Source: Candidatus Peregrinibacteria bacterium
GTDB lineage: Bacteria; Patescibacteriota; Gracilibacteria; UBA1369; 2-02-FULL-48-14
Assembly: GCA_018658105.1 (NCBI GenBank)
Contig: JABHVW010000001.1
Coordinates: 62,001-126,000, forward strand
Direction: 5' to 3'
DNA: 64,000 nucleotides
Position numbers and translations under genes: made by a program. The notes below the pieces were generated by a model, which was not told the DNA's origin, made no database searches, and worked only from the letters and a program-made list of their open reading frames with translations. Below, one piece after another: positions 1 through 64,000 of the stretch. Position 1 is the first letter of the stretch. Each line of letters begins with the position of its first letter.

Positions 1-141
1 AGTGAGTATGCAGAAAAATATAGAGGCAAGGTCGACGTTGATGCCGTACTTGCCTCTATAGATAGAACAGATCATGCCTGTTCTTTAATTGAAAAATTTG
101 TGACTAGAATAGTCCTTCCTCTTGCTCAGGAGCGTCATGGC
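1..141 (+). CDS. Partial C-terminal fragment of an unidentified protein, cut by the window edge
   Basis: Frame 1 is open from the first base to a TAG at 139-141 and gives 46 residues. The composition is protein-like: charged and hydrophobic residues alternate in a helical pattern (DAVLASIDRTDH, then LIEKFVTRIVLPLAQE). No start is visible, so the gene would begin left of the window. Its last 38 bp overlap the 3' end of pnp on the other strand; similar tail-to-tail overlaps occur elsewhere here (4713-4736, 46426-46472). I do not recognise the family. The alternative is chance openness of a stretch that mainly serves as the pnp terminator, whose hairpin lies inside it. Confidence 0.45.
14..60 (-). 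terminator. Probable Rho-independent terminator of pnp
   Basis: A perfect 12-bp inverted repeat (TATAGAGGCAAG at 19-30, CTTGCCTCTATA at 49-60) has an 18-nt loop. On the minus strand it is followed by TTTTTCTG, as expected downstream of pnp. A second 7-bp hairpin (AGAACAG at 64-70, CTGTTCT at 78-84) lies between it and the pnp stop. The long loop is unusual for a terminator. Confidence 0.6.
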
Positions 142-2347
142 TAGGTGCCGCTGGTGCTGGTGCTGCAGGTGCAGGAGCCGGTGCATCTTGCTTTGGTGCA
201 GGAGCTGGAGCCGTTGCTGGTTTTGCACCAGGCATTGGCCCATCGTAGAACTCTTTCATTGAAAGATTGTATCTTCCCTTGTCGTCAACTTTGATAAGTT
301 TAACTCTAACCTTGTCGCCTTCTTTAAGTACGTCTGCAACATTGTTTACACGGAAAGGTCGAATGTTTGAGATGTGAACTAGACCGTCTTTTCCTGGAAC
401 GAATTCCACGAAAGCTCCGAAGTCCATAATGCTCACAACTGTACCATCGAACTCTTCTCCAATTTCTGGAGTGTAAGTAAGCTGTTTAACCCAAGTTTCT
501 GCTTTGGTTCCAGACTCTTGATCTGGGGCTGTGATAGTTACAATACCAGTTTGATCGATGTCGATTTCAACACCACATTCATCAGTAATCTTTTTGATAG
601 TTTCACCACCCTTACCAATTACAGTTCTAATTTGATCTGGGTCGATAACGATGTTCATGATTAATGGTGCGTACTGATTTAGCTCAGTTCGAGGTTTGTC
701 GAGAGCCTTCATCATTTCACCCATGATGTAAGCGCGGCCTTCTTTAGCCTTAGCTAGAGCCTCGCGCATCATTTCAACTGTGATACCTTTAACTTTGATA
801 TCCATTTGAAGGGCTGTGATTCCGCCTTCGGTACCAGTTACTTTGAAGTCCATGTCACCGGCGAAATCTTCGAAACCTTGAATATCTGAAAGAATAACGT
901 AGTTACCTGTTCCAGTTTCTTTGAATGCATTGTCTACAACTAGACCCATTGCGATTCCGGCTACAGGTTTTTTGATTTGAATACCTGCATCCATAAGTGA
1001 AAGAGTTGATCCACAAACTGAAGCCATTGAACTTGAACCGTTACAAGTAACGATCTCTGAAACAAGTAGCAAAGTGTATGGGCAAGTGTCTTTTTCTGGA
1101 ATCATTGGTAGAAGCGCTCTTTCTGCAAGTGCGCCGTGACCGATTTCTCTTCGAGATGAACCTCGAAGCATTCTAGCCTCCCCAACTGAATATGGTGGGA
1201 AGTTGTAGTAATGTATGTAACGCTTTTCTGTATCAACATCCATTGTATCAACGATTTGAGCTGCACCAGGACCGCCAAGTGTAGCGATTGTAAGGGCTTG
1301 AGTCTCTCCACGTTGGAAAAGTGCTGAACCGTGAGTTCTTGGGATTAGACCAACTTCACAAGTTACAGGACGAACTTCGTCTGCTGCTCGGCCATCGATA
1401 CGTTCACCTTTTTCAAGGATGTTTGCTCGAAGGTTACCGTCCATCATTTTTGTAAGTGCGTCCATAAGAGCGCCTTCGCTGTGCGTACCTTCTTCGATTT
1501 GAGCTGCGAAATGTCCAAGAACTTTTTCTTCAAGGCCATGGATTCCAGCTTTAATAGCTTTCTTTCCTTTACCTTTAACTGTGTCTAGATCTTCTTTTGT
1601 GATTAGAGCTTTCAGCGCCTCAATCATACTTTCGTCAGTAGCCTTAAGTGTAGGTACTTTAGGAGTTGGATTGATTTTGTCTCGCATTTCGATTTGAAGT
1701 GCGCAAATTTCTTTGATTACGCTGTGAGCAAGCTCGAGAGCTTTTAGGTAATCTTCTTCAGTTACTTCGTTTGAACCGGCTTCCACCATAGTGATTGCGT
1801 CGGCTGTACCTGCAACGATTAGGTCGAGGTCGCCTTCTTCAGTCTCTTCCATAGTTGGGAAAACGATTAGTTCACCGTCTTTCATTCCGATGCGAACTGC
1901 AGAAACTGGCCCATCAAAAGGCAAGCCACCAATAGTCATTGCACATGAAATTCCAGTAAGTGCGATTGTTCCTGGCTCGTTAACTAGATCTGCAGAGAGA
2001 ATAGTTGCGATACCTTGAACTTCGTTTGTAATCCCTTTTGGGAAAAGTGGACGAATAGGTCTGTCCATAAGACGGGCTTTTAGAATTCCCATTTCTGATG
2101 AACGACCGTCACGTTTAATGAAACGTGAGCCTTTAATTTTACCGGCTGCATAAAAACGCTCTTGATATTCCATTGTTAAACGGAAAAAGCTTGCGTTTGG
2201 ATCGCCTTTGTCTGACATCACTGCTGTACAAAGTACAAGCGTGTCGCCATATTGAATTGTAACGGCACCATCTGCTTGATGAGCCATTCTTCCTGTTTCG
2301 ATGGTCATTGTGCGACCAGCGATTTCTTTCGATACTGATTGAATCAT
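104..2347 (-). CDS. pnp: Polyribonucleotide nucleotidyltransferase (PNPase)
   Basis: Processive 3'-5' phosphorolytic exoribonuclease that forms a trimer and acts in mRNA turnover. The 747 residues contain two RNase PH domains, the second with FAGDMDFKVTGT carrying the catalytic aspartates, then a KH domain with the GxxG loop (VIGKGGETIKKI), an S1 domain (EFDGTVVSIMDFGAFVEF) and an Ala/Pro-rich tail ending EEGLF. I start at the ATG at 2347 (MIQSVSKEIAGRTM), which aligns with the family N-terminus. A longer frame to 2413 would add 22 residues unlike any PNPase. It lies downstream of rpsO as in many bacteria, but a terminator separates them, so pnp needs read-through or its own promoter. No convincing Shine-Dalgarno is seen. 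Confidence 0.97.
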   Translation of the reverse strand: MIQSVSKEIAGRTMTIETGRMAHQADGAVTIQYGDTLVLCTAVMSDKGDPNASFFRLTMEYQERFYAAGKIKGSRFIKRDGRSSEMGILKARLMDRPIRPLFPKGITNEVQGIATILSADLVNEPGTIALTGISCAMTIGGLPFDGPVSAVRIGMKDGELIVFPTMEETEEGDLDLIVAGTADAITMVEAGSNEVTEEDYLKALELAHSVIKEICALQIEMRDKINPTPKVPTLKATDESMIEALKALITKEDLDTVKGKGKKAIKAGIHGLEEKVLGHFAAQIEEGTHSEGALMDALTKMMDGNLRANILEKGERIDGRAADEVRPVTCEVGLIPRTHGSALFQRGETQALTIATLGGPGAAQIVDTMDVDTEKRYIHYYNFPPYSVGEARMLRGSSRREIGHGALAERALLPMIPEKDTCPYTLLLVSEIVTCNGSSSMASVCGSTLSLMDAGIQIKKPVAGIAMGLVVDNAFKETGTGNYVILSDIQGFEDFAGDMDFKVTGTEGGITALQMDIKVKGITVEMMREALAKAKEGRAYIMGEMMKALDKPRTELNQYAPLIMNIVIDPDQIRTVIGKGGETIKKITDECGVEIDIDQTGIVTITAPDQESGTKAETWVKQLTYTPEIGEEFDGTVVSIMDFGAFVEFVPGKDGLVHISNIRPFRVNNVADVLKEGDKVRVKLIKVDDKGRYNLSMKEFYDGPMPGAKPATAPAPAPKQDAPAPAPAAPAPAAPSHDAPEQEEGLF

Positions 2348-2464
2348 AATATGAATCGTTAGGTTATATATTGCCCAGACGATTCGGAAGGAAGTTTCAA
2401 GACATCTGCACACATCGACCGTGGGGAGATTTCTTGTGATTTCCCGCCGAAGAATCCTAGGGCG

Positions 2465-2488
2465 AAAAAAAAGAGGCCAAATGGCCTC
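2465..2488 (-). terminator. Rho-independent terminator after rpsO
   Basis: A perfect 6-bp stem (GAGGCC, loop ATTT, GGCCTC on the minus strand, 2473-2488) is followed by eight T residues. It starts four bases past the rpsO stop and 126 nt before the pnp start, so it should end or attenuate transcription between the two genes. Confidence 0.85.
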
Positions 2489-2492
2489 TAGT

Positions 2493-2756
2493 TTATTTAC
2501 GTAATTTGAGTTTTGCTATCATATCTTCGTACATCTCTTTGTTTCTGTCTTTCAAATATTTAAGGTGTCTACGGCGTTGGCCAACAAGATTTAAAAGTCC
2601 TTTACGTGAGTGTTGATCACCCTTGTGGTCTTTTAAGTGGTCGGTTAGTTCTTTAATTCTAAAGGTTAGAATTGCAACTTGTACCTGTGCACTACCTGTA
2701 TCTTTGTCGTGCTTTCCGTATTTTTTTATGAGTTTTTTCTTTTGGTCCCTATTCAT
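2493..2756 (-). CDS. rpsO: 30S ribosomal protein S15
   Basis: Primary 16S rRNA-binding protein of the small-subunit platform. At 87 residues it is close to the usual 88-89 and has the family core: GSAQVQVAILTFRIKELTDHL, then the DHHS-like segment written here as GDQHSRKGLL, and GQRRRHLKYLKDRN. It lies upstream of pnp on the same strand, separated by a strong terminator. A promoter with a good -35 and -10 precedes it (2784-2812), leaving a leader of about 20 nt. The ATG has no obvious Shine-Dalgarno sequence. Confidence 0.97.
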   Translation of the reverse strand: MNRDQKKKLIKKYGKHDKDTGSAQVQVAILTFRIKELTDHLKDHKGDQHSRKGLLNLVGQRRRHLKYLKDRNKEMYEDMIAKLKLRK

Positions 2757-2783
2757 ATAAGCTTCGTTAAATTGAGCAGAGAG

Positions 2784-2812
2784 ATTTTAAACGAGAGTTA
2801 CAAAGAATGCAA
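2784..2812 (-). promoter_or_regulatory. Promoter of rpsO
   Basis: Minus strand: TTGCAT (2807-2812), 17-nt spacer, TAAAAT (2784-2789). The -10 ends 27 nt before the rpsO ATG, so this promoter would give a leader of about 20 nt. Confidence 0.65.
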
Positions 2813-2823
2813 GTTAAAATCTG

Positions 2824-3750
2824 CTAGATCCAGCGTTTGTAGCGGAAGAAGCCTAGCATACTAGCCACAGTCACTACCATTATTACGACAATCACCATAA
2901 ATACGCTGTTTGACTCTGCGGCTGGCAATGAAACGTTCATTCCATAAAGGCCAGTGAGAAATGTGAGCGGCAACATTACTACAGAAAAAACTGTGAGTAT
3001 TTTAATAACATTGTTGGTGGTGTGAGAAATGATGGATTCGTTTGTGTCTTGTAATGATTCTACGAGTTCTTTGAGGTTTTCGAGGGTGCTCCAGATTTTT
3101 TCGATTTTATCTACAACGTCGTCGAAATATATTTCGAGTGTGTGTGGAAGGAATTTCTTATTTTTATGTTCAATTTGTGCGATTACACTTCTTTGTGGTG
3201 CGATGATTCGTCTGAAACCGATAATATTCTTTTTTAAATTGAGAATGTCTTTGAGCATGTCTCGCTTTTGATTGAGTGAGAACACATCCCTTTCGAGGCT
3301 TGTTAGATTTCTTTCGATTGTGTCGAGCATTGGAAATGCGCTGGAATATAAATGGTCAATTACTTCGTATAATAGGAATCCGCTACCATGGCTCATGATT
3401 TCTTTGCGAAGTGCTGCACTACTTTTCGCCTTATCAAAAAGATCTGTGAGTGGCTTTATTGAACCCCAATGCACTGTGATGAGCATGTTGTTCTTAATGA
3501 AAATGTCGATCTCTTCGCTAATCACCCTTTGTTTGCGCTTGTCGTAATAAGCGATGTGCAGGATTATGAAAAGATAGTCGTCGTATTCATCGATTTTGGA
3601 GCGTTGATTGTCTGAAAGGCAATCTTCGATATCTAGCTCGTGAAAGCCATGTTCTTGGGCTATTTTGTGAAGCAAACGTGGCTCAGGATCTTGTATATCA
3701 AGCCAAGTTAATTTGCCCAAATTGATGCTGCGAGTTCCCTTTGTTGGCAT
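2824..3750 (-). CDS. CorA-family divalent cation transporter
   Basis: Likely Mg2+/Co2+ channel of the 2-TM-GxN family, acting in the cytoplasmic membrane as a pentamer. A long soluble N-terminal domain is followed by two C-terminal membrane segments, with the signature YGMNV at the end of the first (TFLTGLYGMNVSLP). The chain ends with the basic RYKRWI, typical of CorA. I start at the ATG at 3750 (MPTKGTRSIN) because the promoter TTGCGC-N18-TATACT lies just upstream. A TTG at 3801 would add 17 residues and overlap the -35. The gene is divergent from the membrane protein at 3828, and their promoter -35 elements overlap. Confidence 0.9.
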   Translation of the reverse strand: MPTKGTRSINLGKLTWLDIQDPEPRLLHKIAQEHGFHELDIEDCLSDNQRSKIDEYDDYLFIILHIAYYDKRKQRVISEEIDIFIKNNMLITVHWGSIKPLTDLFDKAKSSAALRKEIMSHGSGFLLYEVIDHLYSSAFPMLDTIERNLTSLERDVFSLNQKRDMLKDILNLKKNIIGFRRIIAPQRSVIAQIEHKNKKFLPHTLEIYFDDVVDKIEKIWSTLENLKELVESLQDTNESIISHTTNNVIKILTVFSVVMLPLTFLTGLYGMNVSLPAAESNSVFMVIVVIMVVTVASMLGFFRYKRWI

Positions 3751-3771
3751 GGAATCAGGTAAGTTGACTCG

Positions 3772-3821
3772 AGTATAAATGAAGAAGTGCTCTTGGCGCA
3801 ACAGGCGTTTATGGGCATAAT
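3772..3821. promoter_or_regulatory. Overlapping divergent promoters for the CorA-like gene and the 3828 gene
   Basis: Minus strand: TTGCGC (3796-3801), N18, TATACT (3772-3777), serving the CorA-like gene. Plus strand: TTGGCG (3793-3798), N17, CATAAT (3816-3821), ending 6 nt before the ATG at 3828. The two -35 elements overlap. The plus promoter would start transcription at the ATG itself. Confidence 0.65.
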
Positions 3822-3827
3822 ATGCTC

Positions 3828-4736
3828 ATGAATTATCGCGCTATTATAAGAGATGCTTGGGTTATGACCCAGAGCAACAAAAAGCTAATTTGGACTTTTG
3901 CCTTTGTGCCTGCCCTTTTAACGACGATAGTTTTTATGGGCTATATGGTTTACCAGTTTTTTGCACTGAGAACTTCTGGGCTTTTTGGCGGTGAAACTAA
4001 AGATTTATTTTCGATTATTGCAAAAAAACTTTGGCAATTTATTGGGAATCACCCCGGAGTTGGAGTGTTTTTAATTGTAGTTGCATCGGTTTTAGGACTT
4101 GTTTGGCTTATGCTCCCTGTTTTCACTCAAGGGGCGCTTATACAACTGCTTGGTCGTGCTAGAAGAGGTGAAGAAATTTCAATATTAGATGGGATTGGGC
4201 TTGGCTTTAGGCGATTCCTGCAGCTATTTGAATACCACTTGGCGATTAAATCATTTGGATTTGTGAGTGTTTTCACGAATGCGGTTTTCTTTTTAAGGAG
4301 TCTTGGCCTAGAAGCCTTTGGAGTCTTTATTTGGATCTTCCTACTAATTTTTGTAGTTGGAATCTTTCTGACTTTGCTGTTCACCTACTCTGAATACTTT
4401 ATATGCCTGAATGATCAAGGAATGTTTAAGAGCATGATGGCGAGTTCATCTATGGTGGTGAGGCATTGGCATCACACCTTTTTCATGCTTCTTTTAATGT
4501 CATTTATCACACTGCGTATTGTAATAAACATTGCCTTTGCAATGCTGTTGCCTCTATTGGTGATGGGGCCGATTTTGTTTTTCACAAGTGTGACACTAGT
4601 AAAAATCGGAGTTGTAGTAGGTGGAATTGTTGGACTGGTTGGGCTCTATTTCGCTTCTTACTTTGTGGGAGTGTTCAATGTCTTCACGACTGCGGTTTGG
4701 ACATTCACATTCTTAGAGCTGCATGAAAAAAAGTAG
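3828..4736 (+). CDS. Polytopic membrane protein of unknown function
   Basis: 302 residues with about six hydrophobic segments: TFAFVPALLTTIVFMGYMVY near residue 30, then further segments around residues 85-105, 150-190, 225-255 and 260-295. The layout resembles the membrane domains found in uncharacterised bacterial proteins of about 300 residues, but I see no catalytic or transport motif. I chose the ATG at 3828 (MNYRAIIRDAW) over one six bases upstream because the -10 box CATAAT ends exactly 6 nt before it. The 3' end overlaps the convergent DUF3307-like gene by 24 bp. Confidence 0.8.
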   Translation: MNYRAIIRDAWVMTQSNKKLIWTFAFVPALLTTIVFMGYMVYQFFALRTSGLFGGETKDLFSIIAKKLWQFIGNHPGVGVFLIVVASVLGLVWLMLPVFTQGALIQLLGRARRGEEISILDGIGLGFRRFLQLFEYHLAIKSFGFVSVFTNAVFFLRSLGLEAFGVFIWIFLLIFVVGIFLTLLFTYSEYFICLNDQGMFKSMMASSSMVVRHWHHTFFMLLLMSFITLRIVINIAFAMLLPLLVMGPILFFTSVTLVKIGVVVGGIVGLVGLYFASYFVGVFNVFTTAVWTFTFLELHEKK

Positions 4737-5273
4737 ATATAGCGTACAGAAGAAAATAATTCTTCTAAGCATTCCAATGTAATCTGCTTGGTACTCTAGA
4801 TGTTTTTGCTTTTTAAGTTTGAATTGATGTTTTGTTTTGTCCCATACATATGAAGAGAAAAGAATTCCAATAACTAATATCAATAATGGACCTGAGTAAT
4901 ATATTCGCTCAATTGAATCTATAAGAGGAATTAGACTTAGTGCTGTTAGCGCTTTAGATATGCAATATAAAACTGCAATGTGGAAGGTTTGATCTACAAA
5001 AAATGGGATCGTGCTTTTATCTTTATTAAACTTCTTGTCGAACTCAATCTTAATTATATCTTGGATATAATGTAGGTGGAAAAGTATCCCGATTAAGAAC
5101 CATGTAAGTGCGTGTCCCCAATATGGATAAAGGAGAATTGCAGTAAAAAATACAACGATTAAGGCGTGGAAGAATGTTCCCTGCCATCCTTTTTTCTTAT
5201 GCTCAATCATGGAGTTCGGCTGGAAGACGAAATCACCAAGGATGTGACCGATAAGTAAGTGGAATAAAATCAT
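4713..5273 (-). CDS. DUF3307-like membrane protein
   Basis: 186 residues with several membrane segments. The N-terminus LIGHILGDFVFQPNSM resembles DUF3307 proteins (a gHllgDFllQp-type start), a bacterial membrane family of unknown function. Histidines recur in the membrane part (FFHALIV, LFHLHYIQDII). The start codon overlaps the stop of the cyclic-nucleotide-binding gene as ATGA (5270-5273), so the two are probably translationally coupled and share the promoter at 5684-5712. The functional link is inferred from this overlap only. Confidence 0.75.
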   Translation of the reverse strand: MILFHLLIGHILGDFVFQPNSMIEHKKKGWQGTFFHALIVVFFTAILLYPYWGHALTWFLIGILFHLHYIQDIIKIEFDKKFNKDKSTIPFFVDQTFHIAVLYCISKALTALSLIPLIDSIERIYYSGPLLILVIGILFSSYVWDKTKHQFKLKKQKHLEYQADYIGMLRRIIFFCTLYLLFFMQL

Positions 5274-5677
5274 TGTGAATTATTTTTGTTTTTTCTATCT
5301 AAATATGCTGCCTGAACTTTTTCTGAAATTTCTGGGCTTTTACTCATTAGCTCACCGAAGTCCTCTTTCTTTAGAACAAAGATTTCACAATCTGAAAGAG
5401 TTTCTGCAGCAGCCATGCGAGGTTGGTCTTCTATTAAGGCCATTTCCCCGAAAAAGTCGCCTTCGCCAAGTTGTGCAAGTTCGCCAGTTTCATTGAAAAT
5501 TCGCAGAACACCGGTTTTAATAATGTACATTGAATCACCCATTACACCTTGTTCGAAAAGAATGTGGTGTGCTGGGAAATATTCCATGTTCACGTGCTCA
5601 ATGATGCTTTTATGTTCAGCCTCACTTAATGCGTGGAACAAAGGAACGGTTCTGAGAATGTTTAAAATTAAATTCAT
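5270..5677 (-). CDS. Single-domain cyclic nucleotide-binding protein
   Basis: 135 residues that form essentially one cNMP-binding beta-barrel of the CRP/cAMP-kinase type. The phosphate-binding cassette is visible as FFGEMALIEDQPRMAAAE: the Gly-Glu pair and the Arg are the usual contacts to the ribose and phosphate of cAMP. There is no DNA-binding or kinase domain, so it is probably a small cAMP (or cGMP) receptor acting through a partner. The window also encodes an adenylate cyclase (11064-13187), a plausible source of ligand. It overlaps the DUF3307-like gene by four bases and ends in TGA. The -10 box TATAAT ends 6 nt before the ATG. Confidence 0.88.
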   Translation of the reverse strand: MNLILNILRTVPLFHALSEAEHKSIIEHVNMEYFPAHHILFEQGVMGDSMYIIKTGVLRIFNETGELAQLGEGDFFGEMALIEDQPRMAAAETLSDCEIFVLKKEDFGELMSKSPEISEKVQAAYLDRKNKNNSQ

Positions 5678-5683
5678 CTTATA

Positions 5684-5712
5684 ATTATATCACCTTCTAA
5701 CCTGTAAGTAAA
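5684..5712 (-). promoter_or_regulatory. Leaderless-type promoter of the cNMP-binding gene
   Basis: Minus strand: TTTACT (5707-5712), N17, TATAAT (5684-5689) preceded by TGA (extended -10 form). Exactly 6 nt separate the -10 from the ATG at 5677. Confidence 0.7.
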
Positions 5713-5787
5713 GTGAGGAGAGGCTGTGTTTTGCTTGTTTTTACTTTGGGATTTGGCTTAGATAAGCCATTTAACTCAATTTGGTAC

Positions 5788-5816
5788 TTGTTCTTTTATC
5801 GATTATGTGTTATAAT
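5788..5816 (+). promoter_or_regulatory. Promoter of the small membrane protein gene at 5847
   Basis: TTGTTC (5788-5793), N17, TATAAT (5811-5816) preceded by TGT (extended -10). It leaves a leader of about 24 nt before the ATG at 5847. Confidence 0.65.
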
Positions 5817-5846
5817 ACTATATTAGAAGTAATTATTCCCTCCAAA

Positions 5847-6050
5847 ATGGACGTTTTCACAGGTTTAAAACAAAATACAAAAGCGCTAATTGTAGCTAGT
5901 GCATTGTTCCTTCTGAGCTTGTCATTTAGCCTGTTGATTTTTGGTGAGAACGTAATTTCACCTGCAAATCACCTTATTGAGGAGGCGCAAGAGGCAGCGA
6001 AAGCTGACTTATTGTATGTTCAGCCTGATTCAGGCCACAAAAAGCACTAG
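5847..6050 (+). CDS. Small single-pass membrane protein, unknown function
   Basis: 67 residues: a short soluble start (MDVFTGLKQNTK), one membrane helix (ALIVASALFLLSLSFSLLIF), then an acidic, Ala/Glu-rich tail ending SGHKKH. The ATG at 5847 sits about 24 nt downstream of the transcription start expected from the promoter at 5788-5816. A longer frame to 5781 would overlap that promoter. It lies directly upstream of leuS but leuS has its own promoter, so I infer no link. No family is recognised. Confidence 0.65.
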   Translation: MDVFTGLKQNTKALIVASALFLLSLSFSLLIFGENVISPANHLIEEAQEAAKADLLYVQPDSGHKKH

Positions 6051-6097
6051 ATGCGGACTTGCCCTGATTGACCTTATTTAGGTACAATCCTGGCGAT

Positions 6098-8482
6098 ATG
6101 AACAGTTATAATCCAAATGAAAACGAGGCAAAATGGCAGAAAGCCTGGCGAGAGTCAGGGATTTTTAAAGCTGATTTAGAGAATAGTGAGCGGCCGAAAT
6201 ACTATAATTTGACGATGTTCCCCTACCCTAGTGGCGACAAGCTGCATATTGGGCATTGGTATAATTATGCTCCGGTTGATACTTGGGGACGTTATATGAA
6301 AATGAAGGGTTTTGAAGTTTTTCAGCCTATGGGATTTGACTCATTTGGCTTGCCTGCGGAAAATTATGCGATTAAAACTGGGGTTCATCCTGCTGAAACT
6401 ACTCGAACGAATATTGATAAAATGAAAGAGCAAATTGCTGCGATTGGAGGCATGTATGACTTGGATTTGAACTTAGAAACCAGCTCGCCTGAATATTATA
6501 AATGGACTCAATGGGTGTTTTTGCAATTGTACAAAAATGGCTTGGCCGAGCGGCGCGAGGCTCCTGTGAATTGGTGTACTTCATGCCAAACTGTTTTAGC
6601 AAATGAGCAAGTTGTTGAGGGAATTTGTGAGCGTTGTAAAAATGAAGTTATCCGCAAAAATCTTACTCAGTGGTTCTTTAAAATTACGGATTATGCCGAG
6701 CAATTGTTGGATTATGAAGGGCTGGATTGGCCTGAGAAAACGATTGCGATGCAGAAAAATTGGATTGGTAAAAGTGAAGGTGTGAATATTAATTTTAAGA
6801 TTGCAGATAGTGAAGATTCTTTAACTTGTTACACAACAAGGCCAGACACTTTATATAGTGTGACTTTTATGGTTATTGCTCCTGAGCATCCTTTGGTTGA
6901 GAAATTTATTTCTGGAACTGAGTATGAAAAGGAGGTGCGTAAGGTTACTAAAGAGATTCAAGGACAAACGGATATTGAAAGGACTTCGACTGGGGGGAAA
7001 GACAAATTGGGTGCATATATTGGAGTTGATGTGATTAATCCTGCGAATGGAGAGAAAATCCCGGTTTATATTGCGAATTTTGCTTTGATGTATGGAACTG
7101 GGGTTGTGATGGCAGATGCACATGATGAGCGAGATTTTGAATTTGCACAGAAATATGACATTCCATTGAAATTTGTAGTTTCAGAGGATGGAAGTGAGAT
7201 TGATCCAAAAGATTTTGATGAAGCTTATGTTGATGATGGAATTTTATTTAATTCTGGTGAGTTTACAGGTATGAATAACCGCGAAGCTCTGCCTAAAATG
7301 GCTGAATGGATAGAAAAAGATGGCTTTGGTGAAAAGACTATTAATTTCAGATTACGAGATTGGCTAATTTCTAGGCAGCGCTATTGGGGCGCCCCTATTC
7401 CAATTATTTATTGTGAAAAATGTGGCGAAGTGCCGGTGCCTGAAGAGGATTTGCCTGTGGTTCATCCGCATATTGAGGACTATGTTCCTAAGGGGCAATC
7501 GCCTTTGGCTGGTGCTGAAGATTTTGTTAATGTTAATTGCCCGAAATGTGATTCTGCTGCGAAACGTGAAGTAGACACAATGGACACATTCGTTTGTAGT
7601 AGCTGGTATTTCTTGCGCTACCCGGATGCGATGAATAGCGCTAAGGCATGGGAAAAAGAGCATGCCAACAAGTGGATGCCTGTGGACATGTATATAGGTG
7701 GGCCAGAGCATGCATGTATGCATCTTTTGTATGCGCGCTTTATTCATAAGGCTATGAATAATTTTGGTTTTGTTGATTCGAAGGAGCCGTTTAAGCGTTT
7801 GGTTCATCAAGGAATGGTGACTAAAGATGGTGCAAAAATGAGTAAGTCTAAGGGGAATGTGGTTTCGCCTGATGAATTTGTTGAAAAATATGGAAGCGAT
7901 GTATTCCGCATGTATTTGATGTTTATGGGGCCATTTACAGATGGTGGCGATTGGAATGACCAAGGAATTACTGGTGTTGCTCGTTTTGTTGATAGGTTTT
8001 TCCGAATGATGCAGATAGATGGCGAAGCAGATGATGCTTTGGTGCATGGTGCGGTGAAACGTGCTGGAGAGGCGGTGGAAAAAATGAATTTCAATATTGC
8101 GATTGCGGCTTTGATGGAGCTTACGAATTCGACTTTTAAAACTGGAATGAATACTGGGCAAAAAGAAATGGTTGTGCGGGTGCTTGCGCCACTTGCGCCG
8201 CATCTGGCTGAGGAAATCTGGGAAATGCTTGGCCATAAAGAAAGTGTGTTCTTGGCTGAATGGCCAGAAGCAGATGAGAAGTTTTTGGTGACTGATAGCG
8301 TAACTTATGCGGTTCAAGTGAATGGCAAGTTGCGAGCGACTTTGGAGCTCGCAAAAGAGCTGGGCAAGGAAGAGGCGCTGGAGGCGGCTCGCTCCTTGGA
8401 GAATGTGGCTAAATATTTGAAAGATGCCGATGTGAAGAAAGAAATCTTTGTGCCGGGTAAGATTATTGGCTTTGTAGTGTAA
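6098..8482 (+). CDS. leuS: Leucyl-tRNA synthetase
   Basis: Class Ia aminoacyl-tRNA synthetase that charges tRNA-Leu. The 794 residues include the HIGH motif (YPSGDKLHIGHWYNYAPVDT), a CP1 editing domain with the threonine-rich TTRPDTLYSVTFMVIAPEHP, Cys pairs of zinc-binding character (CTSCQTV, CERCKNE, CEKCGEV, CPKCDSA), the KMSKS loop (GAKMSKSKGNVVSPDEF) and an anticodon-binding C-terminal domain. I start at the ATG at 6098 (MNSYNPNENEAKWQKAW), where the family begins. A -10 TACAAT (6083-6088) with TTGCCC (6059-6064) lies 9 nt upstream. A 317-codon frame antisense to the 3' half is a shadow. Confidence 0.97.
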   Translation: MNSYNPNENEAKWQKAWRESGIFKADLENSERPKYYNLTMFPYPSGDKLHIGHWYNYAPVDTWGRYMKMKGFEVFQPMGFDSFGLPAENYAIKTGVHPAETTRTNIDKMKEQIAAIGGMYDLDLNLETSSPEYYKWTQWVFLQLYKNGLAERREAPVNWCTSCQTVLANEQVVEGICERCKNEVIRKNLTQWFFKITDYAEQLLDYEGLDWPEKTIAMQKNWIGKSEGVNINFKIADSEDSLTCYTTRPDTLYSVTFMVIAPEHPLVEKFISGTEYEKEVRKVTKEIQGQTDIERTSTGGKDKLGAYIGVDVINPANGEKIPVYIANFALMYGTGVVMADAHDERDFEFAQKYDIPLKFVVSEDGSEIDPKDFDEAYVDDGILFNSGEFTGMNNREALPKMAEWIEKDGFGEKTINFRLRDWLISRQRYWGAPIPIIYCEKCGEVPVPEEDLPVVHPHIEDYVPKGQSPLAGAEDFVNVNCPKCDSAAKREVDTMDTFVCSSWYFLRYPDAMNSAKAWEKEHANKWMPVDMYIGGPEHACMHLLYARFIHKAMNNFGFVDSKEPFKRLVHQGMVTKDGAKMSKSKGNVVSPDEFVEKYGSDVFRMYLMFMGPFTDGGDWNDQGITGVARFVDRFFRMMQIDGEADDALVHGAVKRAGEAVEKMNFNIAIAALMELTNSTFKTGMNTGQKEMVVRVLAPLAPHLAEEIWEMLGHKESVFLAEWPEADEKFLVTDSVTYAVQVNGKLRATLELAKELGKEEALEAARSLENVAKYLKDADVKKEIFVPGKIIGFVV

Positions 8483-8494
8483 CTAAATAGAGTG

Positions 8495-8522
8495 TTGACA
8501 TATCCCTGCTATGCGTTAATAT
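8495..8522 (+). promoter_or_regulatory. Promoter of the 8549 gene
   Basis: TTGACA (8495-8500), N16, TAATAT (8517-8522). The expected transcription start is about 20 nt before the ATG at 8549. It lies directly after the leuS stop. Confidence 0.6.
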
Positions 8523-8548
8523 TCGCGCATATTTTTAAAATTTATAGT

Positions 8549-8755
8549 ATGGCATTAGACGACAATGATGATGAATTTCATATTGATCAGCTCAGAACAC
8601 TTTCTCAAAAAGCTGAAGCCCTACTTACAAGTCCTCCTGCAAGAATTGCGCTGGTAGTAACTCTTGTTGCTGCCTTGGCACTTAGCGTCTCTGATTGTGG
8701 AAATGATGATAGTCATGATTATGCAGCAACTCAAACTGCAGATTCGAATGATTAG
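8549..8755 (+). CDS. Small acidic membrane-anchored protein, unknown function
   Basis: 68 residues: an acidic N-terminus (MALDDNDDEFHID), one membrane segment (RIALVVTLVAALALSVSDC), then an acidic tail with Asn and Asp. The Cys after the hydrophobic stretch recalls a lipobox, but the preceding residues (SVSDC) fit poorly and the helix is internal, so a single-pass anchor is likelier. The ATG at 8549 follows a consensus promoter at normal leader distance; a longer frame to 8492 would include that promoter. It converges on the pilin-like gene at 8760. Function unknown. Confidence 0.6.
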   Translation: MALDDNDDEFHIDQLRTLSQKAEALLTSPPARIALVVTLVAALALSVSDCGNDDSHDYAATQTADSND

Positions 8756-8759
8756 TACC

Positions 8760-9347
8760 CTACTCTACTTCTAGTGGGTCAGGCTCTTCATTGATTTCAA
8801 CAGTTCCGCCGTGGATGCTGAGGGTCATTTCTGTTGCGAACTCGTCGTCATCTGTGTGGAAACGGAAAGTTTTTTCAATAGATGCGCTTGAACAATCTTT
8901 GTTGTTGAAACAAATTTCGCCATATGGTGGGAAATAAAATACAAGAAGATTTCGATCTGCAACCATATTATCGATTATCGAGAAATCCTCTTCTGTCATT
9001 GAATCAAAATCGACAAGAGTGAGATTTTCTTGAGGTAAAGGATCTGCACCGGGCATATCTAAATAGGCATCGAGGCCGAGGCCATTTTCTTTGATCATTA
9101 TTCGATAATATTTGACTGGATAATCAATTCCATCGCCTTCATTTGTGCGAAGTTGGTTTGAAAGTGAGAGACTTCTGGCATTTTGCAAGACTCCAACAAT
9201 CTCATTTTGGACGGCGTGGAAATTTCCGCGCTTACGAATTTTGTCTATGTTTAGAGCAAAACCCATCGACAAGATTGCCACCATGGAAGTTACAACAATG
9301 ACCTCAATTAATGTGAAAGCCGGTTTGGTGTGGCGAGCTGATTTCAT
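8760..9347 (-). CDS. Pilin-like protein with type IV prepilin signal (GspH/pseudopilin type)
   Basis: 195 residues. A short basic leader (MKSARHTKPA) precedes the prepilin cleavage motif A/FTLIE with Glu at +5, then a hydrophobic helix (VIVVTSMVAILSMGFAL) and a globular domain with acidic C-terminus (EEPDPLEVE). It is expected to be processed by a prepilin peptidase and join a type IV pilus or pseudopilus. I start at the ATG at 9347; an upstream ATG at 9377 would add ten residues and overlap the -10 of the divergent gene. It is back-to-back with a second pilin-like gene at 9384, only 36 bp between the starts. Confidence 0.82.
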   Translation of the reverse strand: MKSARHTKPAFTLIEVIVVTSMVAILSMGFALNIDKIRKRGNFHAVQNEIVGVLQNARSLSLSNQLRTNEGDGIDYPVKYYRIMIKENGLGLDAYLDMPGADPLPQENLTLVDFDSMTEEDFSIIDNMVADRNLLVFYFPPYGEICFNNKDCSSASIEKTFRFHTDDDEFATEMTLSIHGGTVEINEEPDPLEVE

Positions 9348-9348
9348 A

Positions 9349-9377
9349 TGGCCATATTTTACCACAGGCCTTATCAT
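9349..9377 (+). promoter_or_regulatory. Leaderless-type promoter of the 9384 pilin-like gene
   Basis: TGGCCA (9349-9354), N17, TATCAT (9372-9377), with 6 nt to the ATG at 9384. On the minus strand TAAAAT ends 8 nt before the divergent start at 9347, so both pilin genes would share this 36-bp gap. Confidence 0.5.
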
Positions 9378-9383
9378 GTAACC

Positions 9384-10013
9384 ATGTTTGCACGCCGCGC
9401 CGAATCCTTAATTGAAACTGTTATTGCTATCACTGTTATTGTGGTAGCGACGACTGCTGGAATGTCATTATTGAGGACTTCTCTGCTTGGGAATGAAGTT
9501 ATTGGAGAAAAGATTGTTGCGATTAATTTGGCGGTTGAAGGTATAGAGGCAGTTAGGAATCTGAGAGATTTGAATTATTTAAAATTTGGTTCTGACCCTG
9601 ATAATTGTTGGGATGCCTATTTTGCAGATGAACTTGCTGACTGCCCTTTTGATAAATTAGAAGATGATGCGAGTTATTTATTGACTAGAGAATTCTTTTC
9701 TTACCCTGCATTCAGATGGTTATTAACTGAGATGGATCCTTTAGATGAAGATCTTGGTTGGGAGTCTTTGTATTCCATGGAGCTTGATATTGATCATGAT
9801 GGAGAGTTGAATGTTATTCATTCATATGGGCCGTCTGGCGATATAAATCCTCTTTTGACCTTGGTTCGTGAGGATGCATTTAGACGATATGTAACCATTG
9901 ATTATTATGATGGGCCTGCGCAACTTTTTTATGTTACCTCAACGGTAGAGTGGACTGTAAAAGGCGTGCCAAAAACTATTTCTTTAACTCGAACTATTGC
10001 GAATATTTACTAA
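9384..10013 (+). CDS. Pilin-like protein with prepilin signal
   Basis: 209 residues. The leader MFARRA is followed by ESLIE with Glu at position +5, matching prepilin-peptidase substrates, then a hydrophobic helix (TVIAITVIVVATTAGMSLL). The body is acidic, with Asp/Glu-rich loops and Cys residues (DNCWDAYFADELADCPF) that could form a disulfide. I chose the ATG at 9384 over one at 9348 because the -10 TATCAT lies 6 nt upstream and the resulting leader has typical prepilin length. It overlaps the next pilin-like gene by 17 bp. Confidence 0.8.
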   Translation: MFARRAESLIETVIAITVIVVATTAGMSLLRTSLLGNEVIGEKIVAINLAVEGIEAVRNLRDLNYLKFGSDPDNCWDAYFADELADCPFDKLEDDASYLLTREFFSYPAFRWLLTEMDPLDEDLGWESLYSMELDIDHDGELNVIHSYGPSGDINPLLTLVREDAFRRYVTIDYYDGPAQLFYVTSTVEWTVKGVPKTISLTRTIANIY

Positions 10014-11064
10014 ACATTCAGCGGCTTCTTTTGTTGAAATGATTGTTACATTAACTATTTTTGCTGTGGTTGCATCTTTGTCGATGACTGTTTTATCTAA
10101 TTCGATGAGATCTACAAAAAAGATCCAGGCACAGGCATATTTATATACTGAAGCGCATGCTTTAATGGATCAAATCACTCGAGTTGTTGAGCGAAGTGCA
10201 ATTGATTATGAAGCTTATTACGATAGAAATGTGTATGCAATTATTGAAGATGGTGAAACTATTGAGTGGATGAAAACACATCGATTTCACACTCCTGAGT
10301 ATGGGGTTTATGGGAAGGCATTTTTTAATCCTGGTACAACTGGTGGCCCCCCTGATGGTGGGCCGGATGATTCTGGACCATATGGCAGCATTGGTGGATA
10401 TGGTGAATATTGTGTAGATGGGGTTGGGGTTTATCCTGACGATTGTGATTCTCCGAGTTTTGAGACACAAGATACAAATACCTTTACCCATCCTTTTGTG
10501 GGAATTGCAGATTTTGCTGGAGCATATGAATCTCTACCGGAAGATATGAATGCGATGTGCAGACGTGAGGTTGGAGATCCAGTTGATTTTTGTGATTTCC
10601 CAGAAAATTATGTACACGAAGAGCTGATTTTGATTAGCTCAACAGGTGACGAAAGGACAGTCTTTAAAAGACGTGAGAAAGATTTGTACCCAGATGATTA
10701 TGACATGAAGCGGGTGGATATGTTGGGGGAAGATACGGACAGTGATGGCTTCGTGGATACGTGGGAGTGCACGCCGGTGATTTATGATTGTGGTGATAAC
10801 TTCACTCCGAATTTGGCTGAGTTCGAGGTTATTACACCTTCGAATGTCTCTGTAGATGCATTTAATTTATATATCACACCTTTGGATGATCCTTATCGTG
10901 CGATTTTTGAAAGTGGTAGCCAGCTTCAGCCACAAGTGACTATTTTTATGACAATGAGTTTGAGTGAAGGGTTTGCAGAGGGAATTTTGGGTGAACTCCC
11001 GAATATTTCTATTCAAAGAACAATTTCGACTGGGGTTTATCAAGAAATTAAGACTTTTGAATAA
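9997..11064 (+). CDS. Pilin-like protein with TTG start
   Basis: 355 residues. The N-terminus MRIFTKHSAASFVEM has the prepilin pattern SFVE followed by a hydrophobic helix (MIVTLTIFAVVASLSMTVL). A Gly/Pro/Asp-rich insert follows around residues 115-145 (PGTTGGPPDGGPDDSGPYG). Near residue 245 there is a calcium-loop-like DTDSDGFVDTWEC, as in type 3 repeats. The only start that keeps the signal is a TTG at 9997, inside the preceding gene. Its TAA overlaps the ATG of the adenylate cyclase as TAATG, so all three plus-strand genes form one operon. It may be a minor pilin or a presented adhesin. Confidence 0.75.
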   Translation: MRIFTKHSAASFVEMIVTLTIFAVVASLSMTVLSNSMRSTKKIQAQAYLYTEAHALMDQITRVVERSAIDYEAYYDRNVYAIIEDGETIEWMKTHRFHTPEYGVYGKAFFNPGTTGGPPDGGPDDSGPYGSIGGYGEYCVDGVGVYPDDCDSPSFETQDTNTFTHPFVGIADFAGAYESLPEDMNAMCRREVGDPVDFCDFPENYVHEELILISSTGDERTVFKRREKDLYPDDYDMKRVDMLGEDTDSDGFVDTWECTPVIYDCGDNFTPNLAEFEVITPSNVSVDAFNLYITPLDDPYRAIFESGSQLQPQVTIFMTMSLSEGFAEGILGELPNISIQRTISTGVYQEIKTFE

Positions 11065-13187
11065 TGTTAGATAAAAAGAAATTATTGGCTTTGATTCTTA
11101 TAGTTTTCTTTGTGTCTTTTGGCGCCTTATTTTTAAGGGGCACGAGTGTGTTTGATGTGTTTGAAAAAAGGCTTAGCCATGGTCTTTATGATGAACGACC
11201 TTTAAATGAAAACATAATAATTATAGGTGTTGATGAACGAACTTTGATGGCTCCGAGCGAAGGTGGGCTTGGGCCGATGGGTGCTTGGCCAAGAGGTCAT
11301 ATGGCGAAAGTTCTTGAATCGATAAGGGCTAGTGGCTCGCATTCGATCTTTTTGGATTTTGTATTTAAAGGAAAGACGGAAACTGTTTCTTTGTTTGATA
11401 TTGCGACCATTTTTTCTGAGTCTGAAAATAATACTGATGTAATTGCTGAGCAGCTGAGTGAATATTTACTTGAAGAAAATCCTCAAGATGTGGCTTTTAA
11501 ATCTGCGCTTGGAGAAGATGTTTTTATGATTAAATATTCTGCGACTCAGCCTATTTTAGAGGGGAATCTATTGCACGGCGGCGACGAAGCTGGCTCTTAT
11601 GAATTTTTTACTGAAGCTGCGCAGACTGCATTTTCTGAAGCTGTTACAGATGATAATGAGCAAGCAATTTACTCCTTACCTATTGGTTATAAACAAGGTG
11701 ATGATTTTGAAGAGAGCTTAGCTTTAATGATGGGTCGAGATTTTTTGTATAGAGATGAGTTGAGTGCTGGCACGTTTATTGAAAATGACAAATATTATTT
11801 ATTTGATGAGAGCAGAAAAATCCCTGTAGATAATGGGCAAATGCTCGTGAATTATGCTGGAGATTCATATAGCTTCCCGAGTGTTTCTTTTGTAGATGTT
11901 TTTAAAGGTAATATTGAAGATGATGCTTTTGATGGGAAAATTGTATTAATTGGTGCGACTGCGCCAATATTGCAGGATAGGCATTTCACTCCTATTGATC
12001 AGAATGTGCCAATGCCTGGGGTTGAAATTCAGGCTAATGCAATTCAGACTGTTTTAGATGGTCAATTTTTAAGCAAGCAGGGTCAAACAGGCTTTTCAAT
12101 TTTTGTTGTTTGCTTTCTGTTGATATCTACTTTTGCATTTTTATACTTACCAGTTTTGTTTGGTACAGGTGTTTTGATTTTAGAACTATTTATCTTCCCT
12201 TTTTATGTGGATCGCCTATTTAGTAGCGGTGTGATTCTAGATATTATTTGGCCTATTGCAGCCCTTTTGAGCGTATATTTCCTTTCTATGGTGTATAGGA
12301 ATTTCACGGAATTTAGAGAGAAACGAAAGATTAAATCTGCATTTTCTCATTATGTTTCTGCTGAATTGGTTCAACAAATTAGTGAGGATCCGAGTAGTTT
12401 GGTGCTTGGTGGCGAGAAAAGAAATATTACTGTGATGTTTATTGATTTTGAAAACTTCACAAATCTAACTGAAAAATTAGTTGCTGCAGAGTTGGTTCAA
12501 CTGGTTAATACATATTTTGATGCGCTTGCGAATGTGATAATGCGACATGGTGGAACTGTGGATAAATTTGAAGGTGATGCAATTATGGCTCTGTTCGGCG
12601 CTCCGATTGCGAGTGAAACTCATGCAAAAGATTCGTGTGAAACTGCGCTGGAAATTCGGAGTAAAATGGAGGAGATAAATAAGACGACTGGCGTTGATTT
12701 GAAGGTTAGATTGGGCATTGCAAGTGGCGAAGCGATCGTTGGGAATATGGGTAGTGCTGAGCGGTTTGATTACACGGCAATGGGAGACACGGTGAATATT
12801 GCGGCGCGGCTTGAGAGTGGGAATAAGTTTTATGGCACGCGGGTTTTGATGAATTCTGAAAATATGAAAGCTTGTGAAGACACAATGAATTTCAGACGAA
12901 TTGATAGAGTTCGTTTGAAGGGTAAAGCCGAAGCAATTGATATATATCAGCTTCTTGGCAGAAAGGGCTCAGAGAGCGATGCTGGGCGTGCAGTGATTGA
13001 GGAGTGGCATCAGGCTTTGGAATATTACAGGAATCAAGATTGGGCTGAGGCCGTGCAGCGGATGAAAAAAGTCTTAGAGAAATTGCCTGAAGATGGGCCG
13101 GCAAGTGCTTATTTAAAACGTATTGAGGAATTGAAAACCCAGCACATCGAGGGCTGGGATGGCACTTGGAATTTTGATAAAAAATAA
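11064..13187 (+). CDS. CHASE2-domain class III adenylate (guanylate) cyclase
   Basis: 707 residues that make cAMP (or cGMP) from the nucleoside triphosphate. An N-terminal membrane helix (residues 7-24) precedes an extracytoplasmic CHASE2 sensor (about 30-335), three membrane helices (345-412) and the cyclase domain (about 450-630). Metal aspartates D461 (FIDFENFT) and D505 (EGDAIMALFG) are present, as are the substrate pair K501/D569 typical of adenylate cyclases, N578 and the transition-state R582 (TVNIAARLES). A C-terminal helical tail (640-690) resembles a TPR. The ATG overlaps the TAA of the pilin-like gene, so it is probably co-expressed with pilin genes. The only cNMP receptor in the window is at 5270-5677. 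Confidence 0.93.
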   Translation: MLDKKKLLALILIVFFVSFGALFLRGTSVFDVFEKRLSHGLYDERPLNENIIIIGVDERTLMAPSEGGLGPMGAWPRGHMAKVLESIRASGSHSIFLDFVFKGKTETVSLFDIATIFSESENNTDVIAEQLSEYLLEENPQDVAFKSALGEDVFMIKYSATQPILEGNLLHGGDEAGSYEFFTEAAQTAFSEAVTDDNEQAIYSLPIGYKQGDDFEESLALMMGRDFLYRDELSAGTFIENDKYYLFDESRKIPVDNGQMLVNYAGDSYSFPSVSFVDVFKGNIEDDAFDGKIVLIGATAPILQDRHFTPIDQNVPMPGVEIQANAIQTVLDGQFLSKQGQTGFSIFVVCFLLISTFAFLYLPVLFGTGVLILELFIFPFYVDRLFSSGVILDIIWPIAALLSVYFLSMVYRNFTEFREKRKIKSAFSHYVSAELVQQISEDPSSLVLGGEKRNITVMFIDFENFTNLTEKLVAAELVQLVNTYFDALANVIMRHGGTVDKFEGDAIMALFGAPIASETHAKDSCETALEIRSKMEEINKTTGVDLKVRLGIASGEAIVGNMGSAERFDYTAMGDTVNIAARLESGNKFYGTRVLMNSENMKACEDTMNFRRIDRVRLKGKAEAIDIYQLLGRKGSESDAGRAVIEEWHQALEYYRNQDWAEAVQRMKKVLEKLPEDGPASAYLKRIEELKTQHIEGWDGTWNFDKK

Positions 13188-13198
13188 TTAAAGAGTAA

Positions 13199-13867
13199 TT
13201 AAAAGTTGGCTGGTGCAACTAAAATTACCATCTCCCCTTTTCTTGGCGAGGCTTTGAATTCTTCGTATATTTCTTGGGTGGTGCCGCGGTGGAATTCTTC
13301 GTGTAATTTTGTAAGTTCGCGAGCGACAACTATGCGTCTGTCTGGCCCGAGAACATCTAGCATTAAGCCGAGAGTTTTTAAAATACGATGTGGAGATTCA
13401 TATAAAATAGTTGTGCGAGTTTCTTCAAGCAATGATTCAAATAAAGTTTTGCGGCCTTTTTTTGCGGGTACGAAGCCGAGGTAAGTAAACTGATTCATTG
13501 GCAGCCCGCTGCCCATAAGTGCTGCTAGAAATGCGGCTGCACCAGGGATTGGAATGATATTTAATTCTGCTTCGCGGGTTGCTTTAATTAAAGACCAAGC
13601 TGGGTCAGAAATGCCGGGCGTTCCTGCGTCTGAAATTAATGCGATGCTTTTGCCGCTTTGCATTTCACTCACAAGTGCATTTACTTTTCTATCGGTGCTG
13701 TGGCTGTGATAAGAAATGAGCTGAGTTTTAATATCGTATTTTTGTAGAAGTTTTTTGGAGTGTCGCGTGTCTTCGGCTGCGATTAAATCAACATCTTTGA
13801 GGGTCTGCAGACCGCGTGCTGAGATATCTTCTAAATTACCAATTGGGGTTGCGACTATATAAAGCAT
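13199..13867 (-). CDS. rsmI: 16S rRNA (cytidine-1402 2'-O)-methyltransferase
   Basis: SAM-dependent ribose methyltransferase of the tetrapyrrole-methylase fold. 222 residues with the family start (MLYIVATPIGNLEDISARGL), LIAAEDTRHSKKLL, SYHSHS, ISDAGTPGISDPAW, IPGAAAFLAALMGSGLP and the YESPHRILKTL motif. It is shorter than the E. coli enzyme (286), lacking the C-terminal extension. The ATG follows the tsaB stop with one base between (TAATATG), so the two are an operon. It converges on the cyclase gene, 11 bp apart. Confidence 0.95.
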   Translation of the reverse strand: MLYIVATPIGNLEDISARGLQTLKDVDLIAAEDTRHSKKLLQKYDIKTQLISYHSHSTDRKVNALVSEMQSGKSIALISDAGTPGISDPAWSLIKATREAELNIIPIPGAAAFLAALMGSGLPMNQFTYLGFVPAKKGRKTLFESLLEETRTTILYESPHRILKTLGLMLDVLGPDRRIVVARELTKLHEEFHRGTTQEIYEEFKASPRKGEMVILVAPANF

Positions 13868-13868
13868 A

Positions 13869-14531
13869 TTAGTTTTTCCATTTATTTTTAGATTTTGTAA
13901 TTTTGGGATCTTTTAAATATTTTTCTTCTACCATATCTGTTTTTTCAAGACCTTCAAGGCCGAATGTTACTAGCATTTCTGCAAGTGTTTGAAGCTCGTG
14001 CCCCTGAATTTCTTGCCAATTTTTCTCAAGGCATATTGATGTAAGTTGTGATGACTGCACATCTGTTACTTCTGAGATGACTTTATATGCGTCATGTGGA
14101 AATTCTGCAAGTAAATCTGCCATGGCCGCCACTTTGATTTCACTTGCTTTGTTGTCTTCGTAACTGCGAAGGCCAATGTCGTGGCCGCCTGCATTAAGGA
14201 TTGTGAGGGTTGGCTCATTAAGTGCGGCTTTGCGTTTTAATAGCTCAAAAGTGTCCATGTGGTGCAGGTTTGCAGATAGAGCGCTCGCGAATGTGTTTGC
14301 AAAAGCGACACCTGTTCGAAGTGCTGCAAATGATGCTGGCCCACTAATTACAACTATGTCTGTGATTTCCTTTTTATCAATGCCAGATTCTTCCAGCATT
14401 TCTTTAATGAGAGCCGCTAAACGTGTTTCGTTATCTTTCTCATCTTGCCAAGCGCGTTCATTCAAAATTTTATCGCGGTCGATCAATGCGAGTTCGTGCG
14501 TGTTTTGAGATGTGTTTATTCCTAGGATCAT
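13869..14531 (-). CDS. tsaB: tRNA t6A biosynthesis protein TsaB
   Basis: Partner of TsaD in N6-threonylcarbamoyladenosine formation at position 37 of ANN-decoding tRNAs. 220 residues in the ASKHA fold: MILGINTSQNTHELAL at the N-terminus and VVISGPASFAALRTGVAFAN, the characteristic G-P-x-S-F-x-x-L-R-x-G segment. The partner tsaD is in the window at 49298. The gene is co-directional with the amidase-SpoIID gene but has its own promoter inside that gene's 3' end. The -10 TATACT ends 6 nt before the ATG. Confidence 0.9.
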   Translation of the reverse strand: MILGINTSQNTHELALIDRDKILNERAWQDEKDNETRLAALIKEMLEESGIDKKEITDIVVISGPASFAALRTGVAFANTFASALSANLHHMDTFELLKRKAALNEPTLTILNAGGHDIGLRSYEDNKASEIKVAAMADLLAEFPHDAYKVISEVTDVQSSQLTSICLEKNWQEIQGHELQTLAEMLVTFGLEGLEKTDMVEEKYLKDPKITKSKNKWKN

Positions 14532-14537
14532 GCTGAC

Positions 14538-14566
14538 AGTATAGAGCTAGAGCTCCTCTACTTCAA
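14538..14566 (-). promoter_or_regulatory. Leaderless-type promoter of tsaB
   Basis: Minus strand: TTGAAG (14561-14566), N17, TATACT (14538-14543), 6 nt, ATG at 14531. The -35 lies inside the coding end of the upstream gene. Confidence 0.7.
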
Positions 14567-17294
14567 CGCCTGAGTAATAATATTTGATAATCTCTTCGAA
14601 AGATTTGCCTTTTTGTGCGAGGGCTTCGGCGCCGCAGCCGGAAAGGCCTACCCCATGGCCCCAGAATGAATCTGCGGCGCAATGTGTGTCTGACACTGAA
14701 ACTAGAAATGGAGTGTGAGTCCAGCCCCAAACTTCTTGTGCGCTTTTTGTAGCGACACCATTTGATTGGCTGAAGTATGGCGTTTTAACGACTTCGCCTT
14801 TGTAAGTAACTACAAGGTCTTCTGTGGCTTCGACTGCATCTATAATGTCTTCGCTACGTTTTGTAAAATTGTGACCAAGATATTTTTGTGATGTATCTGG
14901 ATCGTCTTCTAGGTGATAAGGTTTGCCTGGGAATTTTTGATCTACAGTCATGTAATAATGTGCGTAACTACGTGCCAAAATGCTCATTACTTTTGCTTTT
15001 TCGCTGTGTGTGTCGCCAGATATTTCGGCTACACCTTTTAGGTAATCTTGCAGGTCTAATTCATTAATCAGTGTCATTTCACCGCTTACAAAAGCTAGCT
15101 CAATTATGCCGAGGAATTCGTTGTCGTTCAGGCTTGTGTTCCATGCTGGCCTTTGATCCATTGTGTAAACGCGGATTGCTGCTTCGTTTTCTGGGACGAA
15201 TCGAAGTGGACCGTTTACTGTCCATTTGTCGCCACCCGATCGTAGATAAAATTTGCCAGGTTCTGGCTCAGTTATGCGTACTCGGCTGTTGCCCGCGAAT
15301 GTTTTTAGCAGGGTTTGATCATCATAAATTGCGAATTTTTCACGTGAGCCGATTAGTGGTTCACCTACTCCGTTATCAGGGGTTAGTTTGATGCGGATCG
15401 CATCTTTGCTAACTGTTGTTAAGTTTGTTTCTTCAACTTCGATATCAATTTTATATGCACTTTTTGTGAGTTTCTTTTTCTTATTCAGTGGCCAAACTTC
15501 AAGTGTATATTCGCCAGGTTCATCTGGAGCAGTTACATTGAAGAATACTTTAGTACTTACATTTTTATTAACATTTTTCAGTACGAGTCTTGTGTCGTCT
15601 GCCTCTAGTTCGTCGTCACCTTTGTATTGAAGGTCGAAGCTATCTTTGCTCCATTTTGTATTACCTGTGTTTTTTATTTGGATCCACATGAGTCTTGTCT
15701 CACCAGGGCTCATTGGTGAATCCTCAGAATGTTCAAGGATTTTTGCATCATTGCTACTGCTTTTTGACTTCTCTTCTACTTCAATTTCTTCCTCTATATA
15801 AACTCCATATGTGACTTCTGCAACTTCTTTTCCGGCTACACTAATTTCTAAATCTAACTCTGCAAAACCACCATCGTCATCTGACTTTAGACTCAATTTG
15901 AATAAGCCAGATTTGCCAGCTGCAATTGAAGATGGACTGCTTGAGACACTAAGATCTACTAATTTATTTTTATTTTTTAACTTAAGTTTTGGACTATTCC
16001 AAGTTGATTTGGAATAATTTGTGAGACTAAAACTGACTGTTTTTTTGTCGTCTGCCTCCATGTAATCAAACTGACTTGATACATCGTTGTAGTCATCTTC
16101 GTCTAAAAGTTCACTGACGAAATCACCCATTTCATCAAGATAGTCATGAGTGTAATTACCTGGGCAAGCCGTTGCTGTTAGGTCGCGGTGGCCAAGAAGG
16201 TTTGAACTTTTTTCACCACGAAATTTGCTAGTTTTACCTGGATCAATTTCGTAATCTTCAGAAAGATCATAAATAAGATTTGCTAGGCTTTCAGCCATTT
16301 TACCCGGCATTGAATCTTCAGTGTGGTAGTCGCCAAGAAGTGCGATTCCAATTGTTCCGCCATTGTAACCTCCGGTGTGGCCGCCAATAACTTCTGGGCC
16401 GCCTTTTCGGCCTTCAAGAATTTTACCATCTGTTCCAATCAAATAATGGTAACCAATGTCACCCCAGCCTCTTGTGCCTGCGTGATAATTATAAATTGCT
16501 CGGCCAGCACGCTTTGAATCTGAAAGATATTTTGTGCTAGCAGTGTGATGAACCACGATCTTTTTTAGGTCGTCTTCATCTTGATATTGCAGTGGCCAAA
16601 TATAATTGCCATCTGAATCTTTATAACTAACGTCTATAACTTTTGCATTTTCTTCATCGTACCAATCAACTTGGTCTTCTTCGTTTTCCTCCTCTTCATA
16701 TGAATAATCATCATCGAAGTAAGCTGCACTTTCATTTAAAATCCAATCTTCTCGAGGAATAATTTTCGAACTAGTCTTTTTGAAAAGTGCAGTAAAGCCT
16801 TCAAGTGGCTGAACCTGCTCTTCTGTTGAGTCGTAGTTCAGGCTGATCAATTTGATCTTTGGAGTTTGAGCGCTATTTTCAGTGTTTAGGCCAACTCGAT
16901 ATTGAAAAGCATCACTTAACTCATCTGCAAAAAGGAAGCTCCATTCCGCATTGTCTGAACGAGGGCCGGAATGCTCATCTTTATGCATGTGTTCCCAATC
17001 TGTCCAAACTCCATTTGTATTTCTAAAACGCATTTCGATTTCTGCGGCCGTTTCATGTGAAATTTCCTCCATCCAATTCAGACTAAAAGTGTCTGAGGCA
17101 GGAACTTCGTAAATTTCAGAAATGAAGCTGCGGCTTGTTTGATAATGTGCTCCAGTAGTAATTACCGTCGCCATCGGCTCAAGCTGCAAGCTGATCTGTT
17201 GATTGAAATTGATTTGGCCTGCTTCATAACTACTTTGTAGAAGGAATGGGCTTAGTAAAGCGGCGAAAATAGCGAGAAATTTGAAATGTTTCAT
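14547..17294 (-). CDS. Exported N-acetylmuramoyl-L-alanine amidase (PGRP/amidase_2) fused to a SpoIID-type lytic transglycosylase
   Basis: 915 residues with an N-terminal signal peptide (MKHFKFLAIFAALLSPFLL). An amidase_2/PGRP domain (about 230-390) shows zinc ligands in VVHHTA (H249/H250), H369 (LLGHRDLTA) and C377 (CPGNY), plus RGWGDIGYHYLIG. Two Ig-like segments of the NEW3/CARDB type follow (about 400-640). A SpoIID domain (about 650-910) has the putative catalytic Glu (E757) in GVAEIS, FSQSNGVAT and HGVGLSGCGAEALA. It should cut both the stem-peptide amide and the glycan strand of peptidoglycan. SpoIID normally works beside a separate amidase; here the two classes are joined. The promoter TTGGGA-N17-TATAAT is 7 nt before the ATG. 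Confidence 0.9.
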   Translation of the reverse strand: MKHFKFLAIFAALLSPFLLQSSYEAGQINFNQQISLQLEPMATVITTGAHYQTSRSFISEIYEVPASDTFSLNWMEEISHETAAEIEMRFRNTNGVWTDWEHMHKDEHSGPRSDNAEWSFLFADELSDAFQYRVGLNTENSAQTPKIKLISLNYDSTEEQVQPLEGFTALFKKTSSKIIPREDWILNESAAYFDDDYSYEEEENEEDQVDWYDEENAKVIDVSYKDSDGNYIWPLQYQDEDDLKKIVVHHTASTKYLSDSKRAGRAIYNYHAGTRGWGDIGYHYLIGTDGKILEGRKGGPEVIGGHTGGYNGGTIGIALLGDYHTEDSMPGKMAESLANLIYDLSEDYEIDPGKTSKFRGEKSSNLLGHRDLTATACPGNYTHDYLDEMGDFVSELLDEDDYNDVSSQFDYMEADDKKTVSFSLTNYSKSTWNSPKLKLKNKNKLVDLSVSSSPSSIAAGKSGLFKLSLKSDDDGGFAELDLEISVAGKEVAEVTYGVYIEEEIEVEEKSKSSSNDAKILEHSEDSPMSPGETRLMWIQIKNTGNTKWSKDSFDLQYKGDDELEADDTRLVLKNVNKNVSTKVFFNVTAPDEPGEYTLEVWPLNKKKKLTKSAYKIDIEVEETNLTTVSKDAIRIKLTPDNGVGEPLIGSREKFAIYDDQTLLKTFAGNSRVRITEPEPGKFYLRSGGDKWTVNGPLRFVPENEAAIRVYTMDQRPAWNTSLNDNEFLGIIELAFVSGEMTLINELDLQDYLKGVAEISGDTHSEKAKVMSILARSYAHYYMTVDQKFPGKPYHLEDDPDTSQKYLGHNFTKRSEDIIDAVEATEDLVVTYKGEVVKTPYFSQSNGVATKSAQEVWGWTHTPFLVSVSDTHCAADSFWGHGVGLSGCGAEALAQKGKSFEEIIKYYYSGVEVEEL

Positions 17295-17301
17295 ACCCTA
17301 C

Positions 17302-17330
17302 ATTATAGCATCTTTTGGCCCTTTTCCCAA
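17302..17330 (-). promoter_or_regulatory. Promoter of the amidase-SpoIID gene
   Basis: Minus strand: TTGGGA (17325-17330), N17, TATAAT (17302-17307) with extended TGC, 7 nt before the ATG at 17294. Confidence 0.75.
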
Positions 17331-17380
17331 GGGCTTGGTGCGTGTTATTATTGTCCCACTATATTCTTAAATAAAATATT

Positions 17381-17701
17381 ATGGCTACAGTTGTTACAGA
17401 TGAAAACTTCGAAGCAGAGGTTTTAAAGTCAGATATCCCTGTGATGGTGGATTTTTATGCTGACTGGTGTGGGCCTTGTAAGGCTTTAACTCCAGTAATT
17501 GATGAGCTTTCAGGTGAATTTGATGGGAAGGTGAAAATTGTGAAAGTTAATGTTGATGAAAGTCAGCAAACTGCACAAAAATTTGGAGTAATGAGCATTC
17601 CAACTTTGATTATGTTCAAAGGTGGTGAAGAGGCTGAACGCCTAACTGGTGCCCTTCCAAAAGACACGCTTTCTGAAAAGTTGAATGGTCTTTTAGGTTA
17701 A
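17381..17701 (+). CDS. trxA: Thioredoxin
   Basis: 106-residue thiol-disulfide oxidoreductase of normal length. It carries the WCGPCK active site (FYADWCGPCKALTPVIDEL), the cis-proline loop (VMSIPTLIMFKGG), the central VDFYAD strand and the buried aspartate (MVDFYAD). It is cytoplasmic, with no signal peptide. The Na+/H+ antiporter gene starts 10 bp downstream on the same strand, so the two may be co-transcribed. A -10 candidate TATATT at 17360-17365 leaves a short leader. Confidence 0.97.
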   Translation: MATVVTDENFEAEVLKSDIPVMVDFYADWCGPCKALTPVIDELSGEFDGKVKIVKVNVDESQQTAQKFGVMSIPTLIMFKGGEEAERLTGALPKDTLSEKLNGLLG

Positions 17702-17711
17702 CTCGTTCTAG

Positions 17712-19727
17712 ATGGAAAATGAATTTGTACTCCATGCCATGCTTTCGGTTGTCACATTACTTTCTGTGGCGACCTTAGTGTCTTTTTTGCTGAGGAATTC
17801 TAAAATCCCATATACAGTTGTTTTGGTTTTGGTGGGCCTTTTGATTGGATTTTTGGGTGAGCAAGTTGCAGCGCTTTCTTTTTTGGAAGACTTTCGGCTT
17901 TCACCTGAGCTGATTTTTTATGTATTTTTGCCGACCTTAATATTTGAATCTGCATTTCATACCAACTTTCGGCATTTCAAACAAAACATGCTGACGATAT
18001 CTGTACTTTCGACAGTTGGGCTGCTTGGGTCTGCCCTGCTAATTGCAAGTGGGATGTATTATATTTTAGATATTCCCTGGACGGTCTCTCTACTTTTTGG
18101 TGTGATGATTTCTGCAACGGATCCGATTTCGGTGCTTTCACTTTTTAAGAAAATTGGTGCGCCGAAGCGTCTGTCTACAATTATTGAGGGGGAAAGTTTG
18201 TTTAATGATGGAACTGCTTTGGTTTTATTTGGGCTTTTACTTGAAGGGCAAACTAAGCTTCTGAGTAGTTTTGATGATTTTTTAATTGTTGTGACTGGAG
18301 GCCTTTTAACAGGTTTGATTTTGGGATTTGTTTTCTCAAAGGCACTGGATTACGTGAAAAACTCCAAAGAGATTGAGATTTCAATTACTTTAATTTTGGC
18401 GCATGCAACTTTTATTATTGCGGAATATTTCTTGGGTGTTTCTGGAATTTTGGCGACAGTAGCCGCAGGTTTAGTAGTTGGAAATTATGGCGCTTATAAA
18501 ATTTCACCAGAAGTTAAGGGCATCATGGAGCACTTTTGGGATTACAGTGCCTTCCTGGCAAATTCATTATTGTTTTTGTTGGTGGGAATTGTTGTTTTCA
18601 GTACGAAAGATGCAGTTGGCCCGCTTTTGATTCCTTTGGGATTTGTGATTTGTTTAACATTACTTGCGAGAATGCTAGTGGTTTACTCTGTGGTACCTAT
18701 GATTAATTTGTTTTCTAAGCGTGAAAAAATTCCGCTGGCTTGGATGCATATTATTCATTGGAGTGGGCTGAGAGGTGCGCTTGCGGTGGCTTTGGTGCTT
18801 ACGATTCCTGAAACCTTCCCTTATTATCAGGAGCTTCTTATATTTACTGTTGGTGTGATATTTTTCACAATTATATTTAATGGTGCCACAATGCCAATGA
18901 TGCTTTCGATTTTTGGACTGCAGTCTTTTTCACGAATGGAATATTTGGAGCATGAAGAAAATCAGGCAATGTTGGATCAAAAAGTTGGTAAGAAATTGGT
19001 TCATATGAAGAAGAAGGGTTTTATTTCGCAAGATATTTTCAAACAACTTTCAGATAAATATAAAAATCATCGTGATGAATGTTGTGAGCATATTTATGAA
19101 TCTGATCTGGAGGTGGCTGATTTGGAAAGGCTTTTGAGGAGGCATTTGCTTGGGGTTGAAAAACGAAGTGTGACGAAGCTTTATTATCATGGGGAAATAA
19201 CTCAGGAGGTTCTGCATATTTTACTTTCGAATATTCAGCAGCAAATGACTGTGGATAATCCAAATAATAAAGTTGCACTTGGCAAACTGACTTGGCTTTC
19301 GTCTAACTCACGTTTGGTAATTTTGATGGAGAATTTGGGGATGAAAAATCTAAGAAAGAAGATTAAGAAACAAGAAATTATGCTGCGTTATGAAATGTAT
19401 AGGGCGAGGACAATTTCTAGTGCGGATGCGATTTCGGCCTTGGCTGAGATTAAAACTGATAAGATTTTCCCGAATACTAAATTGATTTCTAAATATGTGA
19501 AGCGTTATCGCCTATGGAAAAAGAAATCTTTAGAGAAGCTTGCAGCTCTTGAAAAGAAGAATCCTAGGGCCTGTCGTAATATACAAATGTATTTGGCTCA
19601 ACAAGCTGCCTATCATGTTGAAGATAAAGTTCTTGAAGAGCTCAAAGAAAGTGGCATGACTAGCTCAAAAGTTTACTCCGAGTTACGGATGGAGCTTGAT
19701 GCAAAAAAGGCGAAATTGAAATTTTAG
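17712..19727 (+). CDS. CPA1-family Na+(K+)/H+ antiporter (NhaP type) with long cytoplasmic tail
   Basis: 671 residues. About 12 membrane helices (residues 10-405) include the transport-site segments ISATDPISVLSLFKKIG and IEGESLFNDGTALVLFG, where the ND pair and nearby Asp are the ion-binding residues of CPA1 exchangers, and HWSGLRGALAVALVL. A basic, helical cytoplasmic tail of about 260 residues follows, much longer than in NhaP of E. coli; it contains no CNMP-binding motif. It exchanges Na+ or K+ for H+ across the cytoplasmic membrane for pH and ion control. It follows trxA by 10 bp and overlaps rnhA tail-to-tail by 4 bp. Confidence 0.9.
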   Translation: MENEFVLHAMLSVVTLLSVATLVSFLLRNSKIPYTVVLVLVGLLIGFLGEQVAALSFLEDFRLSPELIFYVFLPTLIFESAFHTNFRHFKQNMLTISVLSTVGLLGSALLIASGMYYILDIPWTVSLLFGVMISATDPISVLSLFKKIGAPKRLSTIIEGESLFNDGTALVLFGLLLEGQTKLLSSFDDFLIVVTGGLLTGLILGFVFSKALDYVKNSKEIEISITLILAHATFIIAEYFLGVSGILATVAAGLVVGNYGAYKISPEVKGIMEHFWDYSAFLANSLLFLLVGIVVFSTKDAVGPLLIPLGFVICLTLLARMLVVYSVVPMINLFSKREKIPLAWMHIIHWSGLRGALAVALVLTIPETFPYYQELLIFTVGVIFFTIIFNGATMPMMLSIFGLQSFSRMEYLEHEENQAMLDQKVGKKLVHMKKKGFISQDIFKQLSDKYKNHRDECCEHIYESDLEVADLERLLRRHLLGVEKRSVTKLYYHGEITQEVLHILLSNIQQQMTVDNPNNKVALGKLTWLSSNSRLVILMENLGMKNLRKKIKKQEIMLRYEMYRARTISSADAISALAEIKTDKIFPNTKLISKYVKRYRLWKKKSLEKLAALEKKNPRACRNIQMYLAQQAAYHVEDKVLEELKESGMTSSKVYSELRMELDAKKAKLKF

Positions 19728-20176
19728 AGAAGTTCTTGTTGGCCTGGTAATTTTAAATCTTCTGGATCCATGTTGCGGGCGATTCTTTTGTGTTGGCCTG
19801 CTTGTAAAAGTGCGCGGGTGTCGCAGTCTTCATTTTCGGGGTGGCCTGAGTGGCCTTTTACCCATGTCCATGTGATTTCTTTTTTTGGAGTAACTTTATC
19901 TAAGTCGTCCCATAAATCGAGGTTTTTTCTTTTTCTCCAGCCTTTTGTCATTGTATTTACAACCCAAGCCGAATCTGTGAACAGTTCAACAGTTGAGTTT
20001 TCTGGGACTAGTTTAATCGCTTCTATCACTGCGAGAAGCTCCATTCTGTTATTGGTCGTGTGGTACTCTCCACCCTCGATTTTGTTGTCGCGGCCGTTGG
20101 TGCGAATAATGGCTGCCCAGCCACCTGGGCCAGGATTTCCTATGCAGGAACCATCTGTGAATATTTGTACGTGCAT
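19724..20176 (-). CDS. rnhA: Ribonuclease HI
   Basis: 150-residue nuclease that cuts the RNA strand of RNA-DNA hybrids. All four acidic catalytic residues are visible: D8 (FTDGSCIGNPGPGGW), E46 (NRMELLAVIEA), D68 (LFTDSAWVV) and D119 (NEDCDTRA), with His in the KGHSGHPEN loop. The usual basic handle region is present as KGWRKRKNLDLWDDLD. The -10 TACACT (20183-20188) ends 6 nt before the ATG at 20176. No clear -35 is seen. Confidence 0.96.
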   Translation of the reverse strand: MHVQIFTDGSCIGNPGPGGWAAIIRTNGRDNKIEGGEYHTTNNRMELLAVIEAIKLVPENSTVELFTDSAWVVNTMTKGWRKRKNLDLWDDLDKVTPKKEITWTWVKGHSGHPENEDCDTRALLQAGQHKRIARNMDPEDLKLPGQQELL

Positions 20177-20347
20177 AGGAGCAGTGTAGCGAAGTTTTTT
20201 TGAGGACGCGAGCTTTTCTTTATTGCTGCAAAAGGTCGCATGCTTAAGGCTTCGTCTGTGAATTTGTGCTTGAAAAATCGTGGAACTGCCCTTAAGATGG
20301 GCTGGTGAACTTGCGGGTACAATTCGTACCGGCTCAGTTTCATTCGC

Positions 20348-20479
20348 AGGTGTACCTACGGTGCACCTAGCTCACTCCGGAATAGAAAGTATGCAAGCAC
20401 ACTTTCTCTCCCTCCGTTCGGGTGTACTCTGTGCACCAGCCGCATTCCGATCGAGAATTGTGAGCAAGCTCCCATTCTC
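20348..20479. repeat. Two diverged tandem copies of a ~73-nt double-hairpin unit upstream of tRNA-Gly
   Basis: Four hairpins alternate. H1 at 20348-20368 has 9-bp arms (AGGTGTACC/GGTGCACCT, loop TAC). H2 at 20384-20407 is AGAAAGT...ACTTTCT with TGCAAGCA inside. H3 at 20421-20437 is GGTGTAC-TCT-GTGCACC. H4 at 20453-20479 is GAGAAT...ATTCTC with GAGCAAGCTC inside. H1/H3 and H2/H4 match each other, with common blocks such as CACC-AGC, TCCG and TTCTCTC, so the segment is an old tandem duplication. A related palindrome (GAGAGCTTGCTCTC) lies on the other side of the tRNA at about 20669-20682. No coding function is apparent. Confidence 0.65.
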
Positions 20480-20490
20480 TCTCTACATTT

Positions 20491-20565
20491 GCAGGTGTCG
20501 TATAATGGCTATTACCTCGGCCTTCCAAGCCGATGACAGGGGTTCGACTCCCCTCACCTGCTCCA
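20491..20565 (+). tRNA. tRNA-Gly (anticodon UCC)
   Basis: A complete cloverleaf can be drawn. The acceptor stem is GCAGGTG (20491-20497) with CACCTGC (20555-20561), then discriminator T and an encoded CCA (20563-20565). The anticodon stem is TCGGC/GCCGA around loop CTTCCAA, giving anticodon TCC. The T arm AGGGG-TTCGACT-CCCCT contains the conserved TTCGA. It reads GGA and, by wobble, GGG codons. It lies alone in a 600-bp gene-free segment. Confidence 0.95.
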
Positions 20566-20748
20566 ACTTATAAAGCACCCCCTGTGGGTGGTTTTTAAGT
20601 TGCATTAGATTAGTGGGGAGGCGGGCCCGAAGGGTTCGATGCTGGCTAGGAGCGAATGTCGCGGGAGAGCTTGCTCTCACATGACTGAGCGACGACGACT
20701 GTATGAAAATTTACGAAGTAAATTGATACTCCCCTCACCTGCTCCAAC
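20547..20748 (+). repeat. 21-nt direct repeat of the tRNA-Gly 3' end (att-like duplication)
   Basis: The last 21 nt around the tRNA 3' end (20547-20567, beginning ACTCCCCTCACC and ending CTCCAAC) recur exactly at 20728-20748. This is the signature left by integrases that target tRNA 3' ends. The 160 nt between the copies hold a terminator, a GAGAG-CTTG-CTCTC hairpin and ATTTAC-GAA-GTAAAT, but no integrase or other gene. It may be the scar of a lost element or a small duplication. Confidence 0.6.
20576..20596 (+). terminator. Probable terminator of tRNA-Gly
   Basis: CACCC (20576-20580), loop CCTGT, GGGTG (20586-20590), then GTTTTT. It is a short stem ten bases past the CCA end and ends in five T residues. 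Confidence 0.55.
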
Positions 20749-20776
20749 GAAGTTTGGATGAGAATAAATTTTTTAA

Positions 20777-22120
20777 TTAATTCTGATCCTTATTATCTGG
20801 CTTTTCAATTATATTGTTTTCTAGAAGTGTAATTTTCTTTTTCAACTCTATCATCTTGAGTTCTCTTCCTGACATAACCTCATTCATACTTTCAGCGGTT
20901 TTGCGTGCTTTGTCAGCCTCCGTTTTTTCTATTTCCAGTTGCCTAGTTTGTTCCTCAACTTTTTTATCTACATCTGCACGTGATTGTTTTACAGCTGCAG
21001 TCATCACGTCAAATGCGCGGGCAAGTTTGCCAATTTCACCACCGCCTTCGTATCCAACTTTGTGATCCAAATTTCCCTTTTCAATAATTCTCATTCCAGA
21101 ATGCAATTCTTCAATTGGGCTCGTAATAAACCTTTCAATAATGAGGCTTAAAAAAAACATCAAAATGAATGTTCCTAGTGCAATAACTGAAATCCAATTT
21201 CTTAACTTAGTTGCTGGAGCAAATGCTTCTGCTTTGTCAAATTTAGTTACCATGCCCCACTCCAATTGCGGAAGTGCCTTCCAAACTGCAAATATTTCCT
21301 CCCCCCTGTAATCTACAGAAACTCCTTCACCATCCATGCCTTGAACAGCTTCTTGGACTGGGATTGCGTCATCGCTACCAATAGTAACAATAGGTGGATT
21401 ATTTGTATGACGTAAATCACTAATAAATTCAATTTTAGTTGGATTATCAATGTCTCTTTGGCCGATCAAAACTTCTCCTGTTTCTCCTAATCCAGCTGTA
21501 TTCCCAGTTACCTCATTCAAGACATGAGCTTTTACTTTGAGAATAATTGCACCAGCGAACTGATTGTCTTCAAAATCTCGGATGCTTTGAAGAAAAATAA
21601 GGAAATTTTCCCCTGTTAACGGATCATTTTCAAAACCACCGAAGTGTGAGCCTTTGGTTTTTACATCTTGTAAATAGTGATCAGGCATTTTTTTGCCGAT
21701 GAGTTCTTTGTTTGTGTTAGCAACAATAAGACCGCTAGTATTCCAGATACCAATGATATCAATAGCAGTAGGTTTATCAATATCTTCTTGACCTTCCTGC
21801 CCCTCCAATTTCATTTCCGCAAGAATAGACTCAATATGTTCCTGAATATCAGCAATATCTTCTGAATCATTAATTCCATTAGACTCTAATTGTCTTGTTA
21901 AAAATGTTCCAGCAAGTTCTTTAGCCTGCTCTTGTCGAAGCTGTACTAAGTGAACAATATCTGAAGAACGTCCTTCAGAAACGGATTGAAGGCTGGAAAG
22001 AACTGCCTCCTCCTATGCATTTTCAGCACTAACAAAACTCAAATAGCCAATATTTAATATAGAAATTAATGAGACCATCCAAAATCCTAAAATTAATATA
22101 TATTTAATTTTAATATTCAC
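20777..22120 (-). pseudogene. Membrane sensor (cache-like, HAMP, coiled coil) interrupted by an in-frame amber codon
   Basis: From a GTG at 22120 the frame reads a first membrane helix (IKYILILGFWMVSLISILN), then TAG at 22013-22015 (codon 36), and continues uninterrupted for 411 codons in the same frame. The downstream part holds an extracytoplasmic dCACHE-like domain, a second membrane helix (WISVIALGTFILMFFLSLII), HAMP (LHSGMRIIEKGNLDHKVGYE) and a coiled coil with NEVMSGRELKMIELKKKI. No kinase, cyclase or chemoreceptor output domain is present. The reading frame and hydrophobic pattern around the TAG are normal, so a single nonsense mutation, an assembly error or suppression would explain it. 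Initiation at the internal ATG at 21814 would lose the first helix and part of the sensor. Confidence 0.7.
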
Positions 22121-22361
22121 TCGTCTCTGTTTTTTTTGTGGGATGGTTGACCTTAGTTCGGTTTTTGATCGAATTTTGGGCATGTTTTTGAATGCTATGG
22201 AGGGTCGGTCGAAGGCATATTACCACGTTTGAATCTTCTGCAATATAATAGTGCCTTGCTCCAATTCACATTGGTATTCCAGCCCGAAATCGTTTGAGGT
22301 GGCACCCCGTTGACAATTTCACTGAAATAGGGTTTAATATCGGCTATTAACCAATTATTGA
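22121..22361. other. Intergenic region between the broken sensor and the methyltransferase gene
   Basis: 241 bp without a supported gene. It holds the divergent 5' ends, the strong promoter at 22310-22338, and a second plus-strand -10-like TATAAT near 22253 with TTACCA 18 nt upstream. A 29-codon frame at about 22143 has no promoter at the right distance and is not called. Confidence 0.5.
22310..22338 (+). promoter_or_regulatory. Promoter of the methyltransferase-like gene
   Basis: TTGACA (22310-22315), N17, TTTAAT (22333-22338). It is 23 nt before the ATG at 22362. Confidence 0.7.
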
Positions 22362-23240
22362 ATGGAATGGGATGCTAGTGAATTGAGAATAGTGTGTAAA
22401 AGATTTGAGCTTGGAGCTGAGGCTAATAATGCTGAACAAACAGCACTTATAATCACAGCAGATGGAGGTTTAAAAAAGGTTATGACTCGGTCTGCAGAGA
22501 AAGCAGAAGTTATGGCTTATGTAGATGGCCCTTTTGAAAGTACAGAGTTAAGGGGCTATGATGATGTTCATGCTGAATTGAGGGGTAAATATTCTGATAA
22601 ACTTGCTATCGATCCTTACCATGTTGAAAGGATGCGGGTGTTTTGTGAGCGGCTTGGTTTAGCGTGTGATGGACAGTACGCTCTTGATAGAATTCGAAAT
22701 CTCAGAATTGTAGATTTTGGTTGTGGTGGAGAGCCACCATATGGGAATTCTTGCGAAAGAGGTTTTCAACCTTGGCTTGCTAGAGGTATGCATATGCTAG
22801 GAGCCGATATTACGGGTGTAGATCATAATTATCCGAGGTATCAAGATGGACAGCCTAAAACGGAAGAATGGGACTTTTTACATGCTAATATTACTCGTGA
22901 AGCTGACTTAAATATCATCCCAAATAATTCGGTGGATATAGTAAATGCGAATGCTCTTATTGGTTACAATGATGATGCCGCTACCTCTCCTTCGTTATTG
23001 TTGCAAGGTTGGGCTCGTTTAAATGACCCGGCCTATCAGAAAGCCGAAAGAACAATTTGTGAACATGCCTTAAGAGTTCTAAAACCTGAAGGTTTATTTC
23101 TGATTAATAATGAATTTATTTATCAGAAAGTTGGCGGGCCGATATTATTTCATTTAAAAAGAATTAATGGTCCAGGACTCAATAGAATCGAATCAATTCA
23201 GTATGTTGATAATTCAATAATTGATTGGCCAGAGGCATAA
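22362..23240 (+). CDS. Putative SAM-dependent methyltransferase
   Basis: 292 residues. A Rossmann-type core runs from about residue 113: motif I IVDFGCGGEPP (116-126), an acidic residue ending strand 2 (GADITGVDHN, D154), a strand-4 segment VDIVNANALIG (191-201) and HALRVLKPEGLFLINN (235-250), the late motif seen in class I methyltransferases. The motif I loop has GCGGEP instead of the usual GxGxG, so cofactor binding is probable but not certain. The N-terminal 110 residues are not recognised, and the substrate is unknown. It stands alone behind a strong promoter. Confidence 0.65.
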   Translation: MEWDASELRIVCKRFELGAEANNAEQTALIITADGGLKKVMTRSAEKAEVMAYVDGPFESTELRGYDDVHAELRGKYSDKLAIDPYHVERMRVFCERLGLACDGQYALDRIRNLRIVDFGCGGEPPYGNSCERGFQPWLARGMHMLGADITGVDHNYPRYQDGQPKTEEWDFLHANITREADLNIIPNNSVDIVNANALIGYNDDAATSPSLLLQGWARLNDPAYQKAERTICEHALRVLKPEGLFLINNEFIYQKVGGPILFHLKRINGPGLNRIESIQYVDNSIIDWPEA

Positions 23241-23257
23241 ATAATTCGAGACAATAT

Positions 23258-23833
23258 TTATTTTCTGGTTTTTTGTGTTTCTGGATTTTCAGACAAGGGC
23301 TGCACAGTCAGAGGTTCCTCAGTGAGGATGTATTCACCGGCAGCTACATAGCCCTCCCATTTGCATGTTGTTGCAATTGAAAGCATAACTTCCTCCCTCC
23401 TCATTGTGAGCGCTCGATCAAAGCTCGATGGAGCTACTGAGAGTGTATCTTCATCGCAAGGTCTTTTTACTTTCCATTTCACCATGCCTACTTGAGCTTC
23501 AAAGAGGGATAAATCTTTTGCTGCCTCTTCATTTCCGCTAGCAATTGCCCTCATCAAACGGACCCGATAATCTTCTATATTTCCCAAGGCTTTGGCAGCT
23601 TGAGCACCTATATAATGAGTGACATGGTACATGGATGATTCTGCCTTTGGGCCCATAGCTTCTAATCTTTGATAATGCATATTAGCTACTCTGAAATTAT
23701 TTCGAGTGAGAGCCATTTTTAACTCATCTTCAATTAATAAAACTTCAGCTCCCCATTCTTTGGCTTTGGAGGGATGTGGTACAGCTGTAGAAAGTGCGAC
23801 TCCTAATATAAGTTTTGAGGCAAGAGATCGCAT
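23258..23833 (-). CDS. Exported hypothetical protein, possibly TPR-like
   Basis: 191 residues with a signal peptide (MRSLASKLILGVALSTAVPHPSKA, written in full only to the Ala). The mature part is mostly helical: pairs such as LIEDELKMALTRNNFRVANM and YHVTHYIGAQAAKALGNIED resemble TPR or Sel1 helices without clear repeats. Two cysteines (KRPCDEDT, TTCKWEG) could pair outside the membrane. It converges on the methyltransferase-like gene, 17 bp apart. No family is recognised. Confidence 0.6.
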   Translation of the reverse strand: MRSLASKLILGVALSTAVPHPSKAKEWGAEVLLIEDELKMALTRNNFRVANMHYQRLEAMGPKAESSMYHVTHYIGAQAAKALGNIEDYRVRLMRAIASGNEEAAKDLSLFEAQVGMVKWKVKRPCDEDTLSVAPSSFDRALTMRREEVMLSIATTCKWEGYVAAGEYILTEEPLTVQPLSENPETQKTRK

Positions 23834-23917
23834 GAATATATAAAATCACTAAGATGTGATTATAAGTCAAAGGGCTCGTTGAGTCAATTTTGCAGGTGGC
23901 GATTAGTTTTTAGAAAG

Positions 23918-25543
23918 TTAATATACTTCCCCTAAGTAACAAGAGTCGCAATATATTATTTCTGGTCTTTCTGGCGAATATGGACTTTGCAACTGTGTAG
24001 CGCATTTATCACAAGGGCGCTCCCAAAGGTGTCTTGGCAAAGTTCTTGCCATGCGATCGGTGTAGCGTTGGTCAGGGTGGCGGAGAGGTGTGGGCAGGCC
24101 GAAGCGTTTATAAAACTCTGCCTCTTGCTGAATAATCTTAAAAGGTTTGCCAGAGACTTCACATATGATTGCCCCTTCTTGAGGAATTAATTGCTTTTGA
24201 TCTTTCCACTTTAGGCCCATGGCTTGCACCTGCTCTTTTGAAAGTGGGAAATATTCTTGAGCGAGTGTTTCATTGTAGTCCCATGGGCTTAGAGACATTG
24301 GGAAAAACTCTCCCCACTCGCCTGTTTTCTTCATGTGCTCTATGATTTTTGGGACTAACTCTTCGTATTCCTCTTTTGTGTATTGCTTGTTTAAGATGCA
24401 ATAATTTGCACGTTTTAAAGAACTACAGCCAAAAATATTTGTGTTGTTAAAGAAACAAGTCGAGGAATAATATATGCTGTGGCCTCCTAAAATTTGGTGT
24501 GAGTAATAGACATTCCGGCAACCGGCTCCGATTTCGTGTGAGTCGCAACAAAATTCTGCCCCTTCATCTGCGCCAAAAACTGTTACGTCATATACGTTTT
24601 TCATATTGTTGGAATCAACAACGAATTTACAATCTTGACAGTTCCAAATACCGAAGCACTCTTCACAATTTTGACTGTTTAAAATATAGCTGCCAGTGGA
24701 ATTTTCAGTTTGCCTGTCTACCATGTATTTGTGTGGGAATTTCAATTGGAATGCATAAAATTGTTCTCGCATTTTTTGAATGTCTTCTTGTTTTATTCCA
24801 GCTTCTATATTTTCTGAGCCAAAGCCCACCTCGCTTAAACGCCTTTCATACTGCTCTGGAGTGCATTGTTCATTAAAAAAGTAGAACTCTTTGTTCCTTA
24901 AATTTACTGATCCAAAACAATTTCTACTACCTATGCAACTTTTCAAAAACCATGAATCACTACATGAAGTACAATCTTCAGAAAACTTGATATTGTAACA
25001 ACGCTCCATATTAATGGATTCATAACAAAGTTGTGACTCTCTTACACGAAGGCAATCTACTGAGTCTTTTGCATATTGGATGTAACTAGAATAATAACAA
25101 TCTTCGGAATAGTTTGCTTCGAAAATTAAGTAGCAGTTTTTGTTCCATCCGGCTTGATTTGTGAAATCGCAGTTTTCGTTACCAGAAACCGAACGAGCTA
25201 ACTGAGGTACTACATTTTGGAGTTCACGGAATTGCTCAAAGAATGGTCTATTAAAATCAAAATCGCGTCCGTAATCACGGCCGTCCCATGCATCTGAGAA
25301 CCAATAAGGAACGTCATAAACCGGGAATGGCACATTCTCATCGAAGGTAGCCATTATTGTTTTGCCTGTGCCGTTACATTTTCTTACATATAGGACCCTT
25401 TCATTTCGCCAGGTGTAACGACGTAGTGCCCTACAGTTGGGGCAGCGTGTAGGCTCTGGAATTTTATTTTCGTTATAAAACCATTCATCTTTGTCTGTGA
25501 GATGAAAGTCCGAAGAACAGCGTACACATGCTTTTGATTTCAT
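23918..25543 (-). CDS. Cys-rich zinc-ribbon protein of a CPR-associated family
   Basis: 541 residues with 40 or so cysteines. An N-terminal ribbon (ACVRCSSDF...CPNCRALRRYTWRNER) and a C-terminal ribbon (CDKCATQ...IYCDSCYLG) flank a central region of irregular repeats rich in N-C-Y/F (NKNCYLIFEANYSEDCYY, SRNCFGSVNLRNKEFYFF, NCEECFGIWNCQDCKF). These look like rungs of a beta-helix. Such proteins, with the DYGRDFDFNRPFFEQF segment, are common in CPR genomes by my recollection, often with a misleading CaiB/BaiF label; none of the CoA-transferase motifs is present. A -10 TAGAAT ends 6 nt before the ATG. Function unknown, probably nucleic-acid or metal binding. Confidence 0.75.
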   Translation of the reverse strand: MKSKACVRCSSDFHLTDKDEWFYNENKIPEPTRCPNCRALRRYTWRNERVLYVRKCNGTGKTIMATFDENVPFPVYDVPYWFSDAWDGRDYGRDFDFNRPFFEQFRELQNVVPQLARSVSGNENCDFTNQAGWNKNCYLIFEANYSEDCYYSSYIQYAKDSVDCLRVRESQLCYESINMERCYNIKFSEDCTSCSDSWFLKSCIGSRNCFGSVNLRNKEFYFFNEQCTPEQYERRLSEVGFGSENIEAGIKQEDIQKMREQFYAFQLKFPHKYMVDRQTENSTGSYILNSQNCEECFGIWNCQDCKFVVDSNNMKNVYDVTVFGADEGAEFCCDSHEIGAGCRNVYYSHQILGGHSIYYSSTCFFNNTNIFGCSSLKRANYCILNKQYTKEEYEELVPKIIEHMKKTGEWGEFFPMSLSPWDYNETLAQEYFPLSKEQVQAMGLKWKDQKQLIPQEGAIICEVSGKPFKIIQQEAEFYKRFGLPTPLRHPDQRYTDRMARTLPRHLWERPCDKCATQLQSPYSPERPEIIYCDSCYLGEVY

Positions 25544-25549
25544 GTTTGG

Positions 25550-25589
25550 ATTCTACACTAGTTGACTCACTGATCCTAAATGCTAGTCT
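25550..25589. promoter_or_regulatory. Two overlapping leaderless-type promoters for the divergent genes at 25543 and 25596
   Basis: Plus: TTGACT (25562-25567), N16, TAGTCT (25584-25589) with extended TGC, 6 nt, ATG at 25596. Minus: TAGAAT (25550-25555), 6 nt, ATG at 25543, with only a weak -35. The two starts are 52 bp apart. Confidence 0.65.
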
Positions 25590-25595
25590 ATCGCC

Positions 25596-26609
25596 ATGAA
25601 TACGACTCTTTTAGAACGCCTGATACAAATCACAAAAGTGGTTTTAGAAAAGCAAATGCAATGCAAAGATGAGCCCCAAGTTCTTCTTTTTGATCGTCAG
25701 TGTGATTTTTCTAGTATTTTGGCTGATGCATATAGTGCAAATATGCCTAGGGCAGAAAAGATAAATTTTGATGATGAAAAGCCAGATGAATTAAGAGAAA
25801 AACTATTGAGCTTGCCCTCTGGATCTACTGTTGTTCTGGTTCAATCAAGTAATTTCCGCCTAGATGATTTTCGTATTCGATTACAACTATTTAATGCAGG
25901 TATTGGCTGTTTGGAGCATGCACATCTTAAATATTTCGCTCCTGATGAGTTTGAAACTTATGCGAATGCATTGGAATATCGTGGTGATTACTACGAAAGA
26001 TTTGGAGGCCTATTAGCTGGGAAATTAGAACAAGCTAGCGAGCTAAAAATTGTCTCTAAAAATGGATCTGTTTTAAGCTTTGGACCTATGGAAGAATGTA
26101 AGACCAATCATGGAGTTTTCTGGAAACAAAAAAACCGAGGAGGTGCTGCAATTTGTGGAGAAGTTTTTACTGAAGCCAAAGATTTCTCTAGTGTGAATGG
26201 AGAGCTCATGGTTGCGGCCTATCCCGGAACAGACTGGAAGATGGTTCCTTGTGAAGCTTTTAAAGTGAAAATCACAGAGAGCATTTTGACTTGTGACGAC
26301 CCCAAATGCCCCCCTCCTTTTCGTAAAGATGTTTTAGATGTAATCGCAGCAAGTGAAGATGGAGAAGTTATGATTAGAGAAGCGGGTTTTGGTTTGAACC
26401 CTGCAATTTCCCATGCGAACCCACTATCGGATGTGAGCGCCTTTGAACGTATGGCTGGCTTTCATATATCACTTGGGAAAAAACATCCTATTTATAGAAA
26501 GAAGTTAGCTAAATCTGTAGTGCAACGCTATCACATGGATATCTTTGCAGACCTAGATCAAATTTTGATTGATGATGAAGTTGTGTTTAAAGGTGGCAGT
26601 TATATTTAA
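25596..26609 (+). CDS. M29-like metallo-aminopeptidase
   Basis: 337 residues resembling thermophilic leucyl aminopeptidases of family M29. All five metal-ligand positions of that family can be matched: E189 (CGEVFTEA), E262 (REAGFGLNP), H290 (GFHISLGKK), and H313 and D315 (RYHMDIF). The GLNP segment and the H-x-x-L-G pattern are typical. The chain is shorter than the roughly 400 residues of characterised members, mostly in the N-terminal half. It would remove N-terminal residues from peptides in the cytoplasm. Promoter at 25562-25589, leaderless type. The assignment comes from motif pattern only. Confidence 0.65.
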   Translation: MNTTLLERLIQITKVVLEKQMQCKDEPQVLLFDRQCDFSSILADAYSANMPRAEKINFDDEKPDELREKLLSLPSGSTVVLVQSSNFRLDDFRIRLQLFNAGIGCLEHAHLKYFAPDEFETYANALEYRGDYYERFGGLLAGKLEQASELKIVSKNGSVLSFGPMEECKTNHGVFWKQKNRGGAAICGEVFTEAKDFSSVNGELMVAAYPGTDWKMVPCEAFKVKITESILTCDDPKCPPPFRKDVLDVIAASEDGEVMIREAGFGLNPAISHANPLSDVSAFERMAGFHISLGKKHPIYRKKLAKSVVQRYHMDIFADLDQILIDDEVVFKGGSYI

Positions 26610-26612
26610 AGG

Positions 26613-26713
26613 GTGTCAATGTGGACTGTCAGTAAGAATTTACAGGTATAGGCTTTTGTAAATTTGAGCAGACCCTTGACATTGACACAAAGGTGTTGTA
26701 AGTCAATTATAAT
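26613..26713 (+). promoter_or_regulatory. Inverted repeat and promoter-like region before the P-loop protein gene
   Basis: GTGTCAATGT (26613-26622) and its exact inverted copy ACATTGACAC (26679-26688) are 56 nt apart. The right arm contains overlapping TTGACA hexamers and is followed by TATAAT (26708-26713), about 25 nt before the ATG at 26739. The -35 to -10 spacing is not ideal, so the regulatory reading is tentative. Confidence 0.4.
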
Positions 26714-26738
26714 TATTTATTCCTAAATTATATAGCCT

Positions 26739-28085
26739 ATGTCAGGAGAAAATGTATCTAGTATGGATTATTATGATGACGTGAAAGAAAGAGATCGGCA
26801 GTTGGTTAGGATTGGTGATGTCTGGGTTTTACCAAGTATAGACACTGAAGATCCAAGAGTTGTCATCCCCAGTGGAGATGAAGCTCTTAGTACATATGAA
26901 AGACTTGGTGATGGAGGGGTGGTAAGTCGATTTAAGCAGTTATTATCTGAAAAAGCTCATATGATTTTGAGAATGGGTACTGCCAGTGACAAAGGTGTAA
27001 TTAAGCCAGTTGTTGAAAATATGCTTGCTCAGGCTGTAAGTGCTGGCTATACGCATGTTGGTGAACTATTTGACAATGGCCAAAATTTATTGAAGGGAAT
27101 AGGTTCTTGGGTAAGCGCTACAATTGATGATGAGGGAGAAGATATCCCTCCTTTTATTGCTATTCAATCAGGTGAAGGTGAAACCTTGGAAGGCTTATTT
27201 GATTCTGATGATGAAGGAAATGTATTTAAGGAAAGAATATTACGTAGTTCTGAGGGTAATGATGGGCATGTATGGCATCTAGAACTTCCTGCTTTAGATG
27301 GACATTTACTTTTGAGAGTACAGAATATGTTATCGAGTACTGCACAAGAGTTGCCGAGCAAGGCTGGTCAAGCTCCTTCGGATAGGTTAATTGCACCAAA
27401 ACTTGTAGGTGCTGAAAGATTTCCAGCAAAACCTATTGGTAGATCTATGAAGATGAAACCTCTTTTATTGGGTGAAAGACAAAGTGATACAGCTTATCAG
27501 GACTCTCAGCTAAAGGCTGTAGCTGAAATGGCAGAAGCAGCTTATGGCGGCCTTGTAGGTTCGAATGGTTTTCATGTTTTTCATGGTGGCCCAGGGCTTG
27601 GGAAAACAGTCATTATGGACCGAATTATGCAATGGTTGCTTCATAATTTGAATGGTGAGGATGCACTCGGTGCTGCCTCTATCTTAAGAACTCATGGTTG
27701 GCAAGAAACTGCTGCTACTATACAAGCATGTAAGAAAGGTCTGATGGGAACTTTGCCAGCGATTATTTTTGCAGATGATGTGACTAAGAGTACTTTTCCG
27801 GGGAGGATACCTTGGAATGCACTTGATGGTCATGCTGACGAACAACTTGTGAGAGCTTTTCGATATGGAGCAAGCAACTCTACAGGTTTTGATGAAAGAA
27901 TACGTCATGGAGGTTGTCATTATACTACGGGAAGTCAGGTGCTTGGCGAGACTACTAGATCAGTTTATCCTTCTTGTCCAATAACAGTTGTTGCGACTTC
28001 AAATTCACCCCTTCATGAGAGGGATATGAGATTACCGGTTACAAATCATGTTTTCCCTGGTAAGGCTTGGAGCTCATTGAAGTAA
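26739..28085 (+). CDS. Orphan P-loop (AAA-like) ATPase with unknown N-terminal half
   Basis: 448 residues. Residues 1-240 match nothing I recognise. The C-terminal half is a nucleotide-binding domain: Walker A GGPGLGKT (283-290), Walker B AIIFADD (341-347), a sensor-1 like VVATSN (417-422) and two arginines soon after (R428, R431). It stops right after that point, so the helical lid of AAA+ proteins is missing or very short. The closest general look is DnaC/IstB-like or Cdc48-like loaders, but this is not secure. The 3' end overlaps the convergent GCS2-like gene by 12 bp. Confidence 0.6.
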   Translation: MSGENVSSMDYYDDVKERDRQLVRIGDVWVLPSIDTEDPRVVIPSGDEALSTYERLGDGGVVSRFKQLLSEKAHMILRMGTASDKGVIKPVVENMLAQAVSAGYTHVGELFDNGQNLLKGIGSWVSATIDDEGEDIPPFIAIQSGEGETLEGLFDSDDEGNVFKERILRSSEGNDGHVWHLELPALDGHLLLRVQNMLSSTAQELPSKAGQAPSDRLIAPKLVGAERFPAKPIGRSMKMKPLLLGERQSDTAYQDSQLKAVAEMAEAAYGGLVGSNGFHVFHGGPGLGKTVIMDRIMQWLLHNLNGEDALGAASILRTHGWQETAATIQACKKGLMGTLPAIIFADDVTKSTFPGRIPWNALDGHADEQLVRAFRYGASNSTGFDERIRHGGCHYTTGSQVLGETTRSVYPSCPITVVATSNSPLHERDMRLPVTNHVFPGKAWSSLK

Positions 28086-29111
28086 TTCACAGACTGGGGA
28101 ATTGTGATCAGGCTGCCTGACTGTTGATGTCTTGGAGGCTGCTACAAAGCCTTCGAAGTGATTTGTTGCGGGTTCTAGGTGAGTTTCGAGCTCGGTTGCT
28201 GTTGAAAATTCGAGAGAATCTCCCCATCTGCTTTCGACCCACCACGGCTGTCTTGGGTCTTCTGACTGTTTTATTTTTACTGTCCAAGAGTGCATTTCTT
28301 TTGGATTGAGCCGCCTGAATATTGAGAGGTCGCTCATTCTTTCGAAGTCTGTTGGAGTGATTTCTGAACTTGCATCAAAGGCGCACATCCAGCGCAGCAT
28401 TTCGCGAATGGTATCGAATTGTGGTGGGAAAAGAATCTGCTCGCTTGGAAATCCAAAACGTGCGAAGCGTTCTTGATTCTGGCTTACTAGTAAAGTTTGT
28501 GCGTGTTCAAAACGGGTTAGACCTTGAGCACTTCTCATGTCATTTAGATTTGTTGATCTTAACTCAGCTACTTTCTCGGCTGTGAATGAATTGTGAATTA
28601 TGCGGGCTTGCTCGAGGCGGCGCATATCCATTTCGTCGCCAGGGCCAAGCAGATGTGCGAAGGGACGTGAATCATTTACTTGAAAGCAAGCTGTGGCTGA
28701 ATGAAATGCATTCTCTCCCCAACGCTCCACCAGTTGAAAAGTGCGAGACTCAGGGTCGAGGGTTGCAGGGATTAGACTCAACTCATCTTCGAGAACTGGC
28801 TGAAAACTGAGATGTAGGCCTTTGGCGTGCAAAATTGTTTCGACTTTTCTTCGTGTAGCAATTATTTGTCTAGCAGCTATAGTGCGATTTTCGCAGACTA
28901 GAGTTTTCATTTCTAAATGAGATGCAATTTGTTCCAAACTAATTGCCCCCCTAAGTTCTGGGAAAACCCGTTGAACTTCTTGCTGGATCCATTCAGATGT
29001 AGACATGAGCTCGCCATCAATACTGATTTCTTGAGCGGGCTTGCCCTCCGAGTCTACAATAAAACATTCTACTTCTAGACCAATACCTATTTGTGTTTGT
29101 GTTAATACCAT
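28074..29111 (-). CDS. GCS2-like carboxylate-amine ligase (tentative)
   Basis: 345 residues. The N-terminus IGIGLEVECFIVDSEGKP resembles the opening strand of GCS2-type glutamate-cysteine ligases (G-x-E-x-E-x-F-x-x-D). The middle has GENAFHSATACFQVNDSRPF, where a His and a polar strand fall as in that fold. It could ligate amino acids or modify a peptide, but substrate residues cannot be confirmed. I start at the ATG at 29111; a longer frame to 29180 would run through the -10/-35 candidates (TTGCAG-N16-TACAAA, 6 nt from the ATG). It ends in TGA. Confident as a gene, not as an enzyme. Confidence 0.5.
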   Translation of the reverse strand: MVLTQTQIGIGLEVECFIVDSEGKPAQEISIDGELMSTSEWIQQEVQRVFPELRGAISLEQIASHLEMKTLVCENRTIAARQIIATRRKVETILHAKGLHLSFQPVLEDELSLIPATLDPESRTFQLVERWGENAFHSATACFQVNDSRPFAHLLGPGDEMDMRRLEQARIIHNSFTAEKVAELRSTNLNDMRSAQGLTRFEHAQTLLVSQNQERFARFGFPSEQILFPPQFDTIREMLRWMCAFDASSEITPTDFERMSDLSIFRRLNPKEMHSWTVKIKQSEDPRQPWWVESRWGDSLEFSTATELETHLEPATNHFEGFVAASKTSTVRQPDHNSPVCELLQ

Positions 29112-29244
29112 TGTGATTTTGTAATTAATAAAAAAAGCCCTGCAAGATTTATGCAAGGATGTGTTTTCGAGTGCGCTCAAATATCCCTACATAAGATAAG
29201 AATAATATTGATAAGCTGCGCTGAAGAGGTTCATATATTTATTT

Positions 29245-29352
29245 ACTGTGAAATTATCATACAGTTTTTACTGTAGCAATAAACCGTGAATACCATCAAC
29301 TTTCCCTTAGGATTCACTATATATTGACAAATAACCGTGAATTTGATACAGT
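29245..29352 (+). promoter_or_regulatory. Operator-like repeat cluster upstream of the Fic gene
   Basis: ACTGT (29245-29249), ACAGT (29261-29265), ACTGT (29270-29274) and ACAGT (29348-29352) alternate in orientation. AACCGTGAAT occurs twice (29282-29291 and 29333-29342), with ATTCAC inverted at 29312-29317. TTGACA lies at about 29325. Such a cluster suggests a repressor array controlling the Fic gene, perhaps autoregulation. Confidence 0.5.
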
Positions 29353-29354
29353 GA

Positions 29355-30230
29355 ATGCATATGACTACAACAAAACCAATTCGAGACAGAATTAAAATTC
29401 TCAAAGTTGAGTATGAAAATTTATGCAAAGGTAAAAAATCATTGCTTAATTTAATCTCTGAGGCTGAACTGTCAGAAAGTGTCTATAATTCAAATGCAAT
29501 TGAAAATTCCACTCTTAGTCTAAAAGAAACAGAAAAAATTCTCTTGGATATGGAAGTCTCTGGTAATTTGTCTTTGAGAGAGGTATTTGAAGCAAAGAAT
29601 CTGGCTAGAGTCATGGAGTATACATTTGGCAAAAATGAAATACTTGACCTGTCTGAAGATTTCATTTTGATTCTCCATAAAATGCTGCTTACGAATATAA
29701 ATGATGAATTTGCAGGTCGCTTCCGGCAAGAAGGCGAATTTGTAAGAATTGGTACTCATATTGCCCCTCCTCCTGAATTTGTTAAACAATTTATTTCTGA
29801 TCTAATAATTGATTACTCTTCAAATGCTGATACATATTTTGTAGATAAAATTGCCGAATTTCATTTGAAATTTGAAAATATTCATCCTTTCTGTGATGGT
29901 AATGGGCGGATTGGTAGAGTCTTAATTGACATTCAGTTACAAGCTCTTGGTTATCCACCTGTAATTGTGAGGAATAAAGAGAAGAAAAATTATTATGGTG
30001 CGTTTAGAGAATTTGATGATAATAAAAATTCAAAAAAAATGGAAAGAATTGTCGCCCTAGCCGTTTTAGAATCTTTACATAAACGTCTTGCGTACTTACG
30101 CGGTTCTGAAATTATCACCTTGGCAGAATATTCGAAAGATAATTCCCTTTCATCACTTATTAATGCTGCTCACAGACAAAGTATTCCTGCCTTTAGAGAG
30201 AAAGGTGTCTGGAAAATTGAATCTAAATAA
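29355..30230 (+). CDS. Class II Fic-domain protein (AMPylator-type) with C-terminal helix-turn-helix-like part
   Basis: 291 residues. The active-site loop HPFCDGNGRIGR (177-188) matches HPFx(D/E)GNGRxxR exactly, with H177 as catalytic base. An N-terminal alpha-inhibitory motif SNAIEN (46-51, S-x-x-x-E-N) puts it in class II, in which the Glu blocks gamma-phosphate binding until released. The last 40 residues (ITLAEYSKDNSLSSLINAAH...REKGVWKIE) look like a winged or excisionase-type helix-turn-helix. It would transfer AMP or another phosphate-linked group to a protein target. The repeat cluster upstream suggests regulation. yggS follows after one base. Confidence 0.88.
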   Translation: MHMTTTKPIRDRIKILKVEYENLCKGKKSLLNLISEAELSESVYNSNAIENSTLSLKETEKILLDMEVSGNLSLREVFEAKNLARVMEYTFGKNEILDLSEDFILILHKMLLTNINDEFAGRFRQEGEFVRIGTHIAPPPEFVKQFISDLIIDYSSNADTYFVDKIAEFHLKFENIHPFCDGNGRIGRVLIDIQLQALGYPPVIVRNKEKKNYYGAFREFDDNKNSKKMERIVALAVLESLHKRLAYLRGSEIITLAEYSKDNSLSSLINAAHRQSIPAFREKGVWKIESK

Positions 30231-30231
30231 T

Positions 30232-30810
30232 ATGAATATTCCGAAAAACATTAATGTAGTTGCAGTTGTGAAGGGGCAAAATCCTGATGCTGTCATGCAG
30301 ATGCTTGAGCGGACTGGCTACCAGGTAGTTGGCCATAATCGCATGAGTGAGGCTTTGGAATTGCAGGCGCAATTGCCGCGGGGTTTGACTTGGCATTTTT
30401 TGGGTAAGCTGCAGTCAAGGAAGATAGCCAAGATTGTTGAGACTTTTGATGTGATTCAGAGTTTGGAAAATTTGGATCAGGCGGCTTTGATTGCTGAAGC
30501 TCTGGATGAGGGTGTGAGCTACCCTGTTTATTTACAGGTCAATATTAGTGGAATTGAGGAGCGAAGTGGCTGTGTGCCAGAGGATGTGGATATGGTTTTG
30601 GAAGGGCTTAAAAAATATCCTGCGCTTAGAGTTATTGGTTTGATGGGAATGGCTTCGCAGGATGCTGTGCTTGCGAGGGAGGAGTTTAGGCTTTTGAAAA
30701 GTTTATGCCCGGACAGCCTTGAGTGTTCAATGGGAATGAGTGGCGACTATGAAATTGCCCTCGAAGAGGGCTCAACCATGTTGCGTTTGGGTCGTATGTT
30801 GTTTACCTAA
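30232..30810 (+). CDS. yggS: PLP homeostasis protein, YggS/PROSC family
   Basis: 192 residues. The PLP lysine is in VVAVVKGQ near the N-terminus, and the C-terminal signature SMGMSGDYEIALEEGSTMLR is intact. The helical middle (GLTWHFLGKLQSRKIAKIV) carries the WHFIGxLQ segment. The protein is a non-catalytic PLP-binding carrier that tunes vitamin B6 and amino-acid pools. It is shorter than the usual 225-235 residues, missing part of the N-terminal helix. The ATG at 30232 is one base past the Fic stop, so the two are probably co-translated, an unusual pairing. It overlaps the convergent small gene by 8 bp. Confidence 0.92.
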   Translation: MNIPKNINVVAVVKGQNPDAVMQMLERTGYQVVGHNRMSEALELQAQLPRGLTWHFLGKLQSRKIAKIVETFDVIQSLENLDQAALIAEALDEGVSYPVYLQVNISGIEERSGCVPEDVDMVLEGLKKYPALRVIGLMGMASQDAVLAREEFRLLKSLCPDSLECSMGMSGDYEIALEEGSTMLRLGRMLFT

Positions 30811-30982
30811 TGCCTGGAATGAATTCACCTTTTGACGCTGGTCTATTGGGGTTTTCTATCTTGGCCATTGCATCAGCAATTAAGACTAATGATTCCCTTC
30901 TTCGTTTTTCGAAATCAACGGCATGTGTAACTTGGGGCTCTGCATGTTCTGGGAATCTGTATATGTTTTCTTGAGCAGCCAT
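30803..30982 (-). CDS. Small hypothetical protein (59 residues)
   Basis: An ATG at 30982 opens a frame to TAA at 30803-30805. The product is a charged, soluble 59-residue protein (MAAQENIYRFPEHAEPQ...FEKRRRESLVLIADAMAK...). The middle is helical and amphipathic. There is no Shine-Dalgarno; TAATTT lies about 7 nt before the ATG. It fills the gap between yggS and the ABC-F gene and overlaps yggS by 8 bp tail-to-tail. No family is recognised. Confidence 0.5.
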   Translation of the reverse strand: MAAQENIYRFPEHAEPQVTHAVDFEKRRRESLVLIADAMAKIENPNRPASKGEFIPGIR

Positions 30983-31030
30983 CTTATAAAAATTATTAAG
31001 ATGGTAATTTAGCGATATTTAAGTTAAATG

Positions 31031-32821
31031 TCAATGTCCACTCGATAGATCTTCCTCTTTCTTAGCCAAACGTTCTAACTCTGTGTATGCATCTTCAATT
31101 GCATGAGCTGCGATTTTTGCTTTCTCGCCGTAGTCAAAAATATTCCTTTGGTCTTTTTCAATATAGGCGGTGTTCAAAATGTTTGCATTCACCTCTTGCT
31201 CTGCTTCTAATTTGGTAATTTGTTTTTCTAGTTTTTGTTGTGCCTTTTTTATAGTCCTCAATTTTCTAGTTTTTTCTTTCCTTTCTAAATACTCCTCTTT
31301 GTTTACTGATTTTTTGATTTTTTTCGGACGGAAAGTTTCTTCCTCCATCCACCCTCCTTTTGCCAAAAAACGTTCGTAGGTTTCTTCCATGACTGTAATG
31401 TGACCTTGTTCAAAAACGACAAGGCGCGTTGCAAGTTCAGATATAATTTTCTCGTCATGACTTACAAAAACTACGGTACCTGGAAAGTCGTTTAGCGCTT
31501 CAGTTAGGGCTTGGCACGACTCCATATCCAAATGATTTGTTGGCTCATCTAAAATTAAAATGTTGTTTTTTGAAAGCATTAGTTTTGCCAAAGCGACACG
31601 ACTTCGTTCTCCACCCGAAAGCGAACTGATTTTCTTTTTTACATTGCTGCCAGTGAAAAGCAATGAGCCGCACACGCTTCTAACCAATTGTTCTTTTGTA
31701 TTTGGGAGCGCAATTAGCTCGGTGAGAATACTATTTTGAGGATTTAAATCTGCTATTTGGCTTGGCCCAAAATACCCTAGCCTGATGTTTTCGTGGGTTT
31801 TTAATTTACCCGTCTGTATCTCTAAATCTCTAACGAGCAACTTCAAAAGTGTTGTTTTACCTTTTCCATTTGGACCGATAATTGCGATTCGGTCTTTTGG
31901 TCTTACCGCCAAAGAAAACTTAGAAATAATTTGGTGATTTTCGTCGTAAGAATAACTAATATTTGTGGCGCGAAGAAGTTCACTGCCTTGAAATTCGTCT
32001 GACTTAAAATGGAACCTTATCTCGGGTAGTTTTTCTAACTTCTTGTGTATTTTTTGCTTAGCTAAAGATTTGATTCTCGATTGAACTAAACCTGCAGAAC
32101 GAGCGCCTGCACGAAATTCCCGAATAAATACTTTGGTTTTTGCATCTTTCTTTTCTTGTTTGACTCTAGTTTTTTCATGTACGTCTTCCTCCCTTAAAAG
32201 TTGATGCATTAATTTTGTTGGGCCACCTTCCATTTTGCGCATTTTTCCGCGGTGAATCCCAACCACATGAGTTACTACTTTTTGCATAAAAGTTTGATCA
32301 TGCGTAACTAAAATGAATGAGCCTTTCCAGTCTTGAAGAAAACTTTCGAGCCAGCGAAGCGAGAGAATATCTAGATAATTTGTTGGCTCATCTAAAAGAA
32401 GCAGATCGGCATCAGACACGAGGGCCTGAGCGAGTCTGAGCCTTACCTGCATGCCGCTTGAAAATTCATCTGGAGCTCTTTGCATGTCTGTCTTTATAAA
32501 ACCAAGCCCCATTAAAATTGATTCAGCCCTCCACTCTTGATTGTAGGCATCCAAAGGTAAAGACTTGCAGACCTGTTCCAAAATTGTTGGTTCGGTAAAA
32601 TCTAAATGCTGTTCTAAACTTTGAACTCTTACACTTTTGGACATTTCAACTTCACCATGATCAGGAGTTTCGAAGCCCTGAAGAATTTTTATAAATGTAC
32701 TTTTCCCTGAACCGTTGCGACCGATTAATCCAACTTTTTCTTTTGATCCAATAGTAAGGCTTACATCTTCAAAAAGATCATGATCGCCATAGAATTTAGA
32801 TAAATGTTTGATACGTATCAT
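31031..32821 (-). CDS. ABC-F family ATPase
   Basis: 596 residues with two ABC cassettes and no membrane part: Walker A GRNGSGKST and GPNGKGKTT, Walker B LLLLDEPTNYLD and ILILDEPTNHLD, separated by a basic linker (about 215-260), and a C-terminal coiled coil (about 520-590). These proteins act on ribosomes as translation factors. The first signature motif is FSSGMQVRL instead of the usual LSGGQ type; the second is canonical (LSGGERSRVALA). The start overlaps the helicase stop as ATGA, so the two form an operon from the promoter at 34138. Confidence 0.92.
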   Translation of the reverse strand: MIRIKHLSKFYGDHDLFEDVSLTIGSKEKVGLIGRNGSGKSTFIKILQGFETPDHGEVEMSKSVRVQSLEQHLDFTEPTILEQVCKSLPLDAYNQEWRAESILMGLGFIKTDMQRAPDEFSSGMQVRLRLAQALVSDADLLLLDEPTNYLDILSLRWLESFLQDWKGSFILVTHDQTFMQKVVTHVVGIHRGKMRKMEGGPTKLMHQLLREEDVHEKTRVKQEKKDAKTKVFIREFRAGARSAGLVQSRIKSLAKQKIHKKLEKLPEIRFHFKSDEFQGSELLRATNISYSYDENHQIISKFSLAVRPKDRIAIIGPNGKGKTTLLKLLVRDLEIQTGKLKTHENIRLGYFGPSQIADLNPQNSILTELIALPNTKEQLVRSVCGSLLFTGSNVKKKISSLSGGERSRVALAKLMLSKNNILILDEPTNHLDMESCQALTEALNDFPGTVVFVSHDEKIISELATRLVVFEQGHITVMEETYERFLAKGGWMEEETFRPKKIKKSVNKEEYLERKEKTRKLRTIKKAQQKLEKQITKLEAEQEVNANILNTAYIEKDQRNIFDYGEKAKIAAHAIEDAYTELERLAKKEEDLSSGH

Positions 32822-34131
32822 GCTTGCATTTGTCTATGAAAGTGATCGATGCGTCTGTTGCTCCAAATGTGGCGGTTTTCGATAGGGGTTTGTAAAAGAA
32901 GGCCTTCGAGGCTGCGGCAACGGCTTAAAGCAACGTAAACCTGGCCATGTGCAAAGGCTCCCCTGCCCAGATCGATCACCACTTTGTCGAAAGTTTTCCC
33001 CTGACTTTTGTGAATTGTAATTGCCCAAGCGAGCCGAATTGGATACTGGCGAAATGAGCCGACGGTTTCTTGCTTCATTTCATTTTTCTCGGCTTCCCAA
33101 TAATATTTGTGCAGCTCCCAGGTGTGGGGTTTGACCATTACAATATCCTCCTCGCCTTCGAGTTTTACGTGCAAAACATCTTCGGCCGTGCCGCCATCAA
33201 AATCAATTTTTGTGATAGTACCGATGCTGCCATTTACCCAGCGGCCCGCCATGTCGTTATTGAGCATCATAATTTGTGCGCCCTTTTTCAGCTCAAGATT
33301 TGCATTTGTGGGGTGATTTCTATTTTCGAATTCGCCGGAATATTCTGCATCGTAAACTTCACTACGATCATCCAAACGTTCAAGGCGCATCTTGTTAATT
33401 GTGTCGGCCGCTTTATTTGTGGTTGTGAGAGTTATGTATGAGTGATCGCTGCTTTGAAATTTTTGTGGATCGGCTAAAAGCCTAGAATTTAGAATGTCGA
33501 AATCCCAGGGTGTTGCTCTATTAGTGCGTATTTTATTTAAAACATTTACGAATTTATTGTCTTTTTGACGATAAATCTTTTGAAGCTCGAGCGAATCGAA
33601 TTGTGCATCTTGAAAGACCATTGCATCGAAAAAATATGGGCTAGCATATTCAGTTTTAAATCGTTCCTTTTCTTCTTGGCCAACCACAACGGGTGGAAGT
33701 TGGTGCAGATCGCCAATAAAGACCATCTGAATTCCGGCAAAAGGCTGATAACTGTTCAGAAATGATCGAAGAGCAACATCTATGCAATCCATAAGATCGG
33801 CACGCACCATTGAAACCTCATCGATTACCATTACATCTAGGTTTTCAAGGATTTTCATTAGGGTTTTGGACGGCCTTTCTCGGGCAGCTTTTTCAGGTGT
33901 GATATCTGGTGGGAATCCAAAAAATGAATGGATTGTTTGCCCCCCGACATTAAGTGCAGAAACTCCGGTTGGTGCAAGCACTACTACGCTTTTTTTTGTG
34001 GTTTGCTGAAAATGTGTGAGCAAAGTAGATTTACCTGTTCCTGCATTCCCAGTAATAAAAATGGAACTGCGGCTTTTGTTGAGCCGTTTTAAGGCTTCTT
34101 CGAATTTTTCATTGATTTCAATTTCTGACAT
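32818..34131 (-). CDS. Pif1/RecD2-like superfamily 1 helicase
   Basis: 437-residue DNA helicase: motif I GNAGTGKSTLL, VLAPTGVSALNVGGQTIHSF (motif Ia), VIDEVSMVRADLMD (II), FIGDLHQLPPVV (III), and the C-terminal AWAITIHKSQGKTFDKVVID and QVYVALSRCRSLEGL, typical of Pif1-like proteins. Its targets may be forks or structured DNA, by family. It has a leaderless-type promoter (TATAGT, 6 nt from the ATG) back to back with the SLH-M23 gene. The downstream ABC-F gene overlaps it by four bases; the functional link is unclear. Confidence 0.93.
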   Translation of the reverse strand: MSEIEINEKFEEALKRLNKSRSSIFITGNAGTGKSTLLTHFQQTTKKSVVVLAPTGVSALNVGGQTIHSFFGFPPDITPEKAARERPSKTLMKILENLDVMVIDEVSMVRADLMDCIDVALRSFLNSYQPFAGIQMVFIGDLHQLPPVVVGQEEKERFKTEYASPYFFDAMVFQDAQFDSLELQKIYRQKDNKFVNVLNKIRTNRATPWDFDILNSRLLADPQKFQSSDHSYITLTTTNKAADTINKMRLERLDDRSEVYDAEYSGEFENRNHPTNANLELKKGAQIMMLNNDMAGRWVNGSIGTITKIDFDGGTAEDVLHVKLEGEEDIVMVKPHTWELHKYYWEAEKNEMKQETVGSFRQYPIRLAWAITIHKSQGKTFDKVVIDLGRGAFAHGQVYVALSRCRSLEGLLLQTPIENRHIWSNRRIDHFHRQMQA

Positions 34132-34134
34132 GAA

Positions 34135-34163
34135 TGGACTATAGCATGAGCTTCCATTAATAT
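34135..34163. promoter_or_regulatory. Overlapping leaderless-type promoters of the divergent helicase and SLH-M23 genes
   Basis: Plus: TGGACT (34135-34140), N17, TAATAT (34158-34163), 6 nt, ATG at 34170. Minus: TATAGT (34138-34143) with extended TGC, 6 nt, ATG at 34131. The minus -10 overlaps the plus -35, and only 38 bp separate the two start codons. Confidence 0.65.
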
Positions 34164-34169
34164 TTAAAT

Positions 34170-35540
34170 ATGAGATTTTATTTGGCTTTGATTATTTCAA
34201 TTTTGATGGCGGGAAGTGCTTTTGCTTTTGTAGATTTAGATGAAAGTCATGAATATTTTGAGGCTGTTGATTATTGGAGTGATGCTTATGTTCTACAAGG
34301 TTACGACGATGGCAGTTTCGGGCCGAATGATTTTATTAATCGTGCTGAATTTTTAAAGTTAGTTTTGGCTGCGAATGAAATTGAATTAGATGGCGATGAT
34401 TTTGACTGTTTTTTGGATGTTGGCCGCGAATGGTTTGCGCCATTTGTATGTGCGGCGAAGGATGCAGGCTGGATTGAGGGCTACGCAGATGGCTTTTTTA
34501 GGCCTGCCGAGATCATTAATCGTGCTGAGGCTGCGAAAATCCTATTGGAAGTTTCTGGAATTGAATTATTTGAGAATGATATTTTTGTGGATGTTCCAGA
34601 TGGCATTTGGTTTGATGAGTATGCTCAAACATTGGGAACATTGACCTTAGATTTTGATGAAACTTTTAATCCGGACTGGAGTTTTAGTCGAGCGCAGGTT
34701 GCACAAATTTTGTTTGAATTGTTGACGGAGGAGATTGAGGTTGAGGTTGAGGAAGTTGTGGCTGATTTTGTTTGGCCCATAAGTGGAAGTACAAAACAGG
34801 ACGAGCTGCGTTCTGCGTTTGGGCCGCGTTTGCAAAATGGAAGTTATGATTTTCATCGGGGTGTAGACATTCCTGCAGATCGAGGAACAGATGTGCATGC
34901 GATTAATGGCGGCGAGGTTCATAGATTTTATTTTGATGGAGAAGATGGCAGCCCCTACCCTAACAGCGGAAATATTGTCATTTTGTCTCATGATGATGGA
35001 GATTTTTATTCTCTTTATGCCCATTTGGATAGTATTGAAAATATGGAGAGAGGAGATGAAATTAATCTTGGTGATGTGATTGGTGAAAGTGGTAGTTCTG
35101 GCACGGCGACTTGGGAGCATCTGCATTTTGAGATTCGAGAAAACAGCCTTTCATCAGATGATGAAGGCCACATTAATCCCTTGGGATATTTGCCTTACGA
35201 TGATGAGGACAATTATGAAATAAGTGTTTCTGAGGATTTGAACTTTAATATTATTGCCTACGATTATGAGTTAGATATTAATCGTATTGAAGTTCGAGTT
35301 TACGATAATGATGTTTTAATTGATGAGAAAATTTTAGATTTCAATGAGCGCTTGAGCTGCGGCAGTGATGATGAAGAGACGGATGGAATTTTGATTGAAC
35401 CTGAATCTTTTAGTAGTTCGCAGGCAAAATATGAAATAAATGTGGATTTCACTGAAATAAATCCATCTAGCGATTTGAGAATTGAATACTCTATTTATGA
35501 TCTAAACGGAGAAGTGGCATCTGGTGAGTTTTTAGGTTAA
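34170..35540 (+). CDS. Exported SLH-domain protein with LytM (M23) endopeptidase domain
   Basis: 456 residues. The signal peptide ends near ALA-type AFA/FVD (MRFYLALIISILMAGSAFA). Three SLH repeats (about 20-185) anchor it to the cell wall; YDDGSFGPNDFINRAEFLKL is the clearest. An M23 domain (about 205-330) has zinc ligands H229 and D233 (DFHRGVDIP), H285 (YAHLDS) and the H317-x-H319 pair (WEHLHFEI). A C-terminal beta domain (340-456) is not recognised. It should cleave peptide cross-links of peptidoglycan at the surface. The FG-GAP/SLH gene follows 10 bp downstream. Confidence 0.9.
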   Translation: MRFYLALIISILMAGSAFAFVDLDESHEYFEAVDYWSDAYVLQGYDDGSFGPNDFINRAEFLKLVLAANEIELDGDDFDCFLDVGREWFAPFVCAAKDAGWIEGYADGFFRPAEIINRAEAAKILLEVSGIELFENDIFVDVPDGIWFDEYAQTLGTLTLDFDETFNPDWSFSRAQVAQILFELLTEEIEVEVEEVVADFVWPISGSTKQDELRSAFGPRLQNGSYDFHRGVDIPADRGTDVHAINGGEVHRFYFDGEDGSPYPNSGNIVILSHDDGDFYSLYAHLDSIENMERGDEINLGDVIGESGSSGTATWEHLHFEIRENSLSSDDEGHINPLGYLPYDDEDNYEISVSEDLNFNIIAYDYELDINRIEVRVYDNDVLIDEKILDFNERLSCGSDDEETDGILIEPESFSSSQAKYEINVDFTEINPSSDLRIEYSIYDLNGEVASGEFLG

Positions 35541-35550
35541 TATCTATAGG

Positions 35551-38124
35551 ATGAAGTACTCGAGCCACGCCAAAAAATTTACTCTTGTTTTAGTTTTATT
35601 TGTTGCTTTGACTTTGCCTAGCCGAGTTGATGCAGTGACTTGTGCATCGCCATCTTTTACCTCTAGTACATTAGCGGATACGATTGGAAATGGTGAAGAT
35701 GTTGAAGTTATTGATTTAGATGAAGATGGAGATTTGGATTTTTTAGCGACTACTGGCTCTTCTTGGGGACCTAGTGTTGACGTATATTTTTATGAAAATG
35801 ATGGATCTGCAAACTTCACTCGAAATGACATTACCGATGCAACTCTGACATGGGCAAATTCGATTGATACTATTGATCTAGATGAAGATGGAGATATTGA
35901 TCTGCTTGTTGGAGCGGAGAGCGCTGGTAAAATTTATTGGTTTGAAAATGATGGGTCTGAAAGCTTTACAGGTGCTGAGGTTGCTTCATTAACTGATGTG
36001 AAGGATGTGGTTGCAGCGGATCTTGATGGAACTGGTGGTATTGATGTTGCTGCGGTTGGATATACATCTGATGCAGTTTATTGGTATTCAAATGACGGAA
36101 GTGAGAGTTTTGGTGGAGGTAGTTCGATTGATGTACTTGATGGTGCCGTTGGTATAGTTGCTGGCGATGTAGATGATGATGGTGATCAGGATTTGGTTGC
36201 ATCGGCGGCGGTTCTGACAACTGGTGGTACACGTTTTTATGCGAATAATGGTAGTGGTAGCTTTACTGAAAATAGTTTGAGCACTTTAAATGATGGAGAG
36301 CCGTGGATTGTTGATGTAGATGGAGATGGTGATAAAGATATTTTTAAGATGAGAGGTGGACATTATTTTTATGAAAATGATGGAAGTGAAAGTTTTTCAA
36401 GCACCTATACGAATGTGGACCCTTTTAATAGTGCGAACAGTCTTTCCTCTGTGGATTTAGATGATGATGGCGATGTTGATTTTGTTGTTTCTGACTATTC
36501 AAATGGTTTTGGTTGGCTTGAAAATGATGGAAGTGAAACGTTCACAGCAAACCAAATATATGATGAAGGCTCACTTTACAACAATGTAGATTCAGGTGAT
36601 TTTAATGGAGATGGACTTGTTGATTTAGTCGGGGTTTTGCTTTCGAACAATCCTCCAGTTCTAATGCTTCAATCTTGTGACACGACAAATCCTTCTGTAA
36701 GTACCCTATCGCCTACTGATGGAGAAATAAATGTTACTTCAACAAGTAATTTGGTCATTACATTTACAGAGAATGTTGATGTGGAAACGGGAGATATTGT
36801 AATTAAACAAGGTGGCACCATACTTGAGACTATAGATGTGACTTCGGGCCAGGTTACTGGAACTGGAACAGATACAATTACAATTGATCCAAGTGTTACC
36901 TTGGAAGACACGACAAATACTGGAATTCATGTTTTGATCGACTCCACAGCTTTTGATGATGCGGCTGGAAATAGTTATGCCGGAATAACGGATTCTACGA
37001 CTTGGAATTTCTTCTTACCAGTAACTACGTATAAACCAAAACGTCCTGCTGCCCCTGTTTTGAATAGTGTTTCTCCTAAAGGGGTTGTTTTGGAAGAAAA
37101 TCGAGGGATTGAGCTGGAGATGACTTTTAGTAGTACAATATATTTCAAAGGTGGGGCTGTTGAACTGTACCGTTCAGATGGTCAATTGATAGAGGAAATG
37201 GATGTTTACTCAGACAAAGTCATTTGGACTCGGCTGCAGAATGTTTTGCTTTATCCAGAAACGACTTTAATCCCAGGTGAATCTTATTATATCAATGTAA
37301 ATCCAGGAGTTTTTGCAGATTCATATGGAACAACTTTTTCTGGAATTTCAGATAAAACAACTTGGGCCTTTAGCGTATCTTTTAATACCCCTCCTGTTCA
37401 GGGTGTCGAAGAATTAATCTCTGTCCACGAAGAATCTGAAGAGGTGAAGGAAACTGAAGCTTTACCGGAACCAGAACGTTTGAATTTTGGTGAAGAAGTG
37501 GAAAATCCAGTTTGTGCAGATTTGGAGTCTGAACATTGGGCATACACATTGATTTCAGACCTTATTGATAATTCAAGATATCCGTTTTTAAATGAAGGAG
37601 GTAAACAAAAATGTCGTATGAATGAAGAGGTGAGTCGAGAAGTTTTTGTAACTTGGCTTATTAGCTTGAAATATCCAGATATGGTTTCTAAATATCTGTA
37701 TTTAACTGAAGATCAGCTGCCATTTTGGGATCTAGAACTAGAGGATCCATTTACTCCATATATTGTTCTTGCTTATGATTTGGGCATAATAAATGGGCAT
37801 CCAGATCAATCTTTTAGGGGAAAGGAATCTATAAATCGTGCTGGTCTATTGAAAATCAGCTTACAAACATTTGATTGGTTCCATGCTTATGATGATGAGC
37901 TTCAGCATTTGCAAAATAGTGGGCAAGCAGCTCCCTTAGGTTTGTATTCAGATATTTCATCAGATTCAGAGTGGTTTTATTCTTACCTTATTTATGCGAG
38001 CGTGAATGGTATTATTGAGGGGCGTACTTATTTTGATCAAGGCTTTCCGGATAAAAAGGCGGATATGGCAAAACCTGTTTTATACTCTGAGGCCGCTAAA
38101 ATTTTTCAATTAACCTTTCGATAA
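35551..38124 (+). CDS. Large exported surface protein: FG-GAP repeats, two Ig-like (Big_5) domains and C-terminal SLH repeats
   Basis: 857 residues with a signal peptide ending near VDA/VTC. About seven FG-GAP/VCBS-type repeats (30-370) carry calcium loops such as DLDEDGDLDF, with the recurring FENDGSESF. Two Big_5 domains follow (about 375-495 and 505-615; STLSPTDGEINV opens the first), then SLH repeats (about 655-857) end the chain. It is likely an adhesin or receptor held on the surface. Its TAA overlaps the ATG of the next membrane protein as TAATG, so the two are coupled. The final SLH repeats are diverged. Confidence 0.88.
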   Translation: MKYSSHAKKFTLVLVLFVALTLPSRVDAVTCASPSFTSSTLADTIGNGEDVEVIDLDEDGDLDFLATTGSSWGPSVDVYFYENDGSANFTRNDITDATLTWANSIDTIDLDEDGDIDLLVGAESAGKIYWFENDGSESFTGAEVASLTDVKDVVAADLDGTGGIDVAAVGYTSDAVYWYSNDGSESFGGGSSIDVLDGAVGIVAGDVDDDGDQDLVASAAVLTTGGTRFYANNGSGSFTENSLSTLNDGEPWIVDVDGDGDKDIFKMRGGHYFYENDGSESFSSTYTNVDPFNSANSLSSVDLDDDGDVDFVVSDYSNGFGWLENDGSETFTANQIYDEGSLYNNVDSGDFNGDGLVDLVGVLLSNNPPVLMLQSCDTTNPSVSTLSPTDGEINVTSTSNLVITFTENVDVETGDIVIKQGGTILETIDVTSGQVTGTGTDTITIDPSVTLEDTTNTGIHVLIDSTAFDDAAGNSYAGITDSTTWNFFLPVTTYKPKRPAAPVLNSVSPKGVVLEENRGIELEMTFSSTIYFKGGAVELYRSDGQLIEEMDVYSDKVIWTRLQNVLLYPETTLIPGESYYINVNPGVFADSYGTTFSGISDKTTWAFSVSFNTPPVQGVEELISVHEESEEVKETEALPEPERLNFGEEVENPVCADLESEHWAYTLISDLIDNSRYPFLNEGGKQKCRMNEEVSREVFVTWLISLKYPDMVSKYLYLTEDQLPFWDLELEDPFTPYIVLAYDLGIINGHPDQSFRGKESINRAGLLKISLQTFDWFHAYDDELQHLQNSGQAAPLGLYSDISSDSEWFYSYLIYASVNGIIEGRTYFDQGFPDKKADMAKPVLYSEAAKIFQLTFR

Positions 38125-38846
38125 TGAACCACCCCAGAGATTTACGTGACGATTACAGATCTAAAACATATATTGCGTCGGTTTTTTTGATTGCATTTGC
38201 TTTAGGAATGGCTGCGATAACAAATTATAAAGATCAATATTTTGTTGTGACTGGTGTCGAATTTATGGTTGTGCTTGTGCTATTTATGACTGTGCCACTT
38301 GCGGCAAAAAAAAGAAATTTAGAATTATTGGGTAATTTTATTTCCTATTTGGTTGGGATTGTACTGCTCTTTAATGCAACTCAAATTGGTGGTGTGGATC
38401 CCGGACCATATGTAGGACTGGTTGCCATGTTAATTATTTCTTCACTTATGACAGTTAAGAAATTTAGCTTTTTACTTTATGCAATTATCTCATATATAAG
38501 TTTTTGTGCACTTAGTATTATGGGGTTGATTGGTCTTACAACAACAGTAAGTATTAAATATCAAGTTGTATATTTAGTTTTAATTGCACTAATTTATATG
38601 CATAAAAACTATCTTTCTGCGTTGAGTGGAGAGTTATATAAACTTGCGAAAAAAACACATACTGAGGCTATGGAGATCGATAAAAAAGCTAATCTTTCTG
38701 CTGAGGAAGCTAAAGATTACAAAAAGCAAAAGATTGAGTTGGAAGAAAAAAATAAACAGCTAGAAAAATTGAATGATTTGATGACTGGCCGTGAAGTAGA
38801 GATGAAAAGAATGAAAGAGGAGATTCTCTTACTAAAGAAAAAATGA
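38124..38846 (+). CDS. Membrane protein with cytoplasmic coiled coil ending in a NxLMxGREVxM motif
   Basis: 240 residues with about six membrane helices (residues 15-160), then a charged coiled coil (165-240) containing LNDLMTGREVEMKRMKEEIL. The same motif, NEVMSGRELKMIELKKKI, ends the broken HAMP sensor at 20777. It is a sensor-type layout without kinase, cyclase or other output. The start overlaps the SLH protein stop; ung begins 1 base after its TGA (TGAGATG). Function unknown. Confidence 0.75.
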   Translation: MNHPRDLRDDYRSKTYIASVFLIAFALGMAAITNYKDQYFVVTGVEFMVVLVLFMTVPLAAKKRNLELLGNFISYLVGIVLLFNATQIGGVDPGPYVGLVAMLIISSLMTVKKFSFLLYAIISYISFCALSIMGLIGLTTTVSIKYQVVYLVLIALIYMHKNYLSALSGELYKLAKKTHTEAMEIDKKANLSAEEAKDYKKQKIELEEKNKQLEKLNDLMTGREVEMKRMKEEILLLKKK

Positions 38847-38847
38847 G

Positions 38848-39531
38848 ATGATTGATGATGTGAGTATTCATAATTCATGGAAGAGCCCTCTTAAGGCTGA
38901 ATTTGAAAAAGAATATTTTAATAAGCTTAGTAGTTTTGTTAAAAGTGAATATGAGAAGACAACTGTCTACCCTAGCCCGAAGAATATTTTTTCGGCATTT
39001 AACAGGTGTCCACTAGACAAAGTGAAGGTTGTAATTTTGGGGCAAGACCCCTACCACGGACCGGACCAAGCGAATGGCCTGTGTTTTTCTGTTAATGATG
39101 GAGTTCGTGTTCCGCCATCTCTAAAAAATATTTACAAAGAGATCAATGCTGATTTAGGTTTGGAGATTCCGAGTAGTGGAAATTTGGAACACTGGGCTGA
39201 CCAAGGTGTGTTGCTATTAAATACGACTCTGACGGTTCAGGCTAGAAATGCTGGCTCACATCAAAAAATGGGCTGGGAGGATTTTACTGATGCCGTAGTT
39301 GCACTTCTTTCTGAAAAGCATGAAGGTTTAGTATTTATGCTTTGGGGGCGTTATGCACAAAACAAAGGAGCTGTAATTGATCGCGAAAAACATTTGGTTT
39401 TAACGGCGCCGCATCCATCGCCTTTTTCTGCACATAGTGGATTTTTTGGCAGTAAACATTTTAGCAAAGCTAATGAATATTTGGCGGCCAAAGGTGTGAG
39501 TGAAATAAATTGGGCAAATAAGCTCAAATAA
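38848..39531 (+). CDS. ung: Uracil-DNA glycosylase, family 1
   Basis: 227 residues. The water-activating loop is VVILGQDPYHGPDQANGLCFSV with D67, the leucine-intercalation loop is HPSPFSAHSGFFGSKHFS, and the uracil-binding LLLNTTLTVQ is present. It excises uracil from DNA to start base-excision repair. It is 1 bp downstream of the coiled-coil membrane protein, so probably in its transcript. No terminator with a T tract is visible downstream. Confidence 0.97.
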   Translation: MIDDVSIHNSWKSPLKAEFEKEYFNKLSSFVKSEYEKTTVYPSPKNIFSAFNRCPLDKVKVVILGQDPYHGPDQANGLCFSVNDGVRVPPSLKNIYKEINADLGLEIPSSGNLEHWADQGVLLLNTTLTVQARNAGSHQKMGWEDFTDAVVALLSEKHEGLVFMLWGRYAQNKGAVIDREKHLVLTAPHPSPFSAHSGFFGSKHFSKANEYLAAKGVSEINWANKLK

Positions 39532-39725
39532 AAATAGCCCTGAAGTTAAGAATATTAGATTACGACAGCAGATAGAGCTTAGAGTAAAGAAGTCTCATCA
39601 CTGAGAAATTCCTTCTGCTACGCATAAATGTGTAGCAATCTGTCTATTACTTCTTCCAATGCACAAAACCCACAAAGGACGAGTTAATAGTGTCTATAAA
39701 ATTTTGGGAAATTATATAAACAGGT
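39532..39725. other. Gene-free stretch downstream of ung
   Basis: 194 bp without a supported frame. It contains one hairpin (TGCTACGCA/TGTGTAGCA, 39616-39636, one G-U pair) with no T tract. I see nothing else in it. Confidence 0.4.
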
Positions 39726-39833
39726 CTATTCATCTAGTATTCGAAACTTAGGGCCCAACTGAGGTCTAATCCTCTGGGAAAGAAAATTAAACCTCATGTG
39801 GGCCACAAGTTTGCCGTTAATTTCAAAGAACAT
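39726..39833 (-). CDS. Candidate 35-residue protein behind a strong leaderless promoter
   Basis: MFFEINGKLVAHMRFNF... runs to TAG at 39726-39728. It is basic with one acidic N-terminal turn and a hydrophobic middle. The case rests on the promoter: TTGCTA-N17-TATTAT ends 6 nt before this ATG (39840-39868), the same geometry as verified genes here. A 14-nt inverted repeat lies in the coding part, so the RNA could be the functional product. It lies 79 nt beyond the stop of the beta-CASP nuclease gene, same strand. No homologue recognised. Confidence 0.4.
   Translation of the reverse strand: MFFEINGKLVAHMRFNFLSQRIRPQLGPKFRILDE
39752..39804. repeat. Inverted repeat inside the 39726-39833 transcript
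   Basis: GGCCCAACTGAGGT (39752-39765) and ACCTCATGTGGGCC (39791-39804) pair over 12 of 14 positions with a 24-nt loop; the two middle positions mismatch. It could be a strong RNA stem, protein site or element end. Confidence 0.6.
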
Positions 39834-39839
39834 CATACT

Positions 39840-39868
39840 ATAATAGCAGATTTTACTAAATTTAGCAA
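39840..39868 (-). promoter_or_regulatory. Leaderless-type promoter of the 39833 frame
   Basis: Minus strand: TTGCTA (39863-39868), N17, TATTAT (39840-39845) with extended TGC, 6 nt, ATG at 39833. Confidence 0.65.
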
Positions 39869-39912
39869 GCACTATATTGCATAAAATATCTCTCTTGTAC
39901 ACGAGTGTATTT

Positions 39913-41316
39913 TTAAAGCTCGATACTGTCGCCGAAGTTTGGTATGAGAACGTCATTGAAGCCATTGTCTTCGAGTGATTTTTTGAAGTCGCTTGCGGCG
40001 TCTTCTTCACCATGTACAAGTATGACTTTCTTAAGCCCTTTAATCTTGCTTGCGAAGTCTAATAAATCGCTACGATCTGCGTGAGCAGAGTATGCATTCA
40101 TTACTTTTACTTCAATTTTAACAGGGTGTGGCTCACCGAAAATATTAACTGATTTGTTTCCTTCAAGTAGCTTACGACCAAGAGTGTTTTTGGCCTGGTA
40201 ACCTACGATTAACAGAGTATTACGGTGGTCTTCAATTGCATTTTTCAGGTGGTGCAGAATGCGGCCGTGCTCCACCATTCCAGATGATGAAATTATAATA
40301 CATGGCCCTTGATGATTGTTTAGAGCTTTGGATTCTTCGACACTGCGAATGTACTTGAGGCGTTCGAATCCAAATGGATCGTCGTGCTCCTCAATGAAAA
40401 GTTTTTGAGTCTCTTCATCTAGAACTTCGAGGTGCTCACGGAAAACTGAGGTCAAATTCACGGAAAGTGGAGAATCAACATAGATAGGAATGCTATCTGG
40501 GATTCTGCCATCGTGGAACATTTTGTGCAGTGAATATACAACTTCTTGGGTTCGGCCCAATGAAAAGGCAGGAATTAGAAGCCTTCCGCCGCGCTCAATA
40601 GTAGCATTTACAATTTCAGCGAGCGTGTCTTCTGCCTCTAAGATTGAGGCGTGAAGTCGGTTACCGTATGTAGACTCTGTTATCAGATAATCTGCTTCTT
40701 CGACATCGAATGGATCCCGAATTAATGGCATGTTTTGGCGGCCAAGATCACCTGTAAATACGAGTTTTTTCTCTTTTCCACCGTCGTCTTGGTCTTTAAC
40801 TGTGATAATCACAATTGCTGAGCCTAAAATGTGGCCGGCCTCTCTAAATGTTGCTGTTACTCCTTCGCAAACCTCTATAGTTTTGTCGTAATCTAGGCCT
40901 TTTGTGAGGGGAAGAGTTTGTTTAACATTTTCCTCAGTATAAAGCGGTTCCAAGAGAGTTTCCCCCTTTTTTCCCTTCTTTTTATTGATATATTCTACTT
41001 CGCGTTCTTGAATATATGCGCTATCCATAAGCATGTAGCTCAGCAAATCAGCCGTCGCGTGTGTGCAGTAAATTGGCCCATTAAAGCCCTGTTTTACAAG
41101 GTTTGGCAGATTACCAGAGTGGTCAATATGTGCGTGAGAAAGCAGCACATAATCTACTTCTTCAGGTTCGAAACCGAAATTACGATTTTTCTCCTGTTCT
41201 TCTTTTCTGTGACCTTGGTACAGGCCACAATCAAGTAAAATCTTTTTACCGTTTACTTCTAAAAGGTGACGTGAACCAGTAACTTCTTTGTTTGCACCGC
41301 GAAAGTGGAGTTTCAT
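39913..41316 (-). CDS. Metallo-beta-lactamase/beta-CASP ribonuclease (YSH1/CPSF73-like)
   Basis: 467 residues. The zinc site HAHIDHSG (H61, H63, D65, H66) and later ligands (AGHILGSAIVI, FTGDLGRQNMP) define the MBL fold. The beta-CASP insert follows (IPAFSLGRTQEVVY, SSSGMVEHGRILHHL, YSAHADRSDLLDF) and the RNA-specific C-terminal VILVHGEEDAASDFKKSL. By family it is an RNA endo- or exonuclease in mRNA processing or decay; the alternative RNase J lacks this short C-terminus. A single-gene unit with only a weak promoter candidate (TTAACT, 7 nt before the ATG). Confidence 0.92.
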   Translation of the reverse strand: MKLHFRGANKEVTGSRHLLEVNGKKILLDCGLYQGHRKEEQEKNRNFGFEPEEVDYVLLSHAHIDHSGNLPNLVKQGFNGPIYCTHATADLLSYMLMDSAYIQEREVEYINKKKGKKGETLLEPLYTEENVKQTLPLTKGLDYDKTIEVCEGVTATFREAGHILGSAIVIITVKDQDDGGKEKKLVFTGDLGRQNMPLIRDPFDVEEADYLITESTYGNRLHASILEAEDTLAEIVNATIERGGRLLIPAFSLGRTQEVVYSLHKMFHDGRIPDSIPIYVDSPLSVNLTSVFREHLEVLDEETQKLFIEEHDDPFGFERLKYIRSVEESKALNNHQGPCIIISSSGMVEHGRILHHLKNAIEDHRNTLLIVGYQAKNTLGRKLLEGNKSVNIFGEPHPVKIEVKVMNAYSAHADRSDLLDFASKIKGLKKVILVHGEEDAASDFKKSLEDNGFNDVLIPNFGDSIEL

Positions 41317-41355
41317 TGAGTGGAGTTAATTGGCCTGATTATTGCATGAAAAAGC

Positions 41356-42357
41356 TCAATTAGGAAGAACTGGAGCTACAATTCTTGGTTTAGGCTCGCC
41401 CTTATTTACAAGATCAACGATAAGCTCAGTTGTGCTGATTTCGTCGCCTTCGAGTTTAAGCCCTACAACAAGCCCTTCTTGGGTTGCTGGGGACCAATAT
41501 TGGTCGAAAGTGAAGTTCCCCAGGGAGTAATAAATTGGAGCACCTTTGTATAGCTCGGCGTTTTGAATTACATGTGGATGGTGGCCATGAATGAAGTTTG
41601 CGCCTGCATCTACAAATTGGTGTGCAAGCTCAGTTATACTTGCCCTTGCGGTTTTTTCGTATTCGACACCCCAATGAACACTAACGATGAGAAAGTCTAC
41701 TTTTGGTGCAGTTTCGGCGATTTTTGCTAAGGCTGTAGCTTCATCGAGTGGGAAAACCGCGTCGTTAAAGCCAAGAAAGCCAATGGTTTTGGTGGCAAAT
41801 TCGTGTTTTGTGAAAGTGTATGGGCCATCTGCAATATCGGCGTGGCCATATGCATGTATGCCCTGTGCAGTCAGGAGATTATAGGTTTCTTGGTAGGCGT
41901 CTGAGCCTTGATCCAAAGTGTGATTATTTGCCATGCTCAAGGTTGTGAAGCCGACTTTATCTAGCAATTCAGCCACCTCGGGCTTGAAGTTGAAGCGCAT
42001 CGCGGTGCCAGGATTCACGTAATTTGAGCTTGAAATTGGCCCTTCGATATTTCCGACTACTAGATCGATTTCGTCTACTTGTAGGCTTGTTTTTGCTGTG
42101 TCGAGTATTTCAGGCATGTGTGTAAATGGAAAATCCCCGCCGTTTTGTTCGCGGAGCACGGCAATGTAGCGGCCGAGCATTATGTCTCCGGTGAAGATCA
42201 TACTGATTGTTTCTTCTGGCTCTTTTTCTGTCCACGCTGCGGTGAAATTTGCGAGTGCAACAGGGCTTTCTTTAGTGATAATCAAAAAAGTAGCCCCAAC
42301 AGAAGCTGCGATTGCCAATGCGACAAGACTAAACCAGAGAATTTTCTTAAGACGCAT
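41356..42357 (-). CDS. capA: CapA-family (poly-gamma-glutamate biosynthesis-like) membrane-anchored phosphoesterase
   Basis: 333 residues. After one N-terminal membrane helix (LKKILWFSLVALAIAASVGA) comes a calcineurin-like CapA domain: MIFTGDIMLGRYI, VVGNIEGPISSSN, MANNHTLDQGSDAYQET, VSVHWGVEYE and HGHHPHVIQ, which provide the metal-binding residues. CapA proteins help make or modify poly-gamma-glutamate or other surface polymers; the substrate here is unknown. I start at the ATG at 42357 rather than a TTG nine codons upstream. One base separates it from the rlmH stop (TAATATG), so the two genes are coupled. Confidence 0.9.
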   Translation of the reverse strand: MRLKKILWFSLVALAIAASVGATFLIITKESPVALANFTAAWTEKEPEETISMIFTGDIMLGRYIAVLREQNGGDFPFTHMPEILDTAKTSLQVDEIDLVVGNIEGPISSSNYVNPGTAMRFNFKPEVAELLDKVGFTTLSMANNHTLDQGSDAYQETYNLLTAQGIHAYGHADIADGPYTFTKHEFATKTIGFLGFNDAVFPLDEATALAKIAETAPKVDFLIVSVHWGVEYEKTARASITELAHQFVDAGANFIHGHHPHVIQNAELYKGAPIYYSLGNFTFDQYWSPATQEGLVVGLKLEGDEISTTELIVDLVNKGEPKPRIVAPVLPN

Positions 42358-42358
42358 A

Positions 42359-42820
42359 TTATTTGTGATATCGCTTACCTGCAAGAATGCAGAAAGCGCG
42401 GTAGAGTTGCTCCTTTAAAAATACCCTGATCATCTCGTGAGTGAAAGTCATTTTTGAGAAAGAGAGGCGATAGTTTGCTGCATTTAGTATATTTGGGTGA
42501 ATTCCGTTTGAACCGCCAATGATGAATTGGGCTTTCCCCTGCCCTTCATCGCGTATTTTGCGGATGAATTCGGCGAATTCTGTGCTGCTGAGGGTTTTTC
42601 CGTTTTCATCGAGGGCGATTATTGCGGCATCTTTATTTAGCTTTGGTGTGAGTAGCTTTTCTTCTTCGGTTTGAGCTTGTTCGCGATTATCTGATTTGCT
42701 GGCTTTTACAGATAAAGTCTCCAACTTAGAAAAGGAGCTGAGACGTTTCTCATACTCCTTTTCGAGTGCTTTGATATTTGAATCTTTAGTGTCTGCGACC
42801 TGTAAAATTTGTATTTGCAT
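42359..42820 (-). CDS. rlmH: 23S rRNA (pseudouridine-1915 N3)-methyltransferase
   Basis: 153 residues, the normal length of this SPOUT enzyme. AIIALDENGKTLSSTEFAEF, the SAM loop FIIGGSNGIHPNIL and the C-terminal SFSKMTFTHEMIRVFL...EQLYRAFCILAGKRYHK fit the family throughout. It acts on 70S ribosomes. The -10 TAAACT (42827-42832) ends 6 nt before the ATG at 42820, a leaderless-type arrangement. It is the first gene of a unit with capA. Confidence 0.96.
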   Translation of the reverse strand: MQIQILQVADTKDSNIKALEKEYEKRLSSFSKLETLSVKASKSDNREQAQTEEEKLLTPKLNKDAAIIALDENGKTLSSTEFAEFIRKIRDEGQGKAQFIIGGSNGIHPNILNAANYRLSFSKMTFTHEMIRVFLKEQLYRAFCILAGKRYHK

Positions 42821-42837
42821 GTCGCTAGTTTAACCTC

Positions 42838-44346
42838 TTAAGCAAGGTATTGCCATTGATTCATTCCTGCATTTTCCACATCTGCTTCGAATAGGTCAGC
42901 CATTTCGTCGTTGTAGTTGTCAGCGATGAAGTTTGCAACTTGGCTTAGGTCATCAGCTGAGTTTGCGTTACGAGCACCTTCGAATGCTGCAGCCCATTTA
43001 CGTTTTAGAGTATCTGGATTGAAGTTCATTCCAGTTTTAAGAGTGTTATCCTCATTAAAGGGCGTTAAGAGAGGTGCATCAAGTTCAAGATCGTCATCTG
43101 CACTAGGACCAAAATTTGATTCAGTCATGTTGTTTGGAGTTTCAGGCTCTTCGAACTCTAATTCTGGTACTTCTTCTTGAGTGTCAGCACCAGGTGCTGT
43201 TTGATTTTGTAGGCTTTCAGCAGTCATAATAAGAGCGTCAGAGATTGCTCCGTCACAGAAACTAGCTGCAGCAACACCCTTAGCGTAGGCTCGATCGCCT
43301 TCTGGCACGTGAGCATTGATAGCTGCATTCAGGTTTAGGCCTGGATTAGCTTCGTTTGCAGTATAGATCGCTTGAGACTGTTCTGGTGTAATCACACCCC
43401 AGTTTGCTAGTTTCCCAGCTGCAAATCCTACATGATCCCCCGCTTGCACAGGAGCTGGCATACCTTCTGCAATACAACCGAGTGTATCTAGGTTTGGATC
43501 ATCTCCGAATACTCCTACTAGGAAAGTTTTCATCTCGCTTGCATCGCCATCGAAAACATCGATTAATTTGTCGTGCTCTGGTGTTTGAGGTGCTTCTGGA
43601 GCTGGTTCAGCTTGTGCCTCTTGTTGTGGTGCTTTTTCTACCTCATGTATCATCGCAAGTAATGCATTGTTTTTATTTGAAGTAACGTTTGCTTGTAATT
43701 CCATGCGATCTTGCTCAAGTGCTGATTGTCTGTCTGCCTTGTGTAGGCCTGCTAGACCAGGCAAAATAGATAGGAATGCTGCTGCTGAAACAAGAGCGCT
43801 GTTTCTACGCATGAATTGCATGATTTGGAAATTCTTTGGTAAAAGTGAATCGATTCCGTCAGATATTGATCTTAGCCTTTTTGCAGCCCATCCGAATAGA
43901 GTTGGCTTATTTCTTTCTATAGCTAGCCTCTCTAATGCTTGATCAATTTGCTCTTCTCGTTGCTCTTCTTGAAATCTTGCTTCAGCTTCTATTTTCATAG
44001 GGTATTCAGTTTCGCGCTGACTAACTTCTTCAACTGGTTCTGGTACTAATTTTAGAGTTGGTGAGGCAAGAGTTGAACGACTAGGCATAACAAGAGGCAA
44101 GTGAGATTCATCACCTGAACTAATGTGGTCTGGATCAGATTGAGTTTCACCTCTCAAAATAGCACCTAATGCGGTTTCTACTGGTTGTCGTGATAAAGCT
44201 GCATTTCGTGAACTCTTAACGATTTTATCTATTAAATATTCTGTAGAAATTTCTCTACTTCTTTCACTTCCTTGTACTGAACCTACTTCTAATGCGTGAG
44301 TAGTTTGGGGCTGAAGTCTTCTGACTTTCATTGCTTGAGTTTTCAT
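42838..44346 (-). CDS. Single-pass membrane protein of unknown function
   Basis: 502 residues. A charged, low-complexity N-terminal part (about 1-180, with RGETQSDPDHI and polar linkers) is followed by a membrane helix (ALVSAAAFLSILPGLAGL) near residue 200. A C-terminal half of about 280 residues has an acidic linker (EEVPELEFEEPETP) and ends with helices. No enzyme motif is seen. A consensus promoter (44369-44397) precedes a 22-nt leader and the ATG at 44346; a TTG at 44397 would lie in its -35. Secretion, division or envelope roles are possible, but none is shown. Confidence 0.65.
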   Translation of the reverse strand: MKTQAMKVRRLQPQTTHALEVGSVQGSERSREISTEYLIDKIVKSSRNAALSRQPVETALGAILRGETQSDPDHISSGDESHLPLVMPSRSTLASPTLKLVPEPVEEVSQRETEYPMKIEAEARFQEEQREEQIDQALERLAIERNKPTLFGWAAKRLRSISDGIDSLLPKNFQIMQFMRRNSALVSAAAFLSILPGLAGLHKADRQSALEQDRMELQANVTSNKNNALLAMIHEVEKAPQQEAQAEPAPEAPQTPEHDKLIDVFDGDASEMKTFLVGVFGDDPNLDTLGCIAEGMPAPVQAGDHVGFAAGKLANWGVITPEQSQAIYTANEANPGLNLNAAINAHVPEGDRAYAKGVAAASFCDGAISDALIMTAESLQNQTAPGADTQEEVPELEFEEPETPNNMTESNFGPSADDDLELDAPLLTPFNEDNTLKTGMNFNPDTLKRKWAAAFEGARNANSADDLSQVANFIADNYNDEMADLFEADVENAGMNQWQYLA

Positions 44347-44368
44347 AGTATTTAATTTAAGGATATGA

Positions 44369-44397
44369 ACTATACTACTTTTCTTTATCTTTGTCAA
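44369..44397 (-). promoter_or_regulatory. Promoter of the 44346 gene
   Basis: Minus strand: TTGACA (44392-44397), N17, TATAGT (44369-44374), consensus-like. Leader of about 16-22 nt. Confidence 0.75.
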
Positions 44398-44494
44398 GTG
44401 TATGTTCTTACACCTCTAATAACAGCTTATGTCAAGAAATGTTACGTTTTTCTTGAACTTGCCTTAAATGCAAAGTGCGTGTAGTTGATATAGT

Positions 44495-45865
44495 ATGAAA
44501 CCAAAGAAAAATACTGAAGTGGAGCTGAGAATTGACCGTTTGGTTTATGGTGGCAAGGGTATTGGGCAGGTAGATGGGTTTAAGATTTTTGTGGCGGGGG
44601 TTGCTCCTGGCGACCTAGTGAAAGTGCGGATATTTAAGGTTAAAAGTAAATATGCTGAGGGTCTTTTGCTCGAGGTTTTAGAGCCGTCTGAGGGTCGTGT
44701 GCAGCCGAAATGTGCTCATTTTGACACATGTGGAGGCTGTAAATGGCAGTTTTTGCCTTATGAGAAGCAATTAGAGGTTAAAGAGCAGCAGGTGCGAGAT
44801 TCTATAGAGCGCTTGGCTGATATGCCTGGAGAGCTTGTACAGCCGATTATTGGCTGCAGTGAGCCTTGGTATTACAGGAATAAAATGGAGCTTTCTTTTG
44901 GACCTGGGCCGCGCGAGGATGCCGAGCGCGTGATGATTGGTTTTTATCCGCCTGGTTTTCATTACGAAGTATTTGATCTGAAAGAGTGTCATTTAGAGAA
45001 TGAATGGATGGCTGATTTGGTGGGTGCCGTGAGGGATTTTGCGAATAAGCTTGGGCTGAAGGTTTATCATTCTGCAAGTCATGAGGGGCTTTTGCGCAAT
45101 CTGATAATTCGTGAAGGTAAAAATACGGGTGAAGTAATGGTTATTTTGGTCACCTCCACTGAGACTTTTGATCATTTGGAGGAATTTAAGGCTCTTTTTG
45201 AGGCTTTTCCACAGGTTAGCTCGCTGTATTGGAGCACGGTTTATCAGGTTAAAGGGCAGCCGACTTATCGTGAAGACAAGCTTTTGAGTGGTAAAGAGAC
45301 CTTAACCGAGGAATTGAAGTGTGGTGAGCAAGTTTTGAGCTTCGATATACTTCCACAGGCCTTTTTTCAGACGAATACTGCTCAAGCTGAGGTTTTGTAC
45401 TCAAAAGTGCTTGAATTAGCTGATTTAACAGGTGAAGAAACAGTTATGGATCTTTATTGCGGTACAGGTACAATTGGCCTGTTTTGTGCTCATAAAGCGG
45501 GTAAAGTGATAGGAATTGAGGTGAATGAGGCTGCAGTGGATAGTGCGAGGCAAAATGCGATAAAAAATGGCATAAAAAATGCTGTTTTCTACCTGGGAGC
45601 TGTAGATAAACGCCTTTCTACAATGGAAGAAAGCCCTGATGTACTCATTGTTGACCCGCCTAGAGCTGGTTTGGGTGAGAAGGTCGTGGAGCAATGCGCT
45701 GCATTTGAGCCTAATCGAATCGTTTATGTGTCTTGTAATCCAACCAGTATGGCACGTGATCTGACATATTTTAAGAATCTTGGTTATAAGACAGCACATG
45801 TGACTCCTGTGGATATGTTCCCGCAGACGCATCACATTGAAAGTATTTGTTTACTGGAGCGCTAA
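44495..45865 (+). CDS. rlmD: 23S rRNA (uracil-5-)-methyltransferase, RlmD/RumA family
   Basis: 456 residues. TRAM domain (about 1-65), then a four-Cys iron-sulfur site (HFDTCGGCKWQFL plus upstream Cys), and a class I methyltransferase: LYCGTGTIGLFCAHKAG, IVDPPRAGLG and IVYVSCNPTSMARDL with the catalytic Cys. The end TPVDMFPQTHHIESICLLER is typical. The enzyme methylates U747 or U1939 of 23S rRNA or U54 of tRNA; the exact target cannot be told (RlmC, RlmD and TrmA-like share these motifs). Its last 19 codons contain the promoter of the M23 gene. Confidence 0.85.
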   Translation: MKPKKNTEVELRIDRLVYGGKGIGQVDGFKIFVAGVAPGDLVKVRIFKVKSKYAEGLLLEVLEPSEGRVQPKCAHFDTCGGCKWQFLPYEKQLEVKEQQVRDSIERLADMPGELVQPIIGCSEPWYYRNKMELSFGPGPREDAERVMIGFYPPGFHYEVFDLKECHLENEWMADLVGAVRDFANKLGLKVYHSASHEGLLRNLIIREGKNTGEVMVILVTSTETFDHLEEFKALFEAFPQVSSLYWSTVYQVKGQPTYREDKLLSGKETLTEELKCGEQVLSFDILPQAFFQTNTAQAEVLYSKVLELADLTGEETVMDLYCGTGTIGLFCAHKAGKVIGIEVNEAAVDSARQNAIKNGIKNAVFYLGAVDKRLSTMEESPDVLIVDPPRAGLGEKVVEQCAAFEPNRIVYVSCNPTSMARDLTYFKNLGYKTAHVTPVDMFPQTHHIESICLLER

Positions 45866-45875
45866 ATGGCATAAT
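45847..45875 (+). promoter_or_regulatory. Leaderless-type promoter of the 45882 M23 gene
   Basis: TTGTTT (45847-45852), N17, CATAAT (45870-45875) with extended TGG, 6 nt, ATG at 45882. The -35 lies in the upstream coding end. Confidence 0.7.
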
Positions 45876-45881
45876 AAAGCC

Positions 45882-46472
45882 ATGATTTACTTCGGTTACC
45901 CTGTTATCAACCCTTTTCGCAGCCATACACCGGCTGGTTTTTATGATCCTATAAAAGGGCATACCGGAATTGATGTTGCTACGCCGATGAATACTGGTAT
46001 TTCGCTTGCGATTCAAACGACTGTGGTTTCGGTGAAAACTCAGCCTCAGATGGGTTTGAGCCTGTATTTACGTGATGCAGATGGGAATATTTTGGTTTTT
46101 TCACATTTAAATAGTATTTCAGTAGTGGTTGGAGCTGCGGTTCCGCCAAATACGGTTTTTGCGATGACTGGGAATAGTGGATCTGCAACGACTGGGCCGC
46201 ACCTGCATTTTGAGATAATTGCCCCTGCTCCTGCGCCTGGCTTTGAGATGATGAGCAGAACTCTTGGAGAATTTAGTGGTTTCAATATAAATCCTGCGAC
46301 TTATATGGATAATTTGCCTCAGCACTGGTCTGATGAGGCTATGTCTTGGATGCTGCAACACGGGATAATTAGCGACAGCAAAGATCCGAATGCAATGGTC
46401 ACATGGGGTGAATTCGCGGTTTCGTCTAAGCGTTTGGCTGAGAAGGTGTTGGACTGGAGCCGGAATTCTTAA
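45882..46472 (+). CDS. M23 (LytM-type) metallopeptidase without signal peptide
   Basis: 196 residues. Zinc ligands H27 and D31 (GHTGIDVATP) and the H107-x-H109 pair (GPHLHFEI) are all present, with VFSHLNS carrying the third His. The C-terminal 60 residues (PQHWSDEAMSWMLQHGII) resemble a single degenerate SLH or peptidoglycan-binding repeat. No signal peptide or membrane helix is visible from the ATG at 45882, so export is unexplained. The gene overlaps the CCA-adding enzyme gene tail-to-tail by 47 bp. Confidence 0.85.
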   Translation: MIYFGYPVINPFRSHTPAGFYDPIKGHTGIDVATPMNTGISLAIQTTVVSVKTQPQMGLSLYLRDADGNILVFSHLNSISVVVGAAVPPNTVFAMTGNSGSATTGPHLHFEIIAPAPAPGFEMMSRTLGEFSGFNINPATYMDNLPQHWSDEAMSWMLQHGIISDSKDPNAMVTWGEFAVSSKRLAEKVLDWSRNS

Positions 46473-47760
46473 GCCAAGAAAGTGCTTCTTCGCGGGTGTT
46501 GAGCTCGTGGCCGAGCTGTTTTTCCATAGCTTCGTCTAATATGTCGCCGATTTCTGGGCCGGGTTTGAGCTTGAGTATGTCCATTACATCCTTACCTGTT
46601 ATGAATGGTTCTGGGCGTTGTTCAAAATTCTCTAGGCAGTCTTCGTAGGCAGCTTTAACCTTGTTGTAAAGGCTGAGGTCAGCTGGTGTTGTGCCGGCGG
46701 CATCTGCAAAAAATAGGTACATGAGGATTGGGAAATTTGGATTTAGAAACCAATGTCTTTGGCGGCCGAGGGGCATTTCGAGAAGTTGCACCATCATAAA
46801 ATGGTGACGAATCACCCAGCTAACCAGTTCCCTATCTTTACGGGAAAATCGAAGACGTCTCATAATTCTTGTGGCAATATCTGCAGAAACCTCTGCATGG
46901 TGATCGAAACGGATTCTTTCTTTGATTTCGAAGGTTTGGGGCTTGCCGATATCGTGCAGTAAAACTGCCCAACGGGCTAAAAGTGGGGCTTCTTCAGGTA
47001 GAGATTCAATTGAGTCCATAAGATGGGTCCAAACATCGCCTTCATGGTGGTATTCTGCAGGTTGAGCTATGCCTTTGCAGGCTTCGAGTTCAGGTAAAAC
47101 ATGTGGGAGCACGCCGGTGTCTTGCATATCTTCAAAGGCGATTGGAGCGAGTTCGCTCATTATAATTTTATTGAGCTCATCGCGCACCCTTTCCCAACTG
47201 ACTTTGTCTGCCAGATGAGCGTGTTTTTTAATGGCTGCATATGTATCTGGGTGGTAGCCGAATTGCAGAGTGTTTTTGAAGCGGACCGCACGAATTATTC
47301 TTAAATGATCTTCTAAAATGCGTTCGCGTGGGTCTCCAATGAAGCGAATGAGTTTGTTTTTTATGTCGTCACGGCCGCCAACAAAATCGTGGGTTTCCTC
47401 TGTAATTGGGTCGTAAAAGAGGCCGTTTATTGTGAAATCGCGTCGAAGTGCGTCCTCTTCGGCATGTGTGAAAAGCACTGCATCTGGGCGGCGGCCATCG
47501 CTATAGCCTGAGTCGCTGCGAAATGTTGCGATCTCGAATTCATGACCGTTTTCGTGCACAAGAATTACGCCAAAATCCTTGCCAATGTCGTAAGTATCTT
47601 CGAAGAGATCTTCAATCTCATCTGGGCGTGCGCTTGTGGCGATATCTACATCTTTTGGATCTTTATCCATAATCATATCGCGAACGCTGCCACCTGCAAA
47701 ATAGGCCTTGTGGCCTTTATCTTGAAGAGTTTTGACTATTTGTTTGGCGGTTTTTTGCAT
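46426..47760 (-). CDS. cca: CCA tRNA nucleotidyltransferase / poly(A) polymerase family, with HD domain
   Basis: 444 residues. The nucleotidyltransferase head (AYFAGGSVRDMIMDKDP and DVDIATSARPDEI) carries the metal aspartates, followed by the RRDFTINGLFYDP motif, then an HD phosphohydrolase domain with VLLHDIGKPQTFEIKERI and H-D pairs. It adds or repairs the 3' CCA of tRNA; a poly(A) polymerase is the alternative. The tRNA-Gly gene at 20491 encodes its CCA, so the role may be repair. The -10 TATCAT (extended TGC) ends 7 nt before the ATG. Confidence 0.93.
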   Translation of the reverse strand: MQKTAKQIVKTLQDKGHKAYFAGGSVRDMIMDKDPKDVDIATSARPDEIEDLFEDTYDIGKDFGVILVHENGHEFEIATFRSDSGYSDGRRPDAVLFTHAEEDALRRDFTINGLFYDPITEETHDFVGGRDDIKNKLIRFIGDPRERILEDHLRIIRAVRFKNTLQFGYHPDTYAAIKKHAHLADKVSWERVRDELNKIIMSELAPIAFEDMQDTGVLPHVLPELEACKGIAQPAEYHHEGDVWTHLMDSIESLPEEAPLLARWAVLLHDIGKPQTFEIKERIRFDHHAEVSADIATRIMRRLRFSRKDRELVSWVIRHHFMMVQLLEMPLGRQRHWFLNPNFPILMYLFFADAAGTTPADLSLYNKVKAAYEDCLENFEQRPEPFITGKDVMDILKLKPGPEIGDILDEAMEKQLGHELNTREEALSWLKNSGSSPTPSQPNA

Positions 47761-47811
47761 CTACATCATGATAGCAGATTTTATTGAAATTCAGCCAAAT
47801 AACAGGACTTG

Positions 47812-47851
47812 ACAGGAAATCTTCCTGTTGATAGTTTCGTGAACCTATAAT
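47812..47851 (+). promoter_or_regulatory. Palindromic operator and -10 of the 47860 gene
   Basis: ACAGGAA-ATC-TTCCTGT (47812-47828) is a perfect 7-bp palindrome with a 3-nt spacer. A TATAAT (47846-47851) follows, 8 nt before the ATG. The -35 position falls on the right arm, so a repressor bound here would block RNA polymerase. Confidence 0.6.
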
Positions 47852-47859
47852 AGGAATGC

Positions 47860-49269
47860 ATGAAGAGCTATACATTTTTCAGATATGAGGATGGCGAATT
47901 CAATGTTGATGAACCAATTGTAGGCACAGGATGCCCAGATTTTAATGATCCTGAAGTTCTTTTGGATGAGAGTAAAAAGCCGGGTATTCCTCTGGAACTT
48001 GCGCCAAAGACTTTTGGTGCAGAGAGTACAGAGGGTGAAGCAAGGCTAAGCTTGATCGATTCATTGAAAGCTGGTTTTAGTATACTTCTTCGGGCAGTGA
48101 CTTGTAATGAAGTATATTCACATTTTTCGGAGGCTGATGAACGAAAAGGGAACAAGCTTACTACTAATGAACTAGCCAATAAATCTCTAAGCAGTATGGC
48201 AGGTGATTCTGTTGGCAGCTTTGCTTGGGAGAAAATCAAAGAGACCTGGAGGGAATTTGTAGATAATCACTTCCCTGATGGTGTTTCTTTTAGATCAACG
48301 CATGTTCACAGGAAAAGTGAGATTGCAATGCTCTTGCCGGAATTAGTGCTTGCCCATTTAGTTTATGATAAGGAGGGAAATAGATTATTGGGCTTGTATG
48401 TAGAAGGTGACGCAAGAATTGAGGAGAATAATTTTGCTCAAGTGCGAAGAGATGCAATCGAGGCGAAAGCTGAGGAAGATTTTGATGCAGCTAGTTTAGG
48501 TTCATGGAGCTTTGAAATGCGGGGAAATAGTCACCCTGAATTGAGGATTGTATTGAAGCCAGATGATGGCCCCTCTCTTGGGGATATCCCAAGTAAACGG
48601 CCTGCATATAAGAAAGCACTAATTCGTAAAGGGAAAGAATGGCTTAATGAGAATGAGAATGAGCGTCGCGAGGCAATCCTTTCTGATATATGGAGGAGAA
48701 TAACTGAAGCTCCTGACGGTGATATTCGCGTAAATTCTGGTGGAACTGTCGCGCTGCGTTTCTTCAAACATGAGGGGAGAATATGGAATGTAAAGTTTGG
48801 CGATCTTAATGTTAAAAATGATTCATGGAATAAGCCTCTCTCTCCTGATCATTATTATGCTAAGACTTGTTGGACGCGATTCATGGCAGAATTAGAATTG
48901 AGAGAAGTGAAAGGTTTAAATACATCAAGCCGATGGGAATATGATGAACGGCCATCTGGGAATGAGAGGTTTTCAAGCCCGGTTGAAGCTGAGCATGATT
49001 GTAGTCATGATAAGAGGATGGTAAGAGCTTGCGTGGATGTTCGTTTAGATGTTTTGAGAAATGGCAATGAATACTTGGATGAAATTATTCACCGCACTAA
49101 TGATGGGCCAATTCGACCTGAAGTTGTCGGTTATGTGCCTAATCAAGACGAACTGTTTGTTGTAGACAGACGCTTTGTTTTTGAAACTGCTGTAATTTCC
49201 CCAAATGGCAAAAAAGTTTATCTTGGCTACAAGACTGGAGGGCCTATAACTGAGATCGAAGTAGAGTAG
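47860..49269 (+). CDS. Hypothetical protein of unknown function (469 residues)
   Basis: Soluble, charged, with no signal peptide, membrane segment or recognised motif. A basic central part (about 215-285, RKGKEWLNENENERREAI) is helical; the C-terminal part is more beta (RMVRACVDVRLDVLRNG..., VFETAVISPNGKKVYLGYKT). The only clue is its tight control region: a perfect palindrome over the -35 (47812-47828). It stands alone between cca (divergent) and tsaD. A DNA- or RNA-related role is a guess. Confidence 0.6.
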   Translation: MKSYTFFRYEDGEFNVDEPIVGTGCPDFNDPEVLLDESKKPGIPLELAPKTFGAESTEGEARLSLIDSLKAGFSILLRAVTCNEVYSHFSEADERKGNKLTTNELANKSLSSMAGDSVGSFAWEKIKETWREFVDNHFPDGVSFRSTHVHRKSEIAMLLPELVLAHLVYDKEGNRLLGLYVEGDARIEENNFAQVRRDAIEAKAEEDFDAASLGSWSFEMRGNSHPELRIVLKPDDGPSLGDIPSKRPAYKKALIRKGKEWLNENENERREAILSDIWRRITEAPDGDIRVNSGGTVALRFFKHEGRIWNVKFGDLNVKNDSWNKPLSPDHYYAKTCWTRFMAELELREVKGLNTSSRWEYDERPSGNERFSSPVEAEHDCSHDKRMVRACVDVRLDVLRNGNEYLDEIIHRTNDGPIRPEVVGYVPNQDELFVVDRRFVFETAVISPNGKKVYLGYKTGGPITEIEVE

Positions 49270-49297
49270 ATTGGGCGTTTCCTGTTAGAATCCTGTT

Positions 49298-50236
49298 ATG
49301 AAAATTTTAGCTATAGAATCGTCTTGTGATGAAACTGCTGCATCCGTTGTAGAGGATGGGAAGCGCGTGATTTCGAATGTGATTTCTTCTCAGATAAGTG
49401 AGCATAAGAAAACTGGTGGAGTTGTGCCGGAGGTGGCGGCGCGGGAGCATATGAAGTTTATTGTTCCGGTGGTGAAAAAGGCCATGGAAGGTCTTTCGTG
49501 GGATGAGATTGATGCGATTGCGGTGACGAAAACTCCTGGCTTGGTTGGTTCTTTAGTGGTTGGCCAAAGTGCTGCATCTGCATTGGCACTTGCGCATGAT
49601 AAACCGCTTATTGAGGTTAATCATATACATGGCCATTTGTATTCGAACTGGCTGGATAGTGAAGATGAGCCTGAGTTTCCTGCCTTGGTTTTGACTGTTT
49701 CTGGTGGGCATAGCGATTTGTTCCTTATGCATGGGCATGGAGATTTTGAACAGCTTGGTGGTACAAAAGATGATGCGGCTGGTGAAGCATTTGATAAAGT
49801 TGCTCGAATGCTTGGAATGGATTATCCGGGTGGGCCAGCTATTGAGAAGGCGGCTTTAAAGGGGAATAAAGAGTTTGTGAAATTTCCACGAGCACAGATG
49901 CAGGGCTATGATTACAGTTTTTCAGGTTTGAAAACTGCTGTTTTGTATTATTTGCGAGATCATGAAGATGAGATGACTGATGGGTTTAAAAATGACGTTG
50001 CGGCTTCTTTTCAGGAGGCGATTTGTGATTCTTTGGTTGGAAAAGCTGTGAAGGCGCTCAAAAATTATGATGTGAAAGAGGTGCATATGGCAGGTGGCTG
50101 TAGCGCGAATGGTAGGTTGCGAGAAATTTTGCAAGATCGGCTACCAGAAGGTGTGAAATTTAGGCATCCAGCGAAGATTTCTTATTGTACAGATAATGCA
50201 GCGATGATTGCCGCCGTTGCCTTTTACTTGCGATAA
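49298..50236 (+). CDS. tsaD: tRNA N6-adenosine threonylcarbamoyltransferase TsaD
   Basis: 312 residues; catalytic partner of TsaB in t6A synthesis. The ASKHA start (MKILAIESSCDETAASVVED), the metal-binding His pair in VNHIHGHLYSNW, the phosphate loop SGGHSDLFLM and the GGCSANGRLRE motif are intact. It is slightly shorter than most (about 335), chiefly at the C-terminus. A -10 TAGAAT with extended TG ends 6 nt before the ATG at 49298, as for other leaderless-type genes here; the -35 is poor. Confidence 0.96.
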   Translation: MKILAIESSCDETAASVVEDGKRVISNVISSQISEHKKTGGVVPEVAAREHMKFIVPVVKKAMEGLSWDEIDAIAVTKTPGLVGSLVVGQSAASALALAHDKPLIEVNHIHGHLYSNWLDSEDEPEFPALVLTVSGGHSDLFLMHGHGDFEQLGGTKDDAAGEAFDKVARMLGMDYPGGPAIEKAALKGNKEFVKFPRAQMQGYDYSFSGLKTAVLYYLRDHEDEMTDGFKNDVAASFQEAICDSLVGKAVKALKNYDVKEVHMAGGCSANGRLREILQDRLPEGVKFRHPAKISYCTDNAAMIAAVAFYLR

Positions 50237-50255
50237 TCTGTTAATTAGGTATAAT
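50228..50255 (+). promoter_or_regulatory. Promoter of hisS
   Basis: TTGCGA (50228-50233), N16, TATAAT (50250-50255). Leader of about 19 nt before the ATG at 50281. The -35 overlaps the tsaD end. Confidence 0.6.
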
Positions 50256-50280
50256 AAATTCAATTAATATTTGAAATTTT

Positions 50281-51639
50281 ATGTCTGACGATACACAAGA
50301 GGAGAAGGTTGCGAAGCCTAAAAAGCTTCAAACACCACCGGGTATTCATGATGTCTTGCCGAAAGATCACGAATATCACACATTCATTAAAAAGGTAGTT
50401 AGGCATAGAGCTAGGCAAGCGGGTTTTCGCCGTATTACAACTCCCCTTTTAGAATACACTCAAGTTTTCGACAGAGGTATTGGTGAAGACACAGATATTG
50501 TTGAGAAGGAAATGTACACTTTCCCAGATAAAGGTGAACGTAGCATGACGCTAAAACCTGAAGGTACTGCTGGTGTTGTTCGAGCTTACATTCAACATGG
50601 AATGAAGACTTGGCCTCAGCCGGTTGAATTGTTTTATATTGAACCGCATTTCAGGTACGACAGACCTCAAAAAGGTCGTTACCGAATGTTTTGGCAATTT
50701 GGATTTGAAATTATCGGTGAGAGCGATCCTGCACTAGATGTGCAATGTATTTTTCTTGGGAAGAAGATTTTTGAAGATCTTGGAATATGGGACAGATTTA
50801 CTCTGCAAATCAATAATATTGGTTCGGCTAAGAGTCGTGAAAAATATAAAGAAGGTTTGGTGAACTATTATGTTGGCAAGGAAAGATCGCTTTGTGAAAG
50901 TTGTGGTAATCGTTTACACAAAAATCCGCTTCGTTTGCTTGATTGCAAAGAAGAAGATTGTAAGATTTTAGCTGAATTGGCTCCGAAATTTGATCAGTTC
51001 AGAAGCAAAGAAGATGAAGAATTTCATGCGAAAGTAAAAGAATTTTTGGATGAGCTTGGTATGGAATATGTTGAGAATGACAGACTAGTTCGTGGCTTAG
51101 ATTACTATGCTCAGACCGTTTGGGAGTATTGGGATAAAAATACTGGCGCGCAAAATGCGGTTGGTGGAGGTGGACGTTATGATGGATTAGTTGAATTAAT
51201 GGGTGGAGGCGAGCCGACTCCGGCAGTTGGATTTGCCTGTGGAATTGATAGAACGATTTTGCATATGAAAGATGCTGGAATTAAAGTTCCGTCTAAAGAC
51301 AATGTACATATTTTTGTGGCTCAACTTGGTGATGCTGCAAAGAAGAAATCGCTGCCTTTAATTGATCAGTTGAGAGATAGAGGTGTGCGAACTGTTGGTG
51401 CGCTTGGAAAAGGAAGCATGAAGGCTCAGCTGCGTTTAGCAGATAAGTTTGCGGTTCCTTATACTTTGATTCTTGGAATTACTGAAGTGCGTGAAGGAAC
51501 GATAATAATTAGAGATATGTCTAAGGGGCAACAAAAACATGTGAAGATGGAAAAAGTTGTGGATGAAGTTGTAAAATTGATTGGCGAGAAGAATTTGGAC
51601 AAGTATACTCCTGGTGAAGTAAGCATTTCTAAGGATTAA
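50281..51639 (+). CDS. hisS: Histidyl-tRNA synthetase
   Basis: 452-residue class II synthetase: PPGIHDVLPKDHEYH, the motif 2 loop RYDRPQKGRYRMFWQFGFE, RGLDYYAQTVWEYWD (HisA motif), GGGGRYDGLVELMGG and the C-terminal anticodon domain ending near RDMSKGQQKHV. The insertion between motifs 2 and 3 has a Cys group (CESCGNRLHKNPLRLLDCKEEDC), a zinc-like feature seen in many bacterial HisRS. Promoter at 50228-50255. The SLH gene starts 20 bp downstream on the same strand. Confidence 0.97.
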   Translation: MSDDTQEEKVAKPKKLQTPPGIHDVLPKDHEYHTFIKKVVRHRARQAGFRRITTPLLEYTQVFDRGIGEDTDIVEKEMYTFPDKGERSMTLKPEGTAGVVRAYIQHGMKTWPQPVELFYIEPHFRYDRPQKGRYRMFWQFGFEIIGESDPALDVQCIFLGKKIFEDLGIWDRFTLQINNIGSAKSREKYKEGLVNYYVGKERSLCESCGNRLHKNPLRLLDCKEEDCKILAELAPKFDQFRSKEDEEFHAKVKEFLDELGMEYVENDRLVRGLDYYAQTVWEYWDKNTGAQNAVGGGGRYDGLVELMGGGEPTPAVGFACGIDRTILHMKDAGIKVPSKDNVHIFVAQLGDAAKKKSLPLIDQLRDRGVRTVGALGKGSMKAQLRLADKFAVPYTLILGITEVREGTIIIRDMSKGQQKHVKMEKVVDEVVKLIGEKNLDKYTPGEVSISKD

Positions 51640-51659
51640 TTTCTTTAACCCACCGCCAC

Positions 51660-52931
51660 ATGAAAAAGCTATTTGTAGCTCTTTTGACCTCTTCTATACT
51701 TTTTGTTCCTTTTGCAGGAGCAGATTTTAGTGATGTGAGCAGCTCACATGCAAATAGTGCTGCTGTTGATTCACTTGTGGATCAAGATATTTTGCTTGGT
51801 TATGATGATGGGACTTTTCGGCCGGAGCAGGCGGTTACGCGCGGCGAGGCCGTTAAGATTATGCTCCTTGGTATGGGCGTAGAAGTTGATGAAGAAAGTA
51901 TTGCTGGCCTTTTGTTTGAAGATGTTACTGATGAAGATTGGTTCTTTTCTTATGTGAGCACTGCGGTAAGTATGGGAATCTTGAAAGGTTATGATGATGG
52001 GACTTTTCGGCCGCATCAAACTGTGAACAGGGCTGAGGCCAACAAAATGTTAACTCTTTCTGCCGAGGTTGAAATTGAAGATAATGGCGGCGAATGGTTC
52101 ACTCCATATGAAGATTATGCAATGACATGGAATTTAGATCCTGTGCAAACAGATGGCCTGTGGCATCCAGAAGAAGAGATGAGTCGTGCGAATATTTCTG
52201 AGTTGGTTTACAGAATGCAAAATGTTCAGACTAGTGGAATTGCCTTTGAAGAAAGTACAAATTGGCAGCGCAGGCAGTTCCCTACTATTAGCATGAGTAT
52301 GAAAGTGCCATTTGGTTGGGGAACGAAATCTGATGGGGTTGGTGCCGCTTGGCTTTTAGATGAAGGGAATGGGCAGCTAAGTTTGCTTTCTCCATATGTA
52401 AATGGTGGCACGCTTTTAATGACTCGTTATTCAAATTATGAAGGCGACGATTCTACAACTTTGTTCAATAAAGTTCGCTCTGGTACGTCTGTTTCTAACT
52501 CTCAAGGGACAATAAATGGCTACCCTTCTTTGACTGTCTACACTGATGATGGCGAGAATTTTAGAGATTGGTATTTGTATGTAGACAATGGAAGTTTGGT
52601 TCATTTGCAGGGTCTGCGGGGTGAAGGGCATTATGGACCTTACCTTGAAGAGCTATTTGAAGAGATAATAAATAGTGTGAGCTTTGACGATAGTGATCTG
52701 ACTTTGGAGGAAAGTGTTGAGTCTTTGAGAAGTGCAATTCAGGTGGATGGAATTGGTACGGAGATGATGGATTTATTGAGTGATTGGGATTTGATTGAAA
52801 CGGATGCGCTTGGTGTTGGCACGGGGCCGGTTGATTATTTCTATTCCCCTTCTGCAAATATCACGGTAAAATATGAGCGCTCCTTTGATGTTATTTTAGA
52901 TATTCAAGACGGAGAAACTACTGCATTTTAA
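51660..52931 (+). CDS. Exported SLH-domain protein
   Basis: 423 residues. The signal peptide (KKLFVALLTSSILFVPFAGA) is followed by two clear SLH repeats (about 22-65 and 85-130, each with GYDDGTFRP) and a weaker third (about 140-185). The C-terminal 230 residues (FPTISMSMKVPFGWGTKSDG onward) are a beta-rich domain I cannot name. It would sit in the surface layer. It contains an exact 27-bp internal repeat (51798-51824 and 51987-52013), both copies coding GYDDGTFRP, pointing to a recent conversion or duplication. The lipoprotein gene follows by 9 bp. Confidence 0.88.
   Translation: MKKLFVALLTSSILFVPFAGADFSDVSSSHANSAAVDSLVDQDILLGYDDGTFRPEQAVTRGEAVKIMLLGMGVEVDEESIAGLLFEDVTDEDWFFSYVSTAVSMGILKGYDDGTFRPHQTVNRAEANKMLTLSAEVEIEDNGGEWFTPYEDYAMTWNLDPVQTDGLWHPEEEMSRANISELVYRMQNVQTSGIAFEESTNWQRRQFPTISMSMKVPFGWGTKSDGVGAAWLLDEGNGQLSLLSPYVNGGTLLMTRYSNYEGDDSTTLFNKVRSGTSVSNSQGTINGYPSLTVYTDDGENFRDWYLYVDNGSLVHLQGLRGEGHYGPYLEELFEEIINSVSFDDSDLTLEESVESLRSAIQVDGIGTEMMDLLSDWDLIETDALGVGTGPVDYFYSPSANITVKYERSFDVILDIQDGETTAF
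51798..52013 (+). repeat. Exact 27-bp direct repeat inside an SLH gene
   Basis: The 27 nt at 51798-51824 recur exactly at 51987-52013, 189 bp apart in the same frame. Surrounding SLH codons have diverged, so identity at third positions suggests recent gene conversion. Confidence 0.8.
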
Positions 52932-52940
52932 GCCCACATT

Positions 52941-53165
52941 ATGAAAAAGACTCTTGCACTACTTATACTTTCGTTCACGATTTTAACTGCGTGCGGCACT
53001 CCTGTTGATGGAGAGAGAGACAGATCTTTGATTGATACAATTTTGAGAGGGCCAGAAAGTCGTGCACCTGAGGTTGAAGTAGTAGAAGAGCTTGTTCCCT
53101 TTTCGAATGGGCCAAGTCAACCACCAATGACAATTGAGGAATACCAAGATTACATAGGACAATAA
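52941..53165 (+). CDS. Small lipoprotein
   Basis: 74 residues. The signal (MKKTLALLILSFTILTACG) has a good lipobox LTAC, so Cys18 would be lipidated after signal peptidase II cleavage. The mature part is short, acidic and Pro-rich (TPVDGERDRS, RAPEVEVVEELVPF). Its TAA overlaps the malic enzyme ATG as TAATG. No function is recognised; the coupling to a metabolic enzyme is unusual. Confidence 0.8.
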   Translation: MKKTLALLILSFTILTACGTPVDGERDRSLIDTILRGPESRAPEVEVVEELVPFSNGPSQPPMTIEEYQDYIGQ

Positions 53166-54295
53166 TGAGTAAATTTGACGAAGCGGCATTAGAGCTGCAC
53201 AGAGTGAATAAGGGGAAATTGGGCGTAGCTGCAAAAGTTCCCGTGAAAAATCGGGATGATTTGAGCAAAGCTTATACACCTGGTGTTGCGGCTGTTTCGC
53301 GTGCAATTGCTGAGGATAAATCACTGATGTATGAGTACACTGGCAAAGGAAATATGGTGGCGGTTGTGAGTGATGGTAGTGCCGTTTTGGGGCTTGGGAA
53401 CATAGGGCCCGAGGCTGCTTACCCCGTTATGGAAGGTAAGTCTCTTTTATTTAAAGAGTTTGCTGGGGTGGAGGCATTCCCTATTGTCTTAGACACGCAG
53501 AATAGCGATGAGATCGTGCGAATCGTGTGTGCGTTGGCTCCGGGTTTTGGTGGAATTAATTTAGAAGATATTGCGGCGCCTCGTTGTTTTGAAATTGAGG
53601 CTGAGCTGAAGCGGCGTTTGAAGATTCCGATTTTTCATGATGATCAACATGGCACTGCGATAGTTGTTTTGGCTGGGCTGATTAATGCTCTTAAAGTTGT
53701 TGGCAAAAACAAGTCTGTGAAAATTGTGATCAATGGTGCGGGAAGTGCTGGAATGGCGATTACGGATTTGCTGCATGCTTATGGCTTTAGCAATTTGACT
53801 GTGGTGGATTCACGCGGTGCGATTTATTTAGGGCGCGAAGGCTTGAATGCTAAGAAGGCTGCTGTTGCGGAATTTTCTAATCTAGAAAAACGCGAAGGTG
53901 GTCTAGATGAAATGATGAATGATTCTGATGTATTTATTGGCGTTTCAAAAGCTGGGCTCGTTTCGCAAGATATGGTTCGATCGATGAATGAAGGAGCGAT
54001 TGTTTTTGCAATGGCGAATCCTGACCCAGAAATTACTGAAGATGATGCGAAGTCTGCGGGTGCTGCCGTTGTGGCGACTGGCCGTAGCGATAGTGTTAAT
54101 CAGCTAAACAATGTTCTGGTGTTTCCTGGTTTGTTCCGTGGCGCTTTAGATGCGCGAATTGAACAGTTTGACCAAGCTATGTATGTGAGAGCTGCTGAGG
54201 CTTTGGCTGGGCTTGTAGAAAATGTTGAGGCTGAATCAATAATACCCTCACCCTTCGATGAGCAAGTGGCTGAAGTGGTTGCGGCGGCGGTTTAA
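53165..54295 (+). CDS. NAD(P)-dependent malic enzyme (MaeB-like, short form)
   Basis: 376 residues. Oxidatively decarboxylates malate to pyruvate and CO2. YTPGVAAVSRAI holds the active-site Tyr, VMEGKSLLFKEFAG the Lys, and IFHDDQHGTAIVVLAGL the Asp pair; GAGSAGMAITDLL is the dinucleotide loop and AMANPDPEITEDDA the later conserved motif. It is the short bacterial type lacking a phosphotransacetylase tail. In a reduced genome it could supply pyruvate or NAD(P)H. Coupled to the lipoprotein upstream; overlaps the HExxH gene tail-to-tail by 4 bp. Confidence 0.95.
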   Translation: MSKFDEAALELHRVNKGKLGVAAKVPVKNRDDLSKAYTPGVAAVSRAIAEDKSLMYEYTGKGNMVAVVSDGSAVLGLGNIGPEAAYPVMEGKSLLFKEFAGVEAFPIVLDTQNSDEIVRIVCALAPGFGGINLEDIAAPRCFEIEAELKRRLKIPIFHDDQHGTAIVVLAGLINALKVVGKNKSVKIVINGAGSAGMAITDLLHAYGFSNLTVVDSRGAIYLGREGLNAKKAAVAEFSNLEKREGGLDEMMNDSDVFIGVSKAGLVSQDMVRSMNEGAIVFAMANPDPEITEDDAKSAGAAVVATGRSDSVNQLNNVLVFPGLFRGALDARIEQFDQAMYVRAAEALAGLVENVEAESIIPSPFDEQVAEVVAAAV

Positions 54296-56544
54296 AGCAT
54301 GTCGTCTACACTATCTAAAGCCCATGTTATTACTCCTCTTAGGTCATTCCTTATGTCTGCTATGAATGGCTGGTTCCTTAATGAATCCAAATGCTCATGA
54401 CCGGGTAACTGTATACTTTGTATAAATTCAAAGAATCTTACGGCCAGGCTGGCTTGAAAATCTTGTGCGGCTTCGCGCCTTTCCCAATAGGTGTCGTCAA
54501 TTGTTACATTGCCCCCTTTGTCCTTCCAATATTGCTTGTCCATTCTACCTTCAGATAAAATGAAGAAAAAATTCTTTACGATTATTGCTTTGTCTTTCAA
54601 TGCAGGTTCACTATCCAAACGATCTAGAATATTTCTATCATTGTTCATGAGGGCTTTGGCCATTTCTGCTTGATCTTCATCAATTCCACCAATCATACCG
54701 TAAGTACTTGGGTGGCCTGTCGGCCTAGGATCTGAAACGTGACCCTCTTGGCCGAAGTGTTCCTCGTAATCTTCACCGTGAATAACTCCCCACTCTTCAT
54801 TTGGGAAGGCTAGCTCACCATAGCCATGATCTATGGAATGTAATAATTCATGATCAAAGGTAGCTATATCTATGTAACCCACCATTCCAGCACCCATTTG
54901 GATACCACCAGTTGAACTATGTGGATCTCCTTTTTCACCATTTAGAACCCAATTATCAAAAATATAAATGCTATTTATAGTACTCCGCGCCATGAATGTG
55001 TCTGGATATTCAGCTAGCTTTGCAGTTAATTCATCAATCTTTAGATCTAGAGTACTGATAGGGAATCTAGAGCACGTTACTAATGAGGTGTATCGCCAGG
55101 TTTCTGTTTCAATTCTGAAATTATATCTTGTTTCAAGCGCAGCTTCTTTTTCTGTGATTCCGGTTATTTCTTTTCCGTACAAACGTAATTTATCGACTGT
55201 ATCCACTGATAGATTGCTATCTTCCATCAACTGTTCTTCGAACACGAAATATTGATCAGCTGTGGTTATAAATGCCTTAAGTTTTTCAAGATATTCGGAT
55301 TCTGTGAGTTTTGGATTATGTTCCTTTTCATATTGGAAGTCGGCTAATTCTGTTTCGTTGGGACCTATCATTAAGCTCTGTATGTCTCCATCTTCATCTT
55401 CTGGTAATAGCCGAAGTGATAGCACTGGAATTTTGCCTGTGCCGTAGAAGTCTCTTTGGCCACCAGATTCTTTATATTTAAGCACACCATTGTCGTAATC
55501 GTAGTCATATGCCACGATAAGTTTGCTATCGGAATTATATTCTTCTATGTAGCTACCAGAATATTCTATTTTTTTAGCTGTATCCCCCTCTTCATTAAGA
55601 TAGTCATGTGTAAAATATGATGTGTTGTCCGGAGCGTTTGTTTCTCTAATTTTTATTTGGGATTCTTCGTCATATAGAATTCGGGTGCTTCCACTTTTGG
55701 CTAATTCTTGTTCCTCTTTTTTTAACTTTGCAAGTTCAGAGTATAACTGTCTGTATTTCTGTGGCACTTCTGATTCATTTAGATTTCCTTCATCAAATGC
55801 ATCAAATAGTTCCCAGGTTGAATCTGAATCTATATCTGGGTCTGCGAGTAGAGTTTTTCTGAATGTATAATATGTCTTTTCTGCTTTTACATGTGCTTGG
55901 CCCCATTCTTTCTTTTGTTCTATACTTGGCTCTTCATCGACTCTAAGCACAGTGTGTGGCGTGTACAAGAGTGCGACATACTTAACTGGTTTGCCTTCTA
56001 TTTGAGCCGTAAGTTCTATGCGGTTACTGCTTATCGGTATTAGCTGCGTTTGTGCAGTAATGTAAGGTGCTAAATCAACGCGAGATTGAAGATTATTTAG
56101 TGTTAGTTTGTATTTATTGAGTAGATCTTTATTTGTGCTTAAAGGTAGGACTAATGTGACTTCTTTGCCAAAAAGTGAAATCTTATGAAAGGTGGGTTCG
56201 TAGTTAATTTTTTCACCTGAATCAAAACCAATTAGTTCTTTAAAGTTGAAATAATCTTCCACTCTATTCTCTGTGAAAAGTTCTGGATACTTTGCTCTAG
56301 TGGCTTCGAATATCTCCTCTAATTCACCATTAGTAATTTGCAGATCCTCTGAATAAGCTTCTTCGTGAGCTGAAGTGTTTGGATCATTTTCTCTGTCTTG
56401 CTTTATTGAAGCTAAAATATCCCCCTTGAGTGTAGTGAGTGTTTTTGATTTCTCCTCATCCAAAAGCTCTAGTTCGTCGATGCGAAGATCGAGTGATTTT
56501 TCGATTTGCTCTTCGAAGCCCTCTATGTGCTCAGCATCACTCAT
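54292..56544 (-). CDS. Large hypothetical protein with HELLH zinc-protease-like motif
   Basis: 750 residues, acidic, with no signal peptide seen. A possible metal site HELLHSIDHG (H565, E566, H569) lies in the C-terminal third and has an Asp-rich follow-up (HGEDYEEHFGQEGH). It fits a metallopeptidase of the gluzincin/metzincin general form, but the third ligand cannot be fixed. The rest is long and mixed alpha/beta (LELLDEEKSKTLTTLKGD, LPGHEHLDSLRNQPF). Its ATG overlaps the TGA of a 47-residue coiled-coil gene, so both are coupled, and a palindrome covers the shared -10. Function is unknown. Confidence 0.65.
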   Translation of the reverse strand: MSDAEHIEGFEEQIEKSLDLRIDELELLDEEKSKTLTTLKGDILASIKQDRENDPNTSAHEEAYSEDLQITNGELEEIFEATRAKYPELFTENRVEDYFNFKELIGFDSGEKINYEPTFHKISLFGKEVTLVLPLSTNKDLLNKYKLTLNNLQSRVDLAPYITAQTQLIPISSNRIELTAQIEGKPVKYVALLYTPHTVLRVDEEPSIEQKKEWGQAHVKAEKTYYTFRKTLLADPDIDSDSTWELFDAFDEGNLNESEVPQKYRQLYSELAKLKKEEQELAKSGSTRILYDEESQIKIRETNAPDNTSYFTHDYLNEEGDTAKKIEYSGSYIEEYNSDSKLIVAYDYDYDNGVLKYKESGGQRDFYGTGKIPVLSLRLLPEDEDGDIQSLMIGPNETELADFQYEKEHNPKLTESEYLEKLKAFITTADQYFVFEEQLMEDSNLSVDTVDKLRLYGKEITGITEKEAALETRYNFRIETETWRYTSLVTCSRFPISTLDLKIDELTAKLAEYPDTFMARSTINSIYIFDNWVLNGEKGDPHSSTGGIQMGAGMVGYIDIATFDHELLHSIDHGYGELAFPNEEWGVIHGEDYEEHFGQEGHVSDPRPTGHPSTYGMIGGIDEDQAEMAKALMNNDRNILDRLDSEPALKDKAIIVKNFFFILSEGRMDKQYWKDKGGNVTIDDTYWERREAAQDFQASLAVRFFEFIQSIQLPGHEHLDSLRNQPFIADIRNDLRGVITWALDSVDDML

Positions 56545-56684
56545 AGTAGGTTTTTTAAATTTTCTTCCTCCTGTTTTCGGCTCTTTTTTTCTTGAAGCTT
56601 GCGGATTTCCCGCCTAACAAGTTTAAGAAGCTTTATTTGCTTAGCTTTTTCCTCAATTTGTGATTTGAGTTTTTCTTCTCTCAT
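56541..56684 (-). CDS. Small coiled-coil protein (47 residues) coupled to the HExxH gene
   Basis: MREEKLKSQIEEKAKQIK...KLQEKKSRKQEEENLKNLL: almost all Glu, Lys, Gln, Arg and Leu, with heptad-like leucines, so a single long coiled coil. Its TGA (56541-56543) overlaps the ATG of the 750-residue gene as ATGA. AGGAGG occurs near its end, about 20 nt before the next ATG, too far for a normal Shine-Dalgarno. A TATAAT about 20 nt upstream sits between the arms of a palindrome. It may pair with the downstream protein. Too short for most gene finders. Confidence 0.65.
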   Translation of the reverse strand: MREEKLKSQIEEKAKQIKLLKLVRREIRKLQEKKSRKQEEENLKNLL

Positions 56685-56685
56685 T

Positions 56686-56723
56686 GCCAAAGATTAATCT
56701 GTTAATTATAGCAGATTATTGGC
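56686..56723 (-). promoter_or_regulatory. Palindrome centred on the -10 of the coiled-coil/HExxH operon
   Basis: TAATCTG (56695-56701) and CAGATTA (56712-56718) flank the TATAAT (extended TGC on the minus strand), with outer arms GCCAA (56686-56690) and TTGGC (56719-56723). As an operator it would cover the -10. On the plus strand the TTGGC arm is followed by CTTTTT, so a terminator is the alternative. Confidence 0.55.
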
Positions 56724-56745
56724 TTTTTGGGTAGTGTAGGGGCTG

Positions 56746-57117
56746 TTAAGGACGAGTCGTAGAAGCCACACCAAGTTCAGTTGGCTCTGATGCTCTTTGA
56801 TGATCTCTCATGAAGTCATCGATTTCGCAATAAGCAACTGCCGCTCCAACCATTCCAACACTTAGAAGAGATGCAGCCATCAATATGGCTTCATCAGGCT
56901 TTCTTCTGATAAATCCTGTAGCATCTTTAAGAGCATTTCCAAGTGCAGCCTGAATTTGTTCTGCGTAAGTTGGCCCTGCTTCTTGCTCTGGTGTTTCGGC
57001 TGATGGATAAAGATCTACTAAGGCATGTTGATCAGTAGGAAGTGTATCTTCATCTAATAGACCAGCAAATGGGTCTTCTGAAAATACTTCTCCGATTGAT
57101 AGTGCTGGTTTTGCCAT
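56746..57117 (-). CDS. Small single-pass membrane protein, unknown function
   Basis: 123 residues. An acidic N-terminal region (FSEDPFAGLLDEDTLPTDQ), a helical middle (YAEQIQAALGNALKDATGF), and a membrane helix (AILMAASLLSVGMVGAAVAY) near residue 90. TATAAT (57126-57131) lies 8 nt before the ATG; TTGACA (57162-57167) with TAATCT 17 nt away is a second possibility. It is upstream of the coiled-coil operon on the same strand. No family recognised. Confidence 0.6.
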   Translation of the reverse strand: MAKPALSIGEVFSEDPFAGLLDEDTLPTDQHALVDLYPSAETPEQEAGPTYAEQIQAALGNALKDATGFIRRKPDEAILMAASLLSVGMVGAAVAYCEIDDFMRDHQRASEPTELGVASTTRP

Positions 57118-57242
57118 ACTTTTTTATTATAAGAGTAGAGATTAACAATTAAACTGTTTTTTGTCAATAGCTGGGCCTGCTCAATCTTGACCTCCACGGG
57201 TACTTTGTGAGAAAAAGGATAGGCAAGTAAAGAATTATTTAT

Positions 57243-57992
57243 ATGTCTGGACACAGCAAATGGAGTTCGATTAAGCACAAAAAGGGTGCTGCGGACGCGA
57301 AACGAGGGAAAGTCTTCACACTTCACGCCAAGCTTATTGCGCTTGCTGCTCGTAGTGGTGGTGATCCTAGTATGAACCCTTCTCTTAGGTCTGCTATTGA
57401 TCGTGCAAAGGGAGATAATGTGCCGAATGCGAATATTGATAGGGCGGTGAAAAAAGGAAGTGGTGCAGATAAAAATGCAGCTGCGTATGAAGAGATTACT
57501 TATGAAGGCTTTGGGCCTGATGGAAGTGTGTTTATGGTTGATTGTATTACTGACAATAAAAATAGGACTCTTACGAATGTTAGGACAATTTGGACGAAAA
57601 ATGGTGGGAATATGGGCTCTGCGGGGACTGTAGCTTGGAAGTTCGATAAGAAGGCCTTTCTACTTGTTGACGTGGCTGGAACGGATGCTGAGGAGGCTGA
57701 ACTAGCACTTATGGATAGCGGTGCAGATGATATGGCTGAAGTTGATGGTAAGTTTGAGCTTTATGCTGATCCGAAGCAATTAACTACTGTTAAAAATGCA
57801 GTTGAGGCTCTGGGTTATAAAGTTGAAAAAGATGAACTTATCTGGAAGGCGAAAGAAGACATGAAAGTGACTGATGTGGCTGTTGCGAAGAAAATCATGA
57901 AACTAATGGAAATGATCGATGAGGACGATGATGTCTCTCAAATTTCTTCGAATGTTGATTTTGATGAATCAATCTTGGCCGAACTAGGATAA
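57243..57992 (+). CDS. yebC: YebC/PmpR-family protein (TACO1-like)
   Basis: 249 residues. MSGHSKWSSIKHKKGAADAK is the family start, followed by FTLHAKLIALAARSGG, NVPNANIDRAVKKGSG and EITYEGFGPDGS. By family it is a translation factor that relieves ribosome stalling on proline stretches, or a regulator; both names are used. No Shine-Dalgarno is seen. It overlaps the DHH phosphoesterase gene tail-to-tail by 9 bp. Confidence 0.95.
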   Translation: MSGHSKWSSIKHKKGAADAKRGKVFTLHAKLIALAARSGGDPSMNPSLRSAIDRAKGDNVPNANIDRAVKKGSGADKNAAAYEEITYEGFGPDGSVFMVDCITDNKNRTLTNVRTIWTKNGGNMGSAGTVAWKFDKKAFLLVDVAGTDAEEAELALMDSGADDMAEVDGKFELYADPKQLTTVKNAVEALGYKVEKDELIWKAKEDMKVTDVAVAKKIMKLMEMIDEDDDVSQISSNVDFDESILAELG

Positions 57993-59432
57993 AACCTCTC
58001 CCACTGGCATGTTTGGGTCTGGCTTTTGTGGCTCTGTGTTTTTTGGAGCTTGGCCATCTGCATCTTGGAAGAAACGAACACTGTTTTCTTTGATTCGATT
58101 TTCTTCTGGAGTTGGTGTTGGCGTTTGCGGTGCATCTTGCCTTTGACGGAAGTCTTTTAGAAGTAGGTCTTCGCCACCTGCAGATGGTGCTGGGACGCTA
58201 GTTTGAGCTGTTGCTTCTTGTTCTGGTTTAGCGACAAGGCCTGGGAATAGTGCGCCTGAAGCTTTGATTTTTGAATCAGTTTGCACGGGTTTTCCGGCTT
58301 TTTCTGCGAGATATTGATGGATTACACTTTTTGCTAATTCTAGAGCTTCTTCCATTGTTTTATTTCTGATGCGAAAGCCGGCAGCTTTTTTGTGGCCACC
58401 TCCTCCTAGCATTTGTGCAATTTCGCTTACATCTGCAATTTTACCTGGTGCACGGAGGCTACCAGATACAAATCCTGGCTCTTTTTCTTTCATCAACATC
58501 ACAACTTCTGCGCCTGGTGCATTCCCCATTAGCTCGTCGATAATTCCGCCAGAGTCATCTGAAACTGCGCCTGTATCTTCGAGATCTTTATTGGTAATTG
58601 TCGAGTAAACCAGGTGATCTTCGTATTGGATTTTTGAAAGTACGCGGCCCCAAAGTTTGAGAGTTTCAAGGCTCTTAGTTTTGAAAATATGTTTGATAAT
58701 TTCTTGCTGACGAGCGCCACGTTCAAGTAGATCGGCTGCAACTTCGAAAGCCTCTGGGCTGGTGTTGCTGTGTTGAAAACTACCTGTGTCTGTGATGATT
58801 CCGACAAGAAGTAGTGTTGCTACATCTTCGTCGATTAGCTCTTCGCCGAACTCTTTTTCGAGCTTCAAAATTATTGGCGTGAGCATTTGGGTTGTTGCTG
58901 CAACCTTGAAATTTAAAAAGTTGTACATCCCGAATTTCCCGTTTGAAGCATGATGATCGATGTTCAAAAGTGGACCTTTTGTGAACATTTCTTTGTTATC
59001 TTCGTAAAGAGATCCAAGTTGCACAAGATCGCCAGTATCTACAGAAATGATCAGATCAAAATTGCCTGTTCCCTTTTGAATACTTAGGTCGCTACCTTTG
59101 AATTCACCATTTTTTGCTGTGACAATAATATTTATTTTGTCGTTTTCAACCTCATATTTTAGGTGATCTACATCTGCACCGCCTGTGTTTAAAGATATAA
59201 TAAAATCTTTTGAAGCAGCGAATGTTGATTTGATTTCGTGAGTAAGTGGAAGGAATTTAAGATAATCTGGAATTTCGTTTGTTGAAATAACAGTGACTAC
59301 TTTGCCAATCTTTCTGAGAGCAGACATCAGGGCAAGAGCAGAACCGATTGAGTCACCATCCGGTGAGGATGGGGTTATTAGAATGTTTTTAGCATTCCTT
59401 ATCAGTTCGAGTACTTTGTCTTCATTAATCAT
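57984..59432 (-). CDS. DHH-family phosphoesterase (NrnA-like)
   Basis: 482 residues. Motif I SSPDGDSIGSALALMSAL (DGDSIGS form) and motif III LLNIDHHASNGKFG define the DHH domain, with VGIITDTGSFQHSNTS in between, and DHHA1 has LGGGGHKKAAGF. A Pro-rich, low-complexity tail (PQTPTPTPEENRIK region) of about 90 residues ends the chain. NrnA-type enzymes hydrolyse nanoRNA, pAp or c-di-AMP-derived pApA. I start at the ATG at 59432 because TTGATA-N17-TATAAT lies just upstream; a longer frame to 59525 would span it. Distinct from RecJ at 59534. Confidence 0.88.
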   Translation of the reverse strand: MINEDKVLELIRNAKNILITPSSPDGDSIGSALALMSALRKIGKVVTVISTNEIPDYLKFLPLTHEIKSTFAASKDFIISLNTGGADVDHLKYEVENDKINIIVTAKNGEFKGSDLSIQKGTGNFDLIISVDTGDLVQLGSLYEDNKEMFTKGPLLNIDHHASNGKFGMYNFLNFKVAATTQMLTPIILKLEKEFGEELIDEDVATLLLVGIITDTGSFQHSNTSPEAFEVAADLLERGARQQEIIKHIFKTKSLETLKLWGRVLSKIQYEDHLVYSTITNKDLEDTGAVSDDSGGIIDELMGNAPGAEVVMLMKEKEPGFVSGSLRAPGKIADVSEIAQMLGGGGHKKAAGFRIRNKTMEEALELAKSVIHQYLAEKAGKPVQTDSKIKASGALFPGLVAKPEQEATAQTSVPAPSAGGEDLLLKDFRQRQDAPQTPTPTPEENRIKENSVRFFQDADGQAPKNTEPQKPDPNMPVGEVLS

Positions 59433-59441
59433 AATCCGTTT

Positions 59442-59470
59442 ATTATACCACTTTTTGGCTATTTTATCAA
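59442..59470 (-). promoter_or_regulatory. Promoter of the DHH phosphoesterase gene
   Basis: Minus strand: TTGATA (59465-59470), N17, TATAAT (59442-59447), 9 nt before the ATG at 59432. Leader of two or three bases at most. Confidence 0.75.
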
Positions 59471-59533
59471 GCTTACTAAGCTGACTTAAGTTATGCAGTT
59501 TAGCGCTTTCTACGGGGGAAATCAAGCCCTTTG

Positions 59534-61174
59534 CTAGCTAAAGTCTACTAAGCCCAAATCTAGCTTAGTTTCGCCTTTCCAGTGGTTCTTTTTCAGCTCA
59601 ATGACTAGATTATTGGCTTTCCACAGCGCATCTTCGTGCTCTGCGAAGTTGAATGCTATGCCTGGGAACAGCTCTTTACCGTATTTCACTGTGAATTTTA
59701 GGTGTTTTTGGTCCTTGCCTACTAGGCGTGTGCTGATAATTTTGGCATTTTCTAGCAAGAAAAGTGGCTTTGGATTTGCCATTCCGAATGGAGCAAAGCT
59801 TGAAATTTTGTCTAGATCGGCCAAAGTTAGTTCTTCTGGATTTAAGACACAATCAAGCTTGAGTGGCGATTTAATAATGTTTTTCTTCATGAAGGCCTCG
59901 GCATATTCGTGAAGTTTTGTGGTGAACTCCTCTAAGTTTTCTTTTTTCAGGTGGAAGCCGGCTGCTTGTTCGTGGCCGCCGAATCCGACTAAAATGTGTT
60001 CGGTAATTTTTAGTGCATGCACAGCGTGGAAGCCGGGTAAGCTTCGGGCTGAGCCAACAAGTGAGTCGCCGCGATCTTCCATTATGAATGCGGGCTTTTG
60101 ATATTTTTCTTGGAGGCGGCCGGCGATTAAGCCTACTATTCCGCTGGACCAGCCTTTGCCGGCCGCAATTATTATTGCTTTGCTCAAATCTATAGATGCT
60201 TCTGCTTCTTTTAAGATTTCTTCTGTCATTTTGCGGCGCTTCAAGTTTAGCTCTTCGAGCTTTTGTGATTTCTCATGTGCGTCTTGGCCTTCTGCAAGAA
60301 GGGTTTGAAGAGTCCAGTAAGGGTCGTCTATGCGACCAGATGCGTTGAGACGTGGGCCGATTTGAAAGCCAATTGTGTCGCTAGTGAAAGCACCTTTGTC
60401 ATAGCTGCCAGTTCTTTCGAGAATAGCGCGAAGCCCATCCCAATGAGTTTTTTCGAGCTGCTTTAAGCCAAGTTTTACAATGGTGCGATTTTCGCCGATA
60501 AGTGGAACGCAATCCGCAACGGTGCCAAGGCTGGCGAGGTCTATAAAGCGAGGTATCAGATCTTCATTTTCGGTTTTGATCAAAAGTGCACAAGCTAATT
60601 TGAATGCAACTCCGCTGCCAGATAATTTTTTAAATGGATAGTCTGGTGCGAGGTTTGGGTGAAGAATTGCAAAGGCTTCTGGGATTTTACTTGGAATTGT
60701 ATGGTGGTCTGTAATTATTACATCGAGATTATTTTCTTGGGCGTGGGCCACTTCTGCAGGGCAGGAAATTCCGAGATCTACAGTAATTACGATTGCAACA
60801 TTTTGTTCGATTAGTTCATCGATATATTTTTTATGAAGACCGTAGCCATCTTTTAAGCGATGTGGAATTCGGTATGAAACTTCCGCGCCGATGAAGCGCA
60901 AAGTGTGAACTAAAAGCGCTGTGCCGCTTGTTCCGTCTACATCGTAATCGCCGTAAACAACGATGCGTTCACGTGCATTTATTGCATTTTGAATTCGAGT
61001 TGTCGCGCGCTCCATGTCTTTGAAAAGGAAAGGATCGTGGAGGTCGCTCACTTTTGCTTCAGCAAAAAATGTTCCTGGATTTTCAACGGTACGAGCCGCA
61101 AGTAAAGTAGACCACAAAGTTTCTCCTGGCTGTCTTTTGTAATTTAGCTGCCATTCTTTTCCTAAAATACTCAT
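59534..61174 (-). CDS. recJ: Single-stranded-DNA exonuclease RecJ
   Basis: 546 residues, 5'-3' ssDNA exonuclease in repair and recombination. VYGDYDVDGTSGTALLV (motif I), VDLGISCPAEVA, ITDHHTIPSKIPEAF (DHH), FQIGPRLNASGRIDD and the DHHA1 loop VGFGGHEQAAGFHLKK are all present, with an OB-like C-terminus. Its ATG is 3 bp from the mazG stop, and mazG overlaps miaA, so three genes form an operon. Downstream the DHH phosphoesterase has its own promoter. Confidence 0.96.
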   Translation of the reverse strand: MSILGKEWQLNYKRQPGETLWSTLLAARTVENPGTFFAEAKVSDLHDPFLFKDMERATTRIQNAINARERIVVYGDYDVDGTSGTALLVHTLRFIGAEVSYRIPHRLKDGYGLHKKYIDELIEQNVAIVITVDLGISCPAEVAHAQENNLDVIITDHHTIPSKIPEAFAILHPNLAPDYPFKKLSGSGVAFKLACALLIKTENEDLIPRFIDLASLGTVADCVPLIGENRTIVKLGLKQLEKTHWDGLRAILERTGSYDKGAFTSDTIGFQIGPRLNASGRIDDPYWTLQTLLAEGQDAHEKSQKLEELNLKRRKMTEEILKEAEASIDLSKAIIIAAGKGWSSGIVGLIAGRLQEKYQKPAFIMEDRGDSLVGSARSLPGFHAVHALKITEHILVGFGGHEQAAGFHLKKENLEEFTTKLHEYAEAFMKKNIIKSPLKLDCVLNPEELTLADLDKISSFAPFGMANPKPLFLLENAKIISTRLVGKDQKHLKFTVKYGKELFPGIAFNFAEHEDALWKANNLVIELKKNHWKGETKLDLGLVDFS

Positions 61175-61177
61175 GAT

Positions 61178-61561
61178 TTATTTATTAGCTTTCTTTTCTT
61201 TTTCTTTATTTTTCATCCAGAGTTCTAGTGCCTCTTCTGCTGTTTCGGCTTTGTCTGTTCCAAAAACCCAAGTGTGACGGCGAACTAATTTTTCTGCGGC
61301 ACCTTCTAGCACATCTTTCATGTCGAACTTTTTATCTTCGGCTGCGATGTTTGTCATCATGACCAAAGTGAAAAGCAGGTCACCTATTTCCTCTTGAATG
61401 TCTTCTGCTTTACCGGACTCAATTGCTTCGGCGACCTCTTGAGCTTCTTCTAAAACGCAGGCTTTGAGCGATTCGATTGTTTGTTCTTGATCCCAAGGAC
61501 AGCCACCTTTTGCGCGGAGCTTTAGGCATATTTCAACTAGGTCTTTAAACTTAAGATGCAT
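61178..61561 (-). CDS. mazG: MazG-family nucleoside triphosphate pyrophosphohydrolase
   Basis: 127 residues, one MazG domain (E. coli MazG has two). CPWDQEQTIESLKACVLEEA and EEIGDLLFTLVMMTNIA give the EExxE/ExxD metal site. RRHTWVFGTDKAETAEEALE matches the common RRHPHVFG end. It hydrolyses NTPs, possibly ppGpp-like or damaged nucleotides. It overlaps miaA by 11 bp; recJ follows by 3 bp. Confidence 0.95.
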   Translation of the reverse strand: MHLKFKDLVEICLKLRAKGGCPWDQEQTIESLKACVLEEAQEVAEAIESGKAEDIQEEIGDLLFTLVMMTNIAAEDKKFDMKDVLEGAAEKLVRRHTWVFGTDKAETAEEALELWMKNKEKEKKANK

Positions 61562-62501
61562 TGCTTTCTTTTGTTAGTGCGAAAAATTCTTCTGGCTCAA
61601 TCCAATATAGATCTTCTTCTTTGCGAAACCAAGTGAACTGGCGCTTTGCGAAATTGCGCGTATTTTGCTTTAACTGATCTTTGCATTCTTCGAGGGGTTT
61701 ATCACCCTTTAAATATGGAAAATATTCTTTGTATCCGAGTGCAGACATCGACTGTAATTCTTCGCCGTAACCTTCAGCCTGGAGACTTTTGATTTCGTTT
61801 AATAGGCCTTCTTCGATTTGTTCGTCGATTCTGTTATTTATACGTTCGTACAAAATTTCGCGATCCCATGAGATTGCGATTTTGAAAACATGATATGGTG
61901 GCTTACCTTTTGCACTTGGCTTTGGCTTTTTTGTTTGGAGTACGATTTCGAGAGCGCGTGCAACATAACGAACATTATTCGGGTGAATTTTTGCAGCACT
62001 AGCTGGGTCGAGGTCTAGAAGCATTTTGTATAATTTTTCTTTGCCACCTTTTTCATATTCTGCTTGAAGTTCATCACGGATTTCTTGATTTGGTGGAGCG
62101 GCAGGTAGCTCGTAATTTTGAATTACTGAATTTATGTAGAGGCCCGTTCCCCCGCAAATGATTGGTACTTTTTTTCGTCTGTGAATATCTTCAATTGCCT
62201 GAGTTGCCTCTCGCTTAAAATCTGCCATTGTGAAATTTTGATCAGGATTCCGAATGTCGATGAGATGATGTTTTACCTGTTTTCGCTCGTTAACTGTTAC
62301 TTTGTCTGTGCCGATGTTCATCTTTTTATAAACCTGAGCTGAGTCTGCAGAAATTATCTCACCATCAAAATGCTTTGCGATTGCAAGGCTCAGAGAAGTT
62401 TTGCCAGATGCTGTTGGACCACAAATTACGATGAGTGCTTTTTCATCCTTTTTTTGAACTTCACGAAGGAAGAGAGTTAGATGATGAAAAAGGTCAGTCA
62501 T
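61551..62501 (-). CDS. miaA: tRNA dimethylallyltransferase
   Basis: 316 residues; adds the dimethylallyl group to A37 of UNN-decoding tRNAs. Walker A CGPTASGKTSLSLAIAKHF, substrate part IISADSAQVYKKMNIGTDK, HHLIDIRNPDQNFTMADF, CGGTGLYINSVI and the C-terminal KRQFTWFRKEEDLYWIE fit the family. The start overlaps the upstream small gene by 8 bp. First core gene of the miaA-mazG-recJ run. No C2H2 zinc extension. Confidence 0.97.
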   Translation of the reverse strand: MTDLFHHLTLFLREVQKKDEKALIVICGPTASGKTSLSLAIAKHFDGEIISADSAQVYKKMNIGTDKVTVNERKQVKHHLIDIRNPDQNFTMADFKREATQAIEDIHRRKKVPIICGGTGLYINSVIQNYELPAAPPNQEIRDELQAEYEKGGKEKLYKMLLDLDPASAAKIHPNNVRYVARALEIVLQTKKPKPSAKGKPPYHVFKIAISWDREILYERINNRIDEQIEEGLLNEIKSLQAEGYGEELQSMSALGYKEYFPYLKGDKPLEECKDQLKQNTRNFAKRQFTWFRKEEDLYWIEPEEFFALTKESNAS

Positions 62502-62688
62502 TGCTTGGATTTAATAGTTTACGTAGTTCTGCTATGCGATCTCTTACTGTCTGATCTGGATCGTAGTAACAGTGTAAGAACCTTAACTCTTGCTCTGGAG
62601 TAAGTATTGTAGGTGGTTTAGGGTTTACGGCTGGTAAACCTTCACTTGATGCCCAACAATCCCCATCTAAATCTAGCCAAAGCCCCAT
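62494..62688 (-). CDS. Small hypothetical protein (64 residues)
   Basis: MGLWLDLDGDCWASSEGLPA begins it; a helical C-terminus (LTPEQELRFLHCYYDPD...RIAELRKLLNPSND) follows. It ends in TGA 8 bp inside miaA, so translation is probably coupled and it heads the miaA-mazG-recJ operon. No -10 at the usual distance from its ATG is clear (TAAAAT is 3 nt away). No family recognised. Confidence 0.65.
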   Translation of the reverse strand: MGLWLDLDGDCWASSEGLPAVNPKPPTILTPEQELRFLHCYYDPDQTVRDRIAELRKLLNPSND

Positions 62689-62757
62689 ATTATTTTAGTT
62701 AAAATACTTTACTTATCTGCTAATTTTCATTAGAAGGATACTACCCTAAAAGATTTT

Positions 62758-64000
62758 ATGCAAAATGGCAAACCTGAAATTATGGCGCCGGTTGGTTCAT
62801 TCGCTTCCCTTGCGGCTGCGATAAAGGCTGGTTGTGACAGTGTTTACTTTGGAGTAGCGCAGTTGAACATGCGAGCGAGGTCTTCTCACAACTTTAGTTT
62901 GGAGGAGCTTAAAGAAGTTGCTGACACTTGTAATGAGGCTGGGATTCGGTCTTATGTGACTATGAACACTCTGCTTTATCAACATGATTTGGCACTGATG
63001 CGATCTATTGTTTCTACTGCAAAAGAGGCTGGAATTTCTGCAGTAATTATTCAAGATATTGCTGCGATGCAATATGCTAGTGAGATTGGAATGCCGATTC
63101 AGGCGTCGACTCAGCTTTCGATTTCGAACTATGAAAGTGTGAAATTTTATTCTAAGTTTGCAGATACAATTGTTTTGGCACGTGAGCTGGACTTGAAAAT
63201 GATGAAGAGTATTTGTGATTCAATTGCTGAAGATGATTTACGTGGGCCATCTGGTGAGTTAATTAAAATTGAGGTTTTTGTACATGGTGCACTTTGTATC
63301 GCTCAGAGTGGGCGTTGCCAAATGAGCCTTTTGCAAAATAATACATCGGCTCAGCGTGGAGCGTGTTTACAAGAGTGCAGAAAGTCTTACAAAGTGATTG
63401 ATGAAGAGACTGGAATGGAAATGAAGATTCGAGATTCACAAGTTTTGAGCCCTAAAGATTTATGTTGTTTGCCATTTTTGGATGAGCTTGTTGCGACTGG
63501 TGTTTCTGTTTTTAAAATTGAGGGCCGTGGTCGCTCACCACAATATGTAGACACTGTTGTTCGCGTATATCGAGAAGCGCTTGATTCAATTATTGCCGGA
63601 GAATTTAGTGAAGTACAAAAGGCAGATTGGATGAAACGTCTTGAGTCTGTTTTCAATCGTGGATTTACAGATGGATATTATCTTGGGAAATCTTTGCCGG
63701 ATTGGAGCGGACCGTCTGGAAATAAATCTACTGAAGAGCGTGTGTTTGTTGGAATCGTGAATCACTATTTTCCAAAGGCTGGAATTGCCGAATTGAATGT
63801 TCAGGCTCACAGAATCAAGCGCGGTGATAAATTAGTAATTATGGGTAAGACGACTGGTGTTTTGTATGAAGATGTTGAAGATATTATGCGTGATGGTGTT
63901 GAAGGAAAGCTTGAAGAGAGTGAGAAATCTGACATGGTAACTGTGCCAGTTTCGGATAGAGTTCGCCGGAATGATAAAATTTATTTGCTACGGAAGCGTG
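62758..64000 (+). CDS. Peptidase U32-family protein (TrhP/RlhA-like), truncated at the window edge
   Basis: At least 414 codons; the 3' end lies beyond the window. Family features: PEIMAPVGSFASLAAAIKAG, CDSVYFGVAQLNMRARS, VFVHGALCIAQSGRCQMSLL and GACLQECRKSYKVIDEETG, with the Cys set proposed to bind an iron-sulfur cluster in tRNA/rRNA hydroxylation members, then FKIEGRGRSPQYVDTVVRVY. By family it may hydroxylate U34 of tRNA or C2501 of 23S rRNA, or act as a protease. The ATG at 62758 has GATACT 15 nt upstream and no clear Shine-Dalgarno. Confidence 0.9.
   Translation, partial: MQNGKPEIMAPVGSFASLAAAIKAGCDSVYFGVAQLNMRARSSHNFSLEELKEVADTCNEAGIRSYVTMNTLLYQHDLALMRSIVSTAKEAGISAVIIQDIAAMQYASEIGMPIQASTQLSISNYESVKFYSKFADTIVLARELDLKMMKSICDSIAEDDLRGPSGELIKIEVFVHGALCIAQSGRCQMSLLQNNTSAQRGACLQECRKSYKVIDEETGMEMKIRDSQVLSPKDLCCLPFLDELVATGVSVFKIEGRGRSPQYVDTVVRVYREALDSIIAGEFSEVQKADWMKRLESVFNRGFTDGYYLGKSLPDWSGPSGNKSTEERVFVGIVNHYFPKAGIAELNVQAHRIKRGDKLVIMGKTTGVLYEDVEDIMRDGVEGKLEESEKSDMVTVPVSDRVRRNDKIYLLRKR

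Follow-up and report, generated by a model that had tools for sequence, protein, structure and literature searches.

A CHASE2 adenylate cyclase in an old gene linkage with minor pilins and a large surface protein in Patescibacteria suggests a route from cell contact to cAMP

The window analysed here is a stretch of 64,000 nucleotides from a Candidatus Peregrinibacteria genome (1.12 Mb, 97% complete), whose group is made up of tiny bacteria that probably depend on a partner. The genes considered in this work lie in its first part:

4713..5273, minus strand: DUF3307 membrane protein, its gene sharing 4 bp with that of CNB
5270..5677, minus strand: single-domain CNB protein, predicted cAMP receptor (PF00027, 79.9 bits)
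6068..8482, plus strand: leucyl-tRNA synthetase (LeuS, named by sequence recognition), a landmark of synteny that separates CNB from the pilin-cyclase cluster
8760..9377, minus strand: minor prepilin H (GspH/FimU-like), A/FTLIE, divergent from I (motif, TIGR02532)
9348..10013, plus strand: minor prepilin I (GspI/PilV-like), A/ESLIE (motif, helix)
9997..11064, plus strand: minor prepilin J (GspJ/PilW-like), TTG start, A/ASFVEM (motif, orthologues)
11064..13187, plus strand: CHASE2-class III adenylate cyclase, 707 aa (Pfam, hydropathy)

As judged from its sequence, the product of 11064-13187 is a class III adenylate cyclase with a CHASE2 sensor, which bears out the initial annotation of this gene. 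Pfam CHASE2 matched residues 24-346 (126.8 bits, cut-off 26.3) and Guanylate_cyc residues 452-630 (94.7 bits, cut-off 21.9). A hydropathy count of the transmembrane (TM) helices gave four hydrophobic segments, and the predicted layout comprises an N-terminal TM helix, an extracytoplasmic CHASE2 domain, three TM helices, a cytoplasmic cyclase domain and a C-terminal TPR-like tail, the arrangement of sensor, TM helices and output domain that defines CHASE2 sensor cyclases. The metal and substrate residues D461, K501, D505, T571, N578 and R582 were invariant in 25 cyclase orthologues; they would supply the two metal Asp, the Lys/Thr specificity pair and the Asn-Arg transition-state pair, and this pattern is the one expected of an adenylate, not a guanylate, cyclase. 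The genome encodes no other CHASE2 protein and no other class III cyclase. A single-sequence AlphaFold model of it was too poor for use (pLDDT 39).

H, I and J all carry a class III signal (A/G and then an FxxxE-type motif) followed by a hydrophobic helix of ~18 residues, and it is by motif and helix that they are identified as predicted type IV minor pilins; the letters were given by gene order and motif. Profile scores were low: H reached 19.2 bits against Pfam N_methyl (cut-off 21.2) and 20.7 bits against NCBIfam TIGR02532 (cut-off 16.3), and I and J gave weak HMM matches only. The likely start of I is the ATG at 9384 (MFARRAESLIE), which is better than 9348, and H likely starts at an inner position, 9347. 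Two further pilin-like genes had been proposed to lie directly upstream of the J-cyclase pair; both genes exist, but H is divergent, on the opposite strand. Pilus-type ATPases are present in the genome. Elsewhere in the window, a weak T2SSE match interrupted by three in-frame TAA codons was seen at 33991-34395 on the minus strand (contig positions 95991-96395), perhaps a decayed fragment of a pilus or secretion ATPase or a chance match.

The stop codon of J (TAA, 11062-11064) overlaps the ATG of the cyclase at 11064, forming the TAATG described in the initial annotation. J is full-length with respect to its orthologues and keeps its natural C-terminus, and the TAATG is thus a true gene boundary; an assembly error at this junction is disfavoured, as J is complete and the contig extends over 222 kb. 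The direct junction is, however, peculiar to this genome. In relatives the usual order is prepilins H/I/J, then K (a PilX/GspK-like pilin), then BIG (a large surface protein) and then the cyclase, so that the usual upstream neighbour of the cyclase is a large, probably anchored surface protein and not J. K and BIG were not lost from the window genome: they adjoin each other at the end of another contig (C14), with BIG at L074 13540-15315, away from the cyclase, which implies that the TAATG overlap arose by a local rearrangement. On this contig three similar regulators, TrmB-type by resemblance, lie close together (L074 7470-10963), with K and BIG following after a few genes.

K is a pilin-like protein of ~400 aa that lacks Glu5 and has an invariant CNWNK in its family; in one member PilX_N scored 22.2 bits, below the cut-off of 25.5. 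BIG usually comprises 580-970 aa and is secreted, with a signal peptide that has a long n-region (read from the sequences by eye), and its repeats vary among PKD, MopE and thrombospondin type 3. It ends in a Cys motif, a TM helix and an Arg-rich end, and is probably a secreted, membrane-anchored surface protein. The MYXO-CTERM model TIGR03901 matched BIG at E <= 0.01 in 5 of 11 relatives, two of them above the cut-off of 20 (22.1 and 30.9 bits), and 3 of the 11 gave an MtsC match; the tail of the window genome's own BIG gave no TIGR03901 match. The window genome encodes one CPBP-family protease. Neither the BIG of six relatives nor that of the window genome matched the Pfam family of PilC/PilY (PilY1), family searches detected no beta-propeller in BIG, and a comparison of one BIG with the PDB matched only a short stretch, to a surface-associated (MopE-type) protein. 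BIG may act like PilY1, although it is not classed as a member of PilY1/PilC. In one relative (G002), an RHS/YD-repeat protein (L034 2-4051) is encoded just upstream of K-BIG-cyclase.

The order sample comprised 59 genomes including that of the window, and the cyclase was found in 35 of them; eight of these loci abut a contig end, leaving 27 assessable. In 18 of the 27, spread over seven families, the cyclase was preceded by BIG and/or minor pilins (G000, the window genome, and G001, G002, G004, G005, G006, G011, G016, G018, G021, G025, G027, G029, G041, G042, G045, G050 and G052). These tallies were read by eye; the BIG of G025 is on the opposite strand and that of G045 was judged by its tail. 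The complete H-I-J-K-BIG-cyclase series was present in three families: f1 (G004), f13 (G042 and G052) and f2 (G050), and the loci of G006 and G021, cut by contig ends within or beside BIG, are consistent with the same order. The remaining nine loci had neither BIG nor pilins directly upstream (G008, G012, G019, G023, G030, G037, G044, G054 and G055), and they include all those of family f15. Some genomes in which the linkage is absent keep K elsewhere, and G038 has K-BIG but no cyclase.

The linkage is maintained between cyclases of only 30-40% identity. In a cyclase tree the order's enzymes formed one clade (support 99), with one divergent second copy from G012 falling outside; linked loci occurred in all the main subclades, with six state changes in all. 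The tree was built by a quick method and several branches are weak, but its pattern fits one old gain of the linkage followed by about five losses. The pilin/BIG-cyclase gene link is real and old. The proposal that the cyclase forms a unit with pilins therefore stands as to the old linkage, found at 18 of 27 loci and in seven families, with a direct junction to J in the window genome only. Within the order, neither of the two observations named beforehand as fatal to the proposal was made: the linkage is not unique to this genome, nor does the cyclase usually stand away from pilins.

Outside the order the situation is different: no pilins adjoin the cyclase of sister orders, which implies that pili are not essential to it. 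In some families of the class the cyclase genes contain up to 46 in-frame TGA codons each, so TGA must be a sense codon there; this hints at the Gracilibacteria/Absconditabacteria part of Patescibacteria, in which the window would belong to a normally coded, Peregrinibacteria-like order. In the recoded families a one-TM protein is commonly encoded directly upstream of the cyclase. Three such FecR-like proteins were compared with Pfam FecR, giving 28.1, 23.4 and 21.7 bits; one of them passes the cut-off of 24:

L101 4298-5614, L104 7376-8656 and L102 4075-5418: one-TM proteins of FecR-like type, encoded immediately before the cyclase in sister families with recoded TGA

The FecR-like protein may be a second type of partner for the CHASE2 cyclase, seen sometimes. 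A search of the phylum sample matched 16 genomes, 8 of them from outside the class.

A single-domain cAMP receptor had also been assigned to 5270-5677, and as a predicted receptor it was upheld. The PF00027 match has an intact phosphate-binding cassette (FGEMAL..PRxA) whose Glu and Arg are kept in 12 of 12 single-domain CNB orthologues, and the closest solved relatives of its profile include the cAMP/cGMP-binding domains of PKA, PKG and SthK. The only other CNB match of the genome, a CRP-like regulator (L075), is disfavoured as a receptor because its cassette lacks both residues; the genome thus encodes a single canonical receptor, which is likely that of the cAMP made by the cyclase. In the order, PF00027 was found in 33 of 35 genomes with the cyclase and in 13 of 24 others (p=8e-4, relatedness ignored); among genomes at least 90% complete the cyclase/PF00027 counts were 31/0/9/8 (p=6e-5, relatedness ignored), and co-occurrence of cyclase and CNB across the class was 114/5/51/118 (p=1e-32, again ignoring relatedness). 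Apart from these counts, the CNB gene is no more than 2 kb away from the cyclase in 15 genomes and no more than 25 kb away in 25. Together, these data indicate that the single-domain CNB protein looks like a true genomic partner of the cyclase. The CNB-DUF3307 pair follows the cyclase directly in G001 and is beside it in other families too; in f24 CNB-DUF3307-cyclase are convergent and tightly adjacent, and no pilins are near. A literature search on DUF3307 returned almost nothing, a single paper on phage.

The gene linkage suggests that the touch of another cell is turned into cAMP, although proof of this is beyond its reach. In the mechanism that we propose, H, I, J and K would prime a type IV pilus and form its cap, and BIG, located either on the cell surface or at the tip of the pilus, would meet the partner cell; through the membrane, CHASE2 would read the complex of BIG and minor pilins once engaged, and cAMP made by the cyclase would bind the CNB protein, whose output would not involve DNA binding and possibly passes through DUF3307. 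LeuS (6068..8482) is outside this pathway. We infer that the genes are co-transcribed, that BIG or pilins physically touch CHASE2, that contact is the stimulus and that DUF3307 is the output. Taken jointly, the statements that the window locus is a remnant of an old H-I-J-K-BIG-cyclase cluster and that partner-cell contact is reported inside as cAMP via BIG/minor pilins, the CHASE2 cyclase and CNB form our preferred but tentative reading, which we hold at slightly less than an even chance. Against the contact mechanism stand the nine unlinked loci of 27, the absence of the cyclase from G038, the distance of K and BIG from the cyclase in the window genome, the lack of pilin neighbours outside the order and the absence of a beta-propeller match in BIG.

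The linkage could instead reflect co-regulation only, if cAMP controls or accompanies pilus production and CHASE2 senses an unrelated small ligand or the state of the envelope; the shared transcript would then provide timing, not a signal. The cyclases of sister orders and f15, which lack pilin neighbours, agree with this, as does the FecR-like protein that sometimes precedes the cyclase instead. On the other hand, what stands upstream is in many cases a surface or envelope protein (BIG, FecR), and this speaks for a relation of sensor and partner; moreover, the linkage persists at low cyclase identity; co-regulation alone thus seems rather doubtful to us. We regard as quite unlikely that the nearness has no functional meaning, the place of the cyclase beside LeuS, RsmI and TsaB being ancient and a single insertion having brought the pilin cluster there. 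In several families LeuS, RsmI, TsaB, CNB and DUF3307 do turn up again near the locus, G008 shows the series LeuS-cyclase-RsmI with no pilins, and part of the linkage signal may be old synteny. However, in a comparison of the neighbours of 15 loci, prepilins recurred in eight families (the pair of cases from f15 seems incidental) and K in seven, always on the cyclase strand and two to four genes upstream, more than TsaB (four families) or RsmI, LeuS, CNB and DUF3307 (three each); moreover, the K-BIG-cyclase block is also found at sites with no LeuS or RsmI within six genes (G016, G052). In the vicinity of the locus, 14547-17294 on the minus strand encodes a 915-aa fusion of Amidase_2, NBR1-type Ig and SpoIID domains, the Ig match falling just under the cut-off; RsmI and TsaB adjoin this protein in f1 and f4 relatives.

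A further view takes cyclase, CNB and DUF3307 as the real unit, a class-wide envelope signalling circuit in which the pilin linkage is a side branch of one order. The class-wide co-occurrence counts and the tight arrangement in f24 speak for it, but it offers no reason for pilins and BIG being more common beside the cyclase in the order than any other neighbour, and it is compatible with, rather than exclusive of, the contact mechanism; as a substitute for that mechanism we find it very unlikely. Returning to the contact mechanism, one version of it would be a one-step sensor in which the pilus-tip complex of minor pilins and BIG is the direct ligand of CHASE2, with no chemotaxis-type relay and with CNB acting on DUF3307. 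In the window genome no MCP-type chemoreceptor (PilJ) scored above the cut-off, the one fragment reaching 23.8 bits against 34.6, and this, together with the presence of pilus-type ATPases, makes a Pil-Chp relay unlikely. The one-step sensor as a whole is itself unlikely in our estimation; if true, it would represent a minimal contact-to-second-messenger circuit in Patescibacteria.

Our search of the non-subscription literature found no work joining Patescibacteria, adenylate cyclase and cyclic AMP. The conserved link between pilus-tip genes and the sole class III cyclase makes it testable how Patescibacteria notice a partner cell that they have met. The interpretation in the initial annotation is partly supported, and contact sensing converted to cAMP is a plausible hypothesis by analogy with precedents in Pseudomonas and Sinorhizobium.

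Pilus-dependent cAMP is known from Pseudomonas aeruginosa (PMC12607626). The P. aeruginosa system (FimU-PilV-PilW-PilX-PilY1, Pil-Chp, CyaB, Vfr) shares with the present locus a minor-pilin cluster with a large tip or surface protein, and pilus-dependent cAMP with a cAMP-binding receptor, the coupling of pilus and cAMP being predicted here from the genes. In contrast to P. aeruginosa, the minor-pilin cluster here includes the gene of the cyclase, whose own CHASE2 domain is the outward sensor; no relay by chemoreceptors was found, BIG has no PilY1/PilC Pfam match, and a lone CNB domain serves as the predicted receptor in place of a CRP-type regulator. In Sinorhizobium meliloti, CHASE2 cyclases sense the plant protein uL2 through the surface protein NsrA (PMC13001267). 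CyaD1/CyaD2/CyaK, NsrA and Clr resemble our case in combining a CHASE2 adenylate cyclase, cAMP and a CNB receptor, and in the need for a separate surface protein to sense a protein of the partner organism, which here is only proposed; however, the surface partner is an outer-membrane beta-barrel, there are no pilins, and Clr is a transcription regulator of the CRP family. As for pili in Patescibacteria, the beta-propeller minor pilin PilX2 of Saccharibacteria is needed for host binding (PMC12206443). The T4P-2 pilus with PilX2 likewise belongs to Patescibacteria and has a minor pilin specialised as a tip-type protein, but its adhesive domain is fused to the pilin, whereas here it would be a separate protein (BIG); that paper makes no mention of an adenylate cyclase. 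Finally, the architecture of the BIG tail is often like that of the MYXO-CTERM surface proteins of myxococci (TraA, MtsC-like) with their myxosortase, although these belong to another phylum and the sorting of BIG is putative.
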